DNA from: Alphaproteobacteria bacterium
GTDB lineage: Bacteria > Pseudomonadota > Alphaproteobacteria > Thalassobaculales > Thalassobaculaceae
Length of the DNA: 53,591 nt
NCBI GenBank assembly: GCA_024742605.1
Contig: JANSYC010000024.1
Coordinates: 1 to 53,591, forward strand
Reading direction: 5' to 3'
Shown: one piece after another, positions 1 to 53,591 of the stretch
How the letters are laid out: each line of letters begins with the position of its first letter
How positions within the stretch are numbered: position 1 is the first letter of the stretch
Program-made: the position numbers and the translations under genes
The notes under the pieces: model-generated
What the model was told of the DNA's origin: nothing
What the model saw: the letters and a program-made list of their open reading frames with translations, nothing else
The model's database searches: none

Positions 1-678
1 CACGCCCTCGGCCGCCAGACGCGCGGACAGCAGACCGGCTTCGGCGGCCCGGCCGGAATGCAGCGGCTTGCTCATCGCCTCGGCCCGGAACGCCTGCTGC
101 AGGCCGGCCGCCATGGTGGCGGCGCTGGCCAGCGCGTGGGCGGTCTGCTCCGCGGTCAGCCCGAGGATGACGGAGGACGCCGCCGCCGCACCGAAACAGC
201 CGACCGTGCCGGTGGTGTGCCAGTAGTCGTAATGGCGCGGATTGATCGCCACCGCGATCCGGTTCGAGACCTCGTAGCCGGCGATCACCCCCAGCAGCAG
301 GGCCGGGCCGTCGGCGCCCGCCATCTCGGCCGCCGCGAGAGCAGCCGAGATCGTGGGCGTTCCGGGATGGTAGAGGCCGTCTCTGTAGATGTCGTCGAAT
401 TCCACGATATGGGAGGCGGTGCCGTTGATCAGGGCGGCCGCCTGTCCGGTGGCGGGCGTGCCGCTGCCCAGCAGGGTGGCAGACCCGAACCCGACCTGAT
501 CCGACAGGGCGCGGGCGGCCAGCGTGGCCGGCTCCATCCCGGCCCCCGGAAGCGCCGCCGCGAACCAGTCGAGCACGACCCGCACCGCATGGGCGCGCAC
601 TTCGGCAGAGGGCGGGGTTTCCCGCAGCGACACCGCGAAATCGGCATAGCGTTGGACGATCGATCGGTCCTCAGTCAT
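1..678 (-). CDS. MmgE/PrpD family protein, N-terminal part
   Basis: Family of 2-methylcitrate dehydratase-like and related dehydratases/isomerases, cytoplasmic. The 226 visible residues begin MTEDRSIVQRYADFAVSL and include the family-typical stretches LIVEFDD-like (SHIVEFDDIYRDGLYHPG), VIAGYEVSNRIAVAINP and SKPLHSGRAAEAG. The frame stays open to base 1, so the C-terminal half lies outside the window. The start at 678 is preceded by GAGGAAG. It lies 42 bases behind the haloacid dehalogenase gene on the same strand, so the two are probably cotranscribed and may act on a hydroxy- or halo-acid substrate (inference). The exact substrate cannot be told; members of this family are widely mis-named as methylcitrate dehydratase. 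Confidence 0.88.
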   Translation of the reverse strand, partial: MTEDRSIVQRYADFAVSLRETPPSAEVRAHAVRVVLDWFAAALPGAGMEPATLAARALSDQVGFGSATLLGSGTPATGQAAALINGTASHIVEFDDIYRDGLYHPGTPTISAALAAAEMAGADGPALLLGVIAGYEVSNRIAVAINPRHYDYWHTTGTVGCFGAAAASSVILGLTAEQTAHALASAATMAAGLQQAFRAEAMSKPLHSGRAAEAGLLSARLAAEGV

Positions 679-720
679 CGGCGCTTCCTCATTCTGTCGT
701 GTTGGGTCCGGTCACACAGC

Positions 721-1437
721 TCAGCAGCCGAGCTGACCGGCCAGATCTTCCATGCTGTCGGCGACATAGGTCCAGTCCTCCGCCGCCGCGAGGTCGGTGG
801 TCTGCTCGGGACCATGCTCGTTCGGGCGCAAGACGAAGGCGGTCTTGAAGCCGAGCGCACGGGCGGCCGCCAGATCGGTGTTGTGGGCCGCCGTCATCAG
901 CACCTCGTCCGGCCGCAGCCCCAGCCAGTCGGCACCGGTCAGATAGACGCTCGGCACCGGCTTGTAGTTCTGCGCCGGCTCCGAGCCGAGGATGGTGTCC
1001 CAGGGCAGGCCCGCGTTCTTGGCCATATTGACCATCAGGGCGGTGTTGCCGTTCGACATGGTGGCCAGAACGAACCGGGTCTTGAGCCGGGTCAGACCCG
1101 GCACACTGTCCGGCCACGGGGTCAGCCGGTGCCAGGCCCGATTGAGATGCTCCAGCTCATCGCCGTCGAGGCTGCCGTCGAGACCGGCTTCCGCCAGCAC
1201 CGCCTTCAGGCTGTCCCGGTGCAGGTCGTCGAGCCGGGCATAGGGCTTCTCGCCGCGACGGACCGGATCCATGGACGGCTGGTACCTGGCCCGCCAGTTG
1301 ACGGCGAACGCGGTCGCATCGACCGTCCAGCCTTTTTCCCTCGCCACCGCCTCGACCTCGCGGGCCACGCTGGTGCGCCAATCGACCACCGTCCCGAAAA
1401 CGTCGAAGACCAGCGCCTTGATCGAGCCGTCCGCCAT
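721..1437 (-). CDS. Haloacid dehalogenase, type II
   Basis: HAD-superfamily L-2-haloacid dehalogenase-type hydrolase of 238 residues, the usual size. The nucleophile motif FDVFGTVVD puts Asp at residue 12 and Thr at 16; SNGN (Ser128, Asn129), NYKP (Lys159) and AAHNTDLAAA (Asn186, Asp188) match the remaining active-site blocks of the type II subgroup. I chose the ATG at 1437 because GGAGGAATGG precedes it and the HAD core begins at once; the frame is open further upstream but that part is not HAD-like. First gene of a two-gene unit with the PrpD-family gene. True dehalogenase activity is not certain, as many members have unknown physiological substrates. Confidence 0.9.
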   Translation of the reverse strand: MADGSIKALVFDVFGTVVDWRTSVAREVEAVAREKGWTVDATAFAVNWRARYQPSMDPVRRGEKPYARLDDLHRDSLKAVLAEAGLDGSLDGDELEHLNRAWHRLTPWPDSVPGLTRLKTRFVLATMSNGNTALMVNMAKNAGLPWDTILGSEPAQNYKPVPSVYLTGADWLGLRPDEVLMTAAHNTDLAAARALGFKTAFVLRPNEHGPEQTTDLAAAEDWTYVADSMEDLAGQLGC

Positions 1438-1559
1438 CCATTCCTCCGCAATATCGACCGGGCCCGCCGTCGCGACCCAGTTCACGTCATGGTGTTTTTC
1501 CCGGTTTTCCGCCGGTTCCAGCCCGTCTTGTCCTTGACCGCGCACCCGCGCCGTGAAAC

Positions 1560-1587
1560 TGTATACAAACGTCGAAGGACGCGACAA
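1560..1587 (-). promoter_or_regulatory. Promoter of the HAD/PrpD unit with TGTATACA palindrome
   Basis: On the minus strand TTGTCG (1587-1582) is followed after 16 bases by TATACA (1565-1560). The -10 hexamer overlaps a perfect 8-base palindrome TGTATACA at 1560-1567, with AAA next to it. This core resembles operators of FCD-type GntR regulators (xTTGTATACAAx type, known from VanR-like proteins). No GntR gene is present in the window, so the regulator is unknown. The 339-base interval 1438-1776 also holds the leader described at 1632; I see no other gene in it. Confidence 0.45.
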
Positions 1588-1631
1588 CCGGTGGACCAAA
1601 AACACATCGGGTCGAAAGAGAATACAGGGTG

Positions 1632-1667
1632 GGAGGAAACATGCGCACGTCCTCCATGACTCCATGA
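1632..1667 (+). promoter_or_regulatory. Leader mini-ORF with Shine-Dalgarno hairpin
   Basis: A strong ribosome-binding sequence GGGAGGAAAC is directly followed by ATG at 1641 and an eight-codon frame MRTSSMTP ending TGA at 1665-1667. GGAGGA at 1632-1637 can pair with TCCTCC at 1650-1655 inside the mini-ORF, which would hide the ribosome-binding site. It lies 109 bases ahead of the ABC binding-protein start. Whether the peptide is made is unknown; the arrangement looks like a translational control leader (inference). Confidence 0.35.
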
Positions 1668-1776
1668 CTGTCTGCTCGAACCCCATTCCGGCGTCCGCGG
1701 GCGGACATGTGCGCGACTGGGAAAAGGGCCGCGACAGAACGGACCTCCCGAGATCGAACAGGAAGGAGACGTTTGA

Positions 1777-3423
1777 ATGTATTCACGTTTGACCAAGGCC
1801 CTAGGCGCCGCCACCTTCGGGTCGGCGCTCGCGCTCTCGGCCGCGGCCACCCCGACGCTGGCCCAGACGCCGGAATACGGGGGAGAGCTTCGGCTGGTGG
1901 TGGGTAGCGATATTCCGTCCTATGACGCGCATATCGAATCCACCTTCGGCATGATCCACCCGATCCGGCCGTTCTACAGCCTGCTGATCCGGGTCAATCC
2001 GGACAATCCGTCTTCGCCGACCGATTTCGTCTGCGACCTGTGCGTCGGTGACGTGCCGGAGCCGACCAACGGCGGCAAGACCTACACATTCAAGATCCGC
2101 GAAGGCGTGAAGTTCCACGACGGGACCCCGCTGACCTCCGCGGACATCAAGGCCACGTTCGACAAGCTCGCCTTCCCGCCGGAAGGAATCGCGTCGAACC
2201 GCAAGGCCTACTTCAAGATGGTCGAGTCGATCGAAGCACCCGATCCGACCACCGTGGTCTTCAATCTGTCGTTCCCGTCGGGCACGTTCATCCCGTCGGT
2301 CGCCATGCCGTTCAACTTCGTCTATTCGAAGAAGGACCTGGACGAGCACGGCTACACCTGGCACCAGACCAACGTGAACGGCTCCGGCCCGTTCAAGTTC
2401 GTCGAGCATATCCAGGGCAGCCACGTGAAGGGCGAGAAGAACCCGGACTATTATCACGAGGGTAAGCCGTATCTGGACGGCTACATGTCGATCATCGCGC
2501 CGAAGATGTCGGTTCGCCTGCAGGCGATTCGCGGCGGCCAGGCCGATATCGAATTCCGTGGCTTCCCGCCGAAAGCACGTGACGATCTGGTTTCCGCCCT
2601 GGGCGACGACATCACCGTGCAGGAAAGCGACTGGAACTGCGTGCTGCTCGTGACCCCGAACCACAAGGTCAAGCCGTTTGACGACCCCCGGGTCCGTCGG
2701 GCGCTGTCCTTGGCACTGGATCGGTGGGGCGGCTCCGAGTACCTCTCGAAGATCGCCATCGTGAAGACCGCGGGCGGCATCGGGTTCCCGGGCCATCCGA
2801 TTTCCAGCACCCCGGAATATCTCGAGAACAACATCGCCGGCTATGGTCGGGATCTCGAGGCCAACCGGGCCGAAGCCCGTCGCCTGCTGAAGGAAGCCGG
2901 CCACGAGAACCTGAAGTTCACCCTGCACAACCGCGGCGTCGACCAGCCGTATAAGGTCGTCGGCACCTGGGCGATCGATCAGTGGAAGCAGATCGGTCTG
3001 GACGTCGAGCAGTGGGTTCAGCCGTCATCGCCGTTCTACGCGACCCTTCGGAAGCAGAAGAACTTCGACGTCTCGCTGGACTTCAACTGTCAGGCCGTCG
3101 TGAACCCGATCGCCGACATCTCCAAGTTCCTGCCGTCCGGCGGCGCGAACTACTCCGACTTCGAGGACGCGGAACTTGAGAGCCTCTACGTGGACCTTCT
3201 CAAGGCCGAGGGCAAAGACGAGCAGCGGGAGCTGTTCGCGAAGTACGAGAAGCGGGTCCTGGACGACCTGGCGTCTCAGTTCATCACGCTGTGGTGGTAC
3301 AAGATCAATCCGTACCGCTCCTACGTGAAGGGCTGGAAGATCGCTCCGAGCCACTATTTGAACCAGTCGCTCGAGAACATCTGGATCGACGCGGCCGAGC
3401 GTAAGAGACAGCTCGGCGGCTAA
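1777..3423 (+). CDS. ABC transporter substrate-binding protein, peptide/opine/nickel type
   Basis: Periplasmic binding protein of the SBP_bac_5 family, 548 residues, which captures the ligand (short peptide, opine, glutathione or similar) for the permeases encoded next. A Sec signal peptide covers residues 1-29 with cleavage after TLA. GGELRLVVGSDIPSYDAH opens the mature protein and KIREGVKFHDGTPLTSADI is the family signature region near residue 105. The start at 1777 is supported by AAGGAG eight bases upstream. A stem-loop follows the stop and separates it from the permease genes, which usually gives excess binding protein over membrane subunits. The ligand cannot be told from sequence. Confidence 0.93.
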   Translation: MYSRLTKALGAATFGSALALSAAATPTLAQTPEYGGELRLVVGSDIPSYDAHIESTFGMIHPIRPFYSLLIRVNPDNPSSPTDFVCDLCVGDVPEPTNGGKTYTFKIREGVKFHDGTPLTSADIKATFDKLAFPPEGIASNRKAYFKMVESIEAPDPTTVVFNLSFPSGTFIPSVAMPFNFVYSKKDLDEHGYTWHQTNVNGSGPFKFVEHIQGSHVKGEKNPDYYHEGKPYLDGYMSIIAPKMSVRLQAIRGGQADIEFRGFPPKARDDLVSALGDDITVQESDWNCVLLVTPNHKVKPFDDPRVRRALSLALDRWGGSEYLSKIAIVKTAGGIGFPGHPISSTPEYLENNIAGYGRDLEANRAEARRLLKEAGHENLKFTLHNRGVDQPYKVVGTWAIDQWKQIGLDVEQWVQPSSPFYATLRKQKNFDVSLDFNCQAVVNPIADISKFLPSGGANYSDFEDAELESLYVDLLKAEGKDEQRELFAKYEKRVLDDLASQFITLWWYKINPYRSYVKGWKIAPSHYLNQSLENIWIDAAERKRQLGG

Positions 3424-3438
3424 GTCCGACTACCTATT

Positions 3439-3482
3439 GACCGTCCCGAGCCCAGGCCTGAGGCCAGCCGCTCGGGGCGGTC
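3439..3482 (+). terminator. Intra-operon stem-loop after the binding-protein gene
   Basis: GACCGTCCCGAG at 3439-3450 pairs with CTCGGGGCGGTC at 3471-3482 (12 pairs, one G-U), loop of 20 bases, followed by a weak T-rich tail (GTTTGTCACTTTT). It sits between the binding-protein and permease genes of one operon, so it is probably a partial terminator or a 3' mRNA stabiliser. Confidence 0.6.
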
Positions 3483-3519
3483 GTTTGTCACTTTTCCAAA
3501 CACAAGAACCGTAGGCTCC

Positions 3520-4491
3520 ATGTATACCTACATTATCAAGCGACTGTTCATGCTGTTCCCGACCCTGTTCGGGGCCGCGATCCTGATCTTCATCCTGCTG
3601 CGCTTGGTGCCGGGGGACGTCTGCCAGCTCAAGTTCGGCGGCGAAGGCTCCTACGCCGACCCGCAGCAGATCCTGGACTGCCAGAACCGGCTCGGGCTGA
3701 CGGATCCGATCTACATACAGTTCCTCGATTACGTCGCAGGTTTCGCGACCTTCGATTTCGGGGTCTCCATGTGGACCAGCCAGCCGGTGGTGCACGAGAT
3801 CGCCATCCGATTCGAGCTGTCGCTGCAGATCGCGGTCATGGCGACCCTGGTGTCGATCATCATCGCCCTGCCGCTCGGTATCCTGGCCGCCGCCAAGCAG
3901 AACACCTGGATCGACTACACGGTCCGCGGGTTCTCGATCGCCGGAATCGCGATGCCGTCCTTCTGGCTCGGCATCCTGATCATTCTGGGATTGCTGATCG
4001 GGTCGCAGGCCTGGTTCGGCCGGCCGTGGATGCCGCCGATCACCTTCATTTCGTTCTTTCAGGATCCACTGCACAACCTCAGTCAGCTGATCTGGCCGGC
4101 CCTGGCGACCGGATACCGCTATTCGGCGGTCGCGACCCGCATGACCCGTTCGGCCATGCTGGACGTGCTGCACGAGGACTATGTGCGGACCGCCCGGTCA
4201 AAGGGGCTGCTTGAGAAGGTGATCATCAACAAGCACGCGCTCAAGAACGCCATGCTGCCGGTGATCACCATCATCGGCATCGAGTTCGCCTTCCTGATGG
4301 GCGGGCTGGTGGTGACCGAGCAGGTGTTCAATCTGAACGGTCTCGGAAAGCTGTTCGTGTCGGCCGTCACGCAGTCCGACTACACCCTCACCCAGGCGCT
4401 GGTGATGCTCGTGGTCGCGATCTTCGTGTTCATGAACTTCCTGGTCGATCTCATGTACGCGTGGCTCGACCCGCGCATCCGCTATAGCTGA
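3520..4491 (+). CDS. ABC transporter permease, DppB-type
   Basis: Inner-membrane subunit of the same importer, 323 residues with about six membrane segments. The N-terminal YIIKRLFMLFPTLFGA and FILLRLVPGD are typical of DppB/OppB permeases. The cytoplasmic EAA loop that docks on the ATPase is at about residues 217-245 (DYVRTARSKGLLEKVIINKH, then NAMLPV). The start at 3520 has only a weak ribosome-binding site, in keeping with low expression after the upstream stem-loop. The next permease gene starts 16 bases after its stop. Confidence 0.93.
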   Translation: MYTYIIKRLFMLFPTLFGAAILIFILLRLVPGDVCQLKFGGEGSYADPQQILDCQNRLGLTDPIYIQFLDYVAGFATFDFGVSMWTSQPVVHEIAIRFELSLQIAVMATLVSIIIALPLGILAAAKQNTWIDYTVRGFSIAGIAMPSFWLGILIILGLLIGSQAWFGRPWMPPITFISFFQDPLHNLSQLIWPALATGYRYSAVATRMTRSAMLDVLHEDYVRTARSKGLLEKVIINKHALKNAMLPVITIIGIEFAFLMGGLVVTEQVFNLNGLGKLFVSAVTQSDYTLTQALVMLVVAIFVFMNFLVDLMYAWLDPRIRYS

Positions 4492-4507
4492 CCCCGGGAG
4501 ACACGAA

Positions 4508-5425
4508 ATGGCTTCATTGGATACCCAACCCCGCAGCACCCGGGACGCAATGGGACGCCGCGGAATCTTCGACTGGATGATCCGGCTGGCCCGCCGCCAG
4601 CCGCTCGGGTTCGCCGGCGGCATCATCGTGCTGCTGATGGTCCTGATGGCGGTCTTCGCCGACTTCCTGGCCCCGTTCGACCCTGAGGCCGCCGACTTCA
4701 CCAGCATGCTGGTCGGCCCCGGTTCGGTCAGCGAGATGAGCGGCGCAACCTTCTGGCTCGGGACCGACCAGTTCGGCCGGGACCTGTTCTCCCGAATCAT
4801 CTACGGCGCCCGTACGGCGCTGACCGTCGGGTTCACCTGCGCCATCCTGGGCTCGACGCTGGGCCTGCTGCTCGGCGTGGCCAGTGCCTATTTCGGTGGA
4901 TTATTCGATCTGATCGTGCAGCGGATCATCGACGTCTTCATGGCGTTCCCGCTGATCATCATGGCGCTGGCGATCGTGGCGATCTTTGGAACCGGCACCG
5001 ACAAGGTGATCATCGCGATCACGATCCCCTTCGTCCCGCGTTGCGCCCGCATCGTCCGGTCCAGCGCGCTCGCGATCCGGGAGATGCCCTATATCGACGC
5101 CGCCCGATCCATCGGCTACGGCCACATGCGGATCATCGTGAGACATATCGCGCCGAACGTGGTGGCGCCGTTTCTGATCATGCTGACCGCCTTTCTGGGC
5201 GAGGCGATCCTGCTGGAGGCGTCGCTGTCCTATCTGGGGCTGGGCGTGCAGGAGCCGACACCGGCCTGGGGCCTGATGCTGCAGGGTGGCGCGGAGGAAT
5301 ATGCCGAAAGCGCGCCTTGGGTTCCGGTCTTCCCGGGACTGGCGATCACCATCGCGGTGTTCGGATTCAACCTGTTCGGCGACGCCGTTCGGGATGCGCT
5401 CGACCCCAAGCTCAGATCACAATAG
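4508..5425 (+). CDS. ABC transporter permease, DppC-type
   Basis: Second membrane subunit, 305 residues. It has the DppC/OppC-type N-terminal helix (residues about 38-58), the conserved FWLGTDQFGRDLFSRIIYGA periplasmic stretch, and the EAA loop at about residues 192-218 (YIDAARSIGYGHMRIIVRHI). GGGAG lies just ahead of the start. Last gene of the plus-strand half of the importer; a strong terminator follows at 5451. Confidence 0.93.
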   Translation: MASLDTQPRSTRDAMGRRGIFDWMIRLARRQPLGFAGGIIVLLMVLMAVFADFLAPFDPEAADFTSMLVGPGSVSEMSGATFWLGTDQFGRDLFSRIIYGARTALTVGFTCAILGSTLGLLLGVASAYFGGLFDLIVQRIIDVFMAFPLIIMALAIVAIFGTGTDKVIIAITIPFVPRCARIVRSSALAIREMPYIDAARSIGYGHMRIIVRHIAPNVVAPFLIMLTAFLGEAILLEASLSYLGLGVQEPTPAWGLMLQGGAEEYAESAPWVPVFPGLAITIAVFGFNLFGDAVRDALDPKLRSQ

Positions 5426-5450
5426 TTAATAATTGACAGATGACTCCTTG

Positions 5451-5481
5451 AAAAGGTCGGGTTCATCCCGACCTTTTCTTT
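5451..5481 (+). terminator. Rho-independent terminator after the DppC-type gene
   Basis: Perfect 11-base stem AAAAGGTCGGG (5451-5461) with CCCGACCTTTT (5467-5477), five-base loop TTCAT, and the T-rich tail TTTTCTTTAT. It closes the transporter operon before the arsR gene. Confidence 0.9.
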
Positions 5482-5606
5482 ATGAAACGCCCGAATAGCC
5501 GTTGGATGCCCCCTCAAACCAGCGGTAATCCGCGAATGACCGTCTGCGCGAATCCCGCGTGCGGCTCATCTCGCGCGACTGTTCCGGAACCGCGAAGAAC
5601 AGGTTT

Positions 5607-5993
5607 ATGACACAGGAAAACTTTGCCCGCGCGCTGGGCGCTCTCGCCCAAACACACCGTCTCGCAGCCTTTCGCATGTTGGTCGAGGCCGGCGACACGG
5701 GGCTTCCGGCCGGCACGATTTCACGCCGACTGGGGCTGGCACCCTCCACGGTCTCCCATCATCTGGCACAGCTGGAGACCGGGGGACTGGTTGGCGCGAC
5801 CCGGTCCGGGCGCAACCAGATCTATCGTCTGAACCGCAACGGAACCCGCGAGCTGATGATGTTCCTGACCCAGGAGTGCTGCGCCGGCGATCCCGGTCTG
5901 ATCGGCACGTTGGGGACCTGCGCCACCGGGACCGGGTCCGCGACCGGCAGGCCGGCCGAGTCCGACGAAAAACGCGATACTTCGGGTACCTGA
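5607..5993 (+). CDS. ArsR-family transcriptional regulator with C-terminal cysteines
   Basis: Winged-helix metalloregulator of 128 residues. The helix-turn-helix is at about residues 35-60 (ISRRLGLAPSTVSHHLAQLE) followed by the wing GATRSGRNQIYRLN. Near the C-terminus there is Cys91-Cys92 and Cys105 (TQECCAGDPG, GTLGTCATG). A Cys-Cys pair plus a third cysteine at the C-terminus is the As(III)-sensing arrangement of atypical ArsR proteins such as that of Acidithiobacillus ferrooxidans, though the spacing differs. I chose ATG 5607 over the upstream in-frame ATG at 5559 because the domain starts there and AGG precedes it. No arsenic resistance genes adjoin it; the target could be the flanking transporter genes (inference). 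Confidence 0.88.
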   Translation: MTQENFARALGALAQTHRLAAFRMLVEAGDTGLPAGTISRRLGLAPSTVSHHLAQLETGGLVGATRSGRNQIYRLNRNGTRELMMFLTQECCAGDPGLIGTLGTCATGTGSATGRPAESDEKRDTSGT

Positions 5994-6110
5994 CCGAGGG
6001 ATTCCATACGTCCGAGATTTGATCTTCCGCGAGCCTGAGACTCCAGCACAACCTAGCGGGCCTGCACTCCGGACTCCCGGTGGCACGCCCCCAACACACA
6101 TTCCGGCACG

Positions 6111-6142
6111 AAAAAGCCGGCGTCCGATTGGGCGCCGGCTTT
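6111..6142 (-). terminator. Terminator downstream of the double ATPase gene
   Basis: Ten-base stem AAAGCCGGCG (6113-6122) with CGCCGGCTTT (6133-6142). Read on the minus strand it ends in a run of five T (6115-6111), 29 bases beyond the ATPase stop. On the plus strand the tail is weak, but it may also stop arsR transcription. Confidence 0.82.
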
Positions 6143-6170
6143 ACCGAAAGCTGTTTTCGGGTCGAGGCGA

Positions 6171-8057
<1,887 letters not shown>

Positions 8058-8270
8058 GTTTCACTCCCGAAAAATGCTGCCAAATCCTGTGTGCCGCGCT
8101 TCTGTGGGCGCGTGCCGGAACAGACTACCCCAGAGCTCCGGGGAATGCAGGTGTTTTTGGAAGGATTTTCGTTTGTTGCGAAGCGGTTCCGAGGTCCGGG
8201 CTTTACAAAGACCGGCCGCTCGACCCAACGTGGCACCGGAAGTTGATAAACCAGCGGAGCCGGACCGCCG

Positions 8271-8990
8271 ATGATGACCGAACCCACCCTGATCTACGGC
8301 GCCAAACGCGGTGCGCTCGACGCCCTCGGCATTCCGCTGATCGTGCTCCTGGGGGGCATGACCGGATACGGCGCGCTGGCCCATGACAGCGGGTTCGGGC
8401 TCGGACTCGCCACCGTCGCCACGGTCCTGGTCTGGGGCCTGCCGGGCCAGATCGCCATGCTGGAACTGGAGAATGCCGGCGCCGATCTGCTGGCGATCGC
8501 CATCGCGGTGGGGATGGCCAACATGCGGTTCTTTCCCATGTCCGTCGCCCTGCTTCCGACCTTCGGACGGCATGCGGGCGGAGCGTTCGGACGGCTGTTC
8601 CAGTCGCAGATCATGTCGGCCAGCTCCTGGGCCTTCATCATGCGGCCCACGGCCCCCGTCGAGGCGCGGGCGCGGGTCGGCTACCATGTGGCGTTCGCCG
8701 CGATCTGCCTGACATTGGCCGTGATCGGGACCTCGGCCGGGTATTTCGGCGCCGCCTCCCTGCCCCGGCCGCTGGCGCTGTCCCTGCTGTTCGTCAACGC
8801 GTGTTTTCTGCTGCTGCTTCTGGTGGATATCCGGCAGCGCGGGGCGCTGGTCGCGATCGTCACCGGCATTGCGGTCGGCCTGCCGGCGAACCTCTACCTG
8901 CCGGATTTCGGGCTGATCGTCACCGGCGTGATCGGCGGGACCATCGGGTTCCTGGCCTGGAAACCCGACCGGAAAGATCCGGGCGCATGA
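8271..8990 (+). CDS. AzlC-family amino-acid exporter, large subunit
   Basis: Inner-membrane protein of 239 residues with several hydrophobic segments. The N-terminal GAKRGALDALGIPLIVL and FGxLA-like region, GLPGQIAMLELENAGADLLA and VGMANMRFFPMSVALLP are characteristic of the AzlC/YgaZ family, which with AzlD exports branched-chain and related amino acids. Its stop overlaps the azlD start (ATGA), showing tight coupling. ATG 8271 and ATG 8274 are both possible starts. It is divergent from the double ATPase gene, with 213 bases between in which I see no gene; a parS-like half-site TGTTTCAC at 8057-8064 is probably chance. Confidence 0.88.
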   Translation: MMTEPTLIYGAKRGALDALGIPLIVLLGGMTGYGALAHDSGFGLGLATVATVLVWGLPGQIAMLELENAGADLLAIAIAVGMANMRFFPMSVALLPTFGRHAGGAFGRLFQSQIMSASSWAFIMRPTAPVEARARVGYHVAFAAICLTLAVIGTSAGYFGAASLPRPLALSLLFVNACFLLLLLVDIRQRGALVAIVTGIAVGLPANLYLPDFGLIVTGVIGGTIGFLAWKPDRKDPGA

Positions 8991-9322
8991 GCGGTCTCGA
9001 GCCGCACGGCCCGGAACTCGCCGTGCTCGCGGCCGTGCTGGCCAGCTTCGGATGGCGCGCTCTCGGCGTGGTGTTCGCCAATCGGATCGATCCGGACGGA
9101 CCGGTGTTCCGCTGGTTCACCTGCTGTTCCTACGCGATCCTGGCGGGACTTCTGACCCGGCTCCTGGTGCTGCCGATCGGCGATCTGTCGGAGGTCGGGC
9201 TGTCGATCCGGCTGGGCGCGGCGGCCCTGGGCGTCGCCGCCTTCTTCGCCAGCGGCCGCAATCTGCTGATCGGCGTTCTGGTCGCGACCGGCGCCTTCGC
9301 GGCGGCGGTGGCGTGGCTGTGA
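8987..9322 (+). CDS. AzlD-family amino-acid exporter, small subunit
   Basis: Small hydrophobic protein of 111 residues with three to four membrane segments (ELAVLAAVLASFGWRALGVV, CCSYAILAGLLTRLLVLPI, LGAAALGVAAFFA, LIGVLVATGAFAAAVAWL), the size and pattern of AzlD/YgaH. The start codon overlaps the azlC stop by four bases. The azlC-azlD pair works as an exporter for hydrophobic amino acids; the substrate is not shown by the sequence. Confidence 0.85.
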   Translation: MSGLEPHGPELAVLAAVLASFGWRALGVVFANRIDPDGPVFRWFTCCSYAILAGLLTRLLVLPIGDLSEVGLSIRLGAAALGVAAFFASGRNLLIGVLVATGAFAAAVAWL

Positions 9323-9365
9323 GCCCCGCCACCGAAACCGAACCGCGGTCCCGAGCCAGGCCCGC

Positions 9366-10538
9366 TCACGCATTCCCGCTGAGATAGTCCAGCGCCGTCT
9401 GGACGCCGCCGGTCTCGATCGGGACCCCGGCCATCCGCAGCCCCATCTCGACGCCGGACAGGGTGCCGCACAGCATCAGATCGTTGAAATCGCCCAGATG
9501 GCCGATCCGGAACATCCTGCCCTTGACCTTGCCGAGCCCGGCGCCCAGCGACATGTCGAACTTCTCCAGGATCACCGCGCGGACCGCATCCGCATCGTGG
9601 CCCTCCGGCAGCATCACGCCGGTCAGCACCGGGGAATACTCGCGGGCGTCTTCGCATTGGATATCGAGACCCCAATGGCGCACCGCCCGGCGGGTCGCCT
9701 CGGCATGCCGCTCGTGCCGGGCGAAGACGTTCTCCAGCCCCTCGTCCATCAGCATGTCGCAGGCCTCGATCAGCCCGTAGAGCAGGTTGGTGGCCGGGGT
9801 ATAGGGGAAGTTGCCGCCGGGATTCTGCGCGAGCTGGCCGGACCAGTCCCAGTAGGAGCGGGTCATCTTGGCGGATTTCGACGCCGCCACCGCCTTCTCG
9901 CTGACCGCGTTGAAGCTGATCCCCGGCGGCAGCATCAGGCCCTTCTGGCTGCCGGAGATGGTGACGTCCACGCCCCATTCGTCGTGCCGGTAATCGGCCG
10001 AGGCCAGACCCGAAATGGTGTCGACCAGGAACAGGGCCGGATGACCGGTGGCGTCGATCGCCTTGCGGACCTCCCCGATCCGGGAGATGGCGCCGGTCGA
10101 GGTCTCGTTGTGCACCACGCAGACCGCCTTGATCGCATGGGCCTTGTCCTTGGACAGGTGCTCCTCGATCACTTCCGGCGGCACGCCCCTGCGCCAGTCG
10201 CCGGGGATCAGCTCCGGCTCCAGACCGATCCGCCTGGCCAGCTCGACCCACAGGGTGGCGAACTGCCCGGTCTCGACCATCAGCACCTTGTCGCCGGGCG
10301 ACAGGGTGTTGACCAGGGCCGCTTCCCAGGCGCCGGTGCCGGAGCTGGGGAAGATGATGACCGGCTGTTCGGTCTTGAAGACCGGCTTGATCTTGGCCAG
10401 CGCCTCCTTGGCGAGCGCCTGGAATTCGGGGCCGCGATGATCGATGGTCGGCCGCTCGATCGCGCGCAGGATGCGACCCGGCACATTGGAGGGTCCGGGA
10501 ATCTGCAAGAAATGGGGTCCGGCGCGATGTCCGCTCAT
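9366..10538 (-). CDS. sgaA: Serine-glyoxylate aminotransferase-type class V aminotransferase
   Basis: PLP enzyme of 390 residues that moves the amino group of serine to glyoxylate, giving hydroxypyruvate and glycine (serine cycle or photorespiration-like glycolate salvage). The N-terminus HFLQIPGPSNVPGRILRAIE and TIDHRGPEF are very close to SgaA of methylotrophs. SSGTGAWEAA binds the cofactor phosphate; DTISGLAS has the PLP-contacting Asp; SGSQKGLMLPPG has the Schiff-base Lys near residue 199. AGGTAGGA lies before the start. Related enzymes (alanine-glyoxylate, aspartate-glyoxylate aminotransferase) share these motifs, so donor specificity is inferred. It is divergent from the multicopper oxidase. 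Confidence 0.85.
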   Translation of the reverse strand: MSGHRAGPHFLQIPGPSNVPGRILRAIERPTIDHRGPEFQALAKEALAKIKPVFKTEQPVIIFPSSGTGAWEAALVNTLSPGDKVLMVETGQFATLWVELARRIGLEPELIPGDWRRGVPPEVIEEHLSKDKAHAIKAVCVVHNETSTGAISRIGEVRKAIDATGHPALFLVDTISGLASADYRHDEWGVDVTISGSQKGLMLPPGISFNAVSEKAVAASKSAKMTRSYWDWSGQLAQNPGGNFPYTPATNLLYGLIEACDMLMDEGLENVFARHERHAEATRRAVRHWGLDIQCEDAREYSPVLTGVMLPEGHDADAVRAVILEKFDMSLGAGLGKVKGRMFRIGHLGDFNDLMLCGTLSGVEMGLRMAGVPIETGGVQTALDYLSGNA

Positions 10539-10720
10539 GGTGTTTCCTACCTTTTCATCGTCGGAGGCGCTTGGTGATTCACTGGCCTCGGTTGTCTTTG
10601 TGATAGCTATCGAAGTCCGATACCATAGGTCTGGTGTTTTAGGCTGCGGCGTTTCGGTGCTTCTCGCGTCCCGGTCGACCGCCTCTTGAGACGCAGATGC
10701 CGGAAGAGGAGGTCCGACCG

Positions 10721-12163
10721 ATGAGCCAGATCACAAGTTCCCGCCGTGCCGTGCTGGCCGGACTCGCCGGCACTGCCGCGCTCAGTGCCCTGCCGCGATT
10801 GGCGCAGGCAGCGGCCCCGACGTTCCAGCTCGACGTGAAGACCCGGGAGATCGAGGTCAACGGCAAGCTCGCCAAACGACTGGCGGTGTTCGGACCCGAC
10901 GGACCCGAGGGTCTGCGGCTGAAGCGCGGCGACTACTTCAAGGCGCGGGTCGTGAACCATCTCGAATCCACGACCCTGATCCATTGGCACGGACTGCTCC
11001 TGCCGCCATCCCAGGACGGTGTCCCCGGCATCTCTGCGCCCGCCATCCAACCGGGCGGCTATGCCGACTACAATTTCCCGCTGATCCAGGACGGAACCTA
11101 CTGGATGCATTCCCATGTCGGCCTTCAGGAGCAATTGGGGCTGGCGATGCCGCTGATCCTGGAAGATCCGAACGACCCGCTGGGCGACCTGCAGGAGGTC
11201 GTGATGTTCCTGGAGGACTTCACCTTCCAGGATCCGGAGGAGATTCTGAGGGCGCTTGAGGGCGGCGGCGAAGCCGCCACCGGCGGCGGGACACCGGCGG
11301 ACGGCATGAAAATGGCCGCCGGTTCCGGCATGTCGGGGATGGGCGCCATGGCCGATCTCAACGATGTGGAATTCGACGCCTATCTGGCCAACTCCCGCAC
11401 CCTGCGCGATCCGGAGATTGTCGCGGTCGAGCGTGGCGGTCGCGTGCGGGTGCGCATCATCAACGGATCCGCCTCGACCAATTTCTTCATCTCGGCAGGC
11501 GGACTCTCTGCCCGCCTGATCGCGGTCGACGGCGAGCCGGTCGAGCCGATTGACGATATGCTGTTTCCTGTCGCCATCGCCCAGAGGATCGACCTGTTGG
11601 TCGATGTGCCGGCCGGAACCTCCGTGCCGGTCCTGGCCCATCGCGAGGGTGACACCGCCCAGACCGGACTGATCCTGGCGGCGCCGGGCGCCGCTGTCGC
11701 GAAACTTCCGGACCGGGGCGCGAAAAAATCCGGGGCCATGGGCGCGGAGCTGGAATCCCGCCTGCGGTCCACCGTGCCGTTGCCGGTGAGACCGGTCGAT
11801 ACCGAGCTGCTCTCGGCGCTGACCGGAGACATGGCGGCCTATGTCTGGGAGATGCATGGCGGCGTCTATCCGGACAACGAACCGCTGGTCGTGACCACCG
11901 GAGAGCGCACCGCCGTGCGCATCCGCAACGAGACCGGGATGGCGCATCCGATGCACCTGCACGGCCACGTCTTCCAGGTGGTCGAGATCGACGGCAAGCC
12001 CCTGGCCGGCGCGGTCCGCGACACGGTTCTGCTGCCGCCGAACGCGGAAATGGTCATCGTCTTCGACGCCAACAATCCCGGAAACTGGGCCTACCACTGC
12101 CACAACCTTTATCACATGGAGGCCGGCATGTTCTCCTACGTCACCTACGTGCCGGCCACCTGA
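10721..12163 (+). CDS. Multicopper oxidase, Tat-exported, CopA/CueO-like
   Basis: Periplasmic blue-copper oxidase of 480 residues, probably oxidising Cu(I) or metal/organic substrates with O2. A twin-arginine signal SSRRAVLAGLAG with a c-region ending AQA at about residue 30 is present. All four copper motifs are intact: HWHG near 88, HSH near 130, HPMHLHGH near 410 and HCHNLYHMEAGM near 460. A Met-rich, Gly-rich insert (about residues 188-207, DGMKMAAGSGMSGMGAM) recalls the copper-collecting segment of CueO. ATG 10721 was chosen over 10697 because AGGAGGT stands seven bases ahead of it and the Tat motif follows at once. No copper ATPase or CueR adjoins. Confidence 0.9.
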   Translation: MSQITSSRRAVLAGLAGTAALSALPRLAQAAAPTFQLDVKTREIEVNGKLAKRLAVFGPDGPEGLRLKRGDYFKARVVNHLESTTLIHWHGLLLPPSQDGVPGISAPAIQPGGYADYNFPLIQDGTYWMHSHVGLQEQLGLAMPLILEDPNDPLGDLQEVVMFLEDFTFQDPEEILRALEGGGEAATGGGTPADGMKMAAGSGMSGMGAMADLNDVEFDAYLANSRTLRDPEIVAVERGGRVRVRIINGSASTNFFISAGGLSARLIAVDGEPVEPIDDMLFPVAIAQRIDLLVDVPAGTSVPVLAHREGDTAQTGLILAAPGAAVAKLPDRGAKKSGAMGAELESRLRSTVPLPVRPVDTELLSALTGDMAAYVWEMHGGVYPDNEPLVVTTGERTAVRIRNETGMAHPMHLHGHVFQVVEIDGKPLAGAVRDTVLLPPNAEMVIVFDANNPGNWAYHCHNLYHMEAGMFSYVTYVPAT

Positions 12164-12198
12164 CCGGCGGTCTCCGGGCGCCCCGCGCGGTGCCGGGA

Positions 12199-15108
12199 TC
12201 ATGACAGACTCCGGGCGAGCACGACCGCCACATGTTCGGCGGTGCGGCCGGAACCGTCATGGATCTGATGGCGGCAGGAGGTGCCGTCGGCGACCAGCAG
12301 GGTGTCCGGATCGGCGGCGCGGACCGCCGGCAGCAGGCTGAGTTCGGCCATCTTCATTGAGATCTCGTGGTGCTCGGCCTCGTAGCCGAAGGCCCCGGCC
12401 ATGCCGCAGCAGCTCGACTCGATGACGGAAACGTCGAGCTTCGGGATCAGTCCCAGGGCCGCCGTGACATCGCCCATCTTGGCGAAGGCCTTCTGGTGAC
12501 AGTGGCCGTGAATCAGCGCCTTGTCGGCGATCGGTTTCAGCTTGAGCTTGGTCAGCCGTCCGGCCTGTGCCTCCCGGGCCAGGAAACTCTCGAACAGCAT
12601 GGCCTGGGCCGGGATCGCGCCTGCCTCCTCGGGCAGCAGCGACGGCAGCTCGTCGATCAGGGTGAACAGACAGGACGGCTCCAGCCCGACGATCGGCACC
12701 CCGCGCTCCGCGAACGGGCGCACCGCCTCGATGACCCGCCGCATCTCGGCCTTGGCCTCCTCGATCAGCCCGGAGGCCAGATAGGTCCGCCCGCAGCACA
12801 GATGCCGGCCCCGGTTGGTCTCCGGGCCCAGAACGTGCACGCCGTACCCGGCGGCGGTCAGCACCCGCAGGGCCGCCCGCAGATTCTCCGGCTCGAAATA
12901 GCTGTTGAAGGTGTCGGCGAACAGCACCACCTCGCGCCCTTCGGCAGGCTCCGGAAGAGGGACTTCGGAGGCGCGGAACGGCTCCGCGGCCCAATGGGGC
13001 AGGGTGCGGCCGCGCGCGAAGCCCAGCAGTTTCTCCGACAGCCAGGCCGCGCCCGGGATCACGTCGCGCAGATTGGCGAGAAAGTGGAACCGTCCCGCCA
13101 CCTCGGCATAGCGCGGCATATGGGCGACCAGTTTGTCCTTCAGAGACAGGCCGTGGCGGGCGACGTACTGGCCCAGCACCTCGGTCTTCATCTTCGCCAT
13201 GTCGACGCCGGTCGGGCATTCCCGCTTGCAGCCCTTGCAGCCGACGCAGAGATCCAGCGTGGCCTTCATCTCCGGACCGGTCAGCGCCTCGGGGCCGAGC
13301 TGTCCGGACAGGGCCAGCCGCAGGGTGTTGGCCCGGCCGCGCACCAGATGCTGCTCGTCGCCGGTGGCCCGGAAGCTGGGGCACATGACGCCGGGATCCC
13401 GCTTGCGGCAGGCACCGTTGTTGTTGCACATCTCGACCGCACCGGAGAGTCCGCCCCAGGCGCTCCAGTCGAACTGGGTCTCCGGGTTCACCGGCGCGTA
13501 ACCCGGCTTGAACCGGAACAGCGACCGGTCGTCCATCTTCGGCGGATCGACGATCCGGCCCGGGTTCATCAGACCCTTGGGATCGAACGCCTTCTTGATC
13601 TCGGAGAACGCGTCGACCACCCGGTCGCCGAACATCTGACGGTGGAATTCGGAGCGCACGATGCCGTCGCCATGCTCGCCGGAATGGGAGCCCTTGTACT
13701 CCCGGACCATCGCGAAGGCTTCCTCCGCGATCTCCCGCATCTTTTTGACATCGCTGCCTTTTTTCATGTTGAGGACCGGCCTGACATGCAGACAGCCGAC
13801 GCTCGCATGGGCGTACCAGGTGCCGTGGGTGCCGTGTTTCTCGAACACCTCGGTCAGCCGGTCGGTATAGTCCGCCAGATCCTCCAGCGGCACCGCGCAA
13901 TCCTCGATGAAGGAGACCGGTTTGGCCTGCTCCTTCATCGACATCATGATGTTGAGGCCGGATTGCCGCACCTCAGTGATCCGCGCCTGAAAGGCCGGGT
14001 CCTCGGCCCGCACCACCGCGTCGGGAAAGCCCAGATCCGCCATCATGGTCTCGAGATCGTTCAGCCGGGCCAGCAGCGGCGCGCGCTCCTCGCCGGCGAA
14101 CTCGACCAGCAGCAGCGCCTGCGGCTCGCCCTTCACGAACTGCTCGACGATCGGCCGGAACATCGGGATCTCGCGGGCCAGATCCATCATCGTCCGGTCG
14201 ATCAGTTCGACTCCGTAAGGATCCAGCGTGACCAGATGCTTGGTGTTGGCCATGGCGTCCCGGAAGGTCGGGAAATGGCAGACGCCGACCACCCTCTGCC
14301 TGGGGATCGCGTGGGTCTTGAGCGTGATCCGGCGCGACAGGGCCAGCGTGCCCTCGGAGCCGACCAGCAGAGAGGCCATGTTGTGGCCGGCCGGGTCGAT
14401 GGTGTTCAGATTGTAGCCGCCGACCCGCCGCATCAGCTTCGGGATCCTGGTATCGATCTCCGACGCTTCCCGCTCGGCGATGGTCCGGACCGTCTGAACC
14501 AGGTCCCGGTAGCGGCTGTTCTGGGTCAGTCCGCTCAGATTGCCGGGCACATGGTCGAAGCGGGCCTCGGTCCCGTCCATCAGGATCGCGTCGATCGCCC
14601 GGACGTTGTCGACCATGATGCCGTAATGGATCGACCGGCCGCCGCAGGAATTGTTGGCGGTCATGCCGCCCAGGGTGGCGCGGGACGCGGTCGAGACATC
14701 GACCGGAAACAGCCGGCCCTTGGATTTCAGCCAGCCGTTCAGATGATCCAGCACCAGGCCGGGCTGGACCGTGACCTCGTTCGTTTCGGCGTCGTAATCG
14801 GTGATCGCGTTCAGATGCCTGGTGCAGTCCAGCACCAGGGCGGTGTTGACGGTCTGGCCGCATTGCGAGGTGCCGCCGCCCCGCGGCAGCACCGGGATGC
14901 CCTCGTCCTCGGCGATCTGGACGGCGACCCGCAGGTCCTGCTCGGTCCGGGGCACCACCACGCCGATCGGCTCCACCTGATAGATCGAGGCGTCGGTGGC
15001 ATAGCGGCCCCGGGTGAAGGCGTCGAAGCGCACCTCGCCCTCGATCTCCCGCGCCAGTCTGGCGGCGAGGCCCGAGTCTCCGATCCGTGATGCCGCGCTG
15101 GTGGCCAT
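12199..15108 (-). CDS. FAD- and Fe-S-dependent D-2-hydroxyacid dehydrogenase (YdiJ/DLD-like)
   Basis: Large fused flavo-iron-sulfur protein of 969 residues. N-terminal FAD_binding_4 domain (PRGGGTSQCGQTVN near 84-97), FAD-oxidase C-terminal domain ending around 520 (SGEHGDGIVRSE, LMNPGRIVDPP), an Fe-S region with CNNNGACRKRD then CVGCKGCKRECP at about 619-631, and two C-terminal cysteine-rich CCG modules (CCGRTYLASG near 770, SSCCGMAGAFGYE near 900). This layout is that of YdiJ-type D-2-hydroxyglutarate/D-lactate dehydrogenases, which pass electrons to the quinone pool. It is 57 bases from a divergent AraC-type gene, its probable regulator. The actual 2-hydroxyacid is unknown. Confidence 0.9.
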   Translation of the reverse strand: MATSAASRIGDSGLAARLAREIEGEVRFDAFTRGRYATDASIYQVEPIGVVVPRTEQDLRVAVQIAEDEGIPVLPRGGGTSQCGQTVNTALVLDCTRHLNAITDYDAETNEVTVQPGLVLDHLNGWLKSKGRLFPVDVSTASRATLGGMTANNSCGGRSIHYGIMVDNVRAIDAILMDGTEARFDHVPGNLSGLTQNSRYRDLVQTVRTIAEREASEIDTRIPKLMRRVGGYNLNTIDPAGHNMASLLVGSEGTLALSRRITLKTHAIPRQRVVGVCHFPTFRDAMANTKHLVTLDPYGVELIDRTMMDLAREIPMFRPIVEQFVKGEPQALLLVEFAGEERAPLLARLNDLETMMADLGFPDAVVRAEDPAFQARITEVRQSGLNIMMSMKEQAKPVSFIEDCAVPLEDLADYTDRLTEVFEKHGTHGTWYAHASVGCLHVRPVLNMKKGSDVKKMREIAEEAFAMVREYKGSHSGEHGDGIVRSEFHRQMFGDRVVDAFSEIKKAFDPKGLMNPGRIVDPPKMDDRSLFRFKPGYAPVNPETQFDWSAWGGLSGAVEMCNNNGACRKRDPGVMCPSFRATGDEQHLVRGRANTLRLALSGQLGPEALTGPEMKATLDLCVGCKGCKRECPTGVDMAKMKTEVLGQYVARHGLSLKDKLVAHMPRYAEVAGRFHFLANLRDVIPGAAWLSEKLLGFARGRTLPHWAAEPFRASEVPLPEPAEGREVVLFADTFNSYFEPENLRAALRVLTAAGYGVHVLGPETNRGRHLCCGRTYLASGLIEEAKAEMRRVIEAVRPFAERGVPIVGLEPSCLFTLIDELPSLLPEEAGAIPAQAMLFESFLAREAQAGRLTKLKLKPIADKALIHGHCHQKAFAKMGDVTAALGLIPKLDVSVIESSCCGMAGAFGYEAEHHEISMKMAELSLLPAVRAADPDTLLVADGTSCRHQIHDGSGRTAEHVAVVLARSLS

Positions 15109-15165
15109 TGGCGATCTCCCTGTCTGACCCCTACACTATCGCCGAGCGGACAGGAACGATACCGG

Positions 15166-15999
15166 ATGAGCGGACAACACATGTCGACGAGCGGCCAAAA
15201 CGACGCGACGGACGGCACTGACCAGACGGTCGATCCGGTCAGCGGCCACAAGGAGACCGACACCCCGGTGATCGGTCACGCCGCCAGTTTCGCGCCGGGG
15301 GCCAGCGTGCCCTGGCACCGGCACGGGCGCGGACAGCTGGCGCTGACCCTGTCGCGGGTGATGCGGGTGGAGACCCCGAACCGGGTCTGGCTGGTCCCCA
15401 GGGGCTCGGTCCTGTGGCTGCCGGCCGGCACGCCGCACCGCTCGCTCGCCCCCGAACAGCGGCTGATGCGCAGCCTCTACATCCGCGAGGACGCGCCGAT
15501 GCCGCTGCCGGGCACGCCCACGGCGGTGGAACAGGGCACCCCGCTGGCCGACATGGTGACCTGGCTGGCCGAGACCTACGACACCGACCGGCTGGACAGG
15601 GCCTGGTCGACGGTGGCCGATGCCGCCCTGGCGCTGGTCCGGCCGGGACCGGGGGTCAGCGTGCGGATGCCGCACCCGACCGACCCGGCGGTGGCGGCCC
15701 TGGCCGATGCGATCCTGGCGGACCCGGCCGACCCCCGCGATCTGGAGGAATGGGGCGACCAGCTCGGCGTCAGCCCGCGCACCCTGCGCCGCCGGGTGCA
15801 GGCCGAGACCGGGATGAGCTACCGGGACTGGCGGCGCTATCTGTCGCTGGCGGTGGCGGCGGAAAAACTGATGGCGGGGGAGGCGGTGACCGAGGTCGCC
15901 TACACCATCGGGTTTTCCAGCGCCTCCGCCTTCATCGCCAGCTTCCGGGCGGCGTTCCAGGTGACGCCGGGCCAGCTCCGGCGGATGGGAGACGGCTGA
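15166..15999 (+). CDS. AraC-family transcriptional regulator
   Basis: 277 residues with an N-terminal cupin sensor (GASVPWHRHGRGQLALT, WLPAGTPHRS) and a C-terminal double helix-turn-helix (LEEWGDQLGVSPRTLRRRVQ, then VAYTIGFSSASAFIASFRAA, TPGQLRR). It belongs to the cupin-AraC group that often controls an adjacent divergent gene. AGGAA precedes ATG 15166; a second in-frame ATG is five codons later. The 57-base gap to the FAD/Fe-S dehydrogenase suggests it controls that gene and itself (inference). It runs head-on into cobQ six bases after its stop. Confidence 0.88.
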   Translation: MSGQHMSTSGQNDATDGTDQTVDPVSGHKETDTPVIGHAASFAPGASVPWHRHGRGQLALTLSRVMRVETPNRVWLVPRGSVLWLPAGTPHRSLAPEQRLMRSLYIREDAPMPLPGTPTAVEQGTPLADMVTWLAETYDTDRLDRAWSTVADAALALVRPGPGVSVRMPHPTDPAVAALADAILADPADPRDLEEWGDQLGVSPRTLRRRVQAETGMSYRDWRRYLSLAVAAEKLMAGEAVTEVAYTIGFSSASAFIASFRAAFQVTPGQLRRMGDG

Positions 16000-16005
16000 G
16001 CGGCC

Positions 16006-17484
16006 TCAGAACCGCAGCTCCCGTGCGGCGGCCAGCAGCGCCTCGATGTCCAGAACCGTTTCCAGATGATCGGCCAGCGCATCAAGCGTCCGCTCCACCA
16101 CGATCTCGAAACCGGGCCCAGACTCACCCGGTGCCGCCCCCAGATCCTCGAGATAGGCCCGCCGGAACGGGTCGGAGGCGAACAGGCCGTGCAGGTAACA
16201 CCCGGCGACCCGCCCGTCCGGAGAGACCGCCCCGTCCGGCCCGCTGCCGTCCAATGTCACCAGGGGCCGGGCGGTGTCGGGACCGGTGGTGCGGCCGATA
16301 TGGATCTCGTAGCCGGTGACCGGGTGCCCGTCGGCCGAGATGCCGCTGCTCGCGGTCAGGGTCTTGTCCGGCGTCAGGTCCGTTTCGATATCGAGATGAC
16401 CCAGCCCCGCCGCTTCGCCGGCCGGGCCCTCGATGCCCTCGGGGTCGCGCACCACCCGGCCCAGCATCTGATAGCCGCCGCACAGCCCCAACACCCGTCC
16501 GCCGCGCCGGACATGGGCGGCGATGTCGATGTCCCAGCCCTGCGCCCGCAGGAACCGCAGATCGCCGATGGTGGATTTAGAGCCGGGCAGCAGCACCAGA
16601 TCCGCCACCGGGATCGGCCGACCCGGCTGCACGATCCGCAGATCGACAGACGGCTCGTGGCGCAGCGGGTCCAGGTCGTCGAAATTGGCGATCCGGGAGA
16701 GCCGGGGCACCGCGATCACCACCGAGGCCTCGGCATCCGCCGCCTCCGGCGCACGGTCCAGCGCCACCGCGTCCTCCGGCGGCAGTCTTCCGGCCTCGGC
16801 GAACCAGGGCACCACCCCGAAGCTGGCCCAGCCGGTGCGCGCAATGATCTCCCGCAAGCCGTCGTCGAACAGCGAGACGTCGCCGCGGAACCGGTTGATC
16901 AGAAAACCCGCCACCCGTGTCCGATCTCTGTCCGGCAAGACCGCGTGGGTCCCGACCACCGCCGCGATCACCCCGCCCCGGTCGATATCGCCGATCAGCA
17001 CCACCGGACAGCCTGTGGCCTCGGCGAATCCCATATTGGCGATGTCGCCGGCCCGCAGATTGATCTCGGCCGGACTGCCCGCGCCCTCGATCAGCAGCAG
17101 ATCCGCATCCTGCGACAGACGCGCGGCACTTTCCAGCACCGCCGCCAGCAGTTTCGGCTTCAGCGCCTGATATTCCCGCGCCCGGGCGTGGCCGACCCGC
17201 CTGCCGTGGACCACCACCTGGGCGCCGATATCGGTCTCCGGCTTCAGCAGCACCGGGTTCAGATCCACCACCGGATCGATCCCGGCGGCCCGCGCCTGCA
17301 GCGCCTGGGCCCGGCCGATCTCCCCGCCGTCGACGGTGACGGCGGCATTGTTCGACATGTTCTGCGGCTTAAAGGGCCGCACCTTCAGGCCGCGCCGGGC
17401 GAAAAGGCGGCACAGGCCGGCCACGATCAGGGACTTGCCGACATCCGAGCCGGTGCCCTGGAACATGAGCGCCCGCGCCGCCAT
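16006..17484 (-). CDS. cobQ: Cobyric acid synthase
   Basis: Glutamine-dependent amidase of cobalamin synthesis (492 residues) that amidates four side chains of adenosylcobyrinic a,c-diamide. The N-terminal ATPase-like domain starts [19 protein letters not shown] and [15 protein letters not shown]; the C-terminal triad-type glutamine amidotransferase has the nucleophile Cys in [13 protein letters not shown] and the His in [17 protein letters not shown]. Length and both signatures fit CobQ/CbiP. It follows the epimerase gene by five bases on the same strand. No other cobalamin gene is nearby. Confidence 0.95.
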
Positions 17485-17489
17485 CGGGG

Positions 17490-18479
17490 CTAAAGCCCGT
17501 GATAGGTTTTGAACCAGTCGACGAAACGCGGAATCCCCACCTCGATCGGGGTGCTCGGCCGGTAGCCCAGATCCCGGATGCTGGAGTCGATATCGGAATA
17601 GGTTTCCAGTACGTCGCCCGGCTGCATCGGCTTCATGTCGAGCTTGGCCGGCACCCCGCAGGCCGCCTCGATCACCCGGATGTAGTCGAGCAGCGCGACC
17701 GGCCTGTTGTTGCCCAGATTGTAGAGCGCGTTCGGCGCCGCCCCGTCACTCCCGACCGCCGGATGGTCGAGCGCGCGGATTACCCCGTCGGCGATGTCGT
17801 CGATATAGGTGAAGTCGCGGCGCATCTGGCCGTGGTTGAACACCTGGATCGGCTCGCCCCGCAGAATCCGCTCGGTGAACAGCCAGGGCGACATGTCCGG
17901 CCGTCCCCAGGGTCCGTAGACCGTAAAGAAGCGGAGCCCCGTGCTCGGAATCCCGAACAGCGACGCGTAGCTGTAGCTCATCAGCTCATTGGATTTCTTG
18001 GTCGCCCCGTAGAACGACATGGGCCGGTCCGTCTTGTCCTCGACCGAGAATGGGATGTGGGTGTTGGCGCCGTAGACCGAGGAGGAGGAGGCATAGACGA
18101 AATGCCTGAAGCTGCCGCTTTCCATGCGGCCGCGCGCGAACTCCATCATCACCAGATGGCCGAGGATATTGGCCTGGACATAGGCATAGGGGTCCTGGAT
18201 CGAATAGCGCACACCGGCCTGGGCGCCCAGATGCACGATCCGGTCGATCTCGGGATGGGCCTTGTCCAGCGCCGCCATCGCGTCGCGATCCGAGAAATCC
18301 AGGTGATGGAAGGAGAACCCGTTCCGGCCCCGCAACAGCTCCAGCCGGGCGTCCTTCAGCGCCGGATCGTAATAGCTGTTGAGCGAGTCGAGTCCGATCA
18401 CCCGCTCGCCACGGTCCAGCAGCCGCTGGGCCACATGCAGGCCGATGAATCCGGCCGCCCCCGTCAACAGGATGGTCAT
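17490..18479 (-). CDS. NAD-dependent sugar-nucleotide epimerase, UDP-glucuronate 4-epimerase type
   Basis: Extended short-chain dehydrogenase of 329 residues. The dinucleotide motif TGAAGFIG is at 6-13, [17 protein letters not shown] is the capsule-type UDP-glucuronate 4-epimerase signature, and the catalytic YxxxK is YGATKK near 157, with SSSSVYGA ahead of it. It would supply UDP-galacturonate for surface polysaccharide. No other polysaccharide gene adjoins; it shares an apparent transcript with cobQ. Confidence 0.9.
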
Positions 18480-18868
18480 CCGATCCCCTCACATCCGGCG
18501 GAAAGCCGAGCTGGCCGTTTCCCGTGAAACATATGGGGTGCGTAGCGCGCAGGGCGAGGATTGTCGAGATATGCGCTGGATCAAAAGGTGCGCCGATACG
18601 ATTCAGGGACTCTGGCTCCGAAAACGGCAAAGATGCGCCTCGTTCTGCCCCGTCACCATGCCCATTCCCACATATGACGCCGCAGGCCCTTGAACCCTCC
18701 CCGGGCAGGTATGCGACACTCGGCTGGTCTTTGCGGGTGCGTGCCGGTCCAAACGGGGCGGATTGCAGAATAGGTCAATGTAACTTACCTTTATCGAAAC
18801 GATTAATGCCTATCTCAATAAAGGCAGGGTTTCGGGCGCGACGTTCGAACCGGACTGGGAGACGGATC
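18480..18868. other. Intergenic region between divergent epimerase and indolepyruvate oxidoreductase genes
   Basis: 389 bases without a convincing gene. It holds a parS-like sequence at 18516-18531 (separate entry) and an inverted repeat CCTTTAT (18788-18794) with ATAAAGG (18818-18824), 23-base loop, whose right arm ends 44 bases before the downstream start. The repeat could be an operator or a 5' UTR hairpin. The frame of the downstream gene is open through much of this region, but the composition and lack of family similarity argue against a longer protein. Confidence 0.5.
18516..18531. promoter_or_regulatory. parS-like ParB-binding sequence
   Basis: CGTTTCCCGTGAAACA agrees with the chromosomal parS 16-mer TGTTTCACGTGAAACA at 14 of 16 positions, differing at positions 1 and 7. 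It is intergenic. Two-mismatch matches are expected about 0.01-0.02 times in a random 53.6-kb sequence of even base composition. No parA/parB is in the window. Confidence 0.4.
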
Positions 18869-21800
18869 ATGGCTGGAGATACGGCGAAAGCTGCCACCGC
18901 ATTGGCGCAGGTCGATCTCGACGACAAGTACACGCTGGACGACGGGCGGATCTTTCTGACCGGGGTTCAGGCGCTGGTGCGGCTGCCGCTGATGCAGAAG
19001 CGGCGCGACGCGGCGGCGGGCAAGAACACGTCGGGCTTCATCTCCGGCTATCGCGGCTCCCCGCTCGGCGGCTACGATCAGCAGATCTGGCGCGCCAAGA
19101 AGCACATGAAATCCCACGACATTCACTTCCAGCCCGGGGTGAACGAGGAACTGGCGGCGACCGCCTGCTGGGGCAGCCAGCAGACCAATCTCTATCCCGG
19201 CGCCAAGTTCGACGGCACGTTTGCGATCTGGTACGGCAAGGGTCCGGGCGTCGACCGCTCGGGCGACGTGTTCAAGCACGCGACCTTCGCGGGCACCGCG
19301 CCCTGGGGCGGCGTGCTGGCCATGGCCGGCGACGACCACGTCTCGAAATCCTCGACCCTGCCGCATCAGAGCGAATTCGCCTTCCTGGACGCCTCGGTGC
19401 CAGTGCTCAACCCGGCCGGGGTGCAGGACACCCTGGATTTCGGCCTGTTCGGGATCGCGCTCAGCCGCTTCGCCGGGGTCTGGGTGGGCTTCAAGACCAC
19501 CGCCGAGATCATGGACAGCACCGCCAGCGTGGACGCCCATCCCGACGCGCTGGAAATCACAATCCCCACCGATTTCGAGATGCCCGAGGGCGGGCTCAAC
19601 ATCCGCTGGCCGGACCCCTGGCTGGAGCAGGAAGAGCGGCTGCACACCTACAAATACCCCGCCGTCCACGCCTTCGTGCGGGCCAATGCCATCGACAATG
19701 TGGTGATCGACAGCACGGCGCCGAAGCTGACCATCGTGACCACCGGCAAGTCCTATCTGGACGTGCGCCAGGCGCTGGACGATCTGGGCATCGACGACGC
19801 CCTGGCCGAGGAGATCGGCTTGCGGGTCTACAAGGTCGGCATGCCCTGGCCGCTGGAGCCGACCAAGGCGCGGGCCGCCTGCGCGGGGTCCGAGCGGGTT
19901 CTGGTGGTCGAGGAGAAGCGCGCCCTGATCGAGTGGCAGCTCAAGGAGCAGCTCTATGCCCTGCCCGAGGGACAGCGCCCGAAGATCGAGGGCAAGACCG
20001 ATCTGGCGGGCAAGCCGCTGTTCAAGGTGCAGGCCGAGCTGCTGGCGACCGATGTGGCGCTGGCAATCGCCGACCGGATTCTGGAGTTCGCCGATGTGGA
20101 GCGGATCAAGGCCCGGCGCGCGCTGATCCGGCAGCGGGTCGCGGCCTCGGTCGCCAAACCGTCGAGCTTCGCCCGCACGCCGTATTTCTGTTCGGGCTGC
20201 CCGCACAACACCTCGACCCGGGTGCCGGAGGGTTCCCGGGCCGCCGCCGGGATCGGCTGCCATTTCATGGCCAACTGGATGCCGGAGCGCAACACCTCGA
20301 CCTTCACCCAGATGGGCGGCGAGGGGGCGAACTGGGTCGGCCAGGCGCCGTTCACCGAGACCAAGCACATCTTCGCCAATCTGGGCGACGGGACCTACAA
20401 TCACTCGGGTATTCTGGCGATCCGGCAGGCGGTGGCGGCCAACACCACCATGACCTACAAGATCCTGTTCAATGACGCGGTCGCCATGACCGGCGGACAG
20501 CCCTCGGACAACGGTCTGACCCCCTGGGTGATCGCCCAGCAGGTGGCGGCGGAGGGTGTGAACCGGGTCGAGGTGGTGACCGACGATCCGGACAAGTACC
20601 CGCTGGGCACCGCCTGGCCGGCCAATTCCGCCATCCACCATCGGGACGATCTGGACCAGGTGCAGCGGGATCTGCGCGAGAGCGGGGGCGTGACCGTCCT
20701 GCTCTACGACCAGACCTGTGCGGCGGAGAAGCGGCGGCGGCGGAAGCGCGGCACCATGGAGGATCCGAACAAGCGGATCTTCATCAACGAGCGGGTCTGC
20801 GAGGGCTGCGGCGACTGCGGCGAGAAATCCAACTGCGTCTCGATCTTGCCGGTGGAGACCGAGTTCGGCCGTAAGCGCCAGATCGACCAGTCGAGCTGCA
20901 ACAAGGACTATTCCTGCGTGAAGGGCTTCTGCCCCAGCTTCGTCAACGTGATCGGCGGCAAGGTCCGCAAGGCCAAGGCCGAGGCCCCCGCCAAGGCGGA
21001 GCGCGCCAAGCCGGATCTGTTCGAGGCACTGCCGGACCCGAAGCTGCCGTCGCTGGACGAGCCCTACGGGATTCTGGTGACCGGGATCGGCGGCACCGGT
21101 GTGGTGACCATCGGCGCCCTGCTCGGGATGGCGGCCCATCTGGAGGGCAAGGGCACCAGCATCCTGGACATGACCGGCCTGGCCCAGAAGGGCGGCTCGG
21201 TGATGAGCCATGTGAAGATCGCCAAGGCGCCGGAGAATCTGCACGCGGTGCGGATCGCCACCGGCTCGGCCGATCTGATGCTGGCCTGCGACATCGCCAC
21301 GGCGGTGTCCAAGGACGGGCTGTCGCTGATCAGCCAGGGCAAGACCAGTGCGGTGGTGAACACCCAGCAGACCATGACCGGCCGCTTCACCCAGAACGCC
21401 GACGAGGTGTTTCCGGGCGAGGACATGAAGCAGCTGCTGCGCCAGCAGACCGGCGAGAACTCGACCATGTTCCTGGACGCCAACCGGCTGGCGACCCGCC
21501 TGCTGGGGGATTCTATCGCCTCCAACCTGTTCATGCTGGGCTATGCCTGGCAGATGGGCCTGGTGCCGCTCAGCCGCGAGGCGATCGAACGGGCGATCGA
21601 GCTGAACGGGGTGGCGATCGACTTCAACAAGCAGGCCTTCCTCTGGGGCCGCCGCGCCGCCCACGATCTGCCGGCGGTCGAGCGGATCGTCGAGCCGAAG
21701 ACGGAGGCCGAACCCGCCAAGACCATCGCCGTCACCCTGGACGAGATCGTCGCCAAGCGGGTGGCGGAGCTGACCGCCTATCAGGACGCGGCCTATGCCG

Positions 21801-22393
21801 ACCGGTACAGGCAGCGGGTCGCGCGGATCGCGGCGGCGGAACAGAAGGCGATGCCGGGCAGCGAGGCGCTGGCCGTCGCGGCCGCCCGTTATCTGCACAA
21901 GCTGATGGCGATCAAGGACGAGTACGAGGTGGCGCGGCTCTACACCGACGGCGGCTTCCTCGAACACCTGAACCGCAGCTTCGAGGGCAATTTCAGGCTC
22001 GAGTTCAACATGGCCCCGCCGCTGATCGCGCCGCGCGACCCGCAGACCGGCCATCTGAAGAAGCTGGTCTTCGGGCCGTGGATGCTGAAGGCGCTGGGGC
22101 TGGTGGCGCGGATGAAGGGCCTGCGCGGCGGGCGCTTCGACCTGTTCGGGCGGACCGACGAGCGCAGGATGGAGCGCCGGATTCTGGCCGAATACGAGGC
22201 CCTTCTGGACGAGATCGCGGAGAGCTTGACCGCCGACACCCATGCCACCGCCCTGGAGCTGGCCAGCCTGCCGGAACACATCCGCGGCTACGGCCATGTC
22301 CGGGAAAAGCACATCACGACGGTCAAGGCGCAGGAGGCCAATCTGCTGGCCAGGTTCCGCAACCCGGAGATGGCGAAGACGGCGGCGGAGTAA
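18869..22393 (+). CDS. Indolepyruvate ferredoxin oxidoreductase, fused single-chain type
   Basis: Thiamine-diphosphate, Fe-S 2-oxoacid oxidoreductase of 1174 residues that decarboxylates indolepyruvate or other aryl pyruvates to aryl-acetyl-CoA in aromatic amino-acid catabolism. Visible parts: N-terminal alpha domain (GYRGSPLGGYDQQIW), ThDP site GDGTYNHSG near 505 with YKILFNDAVAMTGGQ, cysteine clusters CEGCGDCGEKSNC near 643 and CNKDYSCVKGFCPS near 677, the gamma domain ILVTGIGGTGVVTIG near 735, and a C-terminal DUF6537-like part. ATG 18869 follows GGGAG and begins the recognisable protein; the frame is open 115 codons further upstream without family similarity. Converges on the deacylase gene. 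Confidence 0.93.
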   Translation: MAGDTAKAATALAQVDLDDKYTLDDGRIFLTGVQALVRLPLMQKRRDAAAGKNTSGFISGYRGSPLGGYDQQIWRAKKHMKSHDIHFQPGVNEELAATACWGSQQTNLYPGAKFDGTFAIWYGKGPGVDRSGDVFKHATFAGTAPWGGVLAMAGDDHVSKSSTLPHQSEFAFLDASVPVLNPAGVQDTLDFGLFGIALSRFAGVWVGFKTTAEIMDSTASVDAHPDALEITIPTDFEMPEGGLNIRWPDPWLEQEERLHTYKYPAVHAFVRANAIDNVVIDSTAPKLTIVTTGKSYLDVRQALDDLGIDDALAEEIGLRVYKVGMPWPLEPTKARAACAGSERVLVVEEKRALIEWQLKEQLYALPEGQRPKIEGKTDLAGKPLFKVQAELLATDVALAIADRILEFADVERIKARRALIRQRVAASVAKPSSFARTPYFCSGCPHNTSTRVPEGSRAAAGIGCHFMANWMPERNTSTFTQMGGEGANWVGQAPFTETKHIFANLGDGTYNHSGILAIRQAVAANTTMTYKILFNDAVAMTGGQPSDNGLTPWVIAQQVAAEGVNRVEVVTDDPDKYPLGTAWPANSAIHHRDDLDQVQRDLRESGGVTVLLYDQTCAAEKRRRRKRGTMEDPNKRIFINERVCEGCGDCGEKSNCVSILPVETEFGRKRQIDQSSCNKDYSCVKGFCPSFVNVIGGKVRKAKAEAPAKAERAKPDLFEALPDPKLPSLDEPYGILVTGIGGTGVVTIGALLGMAAHLEGKGTSILDMTGLAQKGGSVMSHVKIAKAPENLHAVRIATGSADLMLACDIATAVSKDGLSLISQGKTSAVVNTQQTMTGRFTQNADEVFPGEDMKQLLRQQTGENSTMFLDANRLATRLLGDSIASNLFMLGYAWQMGLVPLSREAIERAIELNGVAIDFNKQAFLWGRRAAHDLPAVERIVEPKTEAEPAKTIAVTLDEIVAKRVAELTAYQDAAYADRYRQRVARIAAAEQKAMPGSEALAVAAARYLHKLMAIKDEYEVARLYTDGGFLEHLNRSFEGNFRLEFNMAPPLIAPRDPQTGHLKKLVFGPWMLKALGLVARMKGLRGGRFDLFGRTDERRMERRILAEYEALLDEIAESLTADTHATALELASLPEHIRGYGHVREKHITTVKAQEANLLARFRNPEMAKTAAE

Positions 22394-22417
22394 ACCACCG
22401 CCGCCTTCGGTCGGGTT

Positions 22418-24142
22418 CTAGCGCTGGCCGCGCACCACGAGACCGGGAAGTGCCCCGGTCGCCTGGCCTGAGCGGTAGGTGATCTTACCGGACAGGATGG
22501 TGGCGTCGTAGCCGGTGGATTTCTGCAGCAGCCGCTTGCCGCCGGCCGGAAGATCGCGCGCCACATAGGGGTCTGAGAAGCCGGTCGCCTCCCAGTCGAT
22601 CACGTTCAGATCGGCCTTCTTGCCCACCGCCAGCACGCCGCGGTCCGACAGACCCGCCGCCTTGGCGGTGTCGGAGGTCAGCCGCCGGATCACGTCCTCG
22701 ACCGGGAACCGGCCCTGCTGACGGCCCCAGTAGCTCATCAGCCAGGTCGGGAAGCCCGCATCGGTGATGAAGCCGACATGCGCGCCGCCGTCGCCCAGGC
22801 CCATGATCGCGTTCGGGTCGGCCAGCATCGCCTCCGGCACGCTCATGTCGTAGCTTACGTAGTTGACCAGAGGGGTGTAGATGAAGCCGCGCCCCTCGTC
22901 CTCCAGCAGCACGTCGTAGGCCACCTCGGGCGCCGTCCGGCCTTCGCGGGCGGCGATGGCGGCCAGAGAATCCGAGCGGGCCGGCTGATAATTCGCCGGG
23001 CTGCCGAGCCGGAACATCTTGTCCATCGAGATCCGCTGGATCAGCGGGAAGGTGCTGCCCTTGACCGGGTCCTCGGACAGAATCCGCGCGCGGGTCTCCG
23101 GATCGCGCATCGCCGCCACCCGCTCGGGCAGGGGCAGATGGGCGATCGACTTATAGGTATCGGTGCCGGAGAACGGATTCTGGCTGCCCTCCAGGCCGAG
23201 CAGAATGCCGATCGGCCGCGGGGCGACCACCGGGCGGATCGACAGGCCGTCCTTGATCGCCTGATCGGCCAGCGCCAGCAGCTCGCGCCAGACCTCGGGG
23301 CGGTCATGTCGTTGCGTGAGCGAAAAGACCGCGGTGCGGCCGCTCGCCTCGACCACCCGGCGCAGCATGGCGAACTCGGTCGAGGCGTCCGGCTCGTTCC
23401 AGTCGGACACGATCTCGAGGAACCCGGCCCCGGCGTCCTTCATGCCCAGGGCGATGCCGGTCAGCTCCGCCTCCTGGGCGCGCAGGGTGGGGGTGAAATC
23501 CCCCGCCAGGGTCTTGTGGCTGATGGTGCGCGAAGTGGAGAACCCGAAGGCGCCGGCCCTGATCGCGTCGCGGGTGATCACCCGCATGGCGGCGATATCG
23601 GCCTCGGTGGCGTGCTCGTGCCGGATCGCCCGGTCGCCCATCACGTAGACCCGCAGGGCCGCATGGGGCAGCAGCGCGCAGAGATCCATGTCCCGGCTCC
23701 GGCCTTCCAGCGCGCCGAGATAGTCCGGGAAGCTCTCCCATTGCCAGTTCAGGCCCTCGTGCATGACCGGACCGGGGATGTCCTCGACCCCTTCCATCAG
23801 CTCGACCAGCTTCTCCCGGTCCGCCGGCTTGCAGGGGGCGAAGCCGACCCCGCAATTGCCCATGACCGAGGTGGTCACCCCATGCCAGGCGGACGGCGCC
23901 ATATGGCTGTCCCAGGCGGCCTGTCCGTCGTAATGGGTGTGGATGTCGACGAAACCCGGTGTGACGATGCGGCCGCGCGCGTCGATCTCCTCGGCGGCGG
24001 TTTCGTCCTTCAGGTCACCGATCGCCACGATCCGGTCGCCCTTCAGCGCCACATCCGCCGCGCGCCCGGCGGCGCCGGTGCCGTCGATGACGGTCCCGCC
24101 CCGAATGATCAGATCCGCGTGCAGTCCAGTTCCTTCGGCCAT
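22418..24142 (-). CDS. N-acyl-D-amino-acid deacylase family amidohydrolase
   Basis: Metal-dependent amidohydrolase of the D-aminoacylase group (COG3653), 574 residues. It starts with the typical LIIRGGTVIDGTG and GFVDIHTHYDGQ (metal-binding HxH), followed by TTSVMGNCGVGFAPC and GDGGAHVGFITDAGFPT near residue 450. The group hydrolyses N-acyl-D-amino acids, and many members have other cyclic amide substrates. GGGAGG precedes the ATG at 24142. It is longer than classic D-aminoacylases (about 480 residues), as is common in this broader clade. Its neighbour converts aryl pyruvates, so a role in amino-acid catabolism is plausible but inferred. Confidence 0.87.
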   Translation of the reverse strand: MAEGTGLHADLIIRGGTVIDGTGAAGRAADVALKGDRIVAIGDLKDETAAEEIDARGRIVTPGFVDIHTHYDGQAAWDSHMAPSAWHGVTTSVMGNCGVGFAPCKPADREKLVELMEGVEDIPGPVMHEGLNWQWESFPDYLGALEGRSRDMDLCALLPHAALRVYVMGDRAIRHEHATEADIAAMRVITRDAIRAGAFGFSTSRTISHKTLAGDFTPTLRAQEAELTGIALGMKDAGAGFLEIVSDWNEPDASTEFAMLRRVVEASGRTAVFSLTQRHDRPEVWRELLALADQAIKDGLSIRPVVAPRPIGILLGLEGSQNPFSGTDTYKSIAHLPLPERVAAMRDPETRARILSEDPVKGSTFPLIQRISMDKMFRLGSPANYQPARSDSLAAIAAREGRTAPEVAYDVLLEDEGRGFIYTPLVNYVSYDMSVPEAMLADPNAIMGLGDGGAHVGFITDAGFPTWLMSYWGRQQGRFPVEDVIRRLTSDTAKAAGLSDRGVLAVGKKADLNVIDWEATGFSDPYVARDLPAGGKRLLQKSTGYDATILSGKITYRSGQATGALPGLVVRGQR

Positions 24143-24320
24143 GCCATCCTCCCGATCCGAGATCGTTCCGCCCGGACGGAAGGTCCGGTTCGCCGCCTCG
24201 TGTTGAGTGCCAGATAATAACCTAGCTTACGGTTGGGTTGGATGACAATCGACGGAATCGGAACGGCGGTCGTGCCCTGGAAGATCGGCGGACAAGGACC
24301 AGGCCCGTCTCCGGTACAGA

Positions 24321-24544
24321 TCAGGGACGTCCGGACCGCACCTTGACGTATCGACGGGCCCGAACCTCAAACCGGTCGATACAACCTGGTGGCACCCAGA
24401 GCGCGTCGCTGGTGGTCTCCGCGGTGCGGCAGGTCAGACGGCGGCGGGGACCAGGTCCCCATGCGCATCGTGCCAGCCCTGATGCCAGAGCTGCAAAATC
24501 GCGGCATGGTCGTCCGGCGTCGCCGGTCTGATCTCTGGAATCAG
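24321..24544 (-). pseudogene. Probable GNAT acetyltransferase N-terminal remnant
   Basis: Downstream of fabI, in the same reading frame after its stop, the minus strand encodes EIRPATPDDHAAILQLW and HQGWHDAHGDLVPAAV (24535-24437) before a TGA at 24436-24434. This is the characteristic N-terminus of small GNAT acetyltransferases (IRPATPxD...LWHxGWxDAHxxLVP). There is no proper start codon and the acetyl-CoA-binding motif is missing; a second frame continues with LTCRTAETTSDAL to 24321. It looks like a decayed, frameshifted gene. The rest of the 459-base interval 24143-24601 holds nothing I recognise. Confidence 0.45.
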
Positions 24545-24601
24545 TCGATGGAGGTCCGTCGCATGAGCCGGAGGATCGGCTCGAAAGCGTCCGCCAGAAC
24601 C

Positions 24602-25426
24602 CTACTCGTCGGGACGCGGCGGCTGCTGCTGCGGGCGGGGGATGCCCACCACGTGGAAGCCCGCATCCACATGCATGATCTCGCCGGTCACCCCGGAGGA
24701 CAGTTCCGACAGCAGGTACAGCCCGGTCTTGCCGACCTCGTCGAGAGCCACGTTCCGCTTCATCGGCGCGGCGGCTTCGGAATAACGGAAGGTGTAGCGC
24801 GCATCTGCGATCGCCGAGCCGGCGAGGGTCCGCATCGGGCCGGCGGAGATCGCGTTCACCCGCACCCCGTCCGGGCCCAGATCGGCCGCCAGATAGCGCA
24901 CGCTGGCCTCCAGCGCCGCCTTGGCCACGCCCATCACGTTGTAGTTCGGGGTGGTCCGCTCGGCACCCAGATAGGTCAGGGTGATGAAACTCCCGCCGGG
25001 CCGCATCATCGGCGCCAGCCGCTGGCACAGGGCGGTGAACGAATAACAGGAGATGTCGACGGTGCGCAGGAAGTTATCGCGGCTGGTATCGGCGTAGCGG
25101 CCCTTCAGCTCGGCCTTGTCGGAAAAGGCCACCGCGTGGACCGCGAAATCGATCTCGCCCCAGGCGTCCCGCACGTTCTGTGCGACCGTGTCCAGGGAGG
25201 CCTCGTCGCTGACATCGCATTCCCAGACCAGATCCGAGCCGACACCGGCGGCCAGGGGCTCGACCCGGCGCTTGATCGCCTCGTTCTGATAGGTGAATGC
25301 CAGCTCTGCGCCGGCGCCCGCCACCGCCGAGGCAATGCCCCACGCGATCGATTTCTCATTGGCCACGCCCATGATCAGGCCTTTTTTTCCGGCCATCAGA
25401 GGCGTCTGAGATGCGAAGTCGGGCAT
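24602..25426 (-). CDS. fabI: Enoyl-[acyl-carrier-protein] reductase (NADH)
   Basis: Final reductase of the fatty-acid elongation cycle, 274 residues, cytoplasmic. The FabI-type nucleotide-binding sequence MAGKKGLIMGVANEKSIAWG and the Tyr-x6-Lys catalytic pair in NYNVMGVAKAALE are present, as is the substrate loop AISAGPMRTLAGSAI. The C-terminal tail is Pro/Gln-rich. It is the third gene of a fabA-fabB-fabI set, 75 bases after fabB, a conserved alphaproteobacterial order. This is the triclosan-target type of reductase. Confidence 0.95.
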   Translation of the reverse strand: MPDFASQTPLMAGKKGLIMGVANEKSIAWGIASAVAGAGAELAFTYQNEAIKRRVEPLAAGVGSDLVWECDVSDEASLDTVAQNVRDAWGEIDFAVHAVAFSDKAELKGRYADTSRDNFLRTVDISCYSFTALCQRLAPMMRPGGSFITLTYLGAERTTPNYNVMGVAKAALEASVRYLAADLGPDGVRVNAISAGPMRTLAGSAIADARYTFRYSEAAAPMKRNVALDEVGKTGLYLLSELSSGVTGEIMHVDAGFHVVGIPRPQQQPPRPDE

Positions 25427-25501
25427 TGTTCTTGTACCGATCGGGTTGACCCAATGGACCGGCCCGACAGGGCCGGACGAGAGGCAGGAGCAATGGCGAG
25501 G

Positions 25502-26725
25502 TTAGGGGTCGTGCCGCTGGAAGGCCAGCACCGCGTTGGTTCCGCCAAAGCCGAAACTGTTTGAGATCGCCAGATCGAGTGTCTGATCCATCATCGGTTC
25601 CCGCACGATCCGCTGGTTTTCCGCTTCCGGCTCCAGGTTCTCGATATTGATCGAGGGAGCGATGAACCGGTCCCGCATCATCAGCAGCGTGTAGATCGCT
25701 TCGTGAACGCCGGCCGCCCCTTGGCTGTGGCCGGTCATCGACTTGGTCGAACTGATGGCCGGACCCATGTTCTGGGTCCGGAAGACCTCGGCGATGGCCT
25801 CCAGCTCCTTCATGTCGCCGACCGGGGTCGAGGTGCCGTGGGTGTTCACGTAATCCACCGGCCGGTCCAGGCCCTTGAGGGCGATCTGCATGCAGCGCAC
25901 CGCCCCCTCGCCCGACGGCGCCACCATATCGGCCCCGTCGGAGGTCGCGCCGTAGCCGACCAGCTCGGCGTAGATCTTGGCCCCGCGCGCCTTGGCGTGC
26001 TCGAGCTCCTCCAGCACCACCACACCGCCGCCGCCGGCGATCACGAAACCGTCGCGGGTGGTGTCATACGGTCGGGAGGCCTTTTCGGGGGTATCATTGT
26101 AGCGCGAGGACAGCGCGCCCATCGCGTCGAACAGCACCGACAGGGTCCAGTGCAGCTCCTCGCCGCCGCCGGCGAACATCATGTCCTGCTTGCCCAGCTG
26201 AATCGCCTCGGCCGCGTTGCCGATGCAATGGGAGCTGGTCGAGCAGGCCGAGCTGATCGAATAGCTGTGGCCCTTGATCTTGAAGGTGGTCGAGAGATTG
26301 GCCGAGTTGGTACTGCTCATCACCCGGGGCACCATGTAGGGCCCGACCCGTTTCGGACCCTTTTCACGCGCGATGTCGAACGCCGCCATCATATTGCGGG
26401 TCGACGGGCCGCCCGATCCCATGATCAGCCCCGTCATCGGGTTCGATATGTCGCTCTGCTCGAGGCCCGCATCGGCGATCGCCTCTTCCATCGCAATATA
26501 GTTATAGGCGGCCCCGTCGCCCATGAAGCGCAGCAGCTTCCGATCGATCCGATCCTCCGGATTGATCTTCAGCGATCCGTGCACATGGCTGCGGAACCCC
26601 ATTTCCTTGTATTCATCGGCCATTACGATTCCGGAACGGCCGGCCTTCAAAGACTGGGCGACCTCTTCCTTATCGTTTCCAATGCTGGAAACGATGCCGA
26701 TGCCGGTTACGACGACGCGGCGCAC
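25502..26725 (-). CDS. fabB: 3-oxoacyl-[acyl-carrier-protein] synthase I
   Basis: Condensing enzyme of 407 residues that elongates unsaturated acyl-ACPs. The catalytic triad is Cys161 (SACSTSSHC), His in NTHGTSTP near 297 and His in TGHSQGA near 332; [12 protein letters not shown] closes the active site. It follows fabA by nine bases, and the fabA-fabB pairing identifies it as FabB rather than FabF. Confidence 0.96.
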
Positions 26726-26734
26726 GCTGCCTCC

Positions 26735-27262
26735 TCAACTCATCGCGGCGGCGGGATTCTGAAACAGCCCGACGCGGATGTCCTTCGCTTCGAATACGGT
26801 CTCGCCATCGCAGTCAACCGACCCGTCGGCGATCCCAAGAAACAGTTTGCGGCTGATGATCCGCTTAAGGTCCAGCTTGTACCTCAAGACCTTGGCGCTC
26901 GGCAGGACCTGGCCGGAGAACTTCACCTCGCCCACCGACAGGGCACGGCCCGAGCCCGGTCCGCCCAGCCAGCCGAGCGTGAAGCCCAGCAGCTGCCACA
27001 AGGCATCCATACCCAGGCATCCGGGCATGACCGGATCGTCCTCGAAATGGCACTGGAAGAACCAAAGGTCCGGCTTGATCTCGAACTCGGCCTTGACCTC
27101 GCCCTTCTCGTGGGCGCCGCCCTCCTGGCTGATATGCGTGATGCGATCGAACATCAGCATGGGCGGCAAGGGGAGGCGCGCGTTTCCGGGGCCGAACAGG
27201 CGTCCGTGCGCGCACTCGAGAAGCTCTTTATACGAAAAACTTGATTGAGATTTGAAATCCAC
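26735..27262 (-). CDS. fabA: 3-hydroxydecanoyl-[acyl-carrier-protein] dehydratase/isomerase
   Basis: Introduces the cis double bond of anaerobic unsaturated fatty-acid synthesis; 175 residues, dimeric hot-dog fold. Catalytic His72 ([12 protein letters not shown]) and Asp86 (LGMDALWQL) match E. coli His70 and Asp84. I chose the GTG at 27262 because the family N-terminus ([19 protein letters not shown]) follows directly and GGGAAG lies five bases upstream; the frame is open to 27334 without similarity. Transcribed away from irr. Confidence 0.95.
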
Positions 27263-27362
27263 CGGCACTTCCCTGGACGTCTGATGATCGCACCTGCATG
27301 CAGAAGACGATCTGTTTCCCCTAGACCGGCCCAATCCGCAAGGGCCTTTTCATACAGTTTTA

Positions 27363-27377
27363 GTCGAAGTGTTCGAC
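27363..27377. promoter_or_regulatory. Inverted repeat in the fabA-irr divergent region, operator candidate
   Basis: GTCGAA-GTG-TTCGAC is a perfect 6+3+6 inverted repeat. The GAA-N3-TTC core is shared with the Irr box (TTTAGAA-N3-TTCTAAA) but the outer bases differ, so Irr binding is uncertain. On the minus strand it lies between TTGCAA and a weak ACTAAA, a possible fabA promoter. Confidence 0.35.
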
Positions 27378-27469
27378 AGTCTTGCAAAACAAACCATATC
27401 GACGCCTGTCATGCAAAGGCGGACGGGCCCGCGAACGGCACGGAACCCTTCCAAAGACCCCGCGAAGAA

Positions 27470-27498
27470 TTGCCCCCAACTGACGCGTTCCGTATATT
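27470..27498 (+). promoter_or_regulatory. Candidate irr promoter
   Basis: TTGCCC (27470-27475), 17-base spacer, TATATT (27493-27498), 82 bases ahead of the irr start. With the inverted repeat at 27363 this accounts for the signals I can see in the 318-base fabA-irr interval (27263-27580); no gene is apparent there. Confidence 0.5.
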
Positions 27499-27580
27499 AT
27501 CAAAGTATGCGGACGACCGCTCAGCACAGGCTCAAGTCTTTCGGGACAGCCGACACCTCACAATTTGTGGTTTGAAGCCC

Positions 27581-28081
27581 ATGATCCAACCCCTGCCCTC
27601 CAATCTTTCCGAGCCGGATCGCACCGACGACCCCACGGGCGGCCACCCGGGCCTGGCGGAGCGGCTGCGGAGCGCCGGTTTGCGGCCAACCCGTCAGCGG
27701 GTCGCCCTGGCCCGGCTGCTGTACGGTGCGGCCGACAGACACGTGACGGCGGAGCAGCTGCATACCGAAGCGCAGCAGGCGGGCGTGCAGGTCTCACTGG
27801 CCACCGTCTACAACACCCTGCATCAGTTCACCGACCACGACCTTTTGCGCGAGGTGGTGGTCGAGACCAGAAGGTCGTATTTCGACACCAATGTTCACGG
27901 GCATCACCATTTCTTCGAGCTGGAAACGGGCAGGCTGATCGACATTCCAGCGAACGACATCAGCATCTCCGGCCTGCCGCAGGCGCCGGAGGGGGCCGAG
28001 ATCGAACGGGTCGATCTGGTGATCCGGGTGCGGCGTCGAACCGCAGGGGCGGTCGCTGACCCAGCGCCGACGGACGGGTAA
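27581..28081 (+). CDS. irr: Iron response regulator Irr, Fur family
   Basis: Haem- and iron-status-sensing Fur-family regulator of 166 residues that in alphaproteobacteria controls haem synthesis, iron storage and iron-using proteins through the Irr (ICE) box. The winged helix is at about residues 25-85 (LRPTRQRVALARLL, SLATVYNTLHQF). HGHHHFF (His106, 108-110) is the Irr-type histidine cluster, in place of the Fur metal-site cysteines, followed by ELETGRLIDIP. ATG 27581 was chosen because it begins a normal-length Irr; the frame is open upstream to 27245. Position beside fabA is conserved in this class. Confidence 0.93.
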   Translation: MIQPLPSNLSEPDRTDDPTGGHPGLAERLRSAGLRPTRQRVALARLLYGAADRHVTAEQLHTEAQQAGVQVSLATVYNTLHQFTDHDLLREVVVETRRSYFDTNVHGHHHFFELETGRLIDIPANDISISGLPQAPEGAEIERVDLVIRVRRRTAGAVADPAPTDG

Positions 28082-28102
28082 TTTTCTGTCGCGCCGGTTT
28101 TG

Positions 28103-28119
28103 TTTGGAGCAGTTCTAAG
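28103..28119. promoter_or_regulatory. Irr-box-like site upstream of the rubrerythrin operon
   Basis: TTTGGAGCAGTTCTAAG matches the Irr box TTTAGAA-N3-TTCTAAA at 11 of 14 defined positions. It is intergenic and ends four bases before the -35 element of the promoter at 28124. Confidence 0.5.
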
Positions 28120-28123
28120 CCGC

Positions 28124-28153
28124 TTGACCACCCTCATCGGGACTTTCTATAAC
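28124..28153 (+). promoter_or_regulatory. Promoter of the rubrerythrin operon
   Basis: TTGACC (28124-28129), 18-base spacer, TATAAC (28148-28153). It is one of the best sigma-70-type promoters in the window and would give a 5' UTR of about 110 bases before the rubrerythrin start. Confidence 0.65.
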
Positions 28154-28269
28154 CTGATCGTCTGAACAGAGGCTTTCGGCGCCCGGATGGCACCACAAGG
28201 TGACCCGCCTCCGAAGGCCGAAGCGCGCCGCGACACACCGTTCACTCACCCTGTCGATTGGAGACAAGC

Positions 28270-28692
28270 ATGTCCGAACTCAAGGGCTCAAAGACCGAGG
28301 AAAATCTCAAAGAGGCGTTTTCCGGCGAAAGCCAGGCCAACCGCCGCTATCTCTATTTCGCACAGAAGGCCGATATCGAGGGCTATAACGACGTCGCCGC
28401 CGTGTTCCGGTCGACCGCCGAAGGCGAGACCGGCCACGCCCACGGCCATCTGGAATTCCTCGAGGAGGTCGGAGATCCGGCGACCGGCGAGCCGATCGGC
28501 GAGACCTCGGACAATCTGAAGGCTGCGATCGCCGGCGAGACCCACGAGTACACCGATATGTACCCTGGCATGGCGCGGACCGCCCGTGACGAAGGTTTCG
28601 ACGAGATCGCCGATTGGTTCGAGACCCTCGCGAAGGCCGAGAAGAGCCATGCCGGCCGCTTCCAGAAAGCCTTCGACTCGCTCGACGCCTGA
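28270..28692 (+). CDS. Rubrerythrin family protein (erythrin domain only)
   Basis: Non-haem di-iron ferritin-like protein of 140 residues; rubrerythrins reduce hydrogen peroxide in the cytoplasm. The four-helix ligand set is visible: Glu20 ([10 protein letters not shown]), Glu53-x-x-His56 ([10 protein letters not shown]), Glu90 (AGETHEY) and Glu124-x-x-His127 ([10 protein letters not shown]). The C-terminal rubredoxin domain of classical rubrerythrin is absent, so electrons must come from another protein, perhaps the Fe-S protein encoded next. ATG 28270 follows GGAGAC; the ATG four codons upstream is less well placed. Confidence 0.92.
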
Positions 28693-28791
28693 TCAGGCCG
28701 ATCCTGTGATCCGGGCTCCGGTGGCTTGATCCTGACCGGATCGGCAGCCGGGGCCCGCCGATCTCCAGCTCCTCAAATCGCGGAGACTCCC

Positions 28792-30144
28792 ATGGCGGAA
28801 GGCAGCCTCGGGGCGCCGACACGGCACCCGATCCCCTGGCGCGAGCCGAACTTTCACGACGAGACCAAGCTCGACGAGGAGCTCCGCCGTGTGTTCGACA
28901 TCTGCCACGGCTGCCGCCGCTGCTTCAATCTCTGCGACAGCTTCCCGCGCCTGTTCGACCTGATCGACGACAGCGAAAGCGGCGAGCTCGATACGGTCGA
29001 AAGCAAGGATTTCGCGCCGGTGGTCGATGCCTGCACCCTGTGCGATATGTGCTTTCTGACCAAATGCCCGTACGTGCCGCCGCACGAGTTCGACCTGGAC
29101 TTCCCGCATCTGATGCTGCGCTACCGGTCGATGCAGAACGCCAAGGGCGAGATCCCGGCGGCCGAAAAGCAGATGACCGAGACCGACCGCAACGGCAAAC
29201 TGGCGCGTCTGGCGCCCGGCCTGTGCAATTGGGTCTCCAAGGAGGACAACGGCGTCACCCGTCCGCTCATGGAACGCACCCTGGGCGTGCATCGGGAGGC
29301 CAAGCTGCCGAAGTTCACCGGCAAGTCGCTGGACCAGTTCCGGCAGAGCGACGTGCCGGCGCTCAACAGCGCGGCCCCGGCCCATGGCCGCAAGGCGGTG
29401 ATCTACGCCACCTGTTTCGCCAATTACAACAATCCGGAAATCGGCCGCGCGGCCCTGCAGGTACTGGCCAAGAACGGGGTCGCGACCGAAGTGGTCTATC
29501 CGTCCTGCTGCGGGATGCCCCAGCTCGAACACGGCGATATCGCGCGGGTGGCGAAGACCGCCGCCAAGGTGGCCGCCGAAATGCGTCCGTATGTGGACGC
29601 CGGCAAGGCGGTCCTGGCACTGGTGCCGTCCTGCGCGCTGATGCTGAAATTCGAATGGCCGCTGATCCTGCCGGACGACGAGAACGTCAAGGCGTTGTCG
29701 GCCGCCACCCGGGACATCGACGAATACCTGATCGACATCGCCAAGACCGAAGGGCTGGCGGAGGGGCTTCAACCGCTGGACGGCGGAGTGTTTCTGCACA
29801 TCGCCTGTCACTCCCGCGCCCAGAACATCGGCCAGAAATCGACGGAACTGCTGAAGCTGATCCCTGAAATCGACCTCAAGGTGCAGGAACGCTGTTCCGG
29901 CCATGGCGGGTCCTGGGGCGTGATGAAGGCGAATTTCGAGACCGCCCTCAAGGTCGGCAAACCGGTGGCCCGTCAGGCCCGCAAGGCCGGGAAAACCTAT
30001 ATCGCCTCTGGCTGTCCGCTGGCGGCCGACCATATCCTTCAGGGGATGGAGCGGATCGAGGGCGAGGCCGCGCTGCCGAGCCAGACCGATCATCCCATCC
30101 AGATTTTCGCGAGAGCCTACGGATTCCGAAGTTCGACGCCGTGA
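28792..30144 (+). CDS. Heterodisulfide-reductase-like Fe-S oxidoreductase (GlpC/HdrD family)
   Basis: 450 residues. Two ferredoxin-type clusters: Cys38, 41, 44, 48 (CHGCRRCFNLC) and Cys81, 84, 87, 92 (CTLCDMCFLTKC), then two C-terminal cysteine-rich modules, the first with PSCCGMPQ near 240, the second with ERCSGHGG near 367 in which the usual second Cys is Ser. Such proteins pass electrons between a donor and a thiol, quinone or partner protein. It lies 99 bases after rubrerythrin and its stop overlaps the region just ahead of the DUF3501 gene, so the three form an operon. Physiological role not established. Confidence 0.9.
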   Translation: MAEGSLGAPTRHPIPWREPNFHDETKLDEELRRVFDICHGCRRCFNLCDSFPRLFDLIDDSESGELDTVESKDFAPVVDACTLCDMCFLTKCPYVPPHEFDLDFPHLMLRYRSMQNAKGEIPAAEKQMTETDRNGKLARLAPGLCNWVSKEDNGVTRPLMERTLGVHREAKLPKFTGKSLDQFRQSDVPALNSAAPAHGRKAVIYATCFANYNNPEIGRAALQVLAKNGVATEVVYPSCCGMPQLEHGDIARVAKTAAKVAAEMRPYVDAGKAVLALVPSCALMLKFEWPLILPDDENVKALSAATRDIDEYLIDIAKTEGLAEGLQPLDGGVFLHIACHSRAQNIGQKSTELLKLIPEIDLKVQERCSGHGGSWGVMKANFETALKVGKPVARQARKAGKTYIASGCPLAADHILQGMERIEGEAALPSQTDHPIQIFARAYGFRSSTP

Positions 30145-30176
30145 CCGACCAAAGACAACATGGAGCGCGCCCCGAT

Positions 30177-30761
30177 ATGGCGAACCAGATCACCGCAGCC
30201 GAGATTATGGACATGGACGCCTACGCCAAGGTCCGCACGGACAAGCGCAAGGCCCTGGTGCAGGTGAAGAAGGACCGTCGGGTGGCCCTGGGCCCCCACG
30301 CCACGTTCTATTTCGAGAGCTACGACACCATGTGGCTGCAGATCCACGAGATGCTGTTCATTGAGAAGGGCGGCGCCGCACAGATCCCGGACGAGCTTGA
30401 AGCCTACAATCCGCTGATTCCCAACGGCCGGGAGCTGGTCGCCACCCTGATGTTCGAGATCGACAATCCGGTGCTGCGCAAGGAGGTCCTCTCCAAGCTC
30501 GGCGGGGTGGAGGAGACCTGTTTCCTGAAGTTCGCAGGCCACGAGGTGGTCGGCACCGCGGAGGAGGACGTCGACCGCACCACCGCCGACGGCAAGGCCT
30601 CCTCGGTGCAGTTCATCCATTTCGCCCTGTCCGACGCCCAGGTCGCCGCCTTCAAGACGCCGGGCACCGAGGTGACCCTCGGCATCAAGCATCCGGCCTA
30701 TGCCAACATGACCATCCTGCAGGAGGCCGCCCGGGCGGCGCTCGCCAAGGATTTCGACTGA
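30177..30761 (+). CDS. DUF3501 family protein
   Basis: Protein of 194 residues of unknown function. Family features: an N-terminal MDMDAYAKVRTDKRK, RRVALGPHATFYFES, and WLQIHEMLFIEK. There is no signal peptide or membrane segment; one Cys is seen (EETCFLKFAG). It is repeatedly encoded with rubrerythrin and the Hdr-like Fe-S protein, which points to a shared pathway (family knowledge and inference). ATG 30177 is preferred since it begins the conserved region and GGAG lies upstream; a GTG at 30141 overlaps the preceding stop (GTGA) and cannot be excluded. Confidence 0.87.
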   Translation: MANQITAAEIMDMDAYAKVRTDKRKALVQVKKDRRVALGPHATFYFESYDTMWLQIHEMLFIEKGGAAQIPDELEAYNPLIPNGRELVATLMFEIDNPVLRKEVLSKLGGVEETCFLKFAGHEVVGTAEEDVDRTTADGKASSVQFIHFALSDAQVAAFKTPGTEVTLGIKHPAYANMTILQEAARAALAKDFD

Positions 30762-30789
30762 TCCTCGGCCAAGCGGAGGCACGCGGGCG

Positions 30790-31605
30790 ATGAACCAGCC
30801 CTACGTTCACGGCTACGACACGCGGGAATCGCGGCGTCTTCGGGACCAGGCGCAGACGCTCGAGGAACTGCTCCATTCGGATACGCTCTACCCCGAGGGG
30901 GCCACCGTTCTGGAAGCCGGGTGCGGCGTCGGCGCGCAGACCCTGCCGCTCGCCCGAAACAATCCCGCGGCGAACATCACATCGATCGACATCTCGGCCG
31001 AGTCGGTCCGGGCCGCGAAAACAACCGTGGCGGCCGCCGGACTCCGCAATGTCGAATTCCGGCAGGCGGACATCTTCGATCTCCCGTTTGAGCCTCACAG
31101 CTTCGATCACGTCTTTCTGTGCTTCGTTCTCGAACATCTTGCCCGACCGGTGGACGCGCTGATGCGCCTGAAACGCATGGTCAGACCGGGCGGGACGCTG
31201 ACCGTGATCGAGGGCGATCACGGGTCGACCTACTTTCACCCCGACAGCGCGGCCGCGCATGCGGCCATCAGATGTCAGATCGATCTGCAGGCGACGGCTG
31301 GCGGAAACGCCCTGATCGGCCGCCAGCTCTATCCCCTGCTCACAGGCGCCGGGCTCGGCGCGGTGCAGGTCTCGCCCCGGATGGTCTATGTGGATGCGAG
31401 CCGGCCGCTTCTGGTCGAGGGGTTCATCCGGAACACCTTCACCGCGATGATCGAAGGCGTCCGTGGCGCCGCCATCGCGTCCGACATGATCGAGCCGGAA
31501 AGGTTCGACGCCGGTATCCGCGACCTGAAGAGAACCGCCGAATCCGACGGCGTCTTCTGCTACACGTTTTTCAAAGGAACCGGGGTTCTGCAGCCCGACC
31601 TCTAA
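30790..31605 (+). CDS. Class I SAM-dependent methyltransferase
   Basis: 271 residues, cytoplasmic. The AdoMet motif I is VLEAGCGVGAQTL near residue 40, the acidic motif II is ITSIDIS, and FDHVFLCFVLEHL plus LMRLKRMVRPGGTLTVIEGDH are motifs of the UbiE/COQ5-like group. The C-terminal part has no recognisable feature. GCGGAGGC lies ahead of the start. Only 28 bases follow DUF3501, so it could be a fourth gene of that operon; its substrate is unknown. Confidence 0.85.
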   Translation: MNQPYVHGYDTRESRRLRDQAQTLEELLHSDTLYPEGATVLEAGCGVGAQTLPLARNNPAANITSIDISAESVRAAKTTVAAAGLRNVEFRQADIFDLPFEPHSFDHVFLCFVLEHLARPVDALMRLKRMVRPGGTLTVIEGDHGSTYFHPDSAAAHAAIRCQIDLQATAGGNALIGRQLYPLLTGAGLGAVQVSPRMVYVDASRPLLVEGFIRNTFTAMIEGVRGAAIASDMIEPERFDAGIRDLKRTAESDGVFCYTFFKGTGVLQPDL

Positions 31606-31614
31606 TCGGAGAAC

Positions 31615-32121
31615 TCACTCCAGCGCCTCGTCCGCGCGCACGCCCCAGATGTGGCTGCGGTGGATCCAGCCGTCGAAGCCGGAGATTTCGATCTCGCACC
31701 ATTCGTCCTGGCACACCTCCAGCTTGCCGATCACGCCCGGCTCCAGCCGGGCCACCGCCGGGGCCCCATCGTCCGGCGCCCGGTGCAGCGTGCGGATCTG
31801 GCCCAGCACGATCACGGCGCGGCGGCCGGACAGCATGGACTGATGGACCCAGCCCTCGGTACCGTCCACATCCCGGATCTTGCGCCAGGTATCGAACTCG
31901 GAGACCACCTCGACCGGCAGATCCGGACGCTGGAACACCCATTCGATCGGATAGCGGGAGCCGGGTCCGGCGCGGACGTTCACCTGGCTGGACCGCAGCG
32001 TCACGTAACGGGGAATCGGCAGACCGGTGACGGTTCCGATGGTCTCGGCCATCACCGGCCCGTCGAAACAGACCGCCGGCAGGCCGACGATCAGGCTCAG
32101 GGCAAGGACGAGGCGGCGCAT
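31615..32121 (-). CDS. Exported SH3b-domain protein
   Basis: 168 residues with a signal peptide (MRRLVLALSLIVGLPAVC...VMA, about 25 residues) and two bacterial SH3-like regions: RSSQVNVRAGPGSRYPI with TEGWVHQSMLSG, and HRAPDDGAPAVARLEPG with FDGWIHRSHIWG. Such periplasmic modules bind the cell wall or partner proteins. ATG 32121 is chosen because GGAG lies nine bases upstream and the signal peptide starts there. Divergent from the dehydrogenase at 32294. Confidence 0.85.
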   Translation of the reverse strand: MRRLVLALSLIVGLPAVCFDGPVMAETIGTVTGLPIPRYVTLRSSQVNVRAGPGSRYPIEWVFQRPDLPVEVVSEFDTWRKIRDVDGTEGWVHQSMLSGRRAVIVLGQIRTLHRAPDDGAPAVARLEPGVIGKLEVCQDEWCEIEISGFDGWIHRSHIWGVRADEALE

Positions 32122-32293
32122 CGAGAAACTCCGGGAAACCAACGCGAGGTCAGCCTCTTTCTAACTGGTTCGGGGCCGGTCGGTCGAGCTATGAAGATAC
32201 CAGGACGGAGGACGGTAACCCGACCCCCTGGTCACCCCCCTCCCGCGTGCTTATTCTCTGCGCGAATGCGGAACGTCCGGACCGGAGAAGCTG

Positions 32294-33307
32294 ATGCCGA
32301 GCAGCAAATGGCAGGGTAAGCCCCTGGGGCACAAACCCAAGGTCGTCGTCACCCGGAAACTGCCCGATCCGGTGGAAACCCGAATGATGGAGCTGTTCGA
32401 CACGCGCCTGAACCTGGCGGATACCCCGCTCAGCCGCGCGGAGCTGGTCGAGGCGGTTGCGGATGCCGACGTCCTGGTCCCGACCGTGACCGACAAGATC
32501 GATGCCGAGCTGATCAAGGGCGCCGGTGAGCGGCTGCGGCTGATCGCGTCCTTCGGAACCGGCGTCGACCATATCGACCTGCCCGCCGCGAAGGCGAAGG
32601 GCGTGCTGGTCACCAATACGCCGGGCGTCCTGACCGAAGACACCGCCGACATGACCATGGCGCTGATCCTGGCGGTGCCGCGCCGGATCGTGGAAGGCTC
32701 GAAGCTGATCGCGGATGCGACCTGGACCGGCTGGTCGCCGACCGGGATGCTGGGCCACCGGATTCACGGCAAGCGGCTGGGAATCATCGGGATGGGGCGG
32801 ATCGGAAGCGCGGTCGCCCGCCGGGCCCGCGGGTTCGGCCTGTCGATTCACTATCACAATCGCCGCCGCGCCCATCCGGAGGTGGAGGAGGAGCTGGAGG
32901 CGGTCTACTGGGACAATCTGGACCAGATGGTGGCCCGGATGGACATCCTGTCGATCAATTGCCCGCATACCCCGGCGACCTATCACCTGATCAACAAGCG
33001 TCGGCTCGATCTGATGCAGCCGCATGCGTATATCGTGAACACCTCGCGCGGCGAGGTCATCCACGAGACCGCCCTGGCCCAGGCGCTGCGGGAGAAACAG
33101 ATCGCCGGCGCCGGGCTCGACGTGTTCGAACAGGAACCTTATGTCAGCCCGGATCTGCTGGACCTGCCGAACGCCGTCCTGCTGCCCCATATGGGCTCCG
33201 CCACCATCGAGGGGCGGCGCGATATGGGCGAGAAGGTCATCGTGAACATCCGGACCTTCGCCGACGGACATACGCCGCCGGACCGGGTGATCGAGACCAT
33301 GTTTTGA
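32294..33307 (+). CDS. D-2-hydroxyacid dehydrogenase, glyoxylate/hydroxypyruvate reductase type
   Basis: NAD(P)-dependent reductase of 337 residues. The dinucleotide motif GMGRIGSAVARRARG is followed by HNRRR, basic residues that favour NADPH. The catalytic Arg is in NTSRGEV, Glu in DVFEQEP and His in LPHMGSAT. It is nearest to GhrB-like glyoxylate and hydroxypyruvate reductases. The start ATG 32294 follows GGAGAAGCTG. With sgaA it could form part of a glyoxylate-serine-glycerate route (inference). Confidence 0.87.
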   Translation: MPSSKWQGKPLGHKPKVVVTRKLPDPVETRMMELFDTRLNLADTPLSRAELVEAVADADVLVPTVTDKIDAELIKGAGERLRLIASFGTGVDHIDLPAAKAKGVLVTNTPGVLTEDTADMTMALILAVPRRIVEGSKLIADATWTGWSPTGMLGHRIHGKRLGIIGMGRIGSAVARRARGFGLSIHYHNRRRAHPEVEEELEAVYWDNLDQMVARMDILSINCPHTPATYHLINKRRLDLMQPHAYIVNTSRGEVIHETALAQALREKQIAGAGLDVFEQEPYVSPDLLDLPNAVLLPHMGSATIEGRRDMGEKVIVNIRTFADGHTPPDRVIETMF

Positions 33308-33861
33308 ACCCGTCGCCCGCTCCAAAGACCGTTCGAAAATCCCTCACCGACTTTCTGGAGCCGACCGATCCCCCGGTTCTTCAAGAAGTCTTCGCCTACT
33401 GGCTGCGGCTGCGCGGCGATCGGCCGATGCCGCGGCTCTCGGAGATCGATCCGGTCGAAATCCCCACCGCACTGAGCCGGCTCTACGTTCTCGACGTGCT
33501 TGCCGACGGGGATTTCGTATATCGGCTGGCCGGCGAGGACGTGTCCGACCGCTATGGCGAGTCGCTCAAGGGCAAACGGATCTCCGAGATCTATCCGAAG
33601 GGGGATACGGACGCGATCATCTCGCGCTGGCGGATGGTGGCAGCGGACGGCGTCTGTTGCCTCACCAGAACCGTCCACGCAACCGCGCGGAACAGGCGGA
33701 TCGCCGCCTGCAGGCTGCTGCTTCCCCTCGGAGACGGCGATCGGCGCGCCCAGCACGTGCTGGGGGTCCTCAGCTTCGAGGAGTTGGATCTGTACGACGA
33801 TCAGTTCGTCGCGCAGGCGGAAACCGTCGAGGTGCGGGTGGCGGATATCCGCCCGAAATGA
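33304..33861 (+). CDS. PAS domain protein (PAS_5 type)
   Basis: 185-residue single-domain protein. LQEVFAYWLRLRGDRPMPRLSEIDP, RLYVLDV and DFVYRLAGEDVSDRYG match the alphaproteobacterial PAS_5 family of putative sensors; no output domain is attached. The likely start is TTG 33304, overlapping the stop of the dehydrogenase gene (TTGA), since no suitable ATG exists; translation is then coupled. Function and ligand unknown. It converges on the carbamoyltransferase with 12 bases between. Confidence 0.75.
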   Translation: MNPSPAPKTVRKSLTDFLEPTDPPVLQEVFAYWLRLRGDRPMPRLSEIDPVEIPTALSRLYVLDVLADGDFVYRLAGEDVSDRYGESLKGKRISEIYPKGDTDAIISRWRMVAADGVCCLTRTVHATARNRRIAACRLLLPLGDGDRRAQHVLGVLSFEELDLYDDQFVAQAETVEVRVADIRPK

Positions 33862-33873
33862 CCGGCTGCAGGA

Positions 33874-35898
33874 TCAGGACGGCTTGCGGACGACATAGGT
33901 GCCGTTGAAGCAGGCCGTGTCGAAGGCCGCGGTCTCGAAGAACGCCAACGCCCGTTCGGGGCTTTCGATGATCGGCTCCCCCCGGTCGTTGAGCGAGGTG
34001 TTCATGGTCACGGGCGGCGCGCCGCGGTCCCGCATCGCGACCAGCAGATCGTGGAACGCCCCGTCCGCCTCGGTCACGGTCTGGTAGCGCGCGGTCTTAT
34101 CCACATGGGTGACCGCGGGGATCGCATCGCTGGTCACCGACCCTGTGAACAGCATGAAGGGGGAGCGCGCCGGAGCGCCCTCGATCATCTGCGTCGCGGT
34201 CTCGGCCAGCATGGCCGGTGCGAAGGGTCGCCAGGCCTCCCGGTTCTTGATCCGATTCACCCGACCCCAGTTTTCCGCCTTCGCCGGATTGGCCAGGATC
34301 GACCGCCCCCCAAGGGCGCGGGGGCCGATCTCGCTGCGACCGTCGAACCAGGCGACCACCTTGTCGTTCAGAATGTCACCGGCGACCGCGCCGGCCGCGT
34401 CGACGAGCTCGTCCACGATCAACCCGCGCGCCCGCGCCGCCTCGGCCACCCGCCGAACAGCGCCTGCATCCGGCTCAGGGCCGAGGCGGGCATCGATGGA
34501 AGAGAGTTCGGCTCTGGGCGCGAACGGGTTGTCCAGAAGATGATGGTGGACGAACAGCGCGGAGCCGATGGAAAGACCCTGATCGGCCACCCAGGGCGGC
34601 ACCTGAACCGTGCGATACGCTGTCTCCCGAAAGATTCGGGCGTTCGACACGCAATTCAAAGCCCCGCCGCCGGCCAGGCACAGGGTATCGGTGTGCTCCC
34701 CCGCCTTCGCCAAGAGATCTCTCAGGGTCTCCACACCTGCCAGCATCTGGCCCTCGAACACCGCCTGGGCCGAAGCCGCGATGTCGACGGCGTAGCGGTC
34801 CGTGCTGATGTCGTCGATCTCGGCCAGGCCGAGATGCCAATTGTTGATTGGCAGTTTCTCCTCGGCGGCCGCTTCCAGGCAGCGGTGGAGAAAATACGCC
34901 GCCGAGCGCAGGGTCTTGTTGAACTTACCGAACCGATGCCACTCCGGCAGAATATCCTTGGAGTAGCCGGAATTGGCGTTCTCCAGCAATTCCGGCCGGA
35001 AGAAGCGGCGGTCTCCATAGGAGGAGAGCCCCATCAGCTTGCCAGGCAGTTCTCCCGTCAGTCTCAGCGCGGCGGCCACCCCGAAGAAAAAGTTGGCCGA
35101 GGTCAGGAAATTCGGCAGAAACGCCGAAATCTTGTTTCCACGACCCCGCGCGAACAGCCCCATCCCCATGCCGGCCACGCCGGAATCGAAGGTACCGTCG
35201 ACCGTGAGGATGGCCGCGCTTTCGGTGGTGCCGGTGAAATACACCGACGCGGCATGGGCCAGATGATGCGGGATGAGCACGCCCGCCAGGTCGCGGCCGA
35301 GCAGCGACACGCTCAGGGGCACGCAGCCGGTCTGCTCCGCCCGGTGGGACATGAGCTCCGCCAGACCGTCGGGATGCGCGCGGCGCATCGTCTCGAAGGT
35401 GAGTCCTTCGTGCCAGATCTTCGGGGCGAATGGATTTTCATAGGCGTAGAGCGCCGAGCTTTCTGTCCAGTCTATCGGGCGGCTGCGCCCTGGAACGCCC
35501 AGGACCTCGCCGTCCTGAAGACCCCGCGCCAGGGTTTCCTCAAGCCGTTTCCGCGCCCATGATTCCCGGGCCTCGGAGGTCTTGTCGTACCACCCGATCA
35601 TATTGGGAGCGGGCAGCGTCAACCCCGGGATCGGTCGCGCCCAATCGACCTTGAAACGAAAGCGGTCATGCGACTCGAAGAAGAAGGGAACCCCTTGGGA
35701 CGAGGTCACGGCGATGCTGTCCACATCGGCCACCTGGACCCCGAACATCCGACAGGCAGTTTCGATATCGTCGGCGTTCACGAAGAAATCGTGCCGGGCG
35801 CCGGTGTGACGTTCCTTCTCGTAAACCCCGAGGATCCGGCCGTCGTCCAAAACCGTGACCGAGGCGTCATGCCCCATGTGCAGGCCTAAAATCAGCAT
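33874..35898 (-). CDS. NodU/CmcH-family carbamoyltransferase
   Basis: O-carbamoyltransferase of 674 residues that makes carbamoyl-adenylate and transfers the carbamoyl group to a sugar or other hydroxyl. The N-terminal Kae1-like domain has LGLHMGHDASVTVL and the metal ligands in IPHHLAHAASVYF near 215; the C-terminal domain has AWFDGRSEIGPRALGGRS near 520 and NTSLNDRGEPI. It starts ten bases after ftsY and shares its direction. The acceptor is unknown: no Nod-factor, antibiotic or polysaccharide genes are adjacent. Confidence 0.92.
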   Translation of the reverse strand: MLILGLHMGHDASVTVLDDGRILGVYEKERHTGARHDFFVNADDIETACRMFGVQVADVDSIAVTSSQGVPFFFESHDRFRFKVDWARPIPGLTLPAPNMIGWYDKTSEARESWARKRLEETLARGLQDGEVLGVPGRSRPIDWTESSALYAYENPFAPKIWHEGLTFETMRRAHPDGLAELMSHRAEQTGCVPLSVSLLGRDLAGVLIPHHLAHAASVYFTGTTESAAILTVDGTFDSGVAGMGMGLFARGRGNKISAFLPNFLTSANFFFGVAAALRLTGELPGKLMGLSSYGDRRFFRPELLENANSGYSKDILPEWHRFGKFNKTLRSAAYFLHRCLEAAAEEKLPINNWHLGLAEIDDISTDRYAVDIAASAQAVFEGQMLAGVETLRDLLAKAGEHTDTLCLAGGGALNCVSNARIFRETAYRTVQVPPWVADQGLSIGSALFVHHHLLDNPFAPRAELSSIDARLGPEPDAGAVRRVAEAARARGLIVDELVDAAGAVAGDILNDKVVAWFDGRSEIGPRALGGRSILANPAKAENWGRVNRIKNREAWRPFAPAMLAETATQMIEGAPARSPFMLFTGSVTSDAIPAVTHVDKTARYQTVTEADGAFHDLLVAMRDRGAPPVTMNTSLNDRGEPIIESPERALAFFETAAFDTACFNGTYVVRKPS

Positions 35899-35908
35899 GG
35901 AAACACCC

Positions 35909-36889
35909 TTACCCTTCGAGGCCCATCAGGCTGCGCGCATATTGTCGGGCCTCGAAGGGGCGCAGGTCATCCGCACTCTCGCCCACACCGACCGCGTGGA
36001 CCGGCAGCCCAAAGGTTTCCGCAAGCGCCACCACCACGCCGCCGCGCGCCGAGCCGTCGAGCTTGGTCACCACCAGGCCGGTGACGTCGACCATCTCCTT
36101 GAACACCTTGAGCTGGGAGTGGGCGTTCTGACCGACCGTGCCGTCCAGGACCAGGACCGTTGCGTGGGGTGCCTCGGGATCCTGTTTCTTCAGCACCCGC
36201 ACGACCTTCGCCAGTTCGTCCATCAGCAGGCTCTTGTTCTGAAGCCGGCCGGCGGTGTCGATCAGCAGCACATCGGTGCCTTCCGCCTTGGCGCGGGTCA
36301 GGGCATCGAAGGCGAGGGCCGCCGCCTCGGTGCCGTGCGGTTTTTCGACCACCGGCGCGCCGACCCGCTCGCCCCAGGCCCGCAGCTGTTCAATCGCCGC
36401 CGCCCGGAACGTGTCGCCGGCCGCAAGCATGACCGAGCGGCCTTCCGCCCGAAACCGCTTGGCGAGCTTGCCGATGGTGGTGGTCTTGCCGGAGCCGTTC
36501 ACTCCGACCATCAAGATCACGAACGGTTTCTGGGTCGCATCGATCGTCAGCGGGCGGGCCACCGGATCCAGAATTGCGGCGATATCGGCCGCGAACGCCT
36601 CGCGCACCTCGTCGCCGGTGACTTCCTTGTCGAATTTGTCCCGCGCCAGGTTCTGGGTCAGCTTGGCGGCCGTCGTCACGCCGAGGTCGGCGGTGATCAG
36701 CAGCTCCTCCAGTTCCTCGAGGGTCGCGCTGTCCAGCTTGCGCTTGGTGAACAGGCTGGAGATCCCGTCCACCAGCCTGCGGGACGACTTCGACAAGCCC
36801 TCGCGCAGACGCGCGAACCAGCCTTTGCCCTGGTCCCGGCCGTCGCCGCCATCCGGGCTCGGTGTCTCGAAACTGTCCGCGTCGCTCAT
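35909..36889 (-). CDS. ftsY: Signal recognition particle receptor
   Basis: SRP-receptor GTPase (about 326 residues) that docks ribosome-SRP complexes at the membrane. N-terminal helix WFARLREGLSKSSRRLVDGI, NG domain with G1 GVNGSGKTTTIGKLAKRF, DTFRAAAIEQL, DTAGRLQNKSLLMDEL and TKLDGSARGG. The long acidic A domain of E. coli FtsY is absent, as usual in this class. ATG 36889 overlaps the mtaB stop (ATGA); ATG 36901 (MAGGMSD) with AGGA four bases ahead is an equally possible start. Confidence 0.95.
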   Translation of the reverse strand: MSDADSFETPSPDGGDGRDQGKGWFARLREGLSKSSRRLVDGISSLFTKRKLDSATLEELEELLITADLGVTTAAKLTQNLARDKFDKEVTGDEVREAFAADIAAILDPVARPLTIDATQKPFVILMVGVNGSGKTTTIGKLAKRFRAEGRSVMLAAGDTFRAAAIEQLRAWGERVGAPVVEKPHGTEAAALAFDALTRAKAEGTDVLLIDTAGRLQNKSLLMDELAKVVRVLKKQDPEAPHATVLVLDGTVGQNAHSQLKVFKEMVDVTGLVVTKLDGSARGGVVVALAETFGLPVHAVGVGESADDLRPFEARQYARSLMGLEG

Positions 36890-38178
36890 GCCGCCTGCCA
36901 TCCGTCCTGAAGTCCAACCAATCGACCCGCCTCGACCCGGTCGAGCCGCACTCCTACCACGTCTCCGACCGGCAGGGAGGGATCCAGTGCGATCGGGGCA
37001 TAGGCCTCGCCGCGCCCGACGCCGTTCCGCTCCACCACCACCCGATCGCGGCCGCCGACCAGGCCCGCGAGCCAGCGGTCGAGGTTCTCCTGACCCACGG
37101 CCCGCAGGTCGGCCGCCCGCGCCTTGCGGACCGGTCCCGGAACCTGGGGCATGCGGGCCGCCGGCGTGCCCGGTCGCGGGGAATACGGAAACACATGGGT
37201 GAAGGGAAAGCCCAAATCCCGGATCAGCTCCCGGGTGTTGGCGAACATGGACTCGGTCTCGGTCGGGAACCCGGCGATAACATCGCAGCCGAACGAGGTC
37301 TCGGGCCGCAGCGCCCGCACCCGCTCCACCAGCCGGATGATGTCGTCCCGGGTGTGCCGGCGCTTCATCCGCTTGAGAATCATATCGTCACCCGCCTGCA
37401 CGGACAGATGCAGATAGGGCATCAGGCGCGGCTCCTCGGCGATCAGCCGCATCAGATCCGGGTCGATCTCCACCGGATCGATCGAGGACAGCCGCAGCCG
37501 GGGCAGGTCCGGCACCAGGGCGAGCAGGCGCCGCATCATCTGCCCCAGGCTCGGCGCGCCCGGCAGATCGCCGCCATAGGAGGAGATGTCGACGCCGGTC
37601 AGCACCACCTCGTTATAGCCCTGCGCCACCACCGCCCGCACATGGTCCACGATGGCGCCGATCGGAACCGAGCGGGAGTTTCCACGGCCGAAGGGGATGA
37701 TGCAGAAGGTGCAGCGATGGTCGCAGCCCTGCTGGACCTGGACGAAGGCCCGCGCCCGGCCTTCGAACTCCGAGACCAGATGCGGCGCCGTCTCGCGCAC
37801 CACCATGATGTCCTGGACCACCACCGGGGCCTGATCCCCCTGGGCCTGATCGTGGGGCGCCCAGGTCTCGGCCCGCAGCTTCTCCTCGTTGCCGACCACC
37901 CGGTCCACCTCGGGCATCGCCGCGAAGCCGTCCGGGTCGATCTGCGCCGCACATCCGGTGACCACGATCCGAGCCTCCGGACTCTCCCGCCGCGCCCGCC
38001 GGATGCTCTGCCGGGCCTGCCGTTCCGCCTCGGCGGTGACAGCACAGGTGTTGATCACGATGGTCGGATGGAGATCGGCGGACGCGTCCAGATGGTCCCG
38101 GATCACTTGGGATTCATACGCGTTCAGACGACACCCGAAGGTTTCGACGCGCGATGCTGTCTCGGAGCGCTCGACCAT
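36886..38178 (-). CDS. mtaB: tRNA t6A37 methylthiotransferase
   Basis: Radical-SAM enzyme of 430 residues that converts t6A37 to ms2t6A37 in ANN-decoding tRNAs. The N-terminal UPF0004 domain holds Cys16, Cys45 and Cys76; the radical-SAM cluster is Cys152, 156, 159 (CDHRCTFC). A C-terminal TRAM-like segment ends the protein. ATG 38178 is chosen because the conserved ETFGCRLNAYES begins there; the frame is open to 38259 without similarity. It overlaps ftsY and follows the 2H phosphoesterase by 98 bases. Confidence 0.93.
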   Translation of the reverse strand: MVERSETASRVETFGCRLNAYESQVIRDHLDASADLHPTIVINTCAVTAEAERQARQSIRRARRESPEARIVVTGCAAQIDPDGFAAMPEVDRVVGNEEKLRAETWAPHDQAQGDQAPVVVQDIMVVRETAPHLVSEFEGRARAFVQVQQGCDHRCTFCIIPFGRGNSRSVPIGAIVDHVRAVVAQGYNEVVLTGVDISSYGGDLPGAPSLGQMMRRLLALVPDLPRLRLSSIDPVEIDPDLMRLIAEEPRLMPYLHLSVQAGDDMILKRMKRRHTRDDIIRLVERVRALRPETSFGCDVIAGFPTETESMFANTRELIRDLGFPFTHVFPYSPRPGTPAARMPQVPGPVRKARAADLRAVGQENLDRWLAGLVGGRDRVVVERNGVGRGEAYAPIALDPSLPVGDVVGVRLDRVEAGRLVGLQDGWQAA

Positions 38179-38276
38179 CCGGGGTTGATGCCCGCAGGGG
38201 CCGGAGAATGCAAGGGGTGGACGGTCGCCAAAAGCGCAACTCGACCCCCTCTTCTGCACACCATCGCCCGGCGGTC

Positions 38277-38810
38277 CTAGCCGCCCAGGGGGAACTCGGC
38301 GATCCGGTGCGGGGCCGATCCATCCGTCAGCCGGAACAGCTCGACCGTCTCGACCCGCGTGGCCAGCACCGGGTCCTGGGCGTTCAGGTCATCGGCCAAC
38401 GCCTTGGCGATGCGGGCACTGGAGAACCGTCCCAGCGTCACATGCGGGATATAGGGGATATCGAGGCGCAGGGCATCCGCCAGCGGACCGCTGTAAAGCC
38501 GGTCGTGCAGGCGGACGATGCCGGACAGGCCCTCATCCGGCACCAGATAGAGAAACGTGTCGCTTGAGAAATCGTCCTTGACCGGCAGCACCGCGCGGAA
38601 CGCCGCCTCGAAGGACGGGGTGTCGGAGACGACGGCGTGGAGGTGGCTGACGGCAGCGCTCTCCTCGACCTCCTCGACCGGAAAGACCAGGGTCACGTGC
38701 GGGCCCAGGCTCGGATCGAAATAGGCGCCGCCGTGCCGGTCCCGCAAGGCCTTCAACCAGGCCCGATCCGTGGCGGCCCAGACCGGGCGGGACAGGATCA
38801 CCAGGCTCAT
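38277..38810 (-). CDS. 2'-5' RNA ligase-like 2H phosphoesterase
   Basis: 177 residues with the two HxT motifs of the 2H superfamily: GPHVTLVFP near residue 41 and IPHVTLGRFS near 130. Members hydrolyse or ligate 2'-5' and cyclic phosphodiester bonds; no substrate can be named. The ATG at 38810 overlaps the dapF stop (ATGA), so translation is coupled. It sits between dapF and mtaB. Confidence 0.85.
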   Translation of the reverse strand: MSLVILSRPVWAATDRAWLKALRDRHGGAYFDPSLGPHVTLVFPVEEVEESAAVSHLHAVVSDTPSFEAAFRAVLPVKDDFSSDTFLYLVPDEGLSGIVRLHDRLYSGPLADALRLDIPYIPHVTLGRFSSARIAKALADDLNAQDPVLATRVETVELFRLTDGSAPHRIAEFPLGG

Positions 38811-39652
38811 CGGCGCGAGCCGACCAGATCGGCGAGGTCGAGCGTGCCGGTATAGCTGGTGGCGACCGGCCCGGTCATCTCCACATGCCCGTCCGGACGC
38901 CAGAAAACCTTCAGGTCGCCGCCATCGAGGGTCACGGTCACCGTGCGCCCGGTCAGCCCGCGTCGGATCGCCGCCACACCGACGGCGCAGGCGCCGGACC
39001 CGCAGGCCTGGGTGATTCCGGCGCTGCGCTCCCAGACCCGCATCCGCAGATGATCGACGCCCAGGGGGGAGACGAATTCGATGTTGCCCCGGTCGGGCAG
39101 GATCGGATGATGCTCGATCTTCGGGCCGATCTTGGCCAGATCCACCGCCTCGGCATCCTCGACGAAGAACACCAGATGCGGATTGCCCATATTGACGCCG
39201 ACCGCCGGGCCCAGACCCTCGAACCCGGGCACCGGGATTGTGGCGGTGTCGGCATCGGCGGCGAGCGGGATCTCCCGCCAGTCGAGCCGGGCGGGCCCCA
39301 TATCCACCGTCACCAGCCCGTCCTCGGCGCGCTTGCACATCAGGGTGCCGGCGATGGTCTCCAGCGCCAGATCCTCGCGGCCGAGCTCGTCCATCACCAG
39401 GGCGGCGACACAGCGGGTGCCGTTGCCGCAGGCGCCGGCTTCCGAGCCGTCGGGGTTCTGGATCTGCATGAACACATCGCCGCCGGACCGGGCCGGCAGC
39501 AGGGTCAGGAACTGGTCATAGCCGACCCCCCGGCGCCGATCCCCGATCGCCCGGTAGGCCGCCTCGCCCAGCCCCGGATCGCGGACGCGCCCGTCGACCA
39601 CGACGAAATCGTTGCCCAGACCGTGCATCTTGCGAAATTCGATCCTGCTCAT
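38807..39652 (-). CDS. dapF: Diaminopimelate epimerase
   Basis: Interconverts LL- and meso-diaminopimelate for lysine and peptidoglycan; 281 residues. The N-terminus EFRKMHGLGNDFVVVDGR and the two active-site cysteines, Cys75 (GACGNGTRC) and one near 218 (ACGSGACAVG), are intact. First gene of the minus-strand run dapF - 2H phosphoesterase - mtaB - ftsY - carbamoyltransferase. Confidence 0.97.
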   Translation of the reverse strand: MSRIEFRKMHGLGNDFVVVDGRVRDPGLGEAAYRAIGDRRRGVGYDQFLTLLPARSGGDVFMQIQNPDGSEAGACGNGTRCVAALVMDELGREDLALETIAGTLMCKRAEDGLVTVDMGPARLDWREIPLAADADTATIPVPGFEGLGPAVGVNMGNPHLVFFVEDAEAVDLAKIGPKIEHHPILPDRGNIEFVSPLGVDHLRMRVWERSAGITQACGSGACAVGVAAIRRGLTGRTVTVTLDGGDLKVFWRPDGHVEMTGPVATSYTGTLDLADLVGSRR

Positions 39653-39744
39653 GACGGGTCATATAGAGAGGGTGTAGGCTCCTCCGCAAGTCATCCGAAC
39701 GCCGCTTACGTCAAGGCGGCCCTTAAAAACCTCCTGGGAGCGAA

Positions 39745-40812
39745 ATGCCGATGATCATCGGACATGAGAGACTGACCGCCATCGTCACCGAGATGATGCA
39801 GGGCGCCGGCAGCGGTGCGGCTGAGGCCACCGCGATCGCCGAGAACCTGGTGACCGCAAACCTGATGGGCCATGACAGCCACGGCGTCGGCCTGGCGCCC
39901 CGCTATATGGGACACGCCAAGGCCGGGACCCTGAAGATCGGCGCCCATCCGGAGGTGGTCAGCGACAACGGGGCCTATCTCCTGCTCGACGGTCAGATGG
40001 GCTACGGCCAGACCGTCTGCCGGGAGGCCACCGACATGGCGATTGCTCGGGCCCGGCAGGCCGGGGTCTGCATCATGGGTCTGCGCCGCACCCACCATAT
40101 GGGCCGGATCGGCGCCTGGGGCGAGATGTGCGCCGATGCCGGCCTGATCGCGATCTGCTACGTGAACACCACCGGCCATCGGCCATATGTGGCGCCCTGG
40201 GGCGGCTACCAGTCGCGCTATTCCACCAATCCCTACTGCACGGCGATTCCGGCGACCGACAGCCATCCCAAGATCGTGCTCGACATGGCGACCTCGCGGG
40301 TGGCGCAGGGCAAGGTCCGGGTGGCCTATAACGCGGGCAAGCAGATGCCGGCAGACGCGCTGATCGGCCCGGACGGACGGCCGACCACCGACCCAAAGGT
40401 GATCTTCGAGGAACCCTACGGCGCCATGCTGGCCTTCGGGCAGCACAAGGGCTACGGGCTGGCGATGATCTGCGAGATCCTGGCGGCGGGCCTGACCGGC
40501 GGCGGCACCGCGCGGGAAGAGAACATGGACATGAACAGCATCTGCAACAACATGCTGATGATCGTGCTCGACCCGAAGGGGTTCGGCGCCGACATCCCGT
40601 TCAAATCCGAGATCGACCAGCTGGTCGGCCACATCAGCTCATCGGCCACCGCGGAGGGCACCGACAAGATCCGCTTCCCCGGCGACCCGGAGCGCGAGAC
40701 CACCGAAGCCCGCAAGCGCGACGGCATCCCGATCGACGAGACCACCTGGGCGGCGATGACCCAGGCCGGCATCGAGTTCGGGATGTCCGAGGAGGCGTTC
40801 CGCGTGAACTAG
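39745..40812 (+). CDS. Ldh family oxidoreductase (malate/L-lactate/ureidoglycolate dehydrogenase-like)
   Basis: NAD(P)-dependent 2-hydroxyacid dehydrogenase of the Ldh_2 family (not related to classical LDH), 355 residues. Typical blocks are MGHDSHGVGLAPRY (catalytic His), MGLRRTHHMGRIGAW, NTTGHRPYVAPWGG, KIVLDMATSRVAQGKV and FGQHKGYGLAMICE. GGGAGCG lies before ATG 39745. The substrate could be malate, lactate, sulfolactate or another 2-hydroxyacid. Divergent from dapF. Confidence 0.9.
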   Translation: MPMIIGHERLTAIVTEMMQGAGSGAAEATAIAENLVTANLMGHDSHGVGLAPRYMGHAKAGTLKIGAHPEVVSDNGAYLLLDGQMGYGQTVCREATDMAIARARQAGVCIMGLRRTHHMGRIGAWGEMCADAGLIAICYVNTTGHRPYVAPWGGYQSRYSTNPYCTAIPATDSHPKIVLDMATSRVAQGKVRVAYNAGKQMPADALIGPDGRPTTDPKVIFEEPYGAMLAFGQHKGYGLAMICEILAAGLTGGGTAREENMDMNSICNNMLMIVLDPKGFGADIPFKSEIDQLVGHISSSATAEGTDKIRFPGDPERETTEARKRDGIPIDETTWAAMTQAGIEFGMSEEAFRVN

Positions 40813-40832
40813 AGGTCAGAGAGTCTCGGAGT

Positions 40833-40863
40833 CCGGTCCGGCGGGGGAAACGCGCCGGACCGG
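40833..40863. terminator. GC-rich hairpin between convergent genes
   Basis: Perfect 11-base stem CCGGTCCGGCG (40833-40843) with CGCCGGACCGG (40853-40863), nine-base loop. No T-run follows on either strand, so it is a stem-loop that probably serves both converging genes, not a canonical intrinsic terminator. Confidence 0.6.
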
Positions 40864-40876
40864 CCCCAGGCCGCCG

Positions 40877-41191
40877 TCAGCTTCCGAGCAGCTTGCGGGC
40901 TTCCATGACCGACACCAGGGCGTCGTCGAATTTCGAGGCGCCGCACTGTTCGGTCGCGGTCAGGATCAGGGCCTCGACCTGGCCGTCGACCTCGGGGGTC
41001 ACTTCGGTCTCGGCGAGCATCTCCTTGGTGTCCTTGACCATCTGGGTGCATTCCTTGCCGTCGACCGGGGCCGGGACCACGCGGGCGGCATTGCCGGCGG
41101 CGGACGCGACACCGGTCGACAGGCCGATCAGAAGCGCGGCACCGGCGACGGCGGACAGAACGGTGGTGGTGGAAAGGGCAAAGATTTTCAT
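40877..41191 (-). CDS. Small secreted protein of unknown function
   Basis: 104 residues. A clear Sec signal peptide covers the first 31-32 residues (MKIFALSTTTVLSAVAGAAL...VASAA). The mature part is a mostly helical, acidic domain of about 70 residues with exactly two cysteines, Cys48 and Cys83, that could form one disulfide. No family is recognised. It is divergent from the ffh operon. Confidence 0.75.
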   Translation of the reverse strand: MKIFALSTTTVLSAVAGAALLIGLSTGVASAAGNAARVVPAPVDGKECTQMVKDTKEMLAETEVTPEVDGQVEALILTATEQCGASKFDDALVSVMEARKLLGS

Positions 41192-41390
41192 TTTCGGATG
41201 GATCCCAGAAGGGGCGGCGCCATGCGCTGCGACCGAATTGGTCCCTGCCGACGGAAAGGCTCCCGGCTCCCCAATTCGTAAGACGGACCATGCGCCACAA
41301 TGCCGTTCCTGCTAAGCGGAGAATATCTGCGCCGGACGCGGAACGGTCATGCGATTTGGGAATGGGAATGGCGGCCAGGCCCCTTCTTCC

Positions 41391-41420
41391 TTGACACCCG
41401 CGCCTCCATACCCCTATATC
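41391..41420 (+). promoter_or_regulatory. Promoter of the ffh-rpsP-rimM-trmD-rplS operon
   Basis: Consensus TTGACA (41391-41396), 18-base spacer, TATATC (41415-41420), 119 bases before the ffh GTG. The rest of the 348-base interval 41192-41539 shows no gene. Confidence 0.7.
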
Positions 41421-41539
41421 CCGGCCTCTTCTCGGCAGAACTGGGTTCACCGAGACCTTAACGGGTTCCGTCCGTCCTCGAGGGTTCGAGCACGGGCGCG
41501 ATTTCGTTTGGTTTGACGCAATCGAAGGCGAGTGCCGCT

Positions 41540-43012
41540 GTGTTTGATGGATTGAGCGAAAGGCTTGGGTCGGTATTCGACAAGCTCCGCAAGCGCGGGG
41601 CTTTGTCGGAGAGCGATGTCGATGCCGCGCTGCGCGAGGTGCGTGTCGCCTTGCTGGAGGCGGATGTCGCCCTGCCGGTCGTCAAGCAGTTCATCGAGAA
41701 GGTGCGGGTCCGGGCGGTCGGCTCCGAGGTGATCAAGTCGGTCACGCCGGGTCAGATGGTCGTCAAGATCGTCAACGATACCCTGGTCGAGACCCTGGGC
41801 TCCGACAGCCAGAAGGTCAGCGTCTCGGCAACCGCCCCGGTGCCGATCCTGATGGTCGGCCTGCAGGGCGGCGGCAAGACCACCACCACCGCGAAGCTCG
41901 CCAAGCGGATTGCCGAGAAGGAGCGCAAGAAGGTCCTGATGGCCTCGCTGGACGTCACCCGTCCGGCCGCGCGCGAGCAGTTGAAGATGCTGGGCGAACA
42001 GGTCGGCGTCGACACGCTGCCGATCGTCCCGAACGAGAGTGCGCTGACCATCGCCAAGCGGGCCATGACGGTCGGTCGCCTGCAGGGCTACGACGTGGTG
42101 TTCCTGGACACCGCCGGCCGCACCTCGATCGACGAGGCGCTGATGTCCGAGGTCCGGGCGATCCGGGATCAGGTCAAGCCGCACGAGACCCTGCTGGTCG
42201 CCGATGCGCTGACCGGCCAGGACGCGGTGACCACGGCAACCAATTTCGACGAGCGGGTCGGCCTGACCGGCATCGTGCTGACTCGGATCGACGGCGACAG
42301 CCGCGGCGGTGCGGCGCTGTCCATGCGGGCGATCACCGGCAAGCCGATCAAGGCGCTGGGCGTCGGCGAGAAGGTCGACGAGATCGAGGATTTCCATCCG
42401 GACCGGCTGGCCAACCGCATCCTCGGGATGGGCGACGTGGTCAGCCTGGTCGAGCGGGCCGCCGAGACCATCAAGGAAGACGAAGCCGAGCGGATGGCCG
42501 CACGGATGGCCAAGGGTCAGTTCACCCTGGACGACATGGCCACCCAGCTCCGCCAGATGCGTCAGCTGGGCGGCCTGGGCGGCATTCTCGGGATGCTGCC
42601 GGGTGTGGGCAAGATTCAGAAGGCGCTGGCCGGTGCCAATGTGGACGAGAAGATGTTCTCCCGTCAGGAAGCCATCATCACGTCGATGACCAAGGCCGAG
42701 CGCAAGAATCCCCAGGTCATGAACGCCTCGCGCAAGCGGCGGGTGGCGTCCGGTTCGGGGACCCAGGTTCAGGACATCAACCGGCTGCTCAAGCAGCATA
42801 TGGAGATGTCCAAGATGATGAAGAAGGTCGGCAAGATGGGCGGCGGCAAGGCCATGATGGGCATGATGGGCGGCGGCATGCCTCCCGGCGGGCCCGGCGG
42901 CGGCGGTCTTCCGGGCGGCATGGGCGGACTGCCCGGTGGCGGCCTGCCCGGCATGGGCGGCGGCGGACTCCCCCCCGGCCTTCCTCCAGGATTTCCGGGC
43001 AAGCGCAAATAG
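41540..43012 (+). CDS. ffh: Signal recognition particle protein
   Basis: SRP54 GTPase (490 residues) that binds signal sequences and 4.5S RNA. NG domain: GLQGGGKTTTTAKLAKRI, DVTRPAAREQL, DTAGRTSIDEALM, TRIDGDSRGGA. The M domain ends with the RNA-binding SGSGTQVQDINRLLKQ and then a long Met/Gly/Pro-rich tail (about the last 60 residues, with repeats of GGG, GMGG and LPGG). The start is taken as GTG 41540 (MFDGLSERLGSVF); a TTG at 41513 is also in frame. Confidence 0.96.
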   Translation: MFDGLSERLGSVFDKLRKRGALSESDVDAALREVRVALLEADVALPVVKQFIEKVRVRAVGSEVIKSVTPGQMVVKIVNDTLVETLGSDSQKVSVSATAPVPILMVGLQGGGKTTTTAKLAKRIAEKERKKVLMASLDVTRPAAREQLKMLGEQVGVDTLPIVPNESALTIAKRAMTVGRLQGYDVVFLDTAGRTSIDEALMSEVRAIRDQVKPHETLLVADALTGQDAVTTATNFDERVGLTGIVLTRIDGDSRGGAALSMRAITGKPIKALGVGEKVDEIEDFHPDRLANRILGMGDVVSLVERAAETIKEDEAERMAARMAKGQFTLDDMATQLRQMRQLGGLGGILGMLPGVGKIQKALAGANVDEKMFSRQEAIITSMTKAERKNPQVMNASRKRRVASGSGTQVQDINRLLKQHMEMSKMMKKVGKMGGGKAMMGMMGGGMPPGGPGGGGLPGGMGGLPGGGLPGMGGGGLPPGLPPGFPGKRK

Positions 43013-43072
43013 CGCCGGGCCCGGCAGAGTTTCGAACAGACACGTCAAGCTGAACACAGAAGGATCACCAAT

Positions 43073-43579
43073 ATGTCTCTGCGTATTCGCCTGTCCCGCG
43101 GTGGGGCCAAGAAGCGCCCGTTCTACCGGATCGTGGTTGCCGAGATCACCAGCCCGCGTGACGGCCGGTTCGTCGAGCGCCTGGGCACCTACAACCCGAT
43201 GCTCCCGAGCGACCATGAGCAGCGCGTCACCCTGAAGACCGAGCGGGTCGAGCACTGGATCAAGATGGGCGCCACCCCGACCGAGCGGGTCCACAAGCTG
43301 CTGGGCGCGGCCGGTATGATGGAGCCGTTCAAGTACAACGAGCAGCCGAAGAAGTCCGCACCGGGCAAGAAGCGGGCCGAGCGCGAGAAGGAAGAGGCCG
43401 CCAAGGCCGCGATGGCCGCTGAAGCCGCCAAGAAGGCCGAGGAAGAGGCGGCTGCTGAAGCCGCTGCCGCGGCGGCGGCCCCGGCGGAAGAGGCTCCGGC
43501 TGAGGAGGCCCCTGCTGAAGAGGCGGCTGCCGAAGTGGCTCCGGCTGAGGAAACGGCGGCGGAAGACGCCAAAGCCTAG
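43073..43579 (+). CDS. rpsP: 30S ribosomal protein S16 with acidic Ala/Glu tail
   Basis: Ribosomal protein of the 30S subunit. Residues 1-85 are standard S16 ([27 protein letters not shown]). Residues from about 95 on form a Lys/Glu then Ala/Glu/Pro-rich extension with tandem PAEEA units, doubling the normal length to 168. Such tails occur on S16 in other alphaproteobacteria. AGAAGGATCACC lies before the start. Its stop abuts the rimM ATG. Confidence 0.96.
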
Positions 43580-44083
43580 ATGGCCGAGCGGGTCTGCCTT
43601 GGCGCGATCACCGGGGCGCACGGCGTGCGGGGCCAGGTGAAGGTGAAACCCTTCACCGAGAACCCCGACGACGTGGGCTCATACGGGCCGGTCACCGATG
43701 AAGCCGGAACCCGCTCGTTCACCATCCAGGTGATGGGGCGGGCGAAGGACCAGGTGGTGGTGCGGCTCGAAGGGGTCGGCGACCGGAATGCGGCCGAGGC
43801 CCTGCGGGGTACCCGGCTCTATGTGAGCCGGGACATGTTGCCGGAGACTGAGGACGGGGCGTTCTACCACGCCGACCTGATCGGTCTTCGGGTCGAGGAT
43901 ACGGCCGGCGGGACCATCGGCGAGGTGACGGCGAGGTTCGATTTCGGCGCCGGCGATCTGGTCGAGTTTCGAGGTAGGGACGGCAAGTCGCATATGCTGC
44001 CGTTCACCGAGGAGATCGTACCGGTGGTGGATCTCCCCGGCGGACGGATCGTGATCGATCCGCCCGAGGGCAGCCTGGACTGA
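43580..44083 (+). CDS. rimM: 16S rRNA processing protein RimM
   Basis: Ribosome maturation factor (167 residues) that acts on the 30S head and binds S19. The N-terminal RimM domain begins VCLGAITGAHGVRGQVKVKPF and the PRC-barrel domain has YHADLIGLRVED, GAGDLVEF and LPFTEEIVPVVDL. It starts immediately after the rpsP stop. Confidence 0.95.
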   Translation: MAERVCLGAITGAHGVRGQVKVKPFTENPDDVGSYGPVTDEAGTRSFTIQVMGRAKDQVVVRLEGVGDRNAAEALRGTRLYVSRDMLPETEDGAFYHADLIGLRVEDTAGGTIGEVTARFDFGAGDLVEFRGRDGKSHMLPFTEEIVPVVDLPGGRIVIDPPEGSLD

Positions 44084-44132
44084 ATTGGATCGGCCCTGAC
44101 GGAAAGGGCCGCGACCGGATTGGACGTGAGCG

Positions 44133-44966
44133 TTGGAGGACAGGACTTCCGGAGACGATGAGACCCAGGGGCACCCGCAAGGAGCGCCCCGCGCGCCCTG
44201 GCAGGCGACCGTGCTGACCCTGTTCCCGGATATGTTTCCGGGCCCGCTGGGTCTGTCGATCGCCGGAAAAGCCTTGGAAACCGGCATCTGGGCACTGAAA
44301 TCTCTGGACATTCGGGACTTCGCGCGTAATAAGCATCGGTCCGTCGACGACACCCCCTTCGGGGGCGGGGCCGGCATGGTGATGCGGCCCGATGTTGTGG
44401 ATGCGGCCCTCGATGCGATCGAGAGCGAACCTGGTCCGCGGATCTATCTCAGTCCGCGGGGACGCAGGTTCGATCAGGATCGCGCGAAGGCCCTGGCGGC
44501 GGAGCCTGGAGCGGTGTTCGTATGCGGACGCTACGAGGGGCTGGACGAACGGGTGATCGAAGCGCGCGGGCTCGAAGAGCTGAGCCTCGGCGATTTCGTT
44601 TTGTCCGGAGGCGAGCCGGCGGCGCTGGCGATGATGGATGCGGTGATCCGGCTGCTGCCCGGTGTGATGGGCGCGGCGGACGGGTTGACCGAAGAGAGTT
44701 TTGAGGACGGGCTGCTGGAGTACCCCTTGTACACCCAGCCCCGCGACTGGAAGGGACGGACGATCCCCGAGGTCTTGTTGAGCGGACACCACGGCCGGAT
44801 CAAGGCCTGGCGCCGGGACGAGGCGGAGCGGATCACGAAGGAGCGGCGACCGGATCTTTGGGCGCGCCATGTAAAGGACAGACCGGTCGACCCCAGTCGG
44901 GGCGGACGGAAGAGATCACAGAACGATCGTCGGGATAGCCGGCGGGACGACGAGAAGGTGGAGTGA
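44133..44966 (+). CDS. trmD: tRNA (guanine-N1-)-methyltransferase
   Basis: Makes m1G37 in tRNA; about 277 residues, SPOUT fold. Knot motifs [23 protein letters not shown] and [19 protein letters not shown] bind AdoMet. The conserved part begins [18 protein letters not shown]; no ATG precedes it in frame. The TTG at 44133 gives 24 extra N-terminal residues; a GTG at 44211 within ATVLTLF is the only later option, so the true start is uncertain. The tail is basic ([18 protein letters not shown]). Its stop is five bases ahead of the rplS start. Confidence 0.93.
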
Positions 44967-44971
44967 CGATC

Positions 44972-45367
44972 ATGAACATCATCCAGCAGCTTGAGCAGGA
45001 GCAGGTCGCGAGCCTGTCCGAAGGCAAAGAGATCCCCGATTTTCACGCCGGCGACACGGTTCGCGTCGACGTGAAGGTGGTCGAGGGCACCCGGGAGCGG
45101 ATTCAGGCCTTCGAAGGCGTCTGCATCGGCCGCAACAATGACGGGCTGAACTCGTCCTTCACCGTGCGGAAGATCTCCTACGGCGAGGGCGTGGAGCGGA
45201 TTTTCCCGCTGTACTCCCCCCGGATCGCGTCGATCAACCTGGTCCGTCGCGGCAAGGTGCGGCGCGCCAAGCTCTACTATCTGCGCGGCCGGACCGGTAA
45301 GTCGGCCCGTATCGCCGAGAAGGTCGTGGCCCGGAAGGCCAAGGTCACCGAGACGGCCGCCGAGTAG
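44972..45367 (+). CDS. rplS: 50S ribosomal protein L19
   Basis: Protein of the 50S subunit at the 30S interface, 131 residues. [40 protein letters not shown] and [15 protein letters not shown] are standard. ATG 44972 is preceded by GGTGGAG; a GTG at 44963 overlapping the trmD stop is less likely. Last gene of the operon; a terminator follows. Confidence 0.96.
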
Positions 45368-45413
45368 GCCGACCGGCGCTCCGGATCGGAGTGCCCTCTC
45401 TGCCACGGGTTCC

Positions 45414-45448
45414 AAACGCGGGCCGTTCAGGCCCGCGTTTGCTGTTGT
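45414..45448 (+). terminator. Terminator after rplS
   Basis: Perfect 11-base stem AAACGCGGGCC (45414-45424) with GGCCCGCGTTT (45430-45440), loop GTTCA, tail GCTGTTGT. The stem's own TTT supplies part of the U-tract. It also lies just beyond the end of the convergent TauE-type gene. Confidence 0.82.
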
Positions 45449-45468
45449 GTCGGTTGCTGCGGCACCCG

Positions 45469-46236
45469 TTACCTGAACAACGTCGCGGCCCCTATGACCG
45501 CCAGCAGCGCCAGCGCCACCCGGCGGAAGGTGCGCTCGCTGGCCAGCGGAAAGATCCGGCCGCCCAGCCACATGCCGCCCATGTAGAACGGCGCCAGCAG
45601 CAGGCCGATGGTCACGGTCAGGGGCGTGATCAGACCGTAGGCGGCGAAGCTGATCAGGCCGGTCACCGAGCTGATGAAGAAGAATCCGAACAGATCGCCG
45701 CGCACCCGCCGCGCCGCCTCGCCCGTGCCGAGGAAATAGAGAATCAGAGGCGGGCCGCCGATGCCGGTCGAGGCGCCAAGAAACCCGGCGGCAAACCCGG
45801 CGATCCCGTCATTTCGGGTGCGTTTTCGGATCAGCGGCATGCGCCCGCTCGCCATCACCGCGACCAACACGATCACCGTGCCGGAGATCACCCGCCGCAG
45901 CAGCTCCGGGTCGGCATGGGTCAGCACCCAGGTGCCGAGCGGGATCGCCACCACGGCCGGGACCGCCAACGGAATCACCCGCCGCCAGGTGGTTTCCCGG
46001 AGCGCGGTCCGAAACACCTGAGGCAGGGCCGGGACTTCCATGATGCTCATCAGGGCGACGGCGATCGGCGGGCCGTACAGGAGCGCCAGGACCGGCGCCT
46101 TCACCATCGCCGCGCCGAAACCGGCGAACCCCCGTATGGTTCCCGCAATGGCGGCGGCCACGGCGCCAAACGCAAGATCCGCCCGATCGATGGTCCCGAT
46201 CAGGGCCATCAGATCCCGCCATGCCTCGTCGATCAT
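45469..46236 (-). CDS. TauE/SafE-family sulfite/anion exporter-like permease
   Basis: Integral membrane protein of 255 residues with seven or eight hydrophobic segments. IAGTIRGFAGFGAAMVKAPVLALLYGP in the first half and GFAAGFLGASTGIGGPPLILYFL in the second are the two inverted-repeat signatures of the TauE/SafE family. Members move sulfite, sulfoacetate or similar anions; the substrate is not shown here. Divergent from leuC. Confidence 0.87.
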   Translation of the reverse strand: MIDEAWRDLMALIGTIDRADLAFGAVAAAIAGTIRGFAGFGAAMVKAPVLALLYGPPIAVALMSIMEVPALPQVFRTALRETTWRRVIPLAVPAVVAIPLGTWVLTHADPELLRRVISGTVIVLVAVMASGRMPLIRKRTRNDGIAGFAAGFLGASTGIGGPPLILYFLGTGEAARRVRGDLFGFFFISSVTGLISFAAYGLITPLTVTIGLLLAPFYMGGMWLGGRIFPLASERTFRRVALALLAVIGAATLFR

Positions 46237-46386
46237 CCGGAATTCCCGCCGCTAAAATCGGATGATAGACCCCTGCGGACCGGTCTTGCACGTTTGTTGG
46301 TTTGCGCGGGCGCATTCCCTTTGTAATGTGCGCCCCAGAAATCGAGCCGATCGAAACCGCTTCGGCCACATCCACTTCGGCGGAAA

Positions 46387-46405
46387 CCGATTCCGACGAA
46401 ATCGG
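46387..46405 (+). promoter_or_regulatory. 5' UTR hairpin ahead of leuC
   Basis: CCGATT (46387-46392) pairs with AATCGG (46400-46405), seven-base loop, about 15 bases upstream of the leuC Shine-Dalgarno GGGAGGA. No Leu-rich leader peptide was found, so classical leucine attenuation is not supported. Confidence 0.25.
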
Positions 46406-46437
46406 ATCCGCATCATTTTGGGAGGATTACGGGACCC

Positions 46438-47847
<1,410 letters not shown>

Positions 47848-47861
47848 GGGGGAGACACATC

Positions 47862-48467
47862 ATGCAAAAATTCGACAAGCTGCGCGGCACGGCCGCTCCG
47901 ATGGACATGATCAACATCGATACCGACAAGATCATTCCGAAAAATTTTCTGAAGACCATCAAGCGGACCGGGCTCGGCAAGAACCTGTTCGCCGAGATGC
48001 GCTACAACGAGGACGGCTCCGAGAAAGAGGACTTCATCCTCAACAAGCCGGCCTATCGGAAGGCCGAGGTGCTGGTGGCGGGTGACAATTTCGGCTGCGG
48101 ATCGAGCCGGGAGCACGCCCCCTGGGCGCTGCTGGACTTCGGGATCCGCTGCGTGATCAGCACCAGCTTCGCCGATATCTTCTACAACAACTGCTTCAAG
48201 AACGGCGTGCTGCCGATCCAGGTCACCCCGGAGCAGCTGGCCGAGCTGATGGACGATGCCGAGAAGGGCTCGAACGCGGTTCTGGAAATCGACCTGGAAA
48301 ACCAGACGATCGGCCGGCCGAACGGGGAAAGCATCCCCTTCGAGATCGACCAGTTTCGCAAGCATTGCATGATCAACGGGCTCGACGATATCGGTCTGAC
48401 GCTGCAGAAGGACGACAAGATCGCCGCCTTTGAGGGCAAGCGGAAGTCCGGCACGCCCTGGGCGTGA
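47862..48467 (+). CDS. leuD: 3-isopropylmalate dehydratase small subunit
   Basis: Swivelling-domain partner of LeuC, 201 residues. [17 protein letters not shown] and the substrate-binding [15 protein letters not shown] are diagnostic. ATG 47862 follows GGGGGAG; the open frame upstream is not LeuD-like. It is followed after 112 bases by leuB. Confidence 0.97.
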
Positions 48468-48579
48468 AACCCCGGGCTTCAGGCGCGGAGTCCAAGTAAA
48501 ACAACGGGTTTGCCTCTCTCCCTCGGTTCGGCTAAGGACTTTCGGGGGAGACGGTTCGCCGACGGTATGGAGAAGATGC

Positions 48580-49698
48580 ATGGCCTCGAATAAGAAACTG
48601 CTGGTCCTTCCGGGTGACGGGATCGGCCCGGAAGTGGTGGGCGAAACCCTGCGGGTCGTCGACTGGATGGCGAAGCGGCGGTCGGTGTCTTTCGACGTGG
48701 AAGAGGGCCTGGTCGGGGGCGCCGCCTATGACGCGCACGGCACCGCCCTCACCGATGAGACCATGACCGACGCGATGCACGCGGATGCGGTGCTGTTCGG
48801 CGCGGTCGGCGGTCCGAAATACGACGATCTCCCGTTCGAGCTGAAGCCGGAACGCGGCCTGTTGCGCCTGCGCAAGGAAATGGACCTGTTCGCCAACCTG
48901 CGCCCGGCGATGGTGTTCCCCTCGATGGCCAAGCAGTCCTCGCTCAAGGAGGACCTGGTCGCCGGGCTCGACATCATGATCCTGCGGGAGCTGACCGGCG
49001 GCGTCTATTTCTGCGAGCCGCGCGGCATCGAGAAATTGGCCGACGGCACCGAGCGGGGCTTCGACACCCAGGCCTACACCACGCCGGAGATCGAGCGGAT
49101 CGGCCGGGTCGCCTTCGACATGGCCCGCAAGCGGCGCGGCAAGGTCACCTCGGTCGAGAAGGCCAATGTGATGATGTCCGGCGTGCTCTGGCGCCGGATC
49201 ATGACCGCCCTGCATGAGGCGGAAGGCGAAGGCCTCGACTACGAGAACATGTATGCCGACAACTGCGCCATGCAGCTGGTTCGCAACCCGAAACAGTTCG
49301 ACGTGATCGTCACCGACAACCTGTTCGGCGACATCCTGTCCGATTGCGCCGCCATGCTGACCGGCTCGCTGGGCATGCTGCCGTCGGCCTCGCTGGGCGC
49401 GGAGGATCCGACCACCGGCAAGCGCTACGCGCTGTACGAGCCGGTGCACGGCTCCGCCCCCGACATCACCGGCAAGAGCATGGCCAACCCGATCGCCGAG
49501 ATGCTCAGCTTCGCGATGCTGCTGCGCTACTCCTTCGACATGGCCGAGGACGCGGACCTGATCGAGAAGGCCATCGACAACGTGCTGTCCAGCGGCACCC
49601 GGACCGCCGACATCATGTCCCCCGGCATGGCCAAGGTCTCCACCTCGACCATGACCGAGAGCATCATCAAGGAACTGGACAAGCTGAACGGGAGCTGA
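48580..49698 (+). CDS. leuB: 3-isopropylmalate dehydrogenase
   Basis: NAD-dependent oxidative decarboxylase of leucine synthesis, 372 residues. [14 protein letters not shown], the substrate Arg in [38 protein letters not shown] with metal-binding Asp in [14 protein letters not shown], and [10 protein letters not shown] (NAD specificity) are all present. ATG 48580 follows GGAGAAG. Completes leuC-leuD-leuB. Confidence 0.97.
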
Positions 49699-49775
49699 GC
49701 TCCCCGGCACAGCACGACAAGCCCGGTTCGATCGGTTAGGATCCCGCCAGCACCACCGATGCGGGAGAAGTTGGC

Positions 49776-51116
49776 TTGGGCGAGGATCGAAAGCTGCGCG
49801 CGGCCCGCCGGCTGGCGGGTCTGATCCGGGACAGGGTGGATGCGCATTTCTCGGTGCGGCTCTGGGACGGCTCGCTGGAGCCGCTGGGCGGCGACCCGGT
49901 CCGGGGGCTGGCCCTGCGGATCGCAGCCCCCGGCGTCATCTCCTCGATTCTGCGTCGGCCCAGCCTCGACCGGCTGATCCGGCTCTATGCCAAGGGGGGC
50001 ATCGACGTGGAGGGCGGCTCGCTGATCGACCTGCTCGAACCGCTGGCCCATGACCGGAGCTACCGCCGCAAATTCAAAAAGATCGCCAAAGCCGATCTTC
50101 TCCGCTCCCTGGTGCCGTTCCTGTTCGGGCGCGGCGACCACCCGGACAGCACCCGGGATTTCGGCGCCGATGCCGAGGGCGCCGGCCGCAAAGCCGGCGA
50201 CAACAAACGCTTCATCCAGTTCCACTACGATGTGGGAAACGCCTTCTACCAGCTCTTTCTCGACCCGGAGATGCAGTATTCCTGCGCCCATTTCCCGAGA
50301 TGGGACGCCAGCCTGGAGGAGGCGCAGGTCACCAAGCTGGATCTGATCTGCCGGAAGCTGCGGCTGGCACCGGGCGAGACCCTGCTGGATATCGGCTGCG
50401 GCTGGGGCGGGCTGCTGTGCCATGCAGTCCGCGAATACGGCGTCACCGGCCACGGCGTCACCCTGTCCGAGGAGCAGCTCGCCTTCGCCCGGGCCAAGGT
50501 CGAGCGCCTGGGGATCGCCGACCGGGTCACCCTGCATCTCAAGGATTACCGCGAGATGGAGGGAGCCTTCGACAAGATCTCCTCGGTCGGGATGTACGAG
50601 CATATCGGGCTCGCCAACATCCCGGACTATTTCCGGACGGTGCGGCGCCTGCTCGCCCCCGGCGGGCTGTTCCTGAATCACGCGATCTCCCGCGGGGCCA
50701 AGCGCAGGCGGCGCCGCTTCGCCAGCCGGCCGGAGCAGCGCGCGCTGCAGAAATACATCTTTCCGGGCGGCGAACTCGACGATATCGGCCACACCCTGGC
50801 GGAAATGGAGATCGCCGGGTTCGAGGTGCAGGATGTGGAAGCCCTGCGCCAGCATTATCAGATCACCACCCGCAGCTGGGCCGAACGGCTGCACGCCCAC
50901 CGGGCCGAAGCCGAAGCCCTGGTCGGCGCCGAGACCTACCGGCTCTGGGCCGCCTATCTGGCCGGCTGCTCCTTCGCCTTCCAGCGCGGCTCGGCCCGCA
51001 TCCACCAGACCCTGGCGAGCAGATCCCCCAAGGGTTTCACGGCGGTGCCGCCGACCCGGTTCGACATTTATCGGAACCCGGTCGCACGCGCGCTGTCGGA
51101 ACCCCCAAGTTCTTGA
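49776..51116 (+). CDS. Cyclopropane-fatty-acyl-phospholipid synthase family methyltransferase
   Basis: SAM-dependent enzyme of 446 residues that adds a methylene group to unsaturated acyl chains of membrane lipids. N-terminal lipid-binding part (RLWDGSLEPLGG, RLYAKGGIDVEGGSL), then FHYDVGNAFYQLFLDPEMQYS, the AdoMet motif LLDIGCGWGGLL near 204-215, and SVGMYEHIG with the catalytic Glu. The start is TTG 49776 with GGGAGAAG upstream; no suitable ATG exists. The substrate would be the unsaturated lipids made through fabA/fabB. Confidence 0.9.
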   Translation: MGEDRKLRAARRLAGLIRDRVDAHFSVRLWDGSLEPLGGDPVRGLALRIAAPGVISSILRRPSLDRLIRLYAKGGIDVEGGSLIDLLEPLAHDRSYRRKFKKIAKADLLRSLVPFLFGRGDHPDSTRDFGADAEGAGRKAGDNKRFIQFHYDVGNAFYQLFLDPEMQYSCAHFPRWDASLEEAQVTKLDLICRKLRLAPGETLLDIGCGWGGLLCHAVREYGVTGHGVTLSEEQLAFARAKVERLGIADRVTLHLKDYREMEGAFDKISSVGMYEHIGLANIPDYFRTVRRLLAPGGLFLNHAISRGAKRRRRRFASRPEQRALQKYIFPGGELDDIGHTLAEMEIAGFEVQDVEALRQHYQITTRSWAERLHAHRAEAEALVGAETYRLWAAYLAGCSFAFQRGSARIHQTLASRSPKGFTAVPPTRFDIYRNPVARALSEPPSS

Positions 51117-51169
51117 TATAGGACGTGCCGACGCGCCCGCCGATTCCCCGAGACCGCCCGAAGATCAGC

Positions 51170-52273
51170 ATGACGCAGAAAGAGACCCTCGCGCTCTTCA
51201 GCATCCGTCCGGACAAGTTCGCGGGCCTGAGCATGGTCCTCGGACGGACCTTCCAGATTGTTCCCCTATCCGAAAGCGCCACTGCCGACGATTTCGCCGA
51301 TCAGCCGATTTCGGCGGCGGTGGTGGACGGAACCCCGTACCGGACCTTTTCGCGGGAGGCCCGCCGGACTCTGCGGTCCCGGCCAGACGGCGACAGGATC
51401 GCGATTCTGGAAATCGTCGATCCCGAGGTCCTGAACGATCCGGAATCGGTCGAAGACGACGCGCCAGCCAATCAGATGGTGGCCTCGGGCAGGTCGACCG
51501 CCGCGATGCTCGCCGCGTTCTGGCAGGCTTGCGCCCGGCGCGAGGAGCAGAATTGGGCATCCGAACATGAGTCGGTCTCGGCCGCGGCCCGTCAGGCCAA
51601 GCAGGCCTTTTCCATTCTCGAGGACATCACCCGACGAGGTACAACCGACGATCCCGCCGCCGCCCGGGAGATGTTCCGAGAGACCGCGCGCCTGATCGCC
51701 CGCGCCTCGGGGCTGCGGAAATCCCAGGATCTGCTTCGCGCCATCGAAACCCATCATGCCTATACCTTTGCCCACAGCCTGAAGGTGGCGACCCTGATGA
51801 CCGAATTGGGCCGGGCCATCGGTCTGACGGAGACCGACCGGGTTCTGCTGGCGGAAGCTGGGCTGCTGCACGATGTCGGCAAGCTGATGGTTCCGATCGA
51901 CGTCCTGGCGAAACCGTCGCGGCTGACCTTCGATGAATTCGAGACCATGAAGACCCATGCGCAGCTGGGCGAGGAGCTTCTGCAGGGCCTCTACGGGTCC
52001 CGGCCGGAGATCGCGATCGCGGCGGGACAGCATCACGAGAAGCTCGACGGCTCCGGCTATCCGAACGGGTTGCTCAAGACCCAGATCCACGAGATCGGCC
52101 GGAGCTGTGCAATCGTCGACATCTACTCGGCCCTGACCGACCGTCGCGACTACAAGGACCCGATGTCCTCGGAGGATGCGCTGGCCATCATGCGGCCGAT
52201 GGCGGGCGCAAAACTGGAAGAACGCCTGTTCGAGGTCTTCGAATCCTGGGTGCGGGAAGAGTTGGCGGAGTAG
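51170..52273 (+). CDS. HD-GYP domain cyclic-di-GMP phosphodiesterase
   Basis: 367 residues. The C-terminal HD-GYP domain is complete: HHAYTFAHSLKVA, LLHDVGKLMVP near 233, HAQLGEELL, and GQHHEKLDGSGYP near 287-298, followed by VDIYSALTDRRDYK. Such enzymes cut c-di-GMP to GMP and promote motility over biofilm. The N-terminal 120 residues resemble no clear sensor; they could be a degenerate receiver. ATG 51170 is preferred; a GTG at 51125 is also in frame but has its Shine-Dalgarno too close. Confidence 0.85.
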   Translation: MTQKETLALFSIRPDKFAGLSMVLGRTFQIVPLSESATADDFADQPISAAVVDGTPYRTFSREARRTLRSRPDGDRIAILEIVDPEVLNDPESVEDDAPANQMVASGRSTAAMLAAFWQACARREEQNWASEHESVSAAARQAKQAFSILEDITRRGTTDDPAAAREMFRETARLIARASGLRKSQDLLRAIETHHAYTFAHSLKVATLMTELGRAIGLTETDRVLLAEAGLLHDVGKLMVPIDVLAKPSRLTFDEFETMKTHAQLGEELLQGLYGSRPEIAIAAGQHHEKLDGSGYPNGLLKTQIHEIGRSCAIVDIYSALTDRRDYKDPMSSEDALAIMRPMAGAKLEERLFEVFESWVREELAE

Positions 52274-52325
52274 AACCGGACCGGCCCACGCGCCGTCGCG
52301 TCCCGCCTCAACTCAAACCGAAAAC

Positions 52326-52351
52326 CCCCGCCTATCCGAAGACCGGCGGGG
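52326..52351. terminator. Bidirectional terminator between HD-GYP and peroxiredoxin genes
   Basis: CCCCGCC (52326-52332) pairs with GGCGGGG (52345-52351), loop of 12. The plus side is followed by ATTCTCATTT; the minus side by GTTTTCGGTTT, so it suits both convergent genes. Confidence 0.7.
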
Positions 52352-52378
52352 ATTCTCATTTCGATATGGTATCCGGGT

Positions 52379-52861
<483 letters not shown>

Positions 52862-52952
52862 GGTGTTCCTCCTGAACTTCTCAAATGGACTTGGTCGGAA
52901 AGCCGCCCGATCAGGCGATCCCGTCAGGCCCATACATAGGCCGAAGATGGAT

Positions 52953-53591
52953 CTAATCCAAGCGCGTGGACGCCGCCTGTGCGCCGGAGCCCGAGTCCGC
53001 GCCGCCGCGGGCCAGATCCAGCGCCTCGATCACCGCCTGCTGGGTCAGCAGTTCCGGCAGCGGGAGCCCCTGCGGCGCGCCCGGCCCGTAGACCACGTTG
53101 AACGGGATGCCGTAGCGGCCGAAGCTCGCCAGATAGTCGCTGATCACCGGATCGGGATTGGTCCAGTCGGCCCGCACCGGCAGCACGCCGCCCTCAGACA
53201 GCAGCCCCGCCACCGGCTCCGCGTCCATAACCAGACGCTTGTTCACCTTGCAGGTGATGCACCAGTCGGCGGTCACGTCCACCAGAACGACCCGTCCGTC
53301 GGAAACGAGAGCGGGCAGGGCCGCCCGGTCGAAGGCGACCCAGGTCACGCCCGGGGCCGAACGGTCCGCGGGCGCAGCTGTGCCAGACCCGATACGGTCG
53401 GCAAAGCCGGAAATCATCACAGCCGCCGCCAGCGAGAGAGCCGCAACCCCCAGCGTCACCCCCCGACCCAGACGCGGTGCGCCCAGAATCAGCGCCAGCA
53501 GGAGCACCGCCAGGGCGGCGGCCACCGATCCCGCGACCAGGACACCCGCCTGGGCCGCGATCACGCTGACCAGCCAGAGGGCGGTCAGCCC
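52953..53591 (-). CDS. DsbD-type thiol:disulfide interchange protein, C-terminal part
   Basis: The frame is open to the right edge, so only the last 212 residues are seen. They hold two membrane segments (LVAGSVAAALAVLLLALILG, VTLGVAALSLAAAVMISGF) and a periplasmic thioredoxin domain with the active site VDVTADWCITCKVNKRLV. This matches DsbD/ScsB proteins, which carry electrons from cytoplasmic thioredoxin to periplasmic disulfides. The C-terminal tail is short and ends STRLD. Confidence 0.88.
   Translation of the reverse strand, partial: GLTALWLVSVIAAQAGVLVAGSVAAALAVLLLALILGAPRLGRGVTLGVAALSLAAAVMISGFADRIGSGTAAPADRSAPGVTWVAFDRAALPALVSDGRVVLVDVTADWCITCKVNKRLVMDAEPVAGLLSEGGVLPVRADWTNPDPVISDYLASFGRYGIPFNVVYGPGAPQGLPLPELLTQQAVIEALDLARGGADSGSGAQAASTRLD

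Follow-up and report, generated by a model that had tools for sequence, protein, structure and literature searches.

The iron control elements (Irr boxes) of Bradyrhizobium, Rhizobium, Brucella and Rhodobacter lie near promoters in organisms that encode the cognate Irr protein, and the DNA described here shares both features. The Irr box consensus that we applied, TTTAGAA-N3-TTCTAAA, was taken over from an initial annotation of this DNA, with no paper as its source. Irr and RirA are alphaproteobacterial with few exceptions, and Irr binds DNA without heme; in the presence of heme, binding is lost or Irr is degraded (available sections of PMC7762939). Among the reported Irr targets are bfr, ccpA and mbfA (blr7895), a rubrerythrin-like/membrane ferritin gene. 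In R. sphaeroides the mbfA transcript starts inside the box, unlike the arrangement that we describe below, whereas the ccpA transcript begins about 40 nt downstream of the box, as it would here (available sections of PMC3413700). Compared with the known elements, the site in our DNA is weaker, its target is a soluble rubrerythrin operon beside irr itself, and the box abuts the -35 element.

PerR is a peroxide-sensing Fur-family repressor. The system described here resembles a PerR regulon in outline, in that boxes for a regulator of the Fur family stand ahead of rubrerythrin and, among the relatives, ahead of catalase-peroxidase and dps genes, but the regulator in our case is Irr by family score. 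The target genes correspond to the aerobic-type cluster RBR-RFO-DUF3501, whose evolution is treated in PMC5114695; the main text of that paper has no words starting with "irr" or "regulat". No report of a site at rbr was found among the titles and openings of literature on Irr and rubrerythrin, Irr boxes, DUF3501, or Irr with katG or dps, a scope outside which Rodionov 2006, Rudolph 2006 and Small 2009 fall. PMC7860042 does not contain Irr as a whole word, and the available parts of PMC5459824, PMC10374146 and PMC12912731 make no mention of an rbr site. The site at the rbr operon is best seen as a good instance of a switch of known kind.

The window (the whole 53,591-bp stretch of DNA analysed) carries at positions 27581-30761, all on the forward strand, irr, a 188-bp gap from the irr stop at 28081 to the rbr ATG at 28270, rbr, a GlpC-like Fe-S gene and a DUF3501 gene (Table 1). 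PF02915, PF02754 and PF12007 are matched consecutively, as in the aerobic-type rubrerythrin cluster; against PRK11168, the Fe-S oxidoreductase gene scores 179.3 bits, under the cut-off of 278. The irr product scores 206.9 bits against NF045678 (cut-off 150) and 191.3 bits against NF045677 (cut-off 170) and also matches PF01475, bearing out the initial annotation's placement of irr as the next gene upstream. Models for PerR reach 32-69 bits, far under their cut-offs (PerRB, 68.7 bits against 250; PerRA, 55.2 against 200). The sequence HGHHHFF supplies the histidines of a putative HXH heme-binding motif, and HHH was found in 83 of the 91 rbr-adjacent regulators. There is no cysteine in the 166-aa Irr of the window, so the B. 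japonicum-type heme regulatory motif, which does not define the family, is absent; the comparison of cysteines is limited, as the N-termini of the other adjacent regulators lie mostly beyond the aligned part. A PDB search with Irr gave 21 matches; Fur, Zur and PerR structures were among them, and none of the molecules bore the name Irr.

Table 1. Features of the irr-rbr locus in the window.
Feature	Coordinates	Strand	Remarks
irr	27581..28081	+	166 aa, ATG picked by eye; Fur-family iron response regulator, IrrA type
Candidate Irr box (iron control element), TTTGGAG-CAG-TTCTAAG, TTTGGAGCAGTTCTAAG	28103..28119	+	11/14 to TTTAGAA-N3-TTCTAAA
-35 element TTGACC of the rbr promoter	28124..28129	+	Read from the sequence; TTGAC conserved after the box
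-10 element TATAAC of the rbr promoter	28148..28153	+	Kept in G001 and G005
rbr	28270..28692	+	140 aa; rubrerythrin without rubredoxin domain ("aerobic-type"); PF02915, 108.9 bits
GlpC-like Fe-S oxidoreductase carrying a CCG domain (RFO in PMC5114695)	28792..30144	+	PF02754, 43.6 bits
DUF3501 protein	30177..30761	+	PF12007, 203 bits; start codon by eye, 30174-30761 scanned

On re-reading, the sequence, coordinates, 11/14 match and 188-bp gap given for the box in the initial annotation were all exact, as was its distance of 4 bp from TTGACC-N18-TATAAC, with an 18-bp spacer. The box thus stands, as an iron control element should, just ahead of the promoter of an iron/peroxide gene. By eye, the -35 and -10 hexamers match at 5/6 positions each; our promoter scan missed this promoter because it accepts only T as the sixth base of the -10 hexamer. 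TTTGGAGCAGTTCTAAG is the sole site with three or fewer mismatches on either strand of the window. One hundred dinucleotide shuffles of the window gave a mean of 0.06 sites (6/100 had any). In the 4.47-Mb source genome we counted 25 such sites, and 40 when the pattern was reversed; the 25 correspond to about 0.3 sites in a window and 0.001 in 188 bp. The site is therefore rarer than was first claimed, the initial estimate of about two matches per window having been too high on either measure. The same counts, 25 against 40, led us to reject a genome-wide Irr regulon drawn from a three-mismatch scan. As the loose pattern is not enriched genome-wide, a sequence match would not by itself prove function, and conservation must bear the argument.

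We collected rbr relatives from 56 of 98 related genomes (the first 30 taken as loci, with 27 stretches for the other 26) and from the best 80 of at least 590 matches in named contigs, a set of best-scoring relatives that is biased to close homologues. After removal of 4 duplicates, 133 loci remained, and irr lies just upstream of rbr in 91 of them. A tblastn search for rbr in plasmids returned 28 records, the best from Burkholderia at 82%. Conservation upstream of rbr orthologues was the check on which the initial annotation had staked its reading, and the box is indeed kept: with the window excluded, 75 of 90 irr-adjacent loci have a match of at least 11/14 within 250 bp. Stricter lines retain 63 loci at 12 or more, 40 at 13 or more and 17 with a perfect match, and a looser one (at least 10/14) takes in 83/90 against 10.4 in shuffles. 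Dinucleotide shuffles of those 90 regions average 1.58 loci at 11 or more (maximum 7) and 0.22 at 12 or more (maximum 2). The 3-bp spacer gives 75 loci, and other spacers from 0 to 7 give 2-19. Permuting the half-site in 139 ways yields an average of 3.1 loci and a top count of 30, for AATAGTT, which probably comes from the recurring CTATTGAC at the box end and the -35 element. When similar upstream regions were grouped, 70 of the 84 groups had the box in a majority of their members.

At the 11/14 line the box is missing from 15 of the 91 irr-adjacent loci, and in 8 of these TTGAC still follows the best, degenerate match by 3-7 bp. Clear absence was seen at the four rbr-bearing genomes of one same-family genus (L168, L169, L171 and L173), where rbr is nearer to irr (the distance from the end of the irr alignment is 9-58 bp at three loci and 123 bp at one), and at single loci such as L101 and L174. 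In G077 (L012) irr adjoins rbr, yet the best match is 8/14. We also observed that in G026, G030, G034 and G035, all from one same-family genus, the interval between irr and rbr is shorter and rbr has lost its box, and that katG there has a TTT(G/T)GATAGATTCTAAA box (12/14) about 210 bp before its aligned start. G084 (L021), in turn, has two perfect Irr boxes before rbr, 32 bp apart.

The position of the box relative to the promoter was examined in the 90 loci that combine a match of 11 or more with an rbr of over 65% identity. TTGAC starts 1-6 bp past the box in 73 of them, at 3 or 4 bp in 60, so that the window, at 4 bp, shows the typical distance. Counted upstream from the start of the -35 element, the box centre lies at about 12-13 bp (10-15). 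In those 73 loci the best -10 element, chosen from four spacers (16-19), matches at 4 or 5 of 6 positions in 54 and at 3 of 6 in 17; a -35 match of at least 5/6 follows directly from the requirement for TTGAC and was not counted as evidence. The consensus scan placed the box over the spacer, over the -10 element or just downstream of it in 11/90 loci (L021, L067, L072, L083, L085, L086, L103, L104, L111, L120 and L121), which include Methylocystaceae, contigs labelled Gammaproteobacteria and some marine bacteria. It placed neither kind of promoter in 6/90 (L016, L019, L054, L059, L068 and L106). That the motif recurs in a matching position ahead of this operon in most of the related loci covered makes it very likely that this is an Irr control spot.

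We then asked whether the box tracks an Irr-type protein, using the loci where irr is not directly beside rbr and scoring each genome with NF045678. The box occurs at rbr in 14 of 16 loci from genomes with an Irr-type protein, and a box of at least 11 in 0 of 18 from genomes without one, all of them with close rbr homologues (including G041, G055, G087 and contigs labelled sphingomonad and Gammaproteobacteria). Fisher's test gives 8.6e-8, a value to be taken only as a guide because the lineages are not independent. Eight distant rbr homologues (L175-L182, 30-55% identity) were left out; adding them gives 14/18 against 1/24, the exception being L176, with no Irr and an 11/14 match. The loci with Irr take in seven at 120-140 bits, under the curated 150 (L072, L086, L097, L103, L111, L120 and L121), and the strict 150-bit line leaves the box in 8/9. 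In at least 4 of the 16 (L004, L011, L072 and L170) irr is near rbr without being directly beside it. Conserved at orthologous promoters (75/90), set just ahead of TTGAC (73/90) and following its regulator (14/16 against 0/18), as expected of an iron control element, the site supports by comparison the proposal of the initial annotation that Irr would directly control the rbr module from just upstream of -35, and makes a stronger case for it than that annotation could. With confidence short of certainty, we expect that Irr binds the 17-mer and regulates rbr.

Two side observations concern the edges of this distribution. Irr-like proteins of 124-140 bits occur with L086, L097, L103, L111, L120 and L121, mostly on contigs labelled Gammaproteobacteria, and the rbr box reaches at least 11/14 in 5/6 of these. 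L123, L050, L065 and L070, on contigs mostly labelled sphingomonads, come from genomes without Irr; about 120-150 bp before rbr, L123 and L050 have a TGCGAATTATTCGCA palindrome and L065 and L070 a partial copy. In relatives with Irr this place is occupied by the Irr box, and a Fur-type operator may perhaps have replaced it in these four loci.

Other candidate Irr targets were sought in the window and in relatives. Autoregulation of irr was rejected as weak at most: only 13/89 orthologous irr upstream regions reach 11, and in the window the best site in 27240-27600 is 9/14. Seven of the 25 source-genome sites were read by eye, none at a recognised iron or peroxide gene: L031 falls in an AT-rich stretch between frames, L032 in a terminator-like stretch behind a phasin-like gene, and L034, L035 and L041 inside reading frames, while L033 stops 2 bp short of the earliest possible start of a 219-aa frame and L038 precedes by 19 bp a gene whose N-terminus is LysR-like. 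At one mismatch, 36 chosen Irr genomes have 39 sites where the reversed control has 20, and 11 Irr-free genomes have 9 against 22 (G057, which has Irr, was set aside). By coordinates, 16 of the 39 sites, in 15 genomes, are at rbr, so the excess over the control is about what rbr alone explains. Ten of the 23 non-rbr sites were read by eye. Four are at dps-like genes (G089, G077, G038 and G063) and two at katG (G039 and G044); the G069 site has a broken katG frame close by, the G074 site is at a DUF2061-like gene, and the remaining two (G076 and G094) look unconnected with iron.

Homologues of dps and katG were scanned at the best 30 of 42 and the best 30 of 39 places, respectively, with Irr counted from 120 bits and each upstream region reckoned from the point where the alignment starts. 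A box of at least 11 precedes dps in 6/24 Irr genomes and 0/6 Irr-free ones (Fisher 0.30) and katG in 10/24 and 0/6 (Fisher 0.07); the contrast between genomes with and without Irr is not significant alone, Markov shuffles give about 2%, and the queries were found via their boxes, with 5/6 dps and 2/10 katG sites known beforehand. By eye, the box lies 4-7 bp before a -35-like hexamer at the dps of G077, G089, G063, G044 and G088 and the katG of G039, as it does in G074; the remaining 10 dps and katG boxes (of 16) have a different arrangement or a promoter that was not placed. Because boxes precede dps and katG in some relatives, Irr looks like a peroxide-defence regulator there. The dps and katG homologues of the source genome have no box (8/14 each). 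In G002, G013 and G027, of one same-family genus, Irr occurs with no rbr match and with 12-13/14 boxes before katG, as if the rbr and katG peroxidases substituted for each other under Irr. One tentative reading, which we think has somewhat less than an even chance, is that outside rhizobia Irr is mainly a PerR-like peroxide-defence switch, with the rbr operon, in many cases its neighbour, as the core target, katG and dps as alternates and a conserved operator abutting -35, and that the global iron role in rhizobia would have grown from it later.

How strong the window's own copy is bears on whether Irr would still act there. Its PWM score is 16.75; only 2 of the 74 other irr-adjacent sites of at least 11 score lower, as does the site of G001, which was kept out of the matrix. 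An ancestral operator might have decayed in the window, leaving rbr free of Irr, and this low rank, the 11/14 match, the four genomes of a same-family genus without an rbr box and the bare dps and katG of the source genome would all fit. We nevertheless consider such decay improbable: G001, of the same genus, is identical at all 14 scored positions although the flanks have changed (identity 47/51 from box to -10, 16/22 upstream and 25/47 downstream), and the three deviating letters (G in place of A at positions 4, 7 and 17) do occur in the other sites, at frequencies of 0.07, 0.05 and 0.09 with pseudocounts included. The window's copy looks like a kept, low-affinity site, and its effect may be modest, as it ranks among the weakest of the family. 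Fur-family operators share an inverted-repeat plan, and use of the box by another member (Fur/Mur or PerR) would be compatible with that likeness and with a second Fur-family gene in the source genome, G000:C45 (40.8 bits to the Irr model). The absence of boxes (0/18) from genomes with only weak (under 70 bits) or no matches to the Irr model makes this highly improbable.

Regulation by Irr is well supported by the comparison; the sign of control is not, and the initial annotation made no choice between activation and repression. The analysis shows a motif in a conserved position, its tie to an Irr-type gene in the genome and a recognisable core promoter; binding, a response to heme, and repression in preference to activation are what we infer. 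If Irr does bind and regulate, repression is the reading that we lean towards, and for binding and repression at low iron or heme taken together the chances are only slightly better than even. The 17-mer would be the operator for the Irr encoded just upstream, and an Irr dimer on it would abut the -35 element. With heme or iron scarce, Irr would persist, cover the site and block the sigma factor from -35, keeping the rubrerythrin/Fe-S protein/DUF3501 operon low; with heme, and probably also peroxide, plentiful, Irr would be lost or released and the operon would come on. Degradation through a B. japonicum-type cysteine motif is unlikely, as the window's Irr has no cysteine; sensing through a histidine cluster is another route (available sections of PMC7762939). 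Repression is favoured because the exact TTGAC in 73/90 loci makes the core promoter look workable without an activator, because the 11 loci with the box over the spacer, over -10 or just downstream have it where binding is usually repressive, and because R. sphaeroides ccpA, with a similar spacing, is mildly repressed, its transcript being 1.8-fold higher without Irr at low iron (PMC3413700, in part). When oxygen is absent, Magnetospirillum expresses a rubrerythrin gene 2.1-fold less and a perR-like gene 2.4-fold more (PMC9549626, in part), which may fit repression loosely.

Under the opposite sign, Irr bound upstream of -35 in low heme or iron would touch RNA polymerase and raise rbr, and iron-limited cells would replace heme peroxidases by a di-iron one. 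The near-fixed distance between box and -35 in 73/90 loci would also suit an activator, and box location sets the sign of Irr control according to the available part of PMC7762939. The rbr of "Ca. Pelagibacter ubique" (SAR11_0399) rises 1.57-fold (p 0.025) in iron limitation (PMC2864753, in part), a direction opposite to that expected of repression and so evidence against it, and the SAR11-type loci L071 and L079, stand-ins for HTCC1062, have the same -35-abutting box. The exact TTGAC, the ccpA precedent and the 11 loci of other lineages with the box over -10 or near the start, where activation would be unexpected, count the other way, and the rubrerythrin product itself requires iron. Activation therefore strikes us as rather unlikely, and repression by Irr is the reading that we prefer.

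For the rubrerythrin/RFO/DUF3501 cluster, which is widely conserved but has received little study, the finding points to a likely regulator and a likely signal in Alphaproteobacteria. It also offers a natural series of promoters, with the box before -35 or over -10 of one operon, in which to test how position sets the sign of Irr control.
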